A stretch of 28,160 nucleotides of DNA from a virus. The notes under the pieces were generated by a model. The model did no database searches and was not told where the DNA came from. It saw only the letters and a program-made list of their open reading frames with translations. Numbering within the stretch: position 1 is the first letter of the stretch; each line of letters starts with the position of its first letter. Of the stretch, positions 1 to 28,160 are shown in pieces. The position numbers were made by a program, and so were the translations under genes. The DNA is taken from the IMG/VR virus record IMGVR_UViG_3300042350_002138, positions 1 through 28,160 of that record. One strand, written 5' to 3'.

Positions 1-1745
1 TCGTAAAGGTTACCTAAATGATTAGAATAGTAAGTTTGGTAAAGGCTGTTTGGTTCTGTTTCTTGCGTTACAATATTGAACTCGTTACCAAAACAAAGTG
101 AAAACCCCGTTGTATTAACGCTGTTGAAAAGTGCGTAATCGGTTACGTTTAGATTTGAAGTACCGTCAAAGAATTTAAAAGTTGTTGCCGTTTCTTCGCC
201 TCCTAAATATAAAAGCAAAGGTTCCGGAACATACGCCGATTGATTTTCTTCAATTAAAAACGTGCAAAACAAATTACTTGTTTCTAATTCTGCAAATTGG
301 ATATTCTCAAAAGGTAACTCTATTTTAAATTCCGTTCCGTCGTATTCAAATGAATAATCTAAGTCACCGTATTGTCGATTAAACAACGCTGAAAAGTTTT
401 TATTTAAAAACGATTTACTTTCTTTATACTTAAATGCAATCTGTTTGTAAAGTGGTAATCGTTTAACGTTACTTGAATTAATAACATACTTCGTTATGTC
501 CTTTTCGCCTCCTAATGAATACCAATCCTGCAAAGGTTCAATTGTAAATGTCGTTTCGTTTTCTCCAACACAAACCAAATTAAATGCTTTGAAAATAGCT
601 GAAACAAAATCCGCAATCTTTAAATTAGGTGCTAAAATTGAAGCGTTCAAAGTTGACGTTAAGCTAATTGTATTTCCAAACCCTGTGTAAATTGTTCCAC
701 TTGGTGCTTCGTATAAAACACTAATGCTAAAACTAACCGTTTTATCCGCTTTAAATTGATAGGTAACAACTGAATTTAAACCCGGTACGTTTGCTTCATT
801 CGTTAAAATTAAAGGGTCTGTTCCTCCATAACTTTCGTAAGTAGCAAACAAAACTCCGTTAACATAAGCCTCGCAATAAATGGTAGCCGTTCCGTCTGAA
901 ACACTTGAAATATTTATTGTTGTTTTGTGAAACGTTGACCCTGCAATTGGAACATAAGAGTATGTTAATGTATTATCAATCGTATTAAAAAACGTGTTAC
1001 TTGGTGTTGTACTATTGTAATCAATTAATTCATAATTAGTCAAAAACACAAATTCCTCTACATTTTGATAACGAATATATAAATCCGTCCAACGTGCTGA
1101 ACTAAAAAACGTGCTATTAAAATTTATTCCAAATTGTGTTTCTATAATATCAAATATTTTAGATACTTTGATTGCAGGAAATAACTCAAACCATTTTACA
1201 CTTCCTGCATTTGTTGTAATATCGTTTGCGCTTGCATCTCCAAAAGTCCAAACTCTTCTTGGTGCAATTAACGGATAACGTACATTGTAAGCCGTTGTTC
1301 CGTCTGTTACTCTATTGTAAACTTCCGTACCGCTGTAAGTGTGTGCAATTGTAGAATAATCCAAATCTTTCAAAGTCAATTCCCCAAACCTATCTTTTAA
1401 ACTTGTTAATGCACCGAAGAAATTTAACGAATAACTTACAACTTGTCCGTCTTTAATTACCGCTTCATTCAGTTGTATTTTACCAACTCTAAACGGCATC
1501 GTTTCGATTTCAATAAAAGCGTCACGCCTTAAATTTTGGTCGATAGTTGGTACAACGTCACTTTCATACCAATGTTGGAAAATAGCGTTGTTTCGTGGTG
1601 ATGCAGGAACTAAAAACGATTGTGAAAAGTCGCTGAATACCTTGCTAATATCCTGAACGTTTGCAACAGAACTATTAACCGTTACAATTTCGTCTTTGAA
1701 TAAATCAACTTCAACCCCCTCAATAAATAGTTGCAACTTCGTCAT
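1..1745 (-). CDS. Large phage tail protein, 3' end beyond window
   Basis: The reading frame is open from an ATG at 1745 to the left edge, at least 581 codons, so the C-terminus is missing here. The N-terminus reads MTKLQLFIEGVEVDLF and continues with VNSSVANVQDISKVFSDF. That opening (a short strand, then a 'QDISKVF.DFSQ.F.VPAS' motif) is one I recognise from large tail proteins of Bacteroidota phages. The rest is rich in Thr, Asn, Ser and aromatic residues in beta-strand patterns, without membrane segments. It starts inside the end of the upstream tail gene (26-nt overlap), so translation is probably coupled. It lies downstream of the tail-completion gene, which fits a distal tail or baseplate role. 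The exact role is inferred; family membership is fairly secure. Confidence 0.75.
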   Translation of the reverse strand, partial: MTKLQLFIEGVEVDLFKDEIVTVNSSVANVQDISKVFSDFSQSFLVPASPRNNAIFQHWYESDVVPTIDQNLRRDAFIEIETMPFRVGKIQLNEAVIKDGQVVSYSLNFFGALTSLKDRFGELTLKDLDYSTIAHTYSGTEVYNRVTDGTTAYNVRYPLIAPRRVWTFGDASANDITTNAGSVKWFELFPAIKVSKIFDIIETQFGINFNSTFFSSARWTDLYIRYQNVEEFVFLTNYELIDYNSTTPSNTFFNTIDNTLTYSYVPIAGSTFHKTTINISSVSDGTATIYCEAYVNGVLFATYESYGGTDPLILTNEANVPGLNSVVTYQFKADKTVSFSISVLYEAPSGTIYTGFGNTISLTSTLNASILAPNLKIADFVSAIFKAFNLVCVGENETTFTIEPLQDWYSLGGEKDITKYVINSSNVKRLPLYKQIAFKYKESKSFLNKNFSALFNRQYGDLDYSFEYDGTEFKIELPFENIQFAELETSNLFCTFLIEENQSAYVPEPLLLYLGGEETATTFKFFDGTSNLNVTDYALFNSVNTTGFSLCFGNEFNIVTQETEPNSLYQTYYSNHLGNLY

Positions 1746-2862
1746 AAGCGTATTCGAAATCTAATGTATAGTTCAAGTCTTTCTTGTTTACTATTTTAAA
1801 TAAGTCAGCATCGTTTGTTAATATTTTTGCAGGTAAATTATTAACCATAATTCTTTCAGATAGCATCAATTGTTCAATGATAAACTTAAAGTTTTCATCT
1901 ACGCTTCCAGAATTAACCGTTATTTTTCTTCGTGCGTTTCGATTCATTTGCCTTGTTTGCCCGTCTGAAATAGTCCATTGATTTACATTTGGAACGGCAG
2001 TTAGGAAATTGTAATCTTCGCTTGTTGTTGTAATTTTATCTGTTGATGCTTTAAAGAAAAATACTCGTTGCCACCCTCCTAATTTGTTTATGAAATCAAT
2101 CGTTACAGGTGTGTATCTACATTCTGCTAACGGCTTGAAAGTAAAGGATTGAAGTAACACGTTTGTAGGGCTGTAAAATTCAACTATATTCCCACCTGCA
2201 TAGTAATTACTTGAGGGCGTTGTTGCACTTTGCCAAATGTAAGGAATATCGCAATAACGTTGATTTACCGCATCTATGTTTGTTGTTTGTACGTTTGCAA
2301 GATTTGCTAAAGAAACATATTTTACATACGCTGAAATTCCAATAAAAGCTGTAAAATAACCAGGTGATAAAAGTCCACTTGGTACGGTTGTATCGCTTGT
2401 TTTTGGATAGTAAAAAACCATTCCACTTTGGTACTGAAACAAAGGAAAAGCACTATTGTAAGTTGTTACTTCATTATTCCACGGCAAAACTGCTAAACCG
2501 CCACTATCAGTATAGGCACGGTAACCGTCAAACGAGCGGTAAGTTCTTGTATCTAATAAAGTGTAAGTTCCTGAAACGTTTTTATAACGCTTAATCTGAA
2601 TGTATGCGCTCGCTCCACTTGGTGTTAACGTTGCTGTACTCGGTAACGTTCTAATGTTCTGATACGTGTTACTAATAAATTCACGAACAAACGGAGTGAC
2701 GTTGTATCGTGTAACGTTATTCGTTGCACTTGGATTATTCTTTTCAAGTGTATAAGTTGGCGTTGCAGGAAAAGTAGATGTTAAACTAATAAACAATTCT
2801 ACCTTTGAACCAGTTTGCCCTGCCTCATTTACTTGAACTAAAAACGGCGTTCTTGCGTACAT
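1720..2862 (-). CDS. Tail structural protein, 380 aa
   Basis: This 380-residue soluble protein has beta-rich composition, with many Thr, Ser, Asn and Tyr. It has no signal peptide or membrane segment. It begins MYARTPFLVQVNE and contains repeated strand-like stretches such as GASAYIQIKRYKN. A 'ADLFKIVNKKDLNYTLDFEYAYDEV' -type C-terminus sits just before the stop, which lies inside the next tail gene. Its start overlaps the end of the tail-completion-like gene by 38 nt. Position between that gene and the large QDISKVF-type tail protein argues for a tail or tail-tip component. I recognise the neighbourhood better than the protein itself, so the specific role is open. Confidence 0.6.
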   Translation of the reverse strand: MYARTPFLVQVNEAGQTGSKVELFISLTSTFPATPTYTLEKNNPSATNNVTRYNVTPFVREFISNTYQNIRTLPSTATLTPSGASAYIQIKRYKNVSGTYTLLDTRTYRSFDGYRAYTDSGGLAVLPWNNEVTTYNSAFPLFQYQSGMVFYYPKTSDTTVPSGLLSPGYFTAFIGISAYVKYVSLANLANVQTTNIDAVNQRYCDIPYIWQSATTPSSNYYAGGNIVEFYSPTNVLLQSFTFKPLAECRYTPVTIDFINKLGGWQRVFFFKASTDKITTTSEDYNFLTAVPNVNQWTISDGQTRQMNRNARRKITVNSGSVDENFKFIIEQLMLSERIMVNNLPAKILTNDADLFKIVNKKDLNYTLDFEYAYDEVATIY

Positions 2863-3427
2863 TTTCTTTTATTGCTATGTCAATAATATTACTGACGGTT
2901 AATACATAAGGGTTAATTAATTCAGTTGGTAATTTCTTTAAACTCGTTTCGATTGCATCACTAAAAAACATCGTTGGCTTAATACCACGATTGTAAATAT
3001 TTCCTGCTATTATTTGCGCTATTGTTCTATAATTACCTTTTTTATATTTGCCTTCTTCGTCTCTTAATCTTATATTTTTTCGCTTTGCCCAAACTTCAAT
3101 GTTTGTAACAAAACTTTGCCAACTTCCTGCATAATTTCCAGAACCAAATTTAAAACGACTATTGGGTGCTTGTTGTCCTCTTATCTTTGCATTCTTTGAA
3201 ACCTTACTTGGGTTTGCACCTTTAACTCCTTGGTCTTGAAAGAACCCGTAATCTTCCATTTGAAAGCCTATGCGAATAGAATTTAGATAAACCTTGCTTT
3301 CGCCTTTAATCGAATTATAAAGTTTCTTAGAAGCGTTCTTTTTACGTTTCGTTAAATTCGTTCTTGCTTGTTTTACAACGCCGTCAACGAACTTTTGAAG
3401 TGCTTTTGCTCTTTCGTCTTGACTCAT
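2825..3427 (-). CDS. HK97 gp10-like tail completion / neck protein
   Basis: This is a 200-residue basic protein. It starts with a helical Lys/Arg-rich segment (ALQKFVDGVVKQARTNL). A 'IRIGFQMEDYGFFQDQGVKG' region follows, then a loop with GSGNYAGSW, and near residues 150-165 comes the stretch NRGIKPTMFFSDAI. The order 'helix - YG.F.d.G..G - ..RGI.PT.FF.DA' is characteristic of HK97-gp10-like neck or tail-completion proteins, where the 'RGI.P..F' segment closes the fold. It follows the chaperone-like gene and precedes the tail proteins, as expected for a protein joining head and tail. The assignment is from motif order only. Confidence 0.6.
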   Translation of the reverse strand: MSQDERAKALQKFVDGVVKQARTNLTKRKKNASKKLYNSIKGESKVYLNSIRIGFQMEDYGFFQDQGVKGANPSKVSKNAKIRGQQAPNSRFKFGSGNYAGSWQSFVTNIEVWAKRKNIRLRDEEGKYKKGNYRTIAQIIAGNIYNRGIKPTMFFSDAIETSLKKLPTELINPYVLTVSNIIDIAIKENVRKNAVFSSSK

Positions 3428-3431
3428 TTCG

Positions 3432-4178
3432 TTAAGCGTTTAAATTCTCGTTGCTGTAAGTCATCGCTTTGTTTTGTAAACGTGAGAAAAGTGAGGCATT
3501 TGCGGAGTCCCAACTTGGTGATGTCATCGAATCTTGTAATGTCGCCTTGAGCGAGTACATGTAGGCTTCCATACCACCCCCACTGCTTTCCAAATTGAGT
3601 TCTTTCGCTAAGTGAGTTTTCATTTCCTGCGTTGTCTCCGTCTCCAAAAATGTCAGGGTAGCTCTCAATAAGTCTTTTTCTAAAGTCCAAAAAAAAACAT
3701 TCGCACCCTTAACGATTTGTAGCGGTGCAAACTTCATTAAGTCGCTGTATTCATCGCTTCCGTTGTATTCGTGAATTGAATAGCGGTCTTTAAAAGTTTC
3801 CTTAATAGGTCGATACATAACCGCCATTGCTTTGTGAAATGTAGAAACGTCTTGCAAGTACTTTTCCAAATCCACGTATTCGCCGAAACTAATTTCTTCT
3901 AAATTTGGAATAAAACCAAACTCCAAATCTTTGATTTTAAATCGTTGTTGAAACGTTCCCTCAGCTTCTAATGTTTTTGTAAGGGAAATTATTAATTCAG
4001 TTAAATCGGTCATTCGCATTTTAGCGATTGACTTCAATTCTAAACCCGTGAAACATTGCACCATTTGCTCCATCAAAAAATCCTCATCGTCACTATTTTG
4101 AGAAACGTTAACGAATTTTTGATAGGCACTAAGTGGTATTTCTGCAATCGATGTTGGTATGTTTATTTCAAGTCTCAT
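3432..4178 (-). CDS. Putative tail assembly chaperone-like protein, 248 aa
   Basis: This is a 248-residue acidic soluble protein that starts with MRLEINIPTSIAEIPLSAYQ. It consists of helices with conserved-looking 'SFGEYVDLEKYL' and 'KAMAVMYRPI' stretches around residues 118-150. The N-terminal beta strand plus 'SAYQKFV' is typical of a protein encoded after the terminase in Bacteroidota phages. Its place directly after the large terminase and before the gp10-like gene suggests a head-tail or tail-assembly job. I do not see the slippery sequence of a G/GT chaperone frameshift. A second reading frame is open over 3424-3690, but it is antisense-biased shadow coding and I did not call it. Function is an inference from position. 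Confidence 0.5.
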   Translation of the reverse strand: MRLEINIPTSIAEIPLSAYQKFVNVSQNSDDEDFLMEQMVQCFTGLELKSIAKMRMTDLTELIISLTKTLEAEGTFQQRFKIKDLEFGFIPNLEEISFGEYVDLEKYLQDVSTFHKAMAVMYRPIKETFKDRYSIHEYNGSDEYSDLMKFAPLQIVKGANVFFWTLEKDLLRATLTFLETETTQEMKTHLAKELNLESSGGGMEAYMYSLKATLQDSMTSPSWDSANASLFSRLQNKAMTYSNENLNA

Positions 4179-4197
4179 ACCTTATAAACTACAAAGT

Positions 4198-5353
4198 CTA
4201 ATAAATGTTGTAAACGCCCTTGTTCGTGCTTATAGATTCCATTTCGTGGTAACGAAGTGCGTCAATAGCGTGATCGTTTCCACCTTGCGGTTTGTTAGTT
4301 GTTTTTCCCGTTCTATCAACGTCCCAACAGTAACCCCGAAGTTCTTTAATTAGGTTTGTGCTGTCCGAAGTTACTAAGTACTCTTGCTGTTGCATTACGT
4401 CAATACCGTAGTTAATTGAATCCTTGCCTTTCGTTACAGGGTAAATTTGTAAACCCCTGCGTCTTATTTCTTCAATGGATTTCGGTTCTGCTGAATCCGC
4501 ATAAATAACCGCATCTTTTGGTAGTGCGTTTGCGATGTCACCGTTAACCATTCCGGTACGGTAAAACAATTCTTTAACAATTCTTTTATCGTTCCACTTG
4601 TAAACTGCAATCGCACTTGTCGGGTCGTTGGTATATCCGAAGTCTAATCCAATTCCTAATAAACGAGCTTCGTTTGGAATAGTGTCTATTGTTTGCCAGT
4701 TGCTGAATACAACCCCTTGTAAGTTTCCGATTTGCCCCTCTCCATAAACACGCCACCAATTCGCCCAATAATTAGACGTTTTCGCTTTCTCTTTCTTAAT
4801 CATTAAATCTTCGAGCGTTTCCTTTGAAATTCCCTCGTTATCTAAATAAGTAAGCAATAGAAATTCTGCGTTATGCTGTGGTAATATTTCACTATGCACC
4901 CAAAATTCGTTATCAGGATTAAAGTCGATATAAGTTTCAGCACTCCTAATCATTAAAGCATCTGCGATAATAAAAGGAATATGATTTGCTTCGTTAAGGA
5001 ATAGAATATCACGCTTTCCGCTTGCTTTTGCTTTACCGTCTGAATCGAATGATTTAAACTGCATTCGTGAACCGTTTGTAAAAGTGTAAATTAATGCTGA
5101 AGCGTTCCAATTGTTTTCAATCCAACGGTTTGTTTCAACCATTATCGTTTTGAAAATATCTAACGCTCCCTCTTTTACTGCTGGCAAAGTTTCTGCAACA
5201 ACGGTTATTTTTATACGTTGTTCTTTGATTGCTCGGTCTATCAATATTGGAATGATAGCGTATGTTTTTCCTGCATTGTCTCCCCTACCTATTGCTAAGT
5301 AGGGGATAAAGGGCAGAAGTCCCACCTTGTATCACTCGGATACGAGACTTCAT
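4198..5353 (-). CDS. terL: Large terminase (TerL), Walker A split by a 40-nt segment
   Basis: This is the ATP-driven DNA packaging motor and nuclease. The frame from ATG 5353 encodes MKSRIRVIQGGTSA and then runs into a TAG. After skipping 5312-5273, the +1 frame continues GKTYAIIPILIDRA. Joined, they make a normal terminase start with Walker A GGTSAGKT and a 371-residue protein. Walker B is DILFLNEAN at about residues 102-110. Nuclease acidic motifs follow: GLDFGYT (D224), IYADSAEP (D273) and NDHAIDALRY (D347, D351). A start at GTG 5325 gives an uninterrupted 375-residue protein, but it loses the adenine-binding Q and breaks the first Gly of Walker A (RGDNAGKT). Terminase identity is secure. 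How the halves are joined (bypass, or a damaged gene) is not settled. Confidence 0.9.
5273..5312 (-). other. 40-nt hairpin insertion / candidate translational bypass element
   Basis: This segment separates codon GCC (Ala, 5314-5312) from GCA (Ala, 5274-5272). Flanking TGC triplets are repeated at both borders. The RNA folds as UCCCCUAC-UUA-GCAA-UAG-GUAGGGGA, giving 11 pairs (one G-U) and a GNRA tetraloop at 5307-5282. The 3' arm supplies GGGGAG five nucleotides before the GCA codon. A zero-frame TAG lies in the 3' arm. Removing exactly 40 nt restores GGTSAGKT and the frame. T4 gene 60 uses the same ingredients: a hairpin at take-off, matching codons, and a GAG just before landing. Confidence 0.7.
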
Positions 5354-5363
5354 TGCTTTTATT

Positions 5364-5741
5364 CTATTTATTGCTGTCGTTCTCTTGAACATATTGGTCG
5401 AATACTTTTTTTAGTTCACTAATCCTATCTAACAAGCAACTGCCACAATTTGTAAATTCAGCGTTCTTGTTAAACGTACTTGTATAAATTTGGTTTAATC
5501 GGTATTGAACTGTTGGAACAACCGAACCCCTTGTGACTTCAAAGAATTCCTTTAGAAAGTTGTAATCTTGTTCGCTTAAACAGTTAGGTTTTGAATAAGG
5601 AAATAGTTTGTTTAAAGCTTCCTTTCGTTGGTCGCAACCGCAATCCTCTCCTGCTACAAATTTAACAAGTGCTTTGATTCCCGTTGCTGTTGTGATTTGG
5701 TCGATTGTATCTCCTAATCCTTGTGCTTTTTTTCGTGCCAT
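5364..5741 (-). CDS. Conserved Cys-containing protein upstream of terL, 125 aa
   Basis: This 125-residue protein begins MARKKAQGLGDTIDQITTATGIKALVKF. It has two cysteine clusters: DCGCDQRKE near residues 33-41 and NCGSC near 98-102, which together could bind one zinc ion. The 'GLGDT...TGIK...GEDCGCD.RK..LN..FPY' pattern is one I know from proteins encoded immediately before terL in Bacteroidota phages, where no function is established. It overlaps the upstream coiled-coil gene by 28 nt and stops 10 nt before the terL ATG. A packaging-related role is suggested only by position. Confidence 0.55.
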   Translation of the reverse strand: MARKKAQGLGDTIDQITTATGIKALVKFVAGEDCGCDQRKEALNKLFPYSKPNCLSEQDYNFLKEFFEVTRGSVVPTVQYRLNQIYTSTFNKNAEFTNCGSCLLDRISELKKVFDQYVQENDSNK

Positions 5742-5905
5742 AAGTCGCTTAATTCTTTTAAATCGTTTCTAAGTGTTTGGTTTTCTTTTTGTAGTTTTTT
5801 GTTTTCTTTTTCAAGTTGGCAAAACATTCCGTAAAACTCTTTTGCTCGTTCTTGACGTCTTTCAAGTTCGTTTTCTAATAATTCAAGTATGTTCTTAAAA
5901 TTCAT
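5714..5905 (-). CDS. Small coiled-coil protein, 63 aa
   Basis: This 63-residue, highly charged protein has a heptad-like pattern of Leu, Glu, Lys and Gln (ELLENELERRQER, then LEKENKKLQKENQTLRNDLKEL), so most of it should form a coiled coil. It has no membrane segment. Its ATG overlaps the stop of the sigma-like gene (ATGA-type junction at 5902-5905), and its own end overlaps the next gene by 28 nt, so the three are translated as a unit. I do not recognise a family. A structural or adaptor role near packaging genes is possible. Confidence 0.6.
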   Translation of the reverse strand: MNFKNILELLENELERRQERAKEFYGMFCQLEKENKKLQKENQTLRNDLKELSDLWHEKKHKD

Positions 5906-6426
5906 ATCAATTCTAAATCATTATTAATTAAATCTAAATAGTCATCACCACAATTAACCCTTATCTTTTCTTTACATTCTCCAATCACTTCAAAGATTGA
6001 ACGTAAACTTATATCCGTTCCGTTGGCAATATCTCGCATTGAATGGTTGCCCGTTAAATACAATCTGAATAGTGTTTGGTCGTAACTATGCCACTTGTTT
6101 ATTTCATCGTTAATCTTTGCTCTAAACCTATTTTGTGCTTGGTAAAATTCGCTATTATCAACGTCTGCAATTTCCAAAGGTAAATTATTTATCTTAGATA
6201 TTTGCTTTTTTGCCTTTAGAAAATTTAAGAATATAGATTTAAGGGTTAAGTGAATAAAGTATTGGTTTATTTTTCCGTCTACAATAATATCTTCTGGTCG
6301 CTTATTTCGGTCTAATCGCAAGTACATTTCCTGCACCAAATCCTCAGCGTAAAAGTACTCCCCGAACTTGTTAATCGTTCGAACGTAATCTTTGTGATGT
6401 TTAGCAACTTCCCCTAACCATTCCAT
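5902..6426 (-). CDS. Sigma-70-like protein, 174 aa
   Basis: Residues 25-40 read FYAEDLVQEMYLRLDR, which matches the region 2 helix of sigma-70/ECF factors (usual form 'aeDlvQevflrl'). Residues 114-150 contain YDQTLFRLYLTGNHSMRDIANGTDISLRSIFEVI, which resembles region 4: 'l.l...g.s..eIA...gis..sv'. The length (174 aa) fits ECF-type factors. It may direct host RNA polymerase to late promoters, or be a sigma-fold packaging or regulatory protein that lost polymerase binding. It sits between the small terminase and terL, overlapping the small terminase gene by one base, so it is made with the packaging genes. Confidence 0.6.
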   Translation of the reverse strand: MEWLGEVAKHHKDYVRTINKFGEYFYAEDLVQEMYLRLDRNKRPEDIIVDGKINQYFIHLTLKSIFLNFLKAKKQISKINNLPLEIADVDNSEFYQAQNRFRAKINDEINKWHSYDQTLFRLYLTGNHSMRDIANGTDISLRSIFEVIGECKEKIRVNCGDDYLDLINNDLELI

Positions 6427-6839
6427 TATTCATCTGGGAAAAGTGGTTGTTCGATAATCGTGTTTTCAACTTGGTCTTTCAATCCGTTCAAACGTTGTGT
6501 TATACTTGGATTATAGAATCCTAATAAACCGCCAGTTATTTGGTCTTGTCGAATTTCTTGTTTTATACGCAAACAGATAACCCCAAACACTTCGTAATAA
6601 CCTTGTTTATTGTCAAAGTAATGTTTAACTGTTCCGTAATTATCATAGCAAAATATTTCAAATCCTTCCATTGTTAAAGGTACTTTTTGAGGTTCTTCAA
6701 CTCGTTCGCCGTCTTTACCTACAAAGTGAACTTTAACCCACTTAAAAGATTCTTGTTTAACGTGTTCTTTGTATTCAAGCCACGCATTAAAAAGTTCTTC
6801 GGGTTCTTTGAATATTCTTGTTGGGTGTGGTTTTTTCAT
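6426..6839 (-). CDS. terS: Small terminase subunit, gp3-packaging-like
   Basis: This 137-residue protein starts MKKPHPTRIFKEPEELFNAWLEYKEHVK. It then has the 'PLTMEGFEIFC' segment and 'YGTVKHYFDNKQGYYEVFGVICLRIKQEIRQDQITGGLLGFYNPSITQRLNGL'. The order 'PEEL...W..Y......PLT..GF..F......YF.......Y....I...I..D.i.Ga..G..n..i..r.LgL' is that of P22 gp3-type DNA-recognition subunits, which bind the packaging site and load DNA on TerL. It lies four genes upstream of TerL and in the same transcription unit, instead of directly adjacent. The call rests on motif order and length, without a search. Confidence 0.7.
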   Translation of the reverse strand: MKKPHPTRIFKEPEELFNAWLEYKEHVKQESFKWVKVHFVGKDGERVEEPQKVPLTMEGFEIFCYDNYGTVKHYFDNKQGYYEVFGVICLRIKQEIRQDQITGGLLGFYNPSITQRLNGLKDQVENTIIEQPLFPDE

Positions 6840-7024
6840 ATCGTAGGTTCAAAATTTCCAAAATAAATACTATTGTCTTTAATCTTATTATATATTATAA
6901 CCTTATGCCCTTTATATTCGTTTGGATATTCGGTGTATAATTCAGGTATGTAAAACTTATAGTGAGGCAGTTTTTTTGGTGCTGAATTAATTAATTCATC
7001 TAAAATTTTAGTGTCTAATTTCAT
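6836..7024 (-). CDS. Small protein of unknown function, 62 aa
   Basis: This 62-residue protein (MKLDTKILDELINSAPKKLPHYKF...) has alternating aromatic and polar residues and no membrane segment or cysteine motif. Its stop overlaps the ATG of the small terminase gene by four bases. Its start overlaps the end of the VRR-NUC gene by four bases, so it is embedded in a translationally coupled chain. Phase and spacing support a real gene. I do not recognise its family. Confidence 0.5.
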   Translation of the reverse strand: MKLDTKILDELINSAPKKLPHYKFYIPELYTEYPNEYKGHKVIIYNKIKDNSIYFGNFEPTI

Positions 7025-7557
7025 TCTATCGGTATTAAATTCTGTATTTCAATCTGGAACGTTTCAAAGTCTATCCATTTACAAAGGTAGTAAATTCCTC
7101 CATCGTTTTCTATTTCTGCTTTTCGTTTCAATTGTGATTCACGGATTTGGTCTTTTCCTATCTTCAATTCCAAAGATAGAAATTTCCCGTTACAAATCCC
7201 TTCGATGTCGCTCATTCCTTTATTTTCAGAACGGATATAACCAATACCTTGTCGCCACTTCCCTTCACTTGAAATCCGTCTTATTGACTTTGAGCCGTAA
7301 ACGTAACGCAAGTAATCAACTATTAGTTTGGTTATGCCATTCGTATCTGTCACAGACTTACTAACTAACGGTTGCTTTACCACTTCGAAAGGTACGCCAC
7401 GTTCGTCTGTTTGAAGTTCAGTTATTCGTTTCTGCGTTGCTTTGCGTTTCGTTAAGCTGTACTTCTTTTTAGTAATTGTATGCGCAGGCATCGTTGAATT
7501 TAAACAGTCAACCATATGGACATAATCAATAAATTGTTTTAGGGTGTAGGGTTTCAA
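7021..7557 (-). CDS. VRR-NUC domain nuclease
   Basis: This is a 178-residue protein with a C-terminal VRR-NUC domain of the PD-(D/E)XK superfamily. Residues 113-132 show KGMSDIEG, with catalytic D117, followed by FLSLELKIG, with E130 and K132. A conserved Q142 lies in RESQLKRK, and the GGIYYL strand completes the core. Such phage nucleases are thought to act on branched or flapped DNA in recombination or before packaging. The N-terminal 90 residues are basic (KKKYSLTKRKATQKR) and could bind DNA. It lies between the replication and packaging genes. The catalytic triad is visible; the substrate is inferred. Confidence 0.8.
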   Translation of the reverse strand: MKPYTLKQFIDYVHMVDCLNSTMPAHTITKKKYSLTKRKATQKRITELQTDERGVPFEVVKQPLVSKSVTDTNGITKLIVDYLRYVYGSKSIRRISSEGKWRQGIGYIRSENKGMSDIEGICNGKFLSLELKIGKDQIRESQLKRKAEIENDGGIYYLCKWIDFETFQIEIQNLIPIE

Positions 7558-7739
7558 AATGGTAGTATATTGTTTTTAATAATAATAGGTTGCTTTACAT
7601 CTTCAATATCTCTATAACTTGACAAAGTAAAATGAATAGAAGTTATTTTTTTTAAATGTTTATTTGCTGACTGTAAATCAGTAGCTAATATAAAAGCATA
7701 ATTGCCATCTACACTATCTCTAAATTTATATATTTTCAT
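7554..7739 (-). CDS. Small protein of unknown function, 61 aa
   Basis: This 61-residue protein (MKIYKFRDSVDGNYAFILATDLQSANKHL...) has a beta-strand start, a 'FILATDLQSANKHLKKIT' segment and a second strand 'HFTLSSYRDIEDVKQPIII'. That layout is typical of small proteins resembling a single beta-alpha-beta unit. It overlaps the nuclease gene start by four bases and the preceding 43-codon gene by four. No function is recognised. Confidence 0.5.
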   Translation of the reverse strand: MKIYKFRDSVDGNYAFILATDLQSANKHLKKITSIHFTLSSYRDIEDVKQPIIIKNNILPF

Positions 7740-7867
7740 ACCATTTCAATTTTAAATTCACGTGAATAATTACCAGTTGCAATAAGTTGTTTCTTTTTCC
7801 AAAGTGCTAATTGTCTACTCGGGAAATACCAAACTTGAAAGTTAGCGTAAATTAGTTTATAAGTCAT
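7736..7867 (-). CDS. Very small basic protein, 43 aa
   Basis: The 132-nt frame from ATG 7867 encodes MTYKLIYANFQVWYFPSRQL followed by a Lys-rich stretch (ALWKKKQLIATGNYSREFK). It fills what would otherwise be a 124-nt gap and overlaps the next ATG in ATGA-type fashion. Its start overlaps the stop of the coiled-coil gene upstream. The perfect fit into the overlapping chain is the main evidence that it is translated. Function is unknown. Confidence 0.5.
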   Translation of the reverse strand: MTYKLIYANFQVWYFPSRQLALWKKKQLIATGNYSREFKIEMV

Positions 7868-8193
7868 TTTATATTAATTTTATATGCTTCAAACTTTTGT
7901 TTCATCTGCTCGTTTTGTAACTCCAAATCACGAATATAACTTTGCGATTTATTAAAATATTCTTGGATCAAAAGTAAACGGTTTAATGTTTTCTCAAATC
8001 GCTGTATAACTTTAACGTTTGGTAAATCTTCTTTTTGCTTCGCTATTAAGTTACGTTCAACTTCGATAATAATATCGTTTAGAAAATAACCGCTGTGTTT
8101 GTATTGCGTTTCCATTATCCAACTCATATCAAGCTTTTTCCAGCTGTAATCGATTTCTTGCGTTTCTTTAAGCATTTCTTTTATTGAACTCAT
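7864..8193 (-). CDS. Coiled-coil protein, 109 aa
   Basis: This 109-residue mostly helical protein ends in a coiled-coil region (SYIRDLELQNEQMKQKFEAYK). The middle reads IIEVERNLIAKQKEDLPNVKVIQRFEKTLNRLLLIQEYF. It starts inside the end of the SF3 helicase gene (four-base overlap), suggesting joint production with the helicase. It could be a helicase partner, but I see no motif that says so. Confidence 0.55.
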   Translation of the reverse strand: MSSIKEMLKETQEIDYSWKKLDMSWIMETQYKHSGYFLNDIIIEVERNLIAKQKEDLPNVKVIQRFEKTLNRLLLIQEYFNKSQSYIRDLELQNEQMKQKFEAYKINIK

Positions 8194-9680
8194 AATTTAG
8201 CTTTTTCGTTTAGTTCGTCCCAAATTTCGGGTTTTTCCTTTATTATTTCCTTTTCACGTTTCACAAACATAATATGTTTTATTCCGTTTGGTTCGCTGTT
8301 ATCAACTTCAATCTCAAAGAATTTAACGTACTTATTAAATGCTTGTGTGAATGCTGTTTTACTTTTCAATCCGTACTTTCCTACGTTTGAATTATAGTCG
8401 TTAAATAGCTTCTCGTAATTATACCATTCATTAAATTTAAGTAGTTGCAATTGGTTGTAAAGTTCAATATTAATTTCGGTTTGTAGTTTCTTAATAGGTA
8501 ACGAAATTTTATCGTAATCCATTAACCCATTTTGTAAGTATTTCTTTATACATTGAATCATATAAGAATCAAAACGTTTCCATTCCGCTTCGTCCCAACT
8601 ATCAAATAGCTTGTGTCCAAAATAATGTAAAGGTGTGTACTTTGAATTAAAAAATGTACTTAGTTCAACTTCAAATTTTCTCGCATCGTGTGAACCACCT
8701 GAACCTTTCAAAGTGTAATTTGTAGTTATTAAAATCTTTGGGCTTTCTGAAATAGGAAGTTTAATTGTATCAACTCCTTTGTAAGTTATATCAATTCCCT
8801 CCGTAATTTCACTAAACAAATCTTCAAAAACAAAGTTTTTTCTAACATCATCATAAACTAAAATTTGAGTATCTGTTTTAACGCTTGAATACTTAAACTT
8901 ATCATTTGAATCAAACTTTTTTCCATTAAGCGAATGTACTTTTTTAAGGTGTTTTAGTGCATTCCAAAATACTCCTTTACCGCTTCTTCCGTTTGGTTCG
9001 TCACTAATCATTTCATCGTTTAAAATTATCGCTCTATTATCGCAACCGTTGTTGTAAGAATGAAGTAAGTAACCAATAACTGATTGAAAAGTGTTATAAC
9101 GTGCAACCGCTTGTTTGTAGTTTTCAATTTCCTTTGCACTTGCATTTTCTTGAAGTTTAAACCCTCCAGATATTAACCAAATAAAAGTACGATATTCGCT
9201 TTTATGGTGGTCGCACTCTGAATATTCTCGGTCAATAATTTGATCCTTCCAAACATTAAGATTGTATTCTTTGTAATCTTTTAAAACTACATCTTTTTTA
9301 GTTACTTCTAAAACTCCATTTTTATAAAATAAGTAGCAGGTTTCTGCATTATCTCTCAAAATGTTTATTTCTTCAGTTTGAAGCATTGACAAATAATCCC
9401 TTTTAAAAAGGCTTGTTTTACTTGTAACTAAATTAAACACAGTCCTTTCAAAATTATGTTCCAGAATGAAATCCATTACAAAATCTTTAATATCGTATTC
9501 ATCAACTATGTTTAAAAAAATACCATTTTTACGAATAAGATTAAAAGTGCTTTGAGGGTTTGGTTTTGATTTTATAAAGTTGTTTCCTTCTAAAAATAAC
9601 TTGAAATTAAAGTTATCAATTGCAATCTTTCCATCTTTGGAAGTATCCCAAAAGGTCATTAAAGTTGTTGCTTCATTCAT
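8190..9680 (-). CDS. SF3-type replicative helicase (D5 / P4-alpha-like)
   Basis: This 496-residue protein has a superfamily 3 ATPase core. Walker A is PNGRSGKGVFWNAL (GRSGKG at 231-236), Walker B is QILVYDDV (272-279), and motif C is KILITTN (315-321), followed by GSHDARKFEVEL with the sensor Arg. In phages such proteins form hexameric helicases that open the origin and drive the fork; the N-terminal 200 residues would be the place for a primase-related domain. I do not see primase catalytic residues, so priming may come from the host. The gene follows a structured leader RNA with its own promoter (9697-9791), a likely control point for replication. Confidence 0.85.
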   Translation of the reverse strand: MNEATTLMTFWDTSKDGKIAIDNFNFKLFLEGNNFIKSKPNPQSTFNLIRKNGIFLNIVDEYDIKDFVMDFILEHNFERTVFNLVTSKTSLFKRDYLSMLQTEEINILRDNAETCYLFYKNGVLEVTKKDVVLKDYKEYNLNVWKDQIIDREYSECDHHKSEYRTFIWLISGGFKLQENASAKEIENYKQAVARYNTFQSVIGYLLHSYNNGCDNRAIILNDEMISDEPNGRSGKGVFWNALKHLKKVHSLNGKKFDSNDKFKYSSVKTDTQILVYDDVRKNFVFEDLFSEITEGIDITYKGVDTIKLPISESPKILITTNYTLKGSGGSHDARKFEVELSTFFNSKYTPLHYFGHKLFDSWDEAEWKRFDSYMIQCIKKYLQNGLMDYDKISLPIKKLQTEINIELYNQLQLLKFNEWYNYEKLFNDYNSNVGKYGLKSKTAFTQAFNKYVKFFEIEVDNSEPNGIKHIMFVKREKEIIKEKPEIWDELNEKAKL

Positions 9681-9696
9681 ATAAATTTTATTAGAT

Positions 9697-9778
9697 AAAA
9701 AAACCCCGCTAACTTTCGGAGGGCAGTCCTACTCGTCAACGAGGTTTGTACTAATTTCTTTAAGTTCCTGCCCGAACT
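9697..9778 (-). ncRNA. Structured leader/small RNA before the helicase, with kissing loops
   Basis: The predicted RNA starts about six bases after the TAnnTTTG box. Hairpin 1 (9778-9763) is AGUUC-GGGCAG-GAACU. The second, long hairpin has an 8-bp outer stem (9747-9740 with 9708-9701), followed by seven U. Inside it GGA-CUGCCC-UCC (9729-9718) presents a loop exactly complementary to the loop of hairpin 1 (6 of 6). A third possibility, CUCG-UUGA-CGAG (9743-9732), would use the left arm of the terminator stem and so compete with it. The helicase ATG is only 17 nt past the U tract. It is either an attenuator or a self-contained small RNA. Confidence 0.65.
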
Positions 9779-9783
9779 GTTTA

Positions 9784-9791
9784 CAAATATA
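9784..9791 (-). promoter_or_regulatory. Bacteroidota -7 promoter box (TATATTTG)
   Basis: TATATTTG lies just after the stop of the nuclease-like gene and five bases before hairpin 1 of the leader RNA. It matches the TAnnTTTG -7 consensus of Bacteroidota. I see no clear TTG at -33, so the call rests on the -7 box and its placement. Confidence 0.55.
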
Positions 9792-9798
9792 AAAATAA

Positions 9799-10269
9799 TT
9801 AATTAAGTTGGTTTATAATTGCGTTGTTTTCTTTTAAAAAGTTAAAAGTATAACATTTGAATTTAGTACCATCATAATTTTCTCTTTCAATTCCGTTGTC
9901 TTTTAATTTAGTTCTAATTTTGTCAATATCAAATAAAATGTATTTTATTATTGTTTCTTCATTTTCAGATAAAACTCCATAAAAATAAATTTGTCCTTTA
10001 CCATCAATTAATTTATCAATTTCAGTTAATCCACCATTTTTAGCTTTACTTCTAATTGTAATATCGTTATAATTTCTATATTTAAAAGACCTTATTCTAA
10101 CTGATATTTGAATATCCGCACTAAAATATAAATCAAAAGATAATTTAGTGTCTTCAACTTCCGAGCTTTCATTAACAACAAAACAATTTTTAGGTAAATT
10201 GCTTATGTTTTTATAAACAATCTTTTTAATATCATTGATAAATTTACGTTCTAATTCCCTAATTTCCAT
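9799..10269 (-). CDS. Nuclease-like protein paired with the methyltransferase, 156 aa
   Basis: This 156-residue protein has the run KLSFDLYFSADIQISVRIRSFKYRNYNDITIRSKAKNGG-type core (about residues 42-80), then TEIDKLIDGKGQIYFYG and IIKYILFDIDKIR. The pattern 'D-strand ... (V)RIR... TIRSK ... E.dKi.dG.gd..fYG' is one I know from phage proteins related to the PD-(D/E)XK nuclease fold, usually encoded near DNA methylases. Here a classical E-x-K triad is not plainly present, so activity is unsure. The start lies inside the end of the ParB-methyltransferase gene (11-base overlap). Whether it cuts DNA, or marks DNA with its partner, is inference. Confidence 0.5.
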   Translation of the reverse strand: MEIRELERKFINDIKKIVYKNISNLPKNCFVVNESSEVEDTKLSFDLYFSADIQISVRIRSFKYRNYNDITIRSKAKNGGLTEIDKLIDGKGQIYFYGVLSENEETIIKYILFDIDKIRTKLKDNGIERENYDGTKFKCYTFNFLKENNAIINQLN

Positions 10270-11614
10270 TTATGTAATTATTTGCTATGTTAAACATTTC
10301 TTTATCTAATTCAATTCCTAAACATTTTGCTTTTAATTCTTGACAAACTTTAATTGTGCTTCCAGAACCCATAAAAGGATCAACGATAAAATCTCCCTCA
10401 TTAAAAGACACTTCTAAAATTTCCTTTATTAATTCGTTTGGTTTTTGTGTTGGGTGTATCATTTTTGAAGTGTGTAATCTTGAAACACTAATCAAATTAC
10501 CACGTCTGTTGTTAATTAACTTTTTACCTTTTACACAGTAAATAATTATTTCAGTTTGGTTTCCCCAATCGTTATCTAAATCCCCACTTCCTTTATTTCC
10601 TTTATCCCAAACAATAGGTGTTTTTATAGTGAAATACTTACTTATAATTGCTTCAAATTTACTAAACACAGACCAGCTACAAAAGAAATATAAATGAGAG
10701 TTTACTGCTGTTTTTCTTTGTAATATTTCACAAGTTTTATCTAATAAATCAAAGGCTTCATCTTTACCATCGTTAAGTAATCCACGTTTTGTTATTGCAT
10801 TTTCATCTGTTGAACGATTAGAAACATAATCAATTCCATACGGAGGATCGGTTAAAACTATATCAATACAACCATCTTCTAAGGTTTCTAATATTTCTAA
10901 ACTATTTCCTTGTTTTATACTTTCGTTTATTTTAGTTTCAATTCTTGCTTCTAAAACCTTTTCTTTGTATTCCGCTTTCTTTTCTTCTTTCTTTATTTCT
11001 TGTATTATAATTTCAACTGGCTTGCTTTCAACTTTTAAAGCATCAATAACTTTTGCCCTTGTTTCTGTTGTTTGTTTAATTAAAATATCACCGTAGCTTT
11101 TAGGCGCATCAATAGTTTTTAATACTTCGGCTTCTTCTTCCGTTATTTCAATACCACGTTTAACGGATTGTTCAATAGTACGTTTTGATTGATTTGTTAA
11201 ATTTGCTGTTGTTTTGCTAAACGCAAAGTTTTCGTTTAGCACATCTTTTGTATGTTGATTTACAGCACCTTTTTTAGTGTCAGGATACAATTCTAAATAA
11301 ATAATTTTGCGCCTTGCTATTTGCTTATCCGCATCCGTCCAGTGCAATTCATTACGCACTAAATTTTCATCAATTTCAGCAAGTTCAGCAAGTAAATTAT
11401 TCAAGTCTAAAACGCTTACTTCTATTTCGTCTTTACCAAGTAATTTAAACGCTTCTAAACGGTGGTTTCCTGCAATTAAAACGTTGTTACTATTAACCGT
11501 AATTGGGTTTATTAAACCTAATTGTTTAATACTTTCAGCAAGTTCTTTAACTTTCGATTCATCTACTTTTCTACGGTTGTCGTTTAAAACAATTTCACTA
11601 ATTTTTTTTATCAT
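10259..11614 (-). CDS. ParB-domain / N6-adenine DNA methyltransferase fusion
   Basis: This 451-residue fusion starts with a ParB/Srx-like N-terminal domain (residues 1-100: DESKVKELAESIKQLGLINPI, then LIAGNHRLEAFKLLG with the GNHR nucleotide-binding box). A helical linker with an HTH-like section follows. The C-terminal half is a DNA methyltransferase: catalytic DPPYGIDY at 256-263 (motif IV) precedes the SAM-binding DPFMGSGST at 412-420 (motif I), which is the beta-class order; PTQKP is also present. DPPY predicts methylation of adenine N6. The likely roles are protection of phage DNA from host restriction, or marking the origin. It is the first gene after the repeat-rich gap and its leader RNA. 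Confidence 0.85.
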   Translation of the reverse strand: MIKKISEIVLNDNRRKVDESKVKELAESIKQLGLINPITVNSNNVLIAGNHRLEAFKLLGKDEIEVSVLDLNNLLAELAEIDENLVRNELHWTDADKQIARRKIIYLELYPDTKKGAVNQHTKDVLNENFAFSKTTANLTNQSKRTIEQSVKRGIEITEEEAEVLKTIDAPKSYGDILIKQTTETRAKVIDALKVESKPVEIIIQEIKKEEKKAEYKEKVLEARIETKINESIKQGNSLEILETLEDGCIDIVLTDPPYGIDYVSNRSTDENAITKRGLLNDGKDEAFDLLDKTCEILQRKTAVNSHLYFFCSWSVFSKFEAIISKYFTIKTPIVWDKGNKGSGDLDNDWGNQTEIIIYCVKGKKLINNRRGNLISVSRLHTSKMIHPTQKPNELIKEILEVSFNEGDFIVDPFMGSGSTIKVCQELKAKCLGIELDKEMFNIANNYINGN

Positions 11615-11629
11615 AATTTTTCTTTAAAT

Positions 11630-11719
11630 AAAAAAACCCTTATTAAATCCACTGCATCTCACTTCAGTTTCATTAACAAGGGCAATAATTCCTTTCGGTT
11701 TATAGTGTGAGATGAACCG
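11630..11719 (-). ncRNA. Structured leader/small RNA before the ParB-methyltransferase
   Basis: The predicted RNA begins four bases after a TATATTTG box. Hairpin 1 is CGGUU...AACCG (11719-11715 with 11700-11696), whose 14-nt loop carries CAUCUCAC. The terminator-type hairpin is CCCUUGUUAA with UUAAUAAGGG (11682-11673 with 11646-11637, one G-U), followed by seven U. Inside it, ACUG...CAGU closes a loop with GUGAGAUG (11662-11655), the exact complement of CAUCUCAC (8 of 8). The methyltransferase ATG is 15 nt past the U tract. The layout is the same as before the helicase, though the base sequences differ. Confidence 0.7.
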
Positions 11720-11723
11720 TTCA

Positions 11724-11731
11724 CAAATATA
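11724..11731 (-). promoter_or_regulatory. Bacteroidota -7 promoter box (TATATTTG)
   Basis: TATATTTG lies four bases before hairpin 1 of the structured RNA and downstream of the repeat-rich gap. It matches TAnnTTTG; the -33 region is AT-rich, without a clear TTG. It probably drives the leader RNA and the replication genes. Confidence 0.55.
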
Positions 11732-11780
11732 CAAATAATTCTTTAATTAAAAACTTTCCTTAAACTTTACCAAAACTTTT

Positions 11781-12022
11781 AAAAAGTCGGGAAGCATTTT
11801 ATTAGTATTTATAAGGGTTTCAGCTACATTTCCCCACTTTCTTACTTTTTTTTCAGAATTATTATTTTTTTATTTCTAAAGCCGTATCGAATAGGAATTT
11901 ATAAAAAAGTCGGGAAAAGTAAGGAAATTTGGCTGTATCCTTTATTGTGTATAGGTTTTAGTTTCCCCACTTTTAGAAAGTTTATAGAAAGTTTTTGTTT
12001 TTTAAGGTTAAAAAGTCGGGAA
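11781..12022 (-). repeat. Five-copy repeat in gene-free region; candidate origin
   Basis: The gene-free stretch 11732-12078 holds five copies of AAAGT(C/G)GGGAA. Three face the plus direction (cores in 11781-11793, 11904-11916, 12010-12022, each written AAAAAGTCGGGAA). Two are inverted, as TTTCCCCACTTT (11829-11840 and 11962-11973). The orientations alternate, and an AT-rich, T-run-rich segment (11840-11877) lies between. Such iterons beside SF3 helicase, ERF and SSB genes fit a replication origin. They could also be operators for a regulator. Confidence 0.6.
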
Positions 12023-12030
12023 ATACGCAT

Positions 12031-12061
12031 AAAAAAACCCCTACAACTAAATGCAGGGGTT
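12031..12061 (-). terminator. Rho-independent terminator
   Basis: The RNA hairpin ACCCCUGCA-UUUAGU-UGUAGGGGU (one G-U pair) is followed by seven U. It lies 18 nt after the stop of the 156-residue gene at 12079 and ends the SSB/ERF transcription unit before the repeat-bearing gap. Confidence 0.85.
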
Positions 12062-12078
12062 AATTAATTTGGATCGTG

Positions 12079-12549
12079 TTACTTGAATTTAACCATCAAA
12101 CTATCTTTATTGTAGCTAATTGATACTTTCGGAACTTCAACACCTTCGTCATCGTAAATGGTGGATTTCTGGGCTACCTTTAAAAGTTCCTCACGTGCTT
12201 TCAGTTGCGTTTGCAAGTTGCTATAAAGTAAATCCTCTGAATAGTTTAGTTTCTTCGCACCGTCTTTGCGTGTGAATTCCACGTTGCCGAAAGTAAAAGT
12301 TTTAGCTGTGTACTTATCTGCTTCGTCTCTTGCTAATTCGTCAATCTTTACCTTTGCTTCCTTGAATAGCTTTTCAAGTTTGTTGAAAGACGCAAACGCA
12401 TCTAAGGGGTTTACAACTCCATTTTCAACAGCTTCTACTATTGCGTTAATACCTTGCGTTGTTTTCTCAATAACGTTCTTCGGTTGCGCTGTTTCGTAAT
12501 CGTGTTGTTTTGCTTGTTGGTCAATATCGACCTGTTCTAAGTGTTCCAT
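12079..12549 (-). CDS. Protein of unknown function downstream of ERF, 156 aa
   Basis: This 156-residue acidic, mostly helical protein begins MEHLEQVDIDQQAKQHDYETAQ. It contains KLEKLFKEAKVKIDELARDEADKY and FGNVEFTRKDGAKKLNYSEDL, then ends with strands PKVSISYNKDSLMVKFK. The 'e...D.y..kt...g..ve.r.g.kk.ys.d' pattern is familiar to me from proteins encoded near recombination genes in Bacteroidota phages, without known function. It is the last gene of the SSB/ERF unit, followed by a strong terminator. A role in recombination is an inference from position. Confidence 0.55.
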   Translation of the reverse strand: MEHLEQVDIDQQAKQHDYETAQPKNVIEKTTQGINAIVEAVENGVVNPLDAFASFNKLEKLFKEAKVKIDELARDEADKYTAKTFTFGNVEFTRKDGAKKLNYSEDLLYSNLQTQLKAREELLKVAQKSTIYDDEGVEVPKVSISYNKDSLMVKFK

Positions 12550-12550
12550 A

Positions 12551-12646
12551 TTATTGTTTGTTTTTCGCTCGTAAATAATTCAAATATAATTCAATGTTAA
12601 AGTGTCCTCGATTGTTCCAGTAACTTTCAATGTCTGCTAAATTCAT
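12551..12646 (-). CDS. Mini-protein, 31 aa
   Basis: The frame from ATG 12646 encodes MNLADIESYWNNRGHFNIEL and a basic tail (YLNYLRAKNKQ). Its ATG overlaps the ERF stop (ATGA), and its stop is just two bases before the next ATG, an exact fit in the gene chain. The sequence is short, so the call depends on context. No function is recognised. Confidence 0.4.
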   Translation of the reverse strand: MNLADIESYWNNRGHFNIELYLNYLRAKNKQ

Positions 12647-13158
12647 TTCTTAATGTTTAAAAGTTCGATTGATTGTGTTCCGGTAAATATAAATTTCTCT
12701 TTCGCTTGTTCAATTGTACGTTTACCGTCAATGATTGCTTGTTTAATAGCTTCAAACGTTTTAGCATCGCATTCAATCTTTTGAACTTTAACGGGTTGCG
12801 AAGCGTGTTGACCGTCGTCGTCAATCGCTTGTAAGGTCATTAAACTACTCAAAGTATATCTTCGATAGTAAGTAATTGCTGAACCCATTTGTTGGGGACT
12901 TATTCCGTTTGGTAAATCAATTCCACTTTCTACAAATGTTGCATCTTCAACATTTGTTATTACCGTGAATACCTTACCGTCTTTAATTGGCTGTAACAGT
13001 AATAAACCCTTTTCAAGTAGTATCGGTTCAACTGCTTCAATCAATGCGTTTAAATCGGCATACGTGTTTTTAAAGTGTGGATTCTTAGCATTCTTTGCTA
13101 CTTTTCCGATTTCTAGTTTTGCCTCGTGTAATTTCTGATAAATGTTTTTTGTTTCCAT
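12643..13158 (-). CDS. erf: ERF-family single-strand annealing recombinase
   Basis: This 171-residue protein has the ERF signature. It starts with MQ-type helix NIYQKLHEAKLEIGKVAKNAKN, then YADLNALIEAVEPILLEKGL (the 'Y..l..v...v.p.l...gl' motif), and QMGSAITYYRRYTLSSLMTL near residues 91-110 (the 'GSaiTYaRRYaL...l.l' core), then DDDGQHAS. ERF proteins anneal single strands during phage recombination and genome circularisation. The start at 13158 follows a TAAATTTG box closely. The length is somewhat below the usual 200. A DUF3127 SSB precedes it, the usual partner arrangement. Confidence 0.85.
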   Translation of the reverse strand: METKNIYQKLHEAKLEIGKVAKNAKNPHFKNTYADLNALIEAVEPILLEKGLLLLQPIKDGKVFTVITNVEDATFVESGIDLPNGISPQQMGSAITYYRRYTLSSLMTLQAIDDDGQHASQPVKVQKIECDAKTFEAIKQAIIDGKRTIEQAKEKFIFTGTQSIELLNIKK

Positions 13159-13170
13159 AATTGTTTTTTA

Positions 13171-13178
13171 CAAATTTA
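13171..13178 (-). promoter_or_regulatory. Candidate -7 promoter box (TAAATTTG)
   Basis: TAAATTTG lies 12 bases before the ERF ATG and follows a hairpin at 13221-13188. A TTG is 16 nt upstream, a bit close for the -33 box, so this promoter is only plausible. Confidence 0.35.
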
Positions 13179-13187
13179 AAGTTAAAG

Positions 13188-13221
13188 AACCGCTCAAAAC
13201 TTGGTTATGTGATGAACGGTT
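13188..13221 (-). terminator. Intergenic hairpin between SSB and ERF genes
   Basis: The RNA arms AACCGUUC and GAGCGGUU form eight pairs (one G-U) around an 18-nt loop. The tail is only UCUUUAACUUU, so it would be a weak terminator or processing site. It separates the SSB gene from ERF, which also has its own promoter-like box. Confidence 0.4.
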
Positions 13222-13239
13222 TAAATTAATGATAAGTGG

Positions 13240-13590
13240 TTACCAAGGTAAGTCCGACTCTTCTTCGTGTGCTGGTGTCGTTGGTGCTTTGTCCTGGATA
13301 CTTTCACCGCTTCCGTCTAATCTTTCAAGTCGCCACGCTTCAAGCGTATTGAAATACTTTACTTCGCCTTGTGGGGACGTCCATTCACGCCCTCGAAGAT
13401 TGAAGCTAACTTCTAACTTGTTACCTACTTTAAAAGCGTCCAATAGATTGCATTTGTCTTGTGTTAATTGAAACATTACTAACTGCGGATATTGATCCGT
13501 TGTTTCGATTACGAATTCCCTCTTTGAGAATTTCTCGCTAATTACTTGCGTTTGGTTTGCTACCTTGAGCGTTCCGTTAATTTTAAACAT
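13240..13590 (-). CDS. DUF3127-type single-stranded DNA-binding protein
   Basis: This 116-residue OB-fold-type protein begins MFKINGTLKVANQTQVISEKFSKREFVIET. It continues with YPQLVMFQLTQDKCNLLDAFKVGNKLEVSFNLRGREW (residues 34-70) and YFNTLEAWRLERL. The 'q.vsekFkkREfV.et....p....fel...kc..ld....G....V.FnlrGREW' pattern is the DUF3127 family, which replaces classical SSB in many Bacteroidota phages. The C-terminus ESDLPW is an acidic tip ending in a hydrophobic residue, like the SSB tail that recruits partners. It lies directly upstream of ERF. Confidence 0.8.
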   Translation of the reverse strand: MFKINGTLKVANQTQVISEKFSKREFVIETTDQYPQLVMFQLTQDKCNLLDAFKVGNKLEVSFNLRGREWTSPQGEVKYFNTLEAWRLERLDGSGESIQDKAPTTPAHEEESDLPW

Positions 13591-13600
13591 ATATTTGTTT

Positions 13601-14206
13601 TTATTTGATTACTTGTTTTGATTTAAATAAAATTCTTTGCTGTTTATATCTGCAATTGTTACAAACTCGAATACCTTTTTGAAACTTATTTTTCAACTTT
13701 ACTTCATTACATTTACTGCATTGTTTAGTAGTTGATGTTTGCTTTTTGATTAATATTAAATCGTGTTGTTCTTTTAGTTTTGTAAAGTTTTTGTATGTTG
13801 ATTTTATTGCTTTTTCGCTTTCTAACATATCCAACAACTTTGATTTTTTCCAAGTGGTTAAAACTAAATTATCAATTCTATTATCTAAGGTATCTTTATT
13901 TATATGAGCAACGCATTTAGATTTGTCACCGTGTAACTCAGGATAAAAAGAAAAGAATACATTGCTTTGCATACTTATTGATTTTCCTGCATAAGCTGTT
14001 AAAACAATAGTTCCACCAACTTTATTAAAACTTTGCTTTATAATTTTACCTTTTATAAAAGTTTCAGAACCCCAACGATTTATAATAAATCTATCAAGCG
14101 ATTTTAACCTGCCTAAATTAGAAACTTCATAATTTTCATTTCCAAAAAATGGCACCCAAATTTCTCCTTCAATATCTTCTAAAGATAAATTCTCAAAGTG
14201 TTTCAT
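13601..14206 (-). CDS. Free-standing HNH homing endonuclease with NUMOD4 domain
   Basis: This 201-residue protein has an N-terminal NUMOD4 motif: EIWVPFFGNENYEVSNLGRLKS (residues 15-36; 'eeWkpi.g.e.YeVSnlGrvrs'). The HNH core is HINKDTLDNRIDNL (101-114), with H101, N109 and N113. A C-terminal zinc-ribbon-type part follows: CSKCNEVKLKNKF (C163, C166) and VCNNCR (C182, C185). Such proteins cut a specific site in intron- or gene-free relatives, so the gene spreads. It sits between a small gene and the SSB gene with only 10 bases to the SSB ATG, as an inserted mobile gene would. Confidence 0.8.
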   Translation of the reverse strand: MKHFENLSLEDIEGEIWVPFFGNENYEVSNLGRLKSLDRFIINRWGSETFIKGKIIKQSFNKVGGTIVLTAYAGKSISMQSNVFFSFYPELHGDKSKCVAHINKDTLDNRIDNLVLTTWKKSKLLDMLESEKAIKSTYKNFTKLKEQHDLILIKKQTSTTKQCSKCNEVKLKNKFQKGIRVCNNCRYKQQRILFKSKQVIK

Positions 14207-14439
14207 TCCGCTACAAATTCAGTTTTTAACCATTGTAAAAACGCTCGTTGAATGTTGACTTGTTGGCTTTGCGCTTCAAGTTGTGCGTCTGCAATTATAA
14301 TATTATCAACTTTTCGGACTTCTTCGATAAACTTGTTACCTCTAACTTTTACCATTCTGAATAGTGGTATATCTTCCATTAGGTCGGCTATTACGGGCAA
14401 TATTCCAACTACTGCGAGGATTTTCTGTTCTTGTGTCAT
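14203..14439 (-). CDS. Small protein of unknown function, 78 aa
   Basis: This 78-residue protein begins MTQEQKILAVVGILPVIADLMEDIPLFRMVKVRGNKFIEEVRKVDNIIIADAQ. It has a hydrophobic segment near the N-terminus that could be a buried helix, and a long helical C-terminus. The ATG overlaps the stop of the 40-residue membrane protein upstream (ATGA), and its end overlaps the start of the HNH gene. I do not recognise a family. Coupling suggests it belongs to the early gene block. Confidence 0.55.
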   Translation of the reverse strand: MTQEQKILAVVGILPVIADLMEDIPLFRMVKVRGNKFIEEVRKVDNIIIADAQLEAQSQQVNIQRAFLQWLKTEFVAE

Positions 14440-14558
14440 TTTTTAAGGTATTGAATAACTAAATCAGGGTTTGAAATAGCTGTGATTAGTAAAACAATAG
14501 CAATTGCAATTAATACAATTGGGTCTTTTAAAAATGCGATGCGTGGGTCTAATTTCAT
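14436..14558 (-). CDS. Small membrane protein, 40 aa
   Basis: The frame from ATG 14558 encodes MKLDPRIAFLKDP, then the hydrophobic stretch IVLIAIAIVLLITAI and NPDLVIQYLKK. That is one transmembrane helix with short polar ends. It overlaps the stop of the previous gene and the start of the next in ATGA style, so it fills the gap exactly. Small membrane proteins in phage early regions often modulate host envelope functions, but nothing specific is visible. Confidence 0.55.
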   Translation of the reverse strand: MKLDPRIAFLKDPIVLIAIAIVLLITAISNPDLVIQYLKK

Positions 14559-14752
14559 ATAAATTCGATTTTAAAAGCTGTGGTTAATTTTTCAATAATT
14601 TGATTGTAGTTTAATTGACGGCTCAATCTAAGTGTATTTGATGTGTTGGAAAATACAAAGAATTGACCGTCTTTTTGCACGTTAATACCGTTCAGATTGC
14701 ATTGTCCAAAGATTGAATCAATTGGATATTTTCGAGTGTCTATTGTTATCAT
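14555..14752 (-). CDS. Small protein of unknown function, 65 aa
   Basis: This 65-residue protein (MITIDTRKYPIDSIFGQCNLNGINVQKDGQFFVFSNTSNTLRLSRQLNYNQIIEKL) alternates strands and ends in a helix. It has no membrane segment and one cysteine. It is in the overlapping chain (starts in the stop of the 44-residue gene). No family is recognised. Confidence 0.5.
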   Translation of the reverse strand: MITIDTRKYPIDSIFGQCNLNGINVQKDGQFFVFSNTSNTLRLSRQLNYNQIIEKLTTAFKIEFI

Positions 14753-14883
14753 TTTTTAGGTTTATATTGGTTAATAAGGTACTGAATAAACAGCGTCATA
14801 TTTGCACGTCCAAATAATTGCTTTGATTGTTCACGTGCTTTTGTCTTTTGTGCTTCGGTTAATTCGATTAGTGTTTTAGGCAT
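14749..14883 (-). CDS. Small helical protein, 44 aa, RHH-like length
   Basis: The frame from ATG 14883 encodes MPKTLIELTEAQKTKAREQ and KQLFGRANMTLFIQYLINQY, ending KPKK. A short strand (KTLIELT), a helix, and a second helix after a polar turn recall the ribbon-helix-helix fold of small repressors, but this is only a resemblance. It overlaps both neighbours in frame-compatible fashion. Confidence 0.45.
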   Translation of the reverse strand: MPKTLIELTEAQKTKAREQSKQLFGRANMTLFIQYLINQYKPKK

Positions 14884-14959
14884 TTTTTTTAAGTGTTAAA
14901 ATTTTGATTGTTGCTACTATTGAATAAAGAATCAGTAAGTAAATAAATGTTCCGCTCAT
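14876..14959 (-). CDS. Putative membrane mini-protein, 27 aa
   Basis: The frame from ATG 14959 encodes MSGTFIYLLILYSIVATIKI and LTLKKNA. It has a single hydrophobic stretch with a basic end, as in small membrane-inserted phage peptides. It overlaps the next ATG by eight bases. Length and composition make it uncertain. Confidence 0.35.
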   Translation of the reverse strand: MSGTFIYLLILYSIVATIKILTLKKNA

Positions 14960-14971
14960 AGTGTTTAGTTT

Positions 14972-15145
14972 TTATGATAAAAATTCAATTCTATTTTCTA
15001 AAGATTCAATCTCACGAATAAGTATCTCTTTAACTTGTTCGTATTCTTTACGCTCCCAATTTTCCAAATTAAAAGATAAACAGCTATTAGTATAATCTAA
15101 TTGGGCTTTCGCTGATTTTAATGATTGTGTTAGTTCAATTTTCAT
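14972..15145 (-). CDS. Small coiled-coil protein, 57 aa
   Basis: The frame from ATG 15145 encodes MKIELTQSLKSAKAQLDYTN, then a helical segment WERKEYEQVKEILIREIES and LENRIEFLS. The Leu/Ile/Glu pattern predicts a coiled coil. It is the first gene after a promoter box and would be the first protein of the early block. No function is recognised. Confidence 0.5.
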   Translation of the reverse strand: MKIELTQSLKSAKAQLDYTNSCLSFNLENWERKEYEQVKEILIREIESLENRIEFLS

Positions 15146-15167
15146 TTCGTTTGTTTTAAAGTGTCCA

Positions 15168-15175
15168 CAAATATA
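15168..15175 (-). promoter_or_regulatory. Bacteroidota promoter (TATATTTG with upstream TTG)
   Basis: TATATTTG is the -7 box; a TTG lies 19 bases upstream, the usual -33 spacing. The start codon at 15145 is 22 bases further. This promoter probably drives the run of genes from 15145 down to the SSB. Confidence 0.65.
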
Positions 15176-15223
15176 AATATATATTTTATATATACAATAC
15201 TTTTATTAAAAATAATTGAAAAT

Positions 15224-15249
15224 AAAAAAACCGCCTATTTCTAAGCGGT
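15224..15249 (-). terminator. Rho-independent terminator after the endolysin-like gene
   Basis: The RNA stem ACCGCUUA-GAAA-UAGGCGGU (one U-G) has a GNRA-type loop and is followed by seven U. It ends the lysis operon, 26 nt past the stop of the endolysin-like gene, before the promoter at 15175. Confidence 0.85.
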
Positions 15250-15275
15250 CAAAATTCAGGCGTTCAACTCCGAAT

Positions 15276-15845
15276 TTATAGCGTTGTTTCGTGGATCAAA
15301 GTATAAGAATAAACACGTCCTTTTTGTACTTCAACAAACTTAAATAAAGCATTCATATAAGTAACTGTTGCACCTTGACAACCAGCTGACCAATTACCTA
15401 CCTTATTCCCTTTACCCATATAATGAAAGTTTGTGAAAGCTATTTCTTCGTAAATTTTACCGTGAAATTCTAATTGGTTGTCTTTGTCATTATCCCTCCA
15501 ATATAGCATTGGTTTAATTTGTCGAAATGCTTTTTGACCCATATGTCCATTATCCATTAACTGATAACAACCGCGATATTGTTTGTCGTGAACTAAAATA
15601 GCAGTTCCTAACTTATTCATTGGTTTCAATCGATAAAACACTCCTGCATCGGTTGTAATTGGAATAATTAGTTCGTGGCGTTTGCCTTTATCATCCCAGT
15701 AGAAAGCACCACCCCAATCGTTAAACGTGTCTGCTGTATTTTCGTTTGTTCGCACTCCAAAAAGGTTAATTGAAAATGGCTCACGGAATACAACCGCTCC
15801 TATTTTTTCCATTCCTTTAATAATTTGGTCAATTGTTGGTTTCAT
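15276..15845 (-). CDS. Endolysin-like enzyme with SAGCQ (L,D-transpeptidase-type) motif
   Basis: This 189-residue protein has INLFGVRTNENTADTFNDW near residues 26-44, then KGTAI-type core (LGTAILVHDKQYRGCYQL), and the key FTNFHYMG (H141) followed 12 residues later by NWSAGCQG (C156, Q157). The 'H...(S).GCQ' pair is the catalytic pattern of L,D-transpeptidase/YkuD-fold enzymes. In Bacteroidota phages a related family is annotated as a peptidoglycan-acting lysis enzyme. It has no signal peptide, so release would depend on a holin. It overlaps the HTH gene (ATGA) and ends the lysis operon. Enzyme class is moderately sure; the bond cut is not. Confidence 0.7.
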   Translation of the reverse strand: MKPTIDQIIKGMEKIGAVVFREPFSINLFGVRTNENTADTFNDWGGAFYWDDKGKRHELIIPITTDAGVFYRLKPMNKLGTAILVHDKQYRGCYQLMDNGHMGQKAFRQIKPMLYWRDNDKDNQLEFHGKIYEEIAFTNFHYMGKGNKVGNWSAGCQGATVTYMNALFKFVEVQKGRVYSYTLIHETTL

Positions 15846-16249
15846 TTGCTGATTTTTAAAAATTCATTATTATATTTTTCTTTAATTCCTTGAAATAAAT
15901 GTTTCCATGTTTTTCCACTACATAATTTACTTACTGAGGATTGATGAATATTATAATTTTGTGCAATAGCTTTTTGAGTCATTTTACCACTCATGTATAA
16001 TATTAAAATCCTTGTTGCAATATTTTCATTTATTTTAGTAAAATTACAAAATTTAGAAACACTGCCAGTTCCTCTTTTTTTATTATCTGTTTTAATATTT
16101 TTTACTAATCTAAAAATTTGCGTTGCACTTACATTGTATTTTTTTGCTAATTCTTGCATGGTTATTTCAGACTCCCCATATATTTTTTGAATTGCTTGAA
16201 CTTCATAAATATCTAATTTTGCTGAATTACTTCCTCTACCTACTTTCAT
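15842..16249 (-). CDS. DNA-binding protein with two HTH segments, 135 aa
   Basis: This 135-residue basic protein has two similar helix-turn-helix units: ITMQELAKKYNVSATQIFRLVK (about 29-50) and MTQKAIAQNYNIHQSSVSKLCSGKTW (about 90-115). The second ends in 'VS.i..GK.W.H' as in HTH tails of phage homing endonucleases; there is no HNH or GIY-YIG core. It is either a regulator or the remnant/DNA-binding part of such an endonuclease. It is in the lysis operon, overlapping neighbours by four bases on each side. Confidence 0.65.
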   Translation of the reverse strand: MKVGRGSNSAKLDIYEVQAIQKIYGESEITMQELAKKYNVSATQIFRLVKNIKTDNKKRGTGSVSKFCNFTKINENIATRILILYMSGKMTQKAIAQNYNIHQSSVSKLCSGKTWKHLFQGIKEKYNNEFLKISK

Positions 16250-16683
16250 AATCTTTTCATTATTAATCTAATTAAAATAGGTGTAAAAATTCCAATTGCT
16301 AAACCAATTAAAAACCAATTAAAAGGATTACGTTCTTTAGCTTTTGCAACCTTTACAACTTCTTTAGTTTTCCATTTAGTTACGTATCTAATTGTTTCGA
16401 TTGAATCACGCTGTATTTTGTATTTGTAGCGTATTTCTTGACGTGTCAAAGGTATTTGTACCTCAGGGCAATTTAAAGGCATTAAAACGGTTATAATTGA
16501 ATCTTTGCCGTTTACCTTAATTACTTTTTCAACTGAAATAATTCGTTCGGTTGTGTCGATTTTACCGCCTTTCTTTAAGAATTTACCAAAATGGTAGTTA
16601 GCTGAACAACCCGTAAAAGCGATTAAAGTTATTAAACCGATTAAGGTTAACCAAATTAGATAAATTATTAGTTTAGTTTTCAT
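16246..16683 (-). CDS. Putative unimolecular spanin (lipoprotein with C-terminal membrane helix)
   Basis: This 145-residue protein starts with a hydrophobic signal MKTKLIIYLIWLTLIGLITL and a lipobox-like AFTGC (Cys26). A polar central region rich in charged residues follows, and a C-terminal membrane helix (about 122-141, FNWFLIGLAIGIFTPILIRL) ends in MKRL. An N-terminal lipid anchor plus a C-terminal transmembrane helix is the layout of u-spanins (T1 gp11), which fuse inner and outer membranes at lysis. It lies beside the endolysin-like gene and a second membrane protein. The lipobox is imperfect (F at -3), so this is a candidate. Confidence 0.6.
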   Translation of the reverse strand: MKTKLIIYLIWLTLIGLITLIAFTGCSANYHFGKFLKKGGKIDTTERIISVEKVIKVNGKDSIITVLMPLNCPEVQIPLTRQEIRYKYKIQRDSIETIRYVTKWKTKEVVKVAKAKERNPFNWFLIGLAIGIFTPILIRLIMKRL

Positions 16684-17087
16684 TCTTCGCCTCCTTTTAA
16701 ATCCTTTACTAACTTTTCAAATTGCTTGTTTCCTTGCATTTTAGTCTGAAAGTAGGTTAATATATTATTTAACTTAGTTACTTCCTTAGAAGCGATTGAG
16801 TGCGTTAATATCAAATCGTTTAATTCATTTTCTAAATCCTTAATCATTATAGATTGGTTGTAAATCTGTTCGTCTTTCTTTTTAAACTTTTCAGATTTTC
16901 TTCGATTATCCGCTAAAACATCTTTAAACATCGCTTGTAATTCTGCGTGCTGTTCGTTTAAATCATCGTGTCTTTCGCACTTGCGTTTGTAGTACGTTTT
17001 CAATTGTCGGTATTTCAATCTGAATAAGATTCCAAACCCTGCTGAAATAAGCGTTAACGCTCCGATTGTAATTGTGTAAGTGTTCAT
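16680..17087 (-). CDS. N-terminal membrane anchor plus coiled coil, i-spanin-like
   Basis: This 135-residue protein begins MNTYTITIGALTLISAGFGILFRL (one membrane helix) and continues with a long charged coiled coil (KRKCERHDDLNEQHAELQAMF..., then LENELNDLILTHSIASKEVTKLNNIL). The N-in/C-out topology with a periplasmic coiled coil is that of Rz-type i-spanins. Since the next gene already has a u-spanin layout, it could instead be a holin accessory. It overlaps the u-spanin candidate by four bases. Confidence 0.5.
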   Translation of the reverse strand: MNTYTITIGALTLISAGFGILFRLKYRQLKTYYKRKCERHDDLNEQHAELQAMFKDVLADNRRKSEKFKKKDEQIYNQSIMIKDLENELNDLILTHSIASKEVTKLNNILTYFQTKMQGNKQFEKLVKDLKGGEE

Positions 17088-17112
17088 ATTTATTTGTTTA
17101 TTAGTTACGTTT

Positions 17113-17162
17113 AAAAAACCCCTCCTGTGGTTTATCTTCCAAGATTCAGTTACGGAGGGGTT
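17113..17162 (-). terminator. Long-loop terminator between the 85-residue gene and the spanin genes
   Basis: The RNA arms AACCCCUCC and GGAGGGGUU (17162-17154 with 17125-17117) form a 9-bp stem followed by six U. The 28-nt loop can fold AUCU-UGGA-AGAU. A GUGGU in the preceding gene end can pair with ACCAC in the loop, though only five bases. It starts two bases after a stop codon. Terminator status is strong; the extra pairing is weak. Confidence 0.7.
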
Positions 17163-17163
17163 G

Positions 17164-17421
17164 CTATCGGTTTTCGACCACCATTTTTGTTTTTATAAAT
17201 CCTTTTTCTTTCAATTGTTCAACTTCATTTTCTTTCAAATTCCATCTTAATTTACTCAAATGTTTAATTTCTGTTTCTTCATTCCAAATCATTTGAATAT
17301 CTAAGGTCAATTGACATTCATAATTTCTTTTTCCTCCAACTTCTAAAATGTTAATTGAAATTGATTCAACGGTAATCTTGCCACCTATTTCAATATCTCC
17401 TAATTTTAACTTTTCTTCCAT
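17164..17421 (-). CDS. Small beta-rich protein, 85 aa
   Basis: This 85-residue protein (MEEKLKLGDIEIGGKITVES...) alternates strands and charged turns: ISINILEVGGKRNYECQLTLDIQMIW. It ends with a helix ENEVEQLKEKGFIKTKMVVENR. It has one cysteine and no membrane segment. It stands alone between two long-loop terminator hairpins (17433-17492 upstream, 17113-17162 downstream), so it may be regulated separately. No family is recognised. Confidence 0.5.
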   Translation of the reverse strand: MEEKLKLGDIEIGGKITVESISINILEVGGKRNYECQLTLDIQMIWNEETEIKHLSKLRWNLKENEVEQLKEKGFIKTKMVVENR

Positions 17422-17432
17422 TGTTTAATTTT

Positions 17433-17634
17433 AAAAACCCCTTATGCTGTGTGTTCAATATTTCCCAGATTTCGAGTTGGACATAAGGGGTTAATCATTC
17501 TTACTTGTCTTTCCAAGTTGTCAACGGGTGTGAGCGCTTGTCTTTCCAAGCTGTCATTTAAGCTTTGCCGAGCCTGAGTTCAAATCTACTCAATCATTCC
17601 TTTGAATTTCCGCTATTATGATAAACGGTTAATA
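17433..17634 (-). ncRNA. Structured intergenic RNA region with tandem hairpins and terminator
   Basis: This 200-nt gap has no plausible gene. It holds two tandem 21-nt repeats (17536-17556 and 17503-17523) whose RNA folds as GCUUG-GAAAGA-CAAGC and ACUUG-GAAAGA-CAAGU. The outer pair changes from G-C to A-U while the loop stays the same, a compensatory change. A further hairpin UGAGU...ACUCA lies at 17592-17575. An 11-bp terminator stem (17492-17482 with 17446-17436, 35-nt loop) and five U end it. I do not see a promoter, so it may be cut from a longer transcript. Confidence 0.5.
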
Positions 17635-17859
17635 TCAATTACAAACGGTTATTTGTGTTTTACTAACTTGAATTTCTTTGCCCTCAAAAAGAATAACCGT
17701 ATAATTTAAGTGACGGCTAATTATAGCGCATTCAGTACCTTTATAAACGCAAGTTCTGTAAGGTATAAAGTATTTCGTTCCCTTTGGTAACTCGTGGTCT
17801 CGTTCAACTATTTTATAGCTTACAAGACCGTTTCGTTCTGTTTTTAATAGGTATTTCAT
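17635..17859 (-). CDS. Small beta-rich protein, 74 aa
   Basis: This 74-residue protein (MKYLLKTERNGLVSYKIVER...) has alternating strands: YFIPYRTCVYKGTECAIIS, then YTVILFEGKEIQVSKTQITVCN. That strand order suggests an SH3-like barrel. It has three cysteines, no membrane segment, and overlaps the previous gene by four bases. No function is recognised. Confidence 0.5.
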   Translation of the reverse strand: MKYLLKTERNGLVSYKIVERDHELPKGTKYFIPYRTCVYKGTECAIISRHLNYTVILFEGKEIQVSKTQITVCN

Positions 17860-18140
17860 AGTGCTTGTATTTCTTGTTTAACTTCATTCCAATATCTAAA
17901 ATCTGAATCCATATTTTGAAGCTCACAAGAAAAATAAGTTACATTAAATTCATCTTTTAAATGCTTTTCTGTAAGCTCATCATATTTTTCTAGTGCGTCT
18001 ATAATCTCATCAACTGCAATTAATGCACATCTTTGAGCATAAAACAATTTCATTTCAAACTCATCAAATTTTTCTGAATCTGAATCAATTTTCATAAACT
18101 TAAGCGTTAACTCTTTTGCTTTGTCTTTCGGGTTATTCAT
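17856..18140 (-). CDS. Small helical protein, 94 aa
   Basis: This 94-residue acidic, helical protein has KDKAKELTLKFMKID at the start. The middle reads YAQRCALIAVDEIIDALEKYDE, and it ends RYWNEVKQEIQAL. The 'KAkeLv.kF...y...kqcALi.vdEIi......YW.eVkqEI..L' pattern is one I know as a widespread conserved hypothetical of Bacteroidota phages. Function is unknown. It overlaps both neighbours by four bases. Confidence 0.6.
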   Translation of the reverse strand: MNNPKDKAKELTLKFMKIDSDSEKFDEFEMKLFYAQRCALIAVDEIIDALEKYDELTEKHLKDEFNVTYFSCELQNMDSDFRYWNEVKQEIQAL

Positions 18141-18352
18141 ATCTTAGATTTAATTATTATATTTCCGTTTTCGTGTCTAATATCTAATTTTTCATAATCA
18201 ACTGATATTTCTTGTTCATATCTGGCAACAACTCCACCCCTTTCGATAATTCCTTTTTGCTCGCCTCTTTTAATAAGTTCAATAGCATTTAAAAGAACTT
18301 CTATTATTTTTTGATTATCCTTGTACGTTAGTGTTATAGTTGCCGTAGTCAT
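18137..18352 (-). CDS. Small protein of unknown function, 71 aa
   Basis: This 71-residue protein (MTTATITLTYKDNQKIIEVLLNAIELIKRGEQKGIIERGGVV...) has an N-terminal strand, a long helix, and two more strands ending IRHENGNIIIKSKI. It overlaps the Cys-rich gene by four bases. No family is recognised. Confidence 0.5.
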   Translation of the reverse strand: MTTATITLTYKDNQKIIEVLLNAIELIKRGEQKGIIERGGVVARYEQEISVDYEKLDIRHENGNIIIKSKI

Positions 18353-18699
18353 TCGATTACCTCCAATTCTGCTAAATAGTTTTCCAACTCAGTTACTTTA
18401 TTTTCGTATTCAATCATAAAGCCTATTAAATTAAAAACCTTAACTACTTCATTTTTAGCGTGTGATTCACGTGCAAATTCAAGTCTGCTTTCAACTAATT
18501 CTTGATATTTTTCAATCTTCAGCTTAGTGTCCTTAATCTCTTCATCAACTTTCTCCCAGTCCAACTCCTTACCATTTTCGCAATCGCATTTAGTTAACTT
18601 GTAAGTTACTGAATTTTCAAAGCCTCCGATTGCTTCTTCGTATTCTCCCGTTCCGTCACATCCACCACAAACGGTTAAAAAATTTTCTCTTAGTTTCAT
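18349..18699 (-). CDS. Protein with DnaJ-type zinc-binding motif, 116 aa
   Basis: The 116-residue protein begins MKLRENFLTVCGGCDGTGEYEE; residues 11-18 read CGGCDGTG, the CxxCxGxG motif of DnaJ-type zinc fingers. A partner CDCENGKE lies near 38-45 (CxCxxG). The rest is coiled-coil-like (EEIKDTKLKIEKYQELVESRLEFA). It might hold one zinc ion and act as an adaptor. There is no J domain. It overlaps neighbours on both sides by four bases. Confidence 0.6.
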   Translation of the reverse strand: MKLRENFLTVCGGCDGTGEYEEAIGGFENSVTYKLTKCDCENGKELDWEKVDEEIKDTKLKIEKYQELVESRLEFARESHAKNEVVKVFNLIGFMIEYENKVTELENYLAELEVIE

Positions 18700-18926
18700 C
18701 TTCTTACAATTATAGGTTTATCTTCAATCACTTTAATGCAAAATTTCCCGTTTAGGTTTTCCACTAATTCGTTAATCGTTGATAGCTTTATTTCACTCCT
18801 ATCATTTAATTGATTGTAAATAGCGTTGTAGTTTACGTTTGCTATTCTTGTAGCTTCAGTTAACGTGTAAACCCCTTGTGTGGGTAACCAACTCATTAAC
18901 TCTTTTCTTAAATCTTTGTAGTCCAT
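18696..18926 (-). CDS. Small HTH-like regulator candidate, 76 aa
   Basis: Starting at ATG 18926, the protein is 76 residues: MDYKDLRKELMSWLPTQGVY, then TLTEATRIANVNYNAIYNQL and EIKLSTINELVENLNGKFCI. The middle has the shape of an XRE-type helix-turn-helix, ending in a beta strand. I reject the upstream ATG at 18953 because that stretch overlaps the TATATTTG promoter box. A promoter and an 18-bp palindrome lie directly upstream, which fits an autoregulated repressor. It leads the accessory block. Its DNA target is an inference. Confidence 0.55.
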   Translation of the reverse strand: MDYKDLRKELMSWLPTQGVYTLTEATRIANVNYNAIYNQLNDRSEIKLSTINELVENLNGKFCIKVIEDKPIIVRR

Positions 18927-18942
18927 ATCGTTTATTTTTCTA

Positions 18943-18950
18943 CAAATATA
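18943..18950 (-). promoter_or_regulatory. Bacteroidota -7 promoter box (TATATTTG)
   Basis: TATATTTG ends 17 bases before the ATG at 18926, giving a leader of only about 10 bases. The palindrome at 18957-18974 lies just upstream, in the place of the -33 region, so a bound protein would block this promoter. Confidence 0.6.
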
Positions 18951-18956
18951 CATTAA

Positions 18957-18974
18957 TTATGTATTAATACATAA
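18957..18974. promoter_or_regulatory. 18-bp palindrome, candidate operator
   Basis: TTATGTATTAATACATAA is perfectly self-complementary over 18 bases. It sits 6 bases upstream of the -7 box of the regulator-like gene. A dimeric repressor would fit. Confidence 0.5.
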
Positions 18975-19003
18975 ATTTTGTAATATTATTTTACAATTAG
19001 GCA

Positions 19004-19034
19004 TAAAAAAAGCCGTCTGAATTAACAAACGGCT
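19004..19034 (-). terminator. Rho-independent terminator
   Basis: A 9-bp stem (one U-G pair) with a 6-nt loop and a run of seven U. It ends the head/holin transcription unit before the promoter of the regulator-like gene. Confidence 0.85.
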
Positions 19035-19065
19035 CAATTAACCTTTAAAAAAACTAAATATGAAA
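19004..19065 (-). ncRNA. Candidate short RNA between promoter box and terminator
   Basis: A TATATTTG box at 19071-19078 lies just after the holin-like gene. About 30 bases further comes the terminator AGCCGUUUG-UUAAUU-CAGACGGCU (19034-19011) and seven U. The short transcript (about 60 nt) has a hairpin-capable AAACU...AGUUU at its start. It may be a small RNA or just a read-through guard. Confidence 0.35.
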
Positions 19066-19070
19066 GTTTA

Positions 19071-19078
19071 CAAATATA
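19071..19078 (-). promoter_or_regulatory. Candidate -7 promoter box (TATATTTG)
   Basis: TATATTTG lies five bases after the stop of the 65-residue membrane protein and upstream of the terminator at 19034. It would drive only a short RNA. Confidence 0.4.
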
Positions 19079-19082
19079 GTAA

Positions 19083-19280
19083 TTATTGTTTATCTATCTT
19101 TTTATTCCATACATTTAAACCGATTGCTGTTGCTGAATAACCTATAAAAATCAAAACGATATCGTAATGAAATCCATAAGTAGCCAAACCGACCGCAACC
19201 CAGAACGCTGTAAACGATGCTAATCGCTTTTGCTCAAACTTTCCGTTGGGTGCGAGCGTGTCGTAAATTATTTTTTTCAT
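19083..19280 (-). CDS. Holin-like small membrane protein, 65 aa
   Basis: This 65-residue protein (MKKIIYDTLAPNGKFEQKRL...) has two hydrophobic stretches: ASFTAFWVAVGLATYGF and VLIFIGYSATAIGLNVW. It has a short basic C-terminus (NKKIDKQ). Small size, two membrane helices and a charged tail are the layout of class II holins. It is followed by a terminator. The endolysin-like gene is 3 kb further on, so the pairing is inferred. Confidence 0.55.
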   Translation of the reverse strand: MKKIIYDTLAPNGKFEQKRLASFTAFWVAVGLATYGFHYDIVLIFIGYSATAIGLNVWNKKIDKQ

Positions 19281-19500
19281 TTGGTAAAATTGCGATTAAT
19301 CGTTTTGGTGTTTGATAAGTGTTATTAGCATTTCGTTGAATCAAAACCCTATCTTCATAACAATCGTAAAGTTTCGCTTCAATTAATTCAATCTTTTTTT
19401 CTGCTTTCTGAATTGAAAAATACAAGTAAACAATCGCACTTATGAAAAAGAAATTCTTTGCTCCGTATTTGTTTAGTAGTTCTAAGCCGTCTTTAATCAT
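19234..19500 (-). CDS. Membrane-anchored small protein, 88 aa
   Basis: This 88-residue protein begins MIKDGLELLNKYGAKNFFFI, with one membrane helix (NFFFISAIVYLYFSI, about 16-30). A charged helix follows (QKAEKKIELIEAKLYDCYEDR) and a basic C-terminus. Its end overlaps the holin-like gene by 47 bases in another frame. It may be a holin partner or an Rz-like protein. No family is recognised. Confidence 0.5.
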   Translation of the reverse strand: MIKDGLELLNKYGAKNFFFISAIVYLYFSIQKAEKKIELIEAKLYDCYEDRVLIQRNANNTYQTPKRLIAILPNEKNNLRHARTQRKV

Positions 19501-19655
19501 TTTGTATAAAATTGTTGCGTTTCAAAATTATAAAATATTTCGCTTTCAGTTTCAATTGTGCATATTTCATTTATTGCTGTTTGACCTTCTGAAACTTGAT
19601 TGTCATTTTTTGCAAACAAAACTAAGCCAGAATTTGAATCTATTATTGTGTACAT
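19497..19655 (-). CDS. Small protein, 52 aa
   Basis: The frame from ATG 19655 encodes MYTIIDSNSGLVLFAKNDNQ followed by an acidic stretch (VSEGQTAINEICTIETESE) and FYNFETQQFYTK. Its ATG is four bases before the fiber stop, and its TGA overlaps the next ATG (ATGA). Small 'MYTIIDS..G.vL......' proteins accompany tail fibers in Bacteroidota phages, where they may be trimming or chaperone partners; I cannot confirm this. Confidence 0.5.
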   Translation of the reverse strand: MYTIIDSNSGLVLFAKNDNQVSEGQTAINEICTIETESEIFYNFETQQFYTK

Positions 19656-19658
19656 ATT

Positions 19659-21392
19659 TTAAAAATTAGAGATTTCAACGCTTTCAATTCTTGCTGTATC
19701 TAAAGCACTTGCACATTGAACGGCAAATATCAAATATAAAGGAGTGCCAGTTGGAATAGCTTGGTTTTGTCTTGGACTTGAAATGTTTATGTCATCACTT
19801 GCTTGAGCACCTGAATTTGTTAAACCTATAATGTTACCACTTACTATGTTTAAATTATTTCTGACTAAAGGTAAATAACTAACAGCAGTATTTGACCCAG
19901 TAACTGTTGCAATCAAAATAGCTGTTCCACCAATGTTATTATCGACTTGACTAAGGTATGCACGGATTGTAAAGGTATTTGTGCTTCCTGAATTTCTAAA
20001 ACCAGTAACTCTGAATTTTAAAAATTGAGGAACAAACGGCAAAGCTATTGATTTTGATATTGTGTTAGATGTTCCACTTGACGTTGTTCCTGCTGTTGTA
20101 TCTTGAATTTTAAACCAGCCTAACTTTGAAAGTATTGTGCTTTGCGTTTCGTCTCCAGTATTGGTATTGCTCGTATTTCCAATTACCGTTAAATTAGCAT
20201 CTGTAACGTAACGCTTATCTGTTGAATCCGCAATGTCTGCTGTTGTTAACGCTTTATTTTTCCAAAGTGTTGTTGCTGTTTCATAAACTAACGATTGATT
20301 GTTTAAAGGTGTTGAAATAGCAACATTATGCAATTCATCCAACTCATATCCGTTGTCCACTTTAACAAAAATAGAACCTTGCGTTGCGTGTGCCGAAACA
20401 ACGTAACCAATAATTACTAAATGATTTGGCGCACTTGGTTTAACGTTTGTAATTCTTCCTGCTGTTGTTGGGCTTAAATAAACAACATCACCATCCGCCC
20501 ACGTTTCAGACTGTAAAGAACCCGTTGTATTTATTCCACGAACTAAACCGCTTGTTGTAATAAAACCCTCTTGGTTGTTGTTTATTGTTTCGGTTACTAA
20601 ACCAATAGTTTCAGCACTCAAAGCATCCGTTGTTGCTTGTGCTAAATCTACTTTCAATCGTTGACCTTGCGCACCAGTTACTCTTACCGCTTGGTAGTTA
20701 GATTCTAATAAATTTATATTTGTAGCTGTTTTATTTACAACCCTTACTAATTGTTCTTGTCCGAGTTGTAAAGTTACGTTTCCACCTTTTAATCCTAAAT
20801 CAATTGTGCCGTCTGTATCATTCCAACGCATAACAGCAACTCCTGCCGTTCCCGTTGGTGTTTGGTCGAATTCAACTTGCCCTGCTTTTAATTCGTATTC
20901 ACCTAAATCAACGTCTTGCGTTGCACCAGTATAAGGTACTAAACCCGTAATACTTGGGATAGTTGGAAACGTTGCAACCGTTCCATCCCCTCGAAGATAC
21001 TGCGCTGTTGTTCCCGTTGGCGTGTTGAACTTCGCATCAACCGCTGTTTTTACCGCTTTTTGTGTAGGGTAAAATGTATCTGAATTATCAGTTAAAGTTG
21101 TTTTCTTATTAGTTAAAGATTCATAAGTGCTTGGTCTAAGTGCAATATTCAGCCATGTTCCTGCATTAAAGATTCTATAAATAGTTTCTCCTGCTGTATA
21201 TGAATTACCTCCTAAAACAACTGACGTTCCAGACCTTACAACAACAAAATAACCTTTTCCATTTACTCCAGTTGGGTCTGTAAAAGTAGCGTTTGCAATA
21301 ACGTTATAAACTCGGTCGTTTTCCGCTGTTTGATTTGCCGAAACTACTATTGGTTTCGATTGTACGTTTGTTAAATTTATATCTAAACTCAT
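19659..21392 (-). CDS. Fiber / receptor-binding structural protein, 577 aa
   Basis: This 577-residue beta-rich protein has a 'TYESLTNKKTTLTDNSDTFYPTQKAVKTAVDAKFN' region near residues 88-122. That 'PTqkAVkt.VD' pattern is common to phage fibers. 'NTPTGTTAQYLRGDGT' follows (collagen-free linker seen in fiber stalks). The second half has Thr/Asn/Ser-rich repeats and 'TGDETQSTILSKLG' near residue 413. The C-terminal 150 residues resemble a compact beta domain. The start overlaps the previous gene by four bases. Receptor binding is the expected role, from family and place, but not proven. Confidence 0.7.
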   Translation of the reverse strand: MSLDINLTNVQSKPIVVSANQTAENDRVYNVIANATFTDPTGVNGKGYFVVVRSGTSVVLGGNSYTAGETIYRIFNAGTWLNIALRPSTYESLTNKKTTLTDNSDTFYPTQKAVKTAVDAKFNTPTGTTAQYLRGDGTVATFPTIPSITGLVPYTGATQDVDLGEYELKAGQVEFDQTPTGTAGVAVMRWNDTDGTIDLGLKGGNVTLQLGQEQLVRVVNKTATNINLLESNYQAVRVTGAQGQRLKVDLAQATTDALSAETIGLVTETINNNQEGFITTSGLVRGINTTGSLQSETWADGDVVYLSPTTAGRITNVKPSAPNHLVIIGYVVSAHATQGSIFVKVDNGYELDELHNVAISTPLNNQSLVYETATTLWKNKALTTADIADSTDKRYVTDANLTVIGNTSNTNTGDETQSTILSKLGWFKIQDTTAGTTSSGTSNTISKSIALPFVPQFLKFRVTGFRNSGSTNTFTIRAYLSQVDNNIGGTAILIATVTGSNTAVSYLPLVRNNLNIVSGNIIGLTNSGAQASDDINISSPRQNQAIPTGTPLYLIFAVQCASALDTARIESVEISNF

Positions 21393-22081
21393 GCTGTGAT
21401 ATTTATTACTTGATTAGGGTCTAAAGTTACAATACTTCCCGTTTGGTTTAATATGCCGTCAACATAAACATTAACCGTTGTATTAGGTAATTCTAAATTT
21501 GCACTTGTCGTTACTGAATAGCTATCGTTTGAATTACTTACAACAACCGAAGCTGAACCACCCTCACAAGTGTATGTACCACCTGCTAAAACTTGTATTG
21601 TTTCGCTTCCATCTGTTACCGTAACATTTGGGCAACCGCTCGTAAAACCAGTATCGCAAATAGTCATATCGGACGGCATAATAACATCGAATGTCATCGC
21701 CCAACCTGCTAATTTATTCTCAAATCTATCTGTAAACGGTTCTAAGGTTGCATCGCCGTCCATCATGATATAATCAGGATTCAAATCCCCTCTTTTCATT
21801 ATGTCGTGAACTCTATTAAGCGCTTGCAACATCGCATTCATTATAGACGGTTCAAGGTCGTATTTTTCCTTGCTGTCCAAAATGTCCATCGCTAAAACAG
21901 TAATATTAAAGCGTTGCATTTTACCTTCAATACTTGCTGAATTAATGATAATATGCGCTAAAGGAAAAATAGTTTGTTTCGCCAAATCAATGTCGCTAAT
22001 TTGACCGTCCGTAATTGTAGCAATTAGGTTAGTCGCTTGTAACTGCGCTCTAAGTGTATCAAGTATCTTAAAATAACTCAT
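21389..22081 (-). CDS. Tail-terminator/neck-like protein with C-terminal beta domain, 230 aa
   Basis: Residues 1-145 (MSYFKILDTLRAQLQATNLI..., then PLAHIIINSASIEGKMQRFNITVLAMDIL and FENKLAGWAMTFDVIMPSDMTICD) have the alternating layout of tail terminator or head-closure proteins. The C-terminal 75 residues are rich in Thr/Val/Ser/Gly strands (VTVTDGSETIQVLAGGTYTC, NSNDSYSVTTSANLELPNTTVNVYVDG) like an Ig-like or adhesin domain. It is in the right place, after the connector and before the fiber. The extra domain is unusual for a neck protein, so a role at the virion surface is possible. Confidence 0.55.
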   Translation of the reverse strand: MSYFKILDTLRAQLQATNLIATITDGQISDIDLAKQTIFPLAHIIINSASIEGKMQRFNITVLAMDILDSKEKYDLEPSIMNAMLQALNRVHDIMKRGDLNPDYIMMDGDATLEPFTDRFENKLAGWAMTFDVIMPSDMTICDTGFTSGCPNVTVTDGSETIQVLAGGTYTCEGGSASVVVSNSNDSYSVTTSANLELPNTTVNVYVDGILNQTGSIVTLDPNQVINITA

Positions 22082-22164
22082 TTCTTTTCCTTTGGTTTTT
22101 CTTGTTCGATTTGTTGAAGGAAAACCATTAATTTCTCAATGTTCTTTTTTGACCGCTTTTTCAT
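22078..22164 (-). CDS. Basic mini-protein, 28 aa
   Basis: The frame from ATG 22164 encodes MKKRSKKNIEKLMVFLQQIE and QEKPKEKK. It is strongly basic and helical. Its ATG overlaps the connector stop and its TGA overlaps the next ATG, so it fits the chain exactly. Only context supports it. Confidence 0.35.
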   Translation of the reverse strand: MKKRSKKNIEKLMVFLQQIEQEKPKEKK

Positions 22165-22661
22165 AAAACCCAGTTAGTAAAGTTAGTGTCTGAACTCGGA
22201 TAAATATCACCGTTACTGTTGCTGTTGTATTCAGGAAACAAAGCTTGGTTAAAACACATATAATCAACAAATCTACTGCTGTAATGGTTTGCCGTTTGCG
22301 TTTGTTTATCAATCAATAAAGACAATTCTAAACGGTCGATGTTTTCGCTTTGTTCTGCATTGTGCTTGTAAACTCCTTTGTTTCCAATCGTATAAGCTGA
22401 ATAAGGTAAATATTCCACCATTGCCCAGTGAATAAGCATAGGTTTAATATAAGTATTTACTAAAGTCAAATAGTTACCACCTAAAGTGTTTGCTATAATA
22501 TCCGCTTTTATTTTTTCAAGTAAATCCGTTCCTAAATACTTTTGAACGTGAATATCTTGCGCAATTTTAATATATTGAATAAATTTGTCAGGGTCAACGT
22601 TTCCATTTAAAGACGTGAATTTTACCACGTCATCTCTCGTTATAATTAGTGCTTCTGCCAT
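22161..22661 (-). CDS. Head-tail connector protein (gp6-like), 166 aa
   Basis: This 166-residue protein begins MAEALIITRDDVVKFTSLNG. It contains KFIQYIKIAQDIHVQKYLG, then LEKIKADI and TLVNTYIKPMLIHWAMVEYLP, all helices, and ends RFVDYMCFNQALFPEYN. The order 'i.......l..yI..AQ......LG..Ly..l.......l....i.p.l...a..e.lp' is that of adaptor/connector proteins encoded just after the portal gene in Bacteroidota phages. It starts one base before the portal stop ends. It should bind the portal ring and receive the tail. Confidence 0.65.
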   Translation of the reverse strand: MAEALIITRDDVVKFTSLNGNVDPDKFIQYIKIAQDIHVQKYLGTDLLEKIKADIIANTLGGNYLTLVNTYIKPMLIHWAMVEYLPYSAYTIGNKGVYKHNAEQSENIDRLELSLLIDKQTQTANHYSSRFVDYMCFNQALFPEYNSNSNGDIYPSSDTNFTNWVL

Positions 22662-24439
22662 TATTGTACGTCTTTTGGTAGGTTTTTATTTCTTGGGCTA
22701 AAACCTTTTAAAGGTAGATTATTAGGATAAAAAGAAACTTGGTAAGGGTTTGTAACCTTATAACCTTTTACTTCCGCCTCACGTGTTCCAACTTTCTTAT
22801 AACCGTCTTCAATAGCGTTTAAATCTAACATAAACGTTACCCTTGCAAATTTATGGTGGCATCTTGCACCGCCTTTAAATTTAAAAATGTCATAGACGTT
22901 TCCACCAAATTCCCCAAAGCCCGGATTAACAGAACGTCTGCTCATTTCTTCAATATCTTCTTTTCTAAATAAACGTTCTTCACGCGCCATCATTGCTTTA
23001 CAAAATGCTCTTTCAGGGTTTTTGTTTCCCGTGTATTTATAACGCACTTTGAAATACTTTAAATCCCCAACTTTTTTATCTTGTGAACTCTTTAAATCAG
23101 GTCTTGCATTACCAGTTTGAATAAGGTTAATAAGTGCGCTTAAAATCGTTGTTTTAGGCTCTAATTTTTTTTCTGCTTCAATCAATTCTAAATCCAAATC
23201 GCTATCATCTTCTTCAATTTCTCTTTCATCAACCATTACCCAACCGTCTCCTAATTGTTCACTATCTACACGTGCTAAAATTTCTTCTAATTCAGTGTTG
23301 ACTTTACTCAATTCCGTTCCCGTTTCCTCTTGCTTATCTTCGCCCGATTGTACGTTTTCTAAATCCGTAAACTCCAAAGGTTGCAACGTCTTAAAAAACA
23401 ATTTAGCGGTATTTCCGTTGAACGATGTTATTTGTTCTAAGCCATCAATCAAAAGTTGCTGTAACGGTCTAATAACCATATTGTCGAATAATACAAAAGC
23501 ATTTTTTAATTCATCTGCATTGCTTCCGAAACCGTTTGCACTTCCTAATCCTAATAACAAACCGCTTGTAATCGAATGAGAAACCATTATTTTGCGCTCG
23601 CACTCTAAACTCATTTGACTATATAAATCAGGTGCATCATTCAAAGCAATAGACTCAACTGTTGTCGCTGTTTCTTTGTTATTATTAAATCCAACGATTA
23701 CTCTTTGACCTTTACTACCAGTTAGCTTGTTTTTAATTTGTTGCTGTAACAAATTTTGGGTTTCAATGTCAGGTTGTCCATTATTAAAATTAACGACGGT
23801 CGTTCCGCTAAATCTAGTTTGTGCTTCTCCAATAAGATAATCAGCAACTTCTTCCTCTAACAACGCATAAGCCGTTCCTGCTACGTAATCGGGCAAAGAA
23901 AAATACTTCATTCCGATTGCGTAAGGTTTAATGACTAAGATTTCTACTTTATCTTTTGAACTTTTGAAATTAGCAAATTTCTTTGGTGGAAATTTCTTAA
24001 TGTCTTCCCAATTATTTGAATAATACCAATTGTTAATTTTTCCCTCATCGTCGCATTTTTCAGGTGCTAAAAGGTTCATATCAATATGAAACGCCTTTAA
24101 TATTTTATCGTGTTTGTCGTTGTAGTGTACTTGAATAGCGCATTGTCCTAATGTCTTTAAATCAAAGCAAAGTTTTCTCAAACAATCCTTGTTAAAAAGT
24201 GCCATTACTTGTGCGTATTCGCTTGGTTTACGACTCGCATCAATTACTCCCAACCCTTTACCATACATTAAGCGTGTAACGTTGTTTATAATGGATTGAT
24301 TCGTAGCCGATTTTCGATAGCGGTCAATAAGAAATTGAAAGTAACTTTGATTTTCGCCAAAAGTAACCCAACCTTTTTGCTTCGATTCTATTATCTGCGG
24401 TGCTTCGTATTGCGCCAAATTTATTACGTCTATATTCAT
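22661..24439 (-). CDS. Portal protein with extra C-terminal domain, 592 aa
   Basis: This 592-residue protein has the portal layout. It starts with helices and YRKSATNQSIINNVTRLMYG near residues 37-56. The core strand/helix set follows (FDLKTLGQCAIQVHYND, KAFHIDMNLLAPEKC, EILVIKPYAIGMKYFSLPDYVAGTAYALLEEE), then HSITSGLLLGLGSANGFGSNADELKNAFVLFDNMVIRPLQ. The C-terminal ~120 residues have YFKVRYKYTGNKNPERAFCK and GGARCHHKFARVTFM, a domain I know from Bacteroidota phage portals and MuF-related tails; HH and the Cys suggest metal binding. The portal follows, instead of preceding, the capsid gene. Confidence 0.8.
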   Translation of the reverse strand: MNIDVINLAQYEAPQIIESKQKGWVTFGENQSYFQFLIDRYRKSATNQSIINNVTRLMYGKGLGVIDASRKPSEYAQVMALFNKDCLRKLCFDLKTLGQCAIQVHYNDKHDKILKAFHIDMNLLAPEKCDDEGKINNWYYSNNWEDIKKFPPKKFANFKSSKDKVEILVIKPYAIGMKYFSLPDYVAGTAYALLEEEVADYLIGEAQTRFSGTTVVNFNNGQPDIETQNLLQQQIKNKLTGSKGQRVIVGFNNNKETATTVESIALNDAPDLYSQMSLECERKIMVSHSITSGLLLGLGSANGFGSNADELKNAFVLFDNMVIRPLQQLLIDGLEQITSFNGNTAKLFFKTLQPLEFTDLENVQSGEDKQEETGTELSKVNTELEEILARVDSEQLGDGWVMVDEREIEEDDSDLDLELIEAEKKLEPKTTILSALINLIQTGNARPDLKSSQDKKVGDLKYFKVRYKYTGNKNPERAFCKAMMAREERLFRKEDIEEMSRRSVNPGFGEFGGNVYDIFKFKGGARCHHKFARVTFMLDLNAIEDGYKKVGTREAEVKGYKVTNPYQVSFYPNNLPLKGFSPRNKNLPKDVQ

Positions 24440-24741
24440 AGCATTACAAAATCATTGTTAGATGAATGTTCGTCAGTTTGCAAGCCTGCTTTATAACACC
24501 AAACCTGCTCGCTTCCTAAAAAGTTAGTAAGGTTGTAAAGTTGCACGATGTAAAAACGCCCTGCCTTTAGTGAATAAGTCGCTTGTACTCCAATATAATA
24601 ACCATAATCAATTATCGTCGGTGCGTTAATCGTTGCGCTTGTTCCTGCTTCTTGGTCGATTACTACAATACTTGTTATCGTTGTGCTACGTGGCGCACAT
24701 TTCAATATTTGGCTTGTTGCACTTACTTGTAAAACATTCAT
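24436..24741 (-). CDS. Small virion-associated protein, 101 aa
   Basis: This 101-residue beta-rich protein begins MNVLQVSATSQILKCAPRST and has TSIVVIDQEAGTSATINAPT, then GRFYIVQLYNLTNFLG. There is no membrane segment. It begins after a strong terminator (24777-24803) and overlaps the portal ATG by four bases, so its promoter must lie in the short gap. A head or neck role is suggested by place only. Confidence 0.5.
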   Translation of the reverse strand: MNVLQVSATSQILKCAPRSTTITSIVVIDQEAGTSATINAPTIIDYGYYIGVQATYSLKAGRFYIVQLYNLTNFLGSEQVWCYKAGLQTDEHSSNNDFVML

Positions 24742-24776
24742 ATTTATAAAACTATTAAAGTGTAATTCTGTTGCAT

Positions 24777-24803
24777 AAAAAAAGGGTTACATTTCTGCAA
24801 CCC
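24777..24803 (-). terminator. Rho-independent terminator within the head block
   Basis: The RNA stem GGGUUGCA-GAAA-UGUAACCC (one G-U pair) has a GNRA loop and is followed by seven or more U. It lies between the tail-tube-like gene and the 101-residue gene. It would reduce portal transcription relative to capsid. Confidence 0.85.
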
Positions 24804-24831
24804 CTTTCTATGGAGACAATCAAACAAAATT

Positions 24832-25386
24832 CTAAGATGTTGTGAAAGAAGCTAAAGCTGTTAAGTCAGTTAATAAACCTGCTTCCGTTGTGCAATTTAT
24901 GAAATTCGCTGGTAAAGATTCCATTCCAGTAAATGTCAAAGTGTAACCGTTTAAATCCCCTGGTTCCGTTCCCATTCCGATAGTACCTGCTGTTAAATCC
25001 ATTCCTCTTTTAAGTCCTGCAATTCGATAGGTATTGTCACGCCCTCTAACAATAATTTGCGGTCTGCCGTAAGATAGTAATTTTACTATTTTTTGGCTTG
25101 TAGCATCTTGTTTTTTAAGCGTGATAGTCAATTCTTGTTGAAAGAAAGTAGTACCATTGTTTCTATCTGAAGTGATAGTTTCTTGGTAGCTGTTTGTTCC
25201 TTTTAACTCGAATTTGTAGCAAGCTGTAACGTTTGCAATTGCTGTGATTAAATCAGTATTTGTGTTGTCATAAGTAACATCAACCTCGGGGTTAAAATCC
25301 CCAAAGTTGATGAAATATGCTGCGTCTAATCCTGCAATTGAATCTTTACAAACTTCTAATCTTCCGTTGGCTAAGTCGCAACTCAT
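24832..25386 (-). CDS. Tail-tube-like protein, 184 aa
   Basis: This 184-residue protein starts MSCDLANGRLEVCKDSIAGLDAAYFINFGDF. It ends with a core DNTYRIAGLKRGMDLTAGTIGMGTEPGDLNGYTLTFTGMES. Proteins starting 'MsC.lt.g....Ck.s.gG...ayf.......' and ending 'r..Gl..G.dLT.gt...gt...D.nGytltf.g.E' are, to my knowledge, Bacteroidota phage tail-tube or similar major structural proteins encoded after the capsid. It has no signal peptide. A strong terminator follows. Tube versus head role is not settled by sequence reading. Confidence 0.6.
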   Translation of the reverse strand: MSCDLANGRLEVCKDSIAGLDAAYFINFGDFNPEVDVTYDNTNTDLITAIANVTACYKFELKGTNSYQETITSDRNNGTTFFQQELTITLKKQDATSQKIVKLLSYGRPQIIVRGRDNTYRIAGLKRGMDLTAGTIGMGTEPGDLNGYTLTFTGMESLPANFINCTTEAGLLTDLTALASFTTS

Positions 25387-25391
25387 AGTTC

Positions 25392-26351
25392 TTAGTTTAC
25401 AGAGTTAGTAACATTGTATGTAACGATATCCTCTACAACACCATATTGAACACCTGCCGTCATTCTCATAACGATTCTAACATTTTGAGAACCGTCAACA
25501 TCTGCCATATCCAAAAGTTTTACCTCTTGTGCATCGTTCATTAAACCAGTTCCAAATACTAAATTTTCTTTAGTTGTTGCAATCATTGTAGATGCAGGTA
25601 AACCCGGTGCGTGTGCTAATTTAACACCTTCAAAAGGTAGGATTGCACCACCGTTAAACCACATTGAACCTTTGCCATCGATACCATTTGCTCCTAAGTT
25701 AGTTGCGAAACCACCTAATGCACGAACATACAATCTAAATACGTTTGTAGAAACATAAATATGGAAATCTTCACGTGCTGAAACCGCTAATGGAGTAGCG
25801 TCTAAAACTTTTCCGATTTCTGCAATTACGTTAGTTGATAATAAACCACCACCTACTAATGCAAGTTCTTGCGCTGAAGGCAAAGCAGGGTCTAAAGCTA
25901 ACAAAGTAGTGAATCCGTCAAACTCTCCGTTGTTAGATGCAACACCTCTCCAGATGTTTACTTCATTTTCTGAAGCTACTTTTTCTGCGTATTGTGCCAA
26001 TAAGAAATCAGTAAATGATTTCGGCATAACGTCAAATGCTGAATAACCCATTTCGATTGCGTCCCAATCATTTCTGAAAGTTGTTTTACACAATTGACGG
26101 TTAACTTGTAACTCTTTCGGTTGAATTACTCTTTCAGTCAAAGTAATCGTTCCTGCAGGGTTAAAGTCGCAAGATGCGTTAGATAAAAGTTTGTCAGTTG
26201 CAAGTCTTTTCATTACTGAATTGAACTTAACGTTTGGCATAATCGTAATTAAATTACTCGCCAAAGTTGGTGCTGGCAATAAAGCCGCCGCGATGTACTT
26301 ACCTGCGAACTCGCCAGCGTAAGTAGTTGTAATTGATGTAGTTGTACTCAT
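25392..26351 (-). CDS. Major capsid protein (HK97 fold), 319 aa
   Basis: This 319-residue protein begins STTTSITTTYAGEFAGKYIA, followed by APTLASNLITIMPNVKFNSV, a typical capsid N-arm. The core includes LQVNRQLCKTTFRNDWDAIEMG and FTDFLLAQYAEKVASENEV (spine helix and flanks), WRGVASNNGEFDGFTTLL, then DFHIYVSTNVFRLYVRALG and FNGGAILPFEGVKLAHAPGL. The 'P..i.....e...d....G......l...gg....y......L' order fits HK97-fold major capsid proteins of Bacteroidota phages. It lies after the scaffold and before the tail-tube-like gene. Codon use looks uniform and it is the most regular gene here. Confidence 0.8.
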   Translation of the reverse strand: MSTTTSITTTYAGEFAGKYIAAALLPAPTLASNLITIMPNVKFNSVMKRLATDKLLSNASCDFNPAGTITLTERVIQPKELQVNRQLCKTTFRNDWDAIEMGYSAFDVMPKSFTDFLLAQYAEKVASENEVNIWRGVASNNGEFDGFTTLLALDPALPSAQELALVGGGLLSTNVIAEIGKVLDATPLAVSAREDFHIYVSTNVFRLYVRALGGFATNLGANGIDGKGSMWFNGGAILPFEGVKLAHAPGLPASTMIATTKENLVFGTGLMNDAQEVKLLDMADVDGSQNVRIVMRMTAGVQYGVVEDIVTYNVTNSVN

Positions 26352-26371
26352 TTTTTATAAATGTTTTAAAA

Positions 26372-26794
26372 TTAAACTGCTGTTAAAGTGATTGCTCCTG
26401 CTGTTACACCTGAACCGTTCACGTACCAATTTGTACCGTCACAAACTAATTCTGCGAAGTCACCGATTGATTCTGCGGATGCCACGAAAGAAATTGTGTT
26501 TTCGTCAACTCCTGCAACGTGTGCTCCGTTAACTAATACGCTTCCCTCGATTGCGTTGCTAAGTGCTTTTACCGTCCAATCTGTAGTTGCGAACAATTGA
26601 CCTACGATAAATTTAAATCGTAAACCTGCTGATGTTGCTACTGCAGGAAGTGTGATTTGAGCTCCTGCTGCTGCTTTTAAGATAAATACTTTTCCGCTAT
26701 CTTTTGCGGTTAAAGTTGTTGCTACCGCTACGGTTTCAACTACTGCCAATTGACGTTCTGTGTCGTTGGTTACTGCTAAATAAGTTGTGCTCAT
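26372..26794 (-). CDS. Head decoration-like beta protein, 140 aa
   Basis: This 140-residue protein is rich in Ala, Val, Thr and Gly (TTLTAKDSGKVFILKAAAGAQITLP, FKFIVGQLFATTDWTVKALS, then FAELVCDGTNWYVNGSG). That strand-turn pattern is common in capsid decoration or fiber domains. It is encoded between scaffold and capsid genes, a usual place for decoration proteins. The closing 'DGTNWYVNG' motif is also seen in fiber domains, so it could be a head fiber. Confidence 0.55.
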   Translation of the reverse strand: MSTTYLAVTNDTERQLAVVETVAVATTLTAKDSGKVFILKAAAGAQITLPAVATSAGLRFKFIVGQLFATTDWTVKALSNAIEGSVLVNGAHVAGVDENTISFVASAESIGDFAELVCDGTNWYVNGSGVTAGAITLTAV

Positions 26795-26795
26795 T

Positions 26796-27323
26796 TTATT
26801 GGTTTATAAATTTCATTACTAAATCTCTTGTGCTTTTAGGTGCTTCTACCTTTACTTTTTCCGTTGGCTCTGGATTGTGAACAATTGCTTTCGGCTCTTC
26901 CATTTGTGCCAATTGTGTTTTCAATGCTTCGTTTTCAGATTTCAACGCTTCGTATTCTGAAAAGAACGTTTCTTTAACCATTGATTCAACTGTTTTTTTA
27001 ACCGCTGATTTTTCAATCATTTTTTCTTCGTCTTTTTTCATTTCCTCTTCGGGTGCTTCAACTTCTGCAGGCTGTTCTTGTTCTTTAATTTCTGCAATTA
27101 CACCCTCTTGAGTAACAATTAAAAGCATTCCGTTTTCAACAACGTATTCACCAACGGGTAAAGGGATTCTTTGGTCGTCTTCCGTAACAACAAAAATTTC
27201 GTTATTAGCCTCAAAGCTATCCGCTTCAATTATTGTAACGCCGTCGTTAAGTTTCATTTGCTCTAATTTCACTTCGATATTCAAAGCAACGCAAATCTTT
27301 TTTACTATCTCTTTATAATTCAT
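26796..27323 (-). CDS. Scaffold-like protein, 175 aa
   Basis: This 175-residue acidic protein has a beta-rich N-terminus (KLEQMKLNDGVTIIEADSFEANNEIFVV) followed by LPVGEYVVENGMLLIVTQEGVIAEI. Then comes a Glu/Lys-rich helix and a coiled coil (FFSEYEALKSENEALKTQLAQMEE), ending in a basic tail. A charged coiled coil before the capsid gene is the typical scaffold profile. It may be cleaved by the protease encoded upstream. The beta part looks like a lipoyl-type 'dG..i.a..fe.g..v' domain. Confidence 0.65.
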   Translation of the reverse strand: MNYKEIVKKICVALNIEVKLEQMKLNDGVTIIEADSFEANNEIFVVTEDDQRIPLPVGEYVVENGMLLIVTQEGVIAEIKEQEQPAEVEAPEEEMKKDEEKMIEKSAVKKTVESMVKETFFSEYEALKSENEALKTQLAQMEEPKAIVHNPEPTEKVKVEAPKSTRDLVMKFINQ

Positions 27324-27369
27324 TTGACTTTTTTTTTATTAAACTATTCTGTTTTTGTTCTGTTGCACT

Positions 27370-27549
27370 TTAGCGAATTATTACGGTTACGTTTTGGGTT
27401 GGATTTATTACAATTTGCGTTCCACCGCTTACCGTTGAACCGATGCCTTGTTGTGATAATTCGCCCTCACAACATTCTTTGCGATACTTACCGTCTTTGC
27501 ATAAGCAACCACGTTTACCGCCTTTTGGAGATGTTGTTTTTGTTGGCAT
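27370..27549 (-). CDS. Small Cys-rich protein with GCLCKDG motif, 59 aa
   Basis: The frame from ATG 27549 encodes MPTKTTSPKGGKRGCLCKDG and continues KYRKECCEGELSQQGIGSTV, ending with strands TQIVINPTQNVTVIIR. The 'rGCLCkDG.Ys.eCCdG....QGIG' motif is a hallmark mini-protein of Bacteroidota phage head regions. Four cysteines could bind one metal ion. It lies between the 113-residue protein and the scaffold. Confidence 0.65.
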   Translation of the reverse strand: MPTKTTSPKGGKRGCLCKDGKYRKECCEGELSQQGIGSTVSGGTQIVINPTQNVTVIIR

Positions 27550-27550
27550 A

Positions 27551-27892
27551 TTAGATATTAGATATTTTGGATTTAATACTTTCAGCTTGTTTTAGATTTT
27601 TAACTGCTATAGCTTTAATGTTATCAGCTTCTTTTATCTCGACTCCTATTTCTTTTGCTTTCTTTATAATAGCATCGCATGAACTTATTGTTTCATTATA
27701 AAATCTAATGCTATTCATTAATACTCCACTATTTATATTTCTAATTTCTTTTAATGAAGCATCGTACAAATCATTAGCGCTGTTTATACTTTTCTTTATC
27801 TCATTTATCAAAGCCAACTCCACTAATTGTGATTCTAATTTAACCGCTTCTTTATCAGATAGCTTGTTGATAATTTCTAAACTTGTTTTCAT
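27551..27892 (-). CDS. Coiled-coil protein near the protease, 113 aa
   Basis: This 113-residue protein is almost all helix (KLSDKEAVKLESQLVELALINEIKKS, then DASLKEIRNINSGVLMNSIRF, ending AVKNLKQAESIKSKISNI), with heptad-like hydrophobics. Its start overlaps the protease end by four bases and its stop is one base before the next ATG region. It might be an internal or scaffold-like head protein. No family is recognised. Confidence 0.5.
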   Translation of the reverse strand: MKTSLEIINKLSDKEAVKLESQLVELALINEIKKSINSANDLYDASLKEIRNINSGVLMNSIRFYNETISSCDAIIKKAKEIGVEIKEADNIKAIAVKNLKQAESIKSKISNI

Positions 27893-28160
27893 TTATATGA
27901 TTTTATAATTTGTACTACTTTCTCACGTGCGCTCATTTCGTAACGTTCGGCGAAATATCCCTCGATGCTGAAACCTTTTAACTCGCCGTCTTTTACTTTT
28001 TTCCACGTTTCGTCGTTGTCAACTTTCATCGCGATCATCCACGTTCCTTTAGGTAAATCAAAACCGTATAATTTAGATTTATCCATTTCGGCATCTTCAA
28101 TAATCCACGATTCTACGATTGTCATTCCGTCAACTTTAACGGCGTGTTGCTCGGTTGCGT
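27889..28160 (-). CDS. XkdF-like prohead protease, N-terminus beyond window
   Basis: The open frame continues past the window edge at 28160, so the start is missing. Visible residues read ATEQHAVKVDGMTIVESWII, then EDAEMDKSKLYGFDLPKGTWMIAMKV, DDETWKKVKDGELKGFSIEGYFAERYEM and a basic helix. The 'eqH....v.g.tivESWIieD.....s..ygf.lpkGtWm...kv.de..W..vk.G.lkGFSieG.f' sequence matches the XkdF-like (peptidase S78_2) head protease family, with H in EQH and S in GFSIEG as catalytic candidates. It should trim the scaffold or capsid. Confidence 0.8.
   Translation of the reverse strand, partial: ATEQHAVKVDGMTIVESWIIEDAEMDKSKLYGFDLPKGTWMIAMKVDNDETWKKVKDGELKGFSIEGYFAERYEMSAREKVVQIIKSYK

Follow-up and report, generated by a model that had tools for sequence, protein, structure and literature searches.

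A hairpin insert in the Walker A codons of phage large terminase genes as a probable translational bypass element linked to homing

The terminase locus and its insert

The window (the whole stretch of 28,160 nt analysed here) carries on its minus strand a gene for the large terminase subunit (TerL), identified by a match to PF17288 and by several PHROGs, whose coding sequence is divided in two. The upstream part (5312..5392, minus) comprises 27 codons (MFKRTTAINRIKAMKSRIRVIQGGTSA) and ends in an Ala codon, the putative take-off codon GCC (5314-5312), which is reached in the zero frame through ...GGT GGG ACT TCT GCC. The downstream part (4198..5271, minus) comprises 357 codons (GKTYAIIPILIDRA... 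to the stop) and encodes the remaining ATPase together with the nuclease domain Terminase_3C (PF17288). Between the two lie 40 nt (5272..5311, minus; length 1 modulo 3) that interrupt the Walker A codons, and whose removal restores an intact Walker A motif, GGTSA-GKT. The first-pass annotation had placed the skipped segment at 5312-5273, which describes an identical join displaced by one base owing to the shared GC, and had opened the reading frame at 5353. The actual start is the ATG at 5392, and the longer N-terminus is conserved among relatives.

The other elements that the first-pass annotation had described in this segment are indeed present, all on the minus strand. An 11-bp stem, with its 5′ arm at 5296..5306 (starting 5 nt past the take-off codon) and its 3′ arm at 5281..5291, encloses a GCAA tetraloop (5292..5295), and folding adds an outer 6-bp pairing of UUCUGC (5313..5318) with GCAGGA (5269..5274), the latter including the second Ala codon, the putative landing codon GCA (5274-5272), after which reading would resume with GGA AAA ACA at 5271. 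A zero-frame TAG (5287-5285) is the ninth codon after GCC, and a GGGGAG ends 5 nt ahead of the landing codon. The whole insert region folds with -26.9 kcal/mol (z = -3.84; none of 200 shuffles was equally stable). No second copy of the hairpin was found within the window, the insert region gave no Rfam match at E up to 1, and Rfam returned no known RNA element in the window, in L323 or in L086.

Upstream of TerL follow a small adjoining gene (5364..5741, minus), with homologues in the syntenic contigs L323 and L327, and the gene for the small terminase subunit (TerS; 6426..6839, minus), of which L323 also has a homologue. The 174-aa protein encoded between the terminase genes (5902-6426, minus) looks by eye like a small sigma-type factor (FYAEDLVQE...); it has no Pfam match, and its homologues have an HTH-like end. 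Elsewhere in the window, a ParB N-terminal domain is fused to an N6/N4 DNA methyltransferase (10259-11614, minus).

Recurrence of the insert among relatives

Close relatives that lack the 40 nt and match on both flanks, which the first-pass annotation had proposed to look for, do exist: in L005-L017, whose TerL is about 98% identical to that of the window, the insert is absent and the Walker A motif reads GGTNAGKT. The window insert itself is carried by L002, L003, L004 and L030 (with small changes in L004 and L030), and L019 and L034, with TerL about 65% identical, have different hairpins at the same codon. IMG/VR was scanned for Walker A codons split by a gap, and this yielded 62 insert loci distinct by flank in the TerL family of the window, with 49 distinct inserts of 32-44 nt, all at the same Walker A codon. 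Every TerL gene with a visible motif is either intact or hairpin-bearing (L059, re-read by eye, is intact with QGSTSA). A scan for the commonest hairpin matched SKT-type terminases at two loci (L323 and L327) and also a second terminase family (Terminase_3; L324, L326 and L328), which is 22% identical to the first over part of its length and in which the matching IMG/VR scan gave 22 insert loci (21 distinct) in YGGAA-GGGK(S/T). A Terminase_3 relative, L427, has its frame broken upstream of an intact Walker A.

Across all loci the inserts measure 32-45 nt and fall into all three classes modulo 3. Scans permitting gaps of 14-44 nt and of 45-75 nt gave no real insert of any other length; the candidates at 45-75 nt were false matches, for example intact GGTRS-SKT terminases with a further GKT downstream. 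Scanning 566 kb of the same contigs for further bypass hairpins returned, besides the TerL site in antisense, a few hairpins that mostly resemble terminators.

The evidence is comparative and metagenomic, from loci that are not fully independent, and hosts are inferred solely from related Flavobacterium phages. No isolated phage bearing the insert was found. Flavobacterium phage 11b, the closest among isolates in the second family at 76.6% identity, has its Walker A uninterrupted, and isolates of the first family are less than 60% identical. One pattern scan of the GTDB bacterial genomes gave false matches only, so that no prophage or host could be named.

Common organization of the inserts

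The inserts share one order of elements, namely a take-off codon, 5-6 nt (in nearly all inserts), a stem with a C-rich and a G-rich arm, and a landing codon of the same box as the take-off codon. When inserts were clustered at 72% identity, the two boxes were identical (Ala-Ala, Gly-Gly or Ser-Ser) in 11 of the 12 clusters (P about 4e-10 against shuffled inserts), and in all 12 when G.U was allowed at codon position 2. Landing codons of the Ala type are GCA (35), GTA (11), GCT (7), GTT (2) and GCG (1), those of the Gly type GGA (8) and GGT (1), and those of the Ser type TCA (3) and TCT (1); in the second family, landing is on GCN or GTN in 21/21 distinct inserts. GTN can pair with an Ala anticodon through a middle U.G pair.

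Matching codons are retained for three boxes, each at a different position within GTSAG. Pairing between the flanks cannot explain the match, because the Gly-Gly and Ser-Ser types are not self-complementary. A target site duplicated at insertion could in principle have supplied identical codons, but this is countered by the differing third bases and by the persistence of the match over large divergence. GCA serves as take-off codon in none of 56 Ala-type inserts, against 49 of 129 intact sites having it at that position (Fisher p = 8e-10, the loci not being independent). A point against bypassing is that a tRNA-Ala decoding take-off GCC through the anticodon GGC should form only a poor pairing with landing GCA, so that bypassing would require a tRNA able to read both codons. 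The exception to the codon rule is L161, with take-off TCG and landing GCA; its insert lies near position 848 of the reversed locus (reverse strand) and relatives beside it have GCG/GCA, which makes it a natural test of the rule.

Within the spacer, the second codon starts with UA in 57 of 69 inserts. No insert can be read through, since each either shifts the frame or, if its length is divisible by 3, has a stop in frame. The position of the zero-frame stop is not fixed: it directly follows the take-off codon (+1) in 6/69 inserts and stands at +2 in 35/69. The GAG ahead of the landing site, present in the window, is missing from many other inserts. On the downstream side, the 3′ frame of most relatives has a stop shortly upstream of GKT, with no ATG, GTG or TTG in between.

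Covariation of the stem and selection on the gene

In the best-sampled insert type, three of the nine stem pairs have changed on both sides (U-A/G-C/A-U, C-G/U-A and A-U/C-G/G-C); the covariation score was reached by none of 500 shuffles, and slid versions scored lower. The gene around the inserts is under purifying selection, with dN/dS of 0.013-0.11 in the TerL bodies of insert-bearing pairs (window against the insert-bearing TerL of L004: dS 0.54, dN/dS 0.016). Constraint on the 21 codons preceding GTSA and on the 25 following GKT is as strong as in intact genes, and the upstream coding part contains no stop in 57/57 insert-bearing relatives (pN/pS 0.28). The N-terminal 27 residues are conserved both with and without the insert, so their conservation does not point to a specific nascent-peptide signal.

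Homing endonucleases and spread of the inserts

A gene of the NUMOD4/HNH or GIY-YIG type lies between the small subunit gene and TerL at 20 of 60 insert loci, as compared with 5 of 115 intact loci (p = 5.5e-7), and in the second family an adjacent endonuclease, assigned by sequence motif, accompanies 10/21 insert and 1/63 intact loci. The calls are supported by Pfam and PHROGs, weakly in the case of the GIY-YIG genes (PF22945 lies below its cut-off, PHROG 314 ‘homing endonuclease’ agrees, and the candidate gave no match to a solved structure). Two thirds of the insert loci are without a recognised adjacent endonuclease gene, and no degraded remnants of one were detected upstream of insert-only loci. 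The five intact loci with an endonuclease (L047, L048, L049, L060 and L065) are close relatives, in which the GIY-YIG gene overlaps the start of TerL. Their intact Walker A is spelled GGAACAAGTGC(G/T)GGTAAGACA, perhaps reflecting resistance by synonymous change.

On a TerL tree of 101 representatives, the insert state changes at least 17 times, often between sister genes, and of 13 independent tree pairs, 5-7 have the endonuclease on the side of the insert and 0-1 on the opposite side (median p = 0.03). Inserts sharing 90-100% identity, along with N-terminal tracts that mostly share 84-100%, are found in TerL bodies of mostly 74-84% identity; the surroundings of the window insert, specifically, are 97% identical between contigs whose upstream DNA is unrelated (about 20-35% identity). 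To judge from these identities, the inserts move between TerL lineages along with the N-terminal tract.

The window TerL has no adjoining endonuclease gene. In L323 and L327, which are syntenic with the window, the interval between the 5364-5741 homologue and TerL is precisely where an HNH gene sits, and the window therefore looks like a relative without one, of a lineage that presumably lost such an adjacent gene or never had it. A homing-endonuclease gene with NUMOD4 and HNH_3 does occur in the window (13601-14206, minus), 8 kb from TerL. In L410, a relative from the second family, an in-frame intein occupies the Walker A motif (GGSAG/CFGIDTKVKC...NIVVHN/SAKS; locus start to about 1182, plus strand), and these codons are thereby independently marked as a homing target. 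The slot between the two terminase genes has other occupants as well. L121 and L139, both insert-bearing, have a methyltransferase-like gene there (by eye), and insert-bearing L157 has a tmRNA gene (ARAGORN; 1194-1536, plus strand), also matched by Rfam as a permuted tmRNA (RF04321, 1239-1445, 58.8 bits). A tmRNA, which serves in ribosome rescue, in the usual endonuclease slot beside a candidate bypass gene is striking but may be a coincidence.

Interpretation and alternative explanations

On this comparative evidence, the 40-nt insert is very probably a programmed translational bypass element belonging to a homing-linked mobile cassette. Ribosomes would translate the first 27 TerL codons and halt at the Ala take-off codon GCC before the hairpin; the peptidyl-tRNA would then release, the ribosome would cross the folded 37-nt gap, and the tRNA would re-pair with the Ala codon GCA, so that reading could resume at GGA AAA ACA and complete the Walker A motif GGTSAGKT. 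The insert most likely persists by removing the recognition site of an endonuclease that would cut the Walker A codons of insert-free TerL, the candidate being the gene found directly upstream of TerL in many relatives, comparable to mobA beside T4 gene 60. From the insert, its recurrence and grammar, the stem, the selection on the flanks, the association with endonucleases and the cassette transfer we infer both the ribosomal hop and the protection from the endonuclease, the latter by analogy with T4 (PMC5009743, PMC2988022).

Bypassing might also be real and yet be kept for another reason, namely to regulate the amount of terminase, with the link to homing endonucleases being incidental. T4-type bypassing is incomplete, with about half of the ribosomes completing it (PMC11194080), and a similar loss would lower TerL output. 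The first-pass annotation had proposed just such a control of terminase level, for which the comparison offers no support: an insert state that flips at least 17 times on the tree, follows endonuclease genes adjoining TerL and moves with a short flank is better explained by a homing-linked mobile element that the ribosome tolerates than by conserved regulation, which we regard as unlikely. Somewhat less likely still is that the hairpin is cut from the mRNA (or DNA) and its flanks joined in the manner of a mini-intron, leaving a normal gene to be read. The flanks would join cleanly at all loci, and those of the Ala type pair with each other, but excision needs no synonymous codons on both sides, and these are kept in three codon boxes. 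Since the Gly and Ser codons match in spite of not being self-complementary, re-pairing of the tRNA is favoured over excision, and Rfam holds no matching family. Self-splicing introns are far longer than 32-45 nt, and we know of no bacterial system that removes so short a segment from mRNA.

It is very improbable that TerL is produced in two pieces, one a short N-terminal peptide and the other a C-terminal chain beginning at GTG 5325 (MGLLPFIPYLAIGRGDNAGKT...) or further downstream, even though in the window the GTG-start frame stays open through the insert and phages are known to have genes split as a result of homing insertion (PMC2988022). The GTG-start variant considered in the first-pass annotation does not hold up across the family, because in most relatives this frame has a stop shortly before GKT and no start codon after it. 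A split in the middle of the P-loop would, in addition, destroy the ATPase, and the codons right after GKT are constrained as in intact genes. Finally, TerL is interrupted in the assembly as given, which is what would be expected if the inserts inactivated the gene and the contigs represented defective phages or assembly artefacts. This is hardly credible, given that the inserts differ and come from many independent metagenomes, that insert-bearing TerL is under strong purifying selection (dN/dS 0.016 between the window and L004), that other upstream lesions are absent (a stop in 0/57) and that the hairpin covaries. Assembly error in particular, which had been left as a way out, is excluded by the recurrence of the same construction at one codon in dozens of independent contigs.

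A wider statement seems reasonably likely, with less assurance than the reading for the window. Bacteroidota phages would carry a large class of portable bypass elements whose signal is local, made up of a take-off codon, some 6 nt with UA at their end, a C/G-rich hairpin, an A-rich spacer and a landing codon. They would operate with at least three tRNA boxes in two barely similar terminase families and spread in company with homing endonucleases of the HNH or GIY-YIG type directed at the terminase Walker A codons. Ala types, which never use GCA for take-off, land for the most part on codons ending in A, seemingly trading weak wobble pairing for stronger. Elements working with that many boxes in two such families would not depend on one nascent peptide.

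Significance

For more than 35 years, to our knowledge, T4 gene 60 has been essentially the only proven example of programmed bypassing among bacteria and their viruses. The natural loci described here, more than 80 in number, share one grammar within a protein motif that tolerates no error, so that evolution can show what the candidate bypass requires (codon match, spacer, stem and stop) and natural variants can serve to test it. What emerges looks like a widespread mobile element in uncultured viruses, of a kind so far well known from phage T4 alone, and it suggests a general origin of bypassing in the tolerance of a homing-linked insert at an otherwise unchangeable spot of an essential gene. 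On the practical side, gene-calling programs will annotate such terminases wrongly, as truncated genes or as short ones with a GTG start.

Comparison with known systems

No report of such terminase inserts was found in the open literature, with subscription papers and preprints mostly outside the search. Several bypassed or putatively bypassed sequences are nevertheless related in one respect or another. Bypassing has been suggested for the terminase of Streptomyces phage Hau3 (PMC5009743), a proposal that concerns decoding of the codon UUA and involves no hairpin within the Walker A codons, and set apart here by its description, not by sequence. A 29-nt hop was proposed for an adhesin of Prevotella loescheii, likewise a Bacteroidota gene (PMC5009743), but this is a single bacterial gene, never followed up and without mobile context. 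The byp elements in the mitochondria of Magnusiomyces capitatus are many short bypassed inserts that tolerate imperfect codon matches (PMC5009743); they are mitochondrial, occur in many genes and are apparently independent of mRNA context, whereas the terminase inserts occupy a single site, follow a fixed grammar and are linked to homing endonucleases. Inteins can share the insertion site in the Walker A motif of TerL, as in L410, but are long and are removed from the protein, while the terminase inserts of 32-45 nt lie outside the joined protein.

The closest counterpart is T4 gene 60, with its 50-nt bypass, together with mobA, where likewise two open frames of one conserved protein are separated by a non-coding gap. 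In T4, gaps of up to about 56 nt are bypassed with high processivity (PMC11194080); every terminase insert is shorter than this. Among the T4-like features that the first-pass annotation had pointed to, a hairpin bypass between matched codons (GCC/GCA in the window, with L161 as the exception) has gained strong comparative support, whereas the terminase inserts as a family do not share the GAG ahead of the landing codon. A stem-loop at take-off is also common to both, with a different geometry, as the T4 take-off codon lies inside the stem; the stop directly 3′ of the take-off codon in T4 is not a rule among the terminase inserts. Because neither this adjacent stop nor the GAG is shared, the terminase inserts are not classed as gene 60-type in the narrow sense. 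What they do have in common with the mobA/gene 60 cassette is a free-standing endonuclease gene adjoining the interrupted gene (at many insert loci, not in the window itself) and horizontal spread with a co-converted flank, and they differ from it in gene, geometry, stop position and scale.
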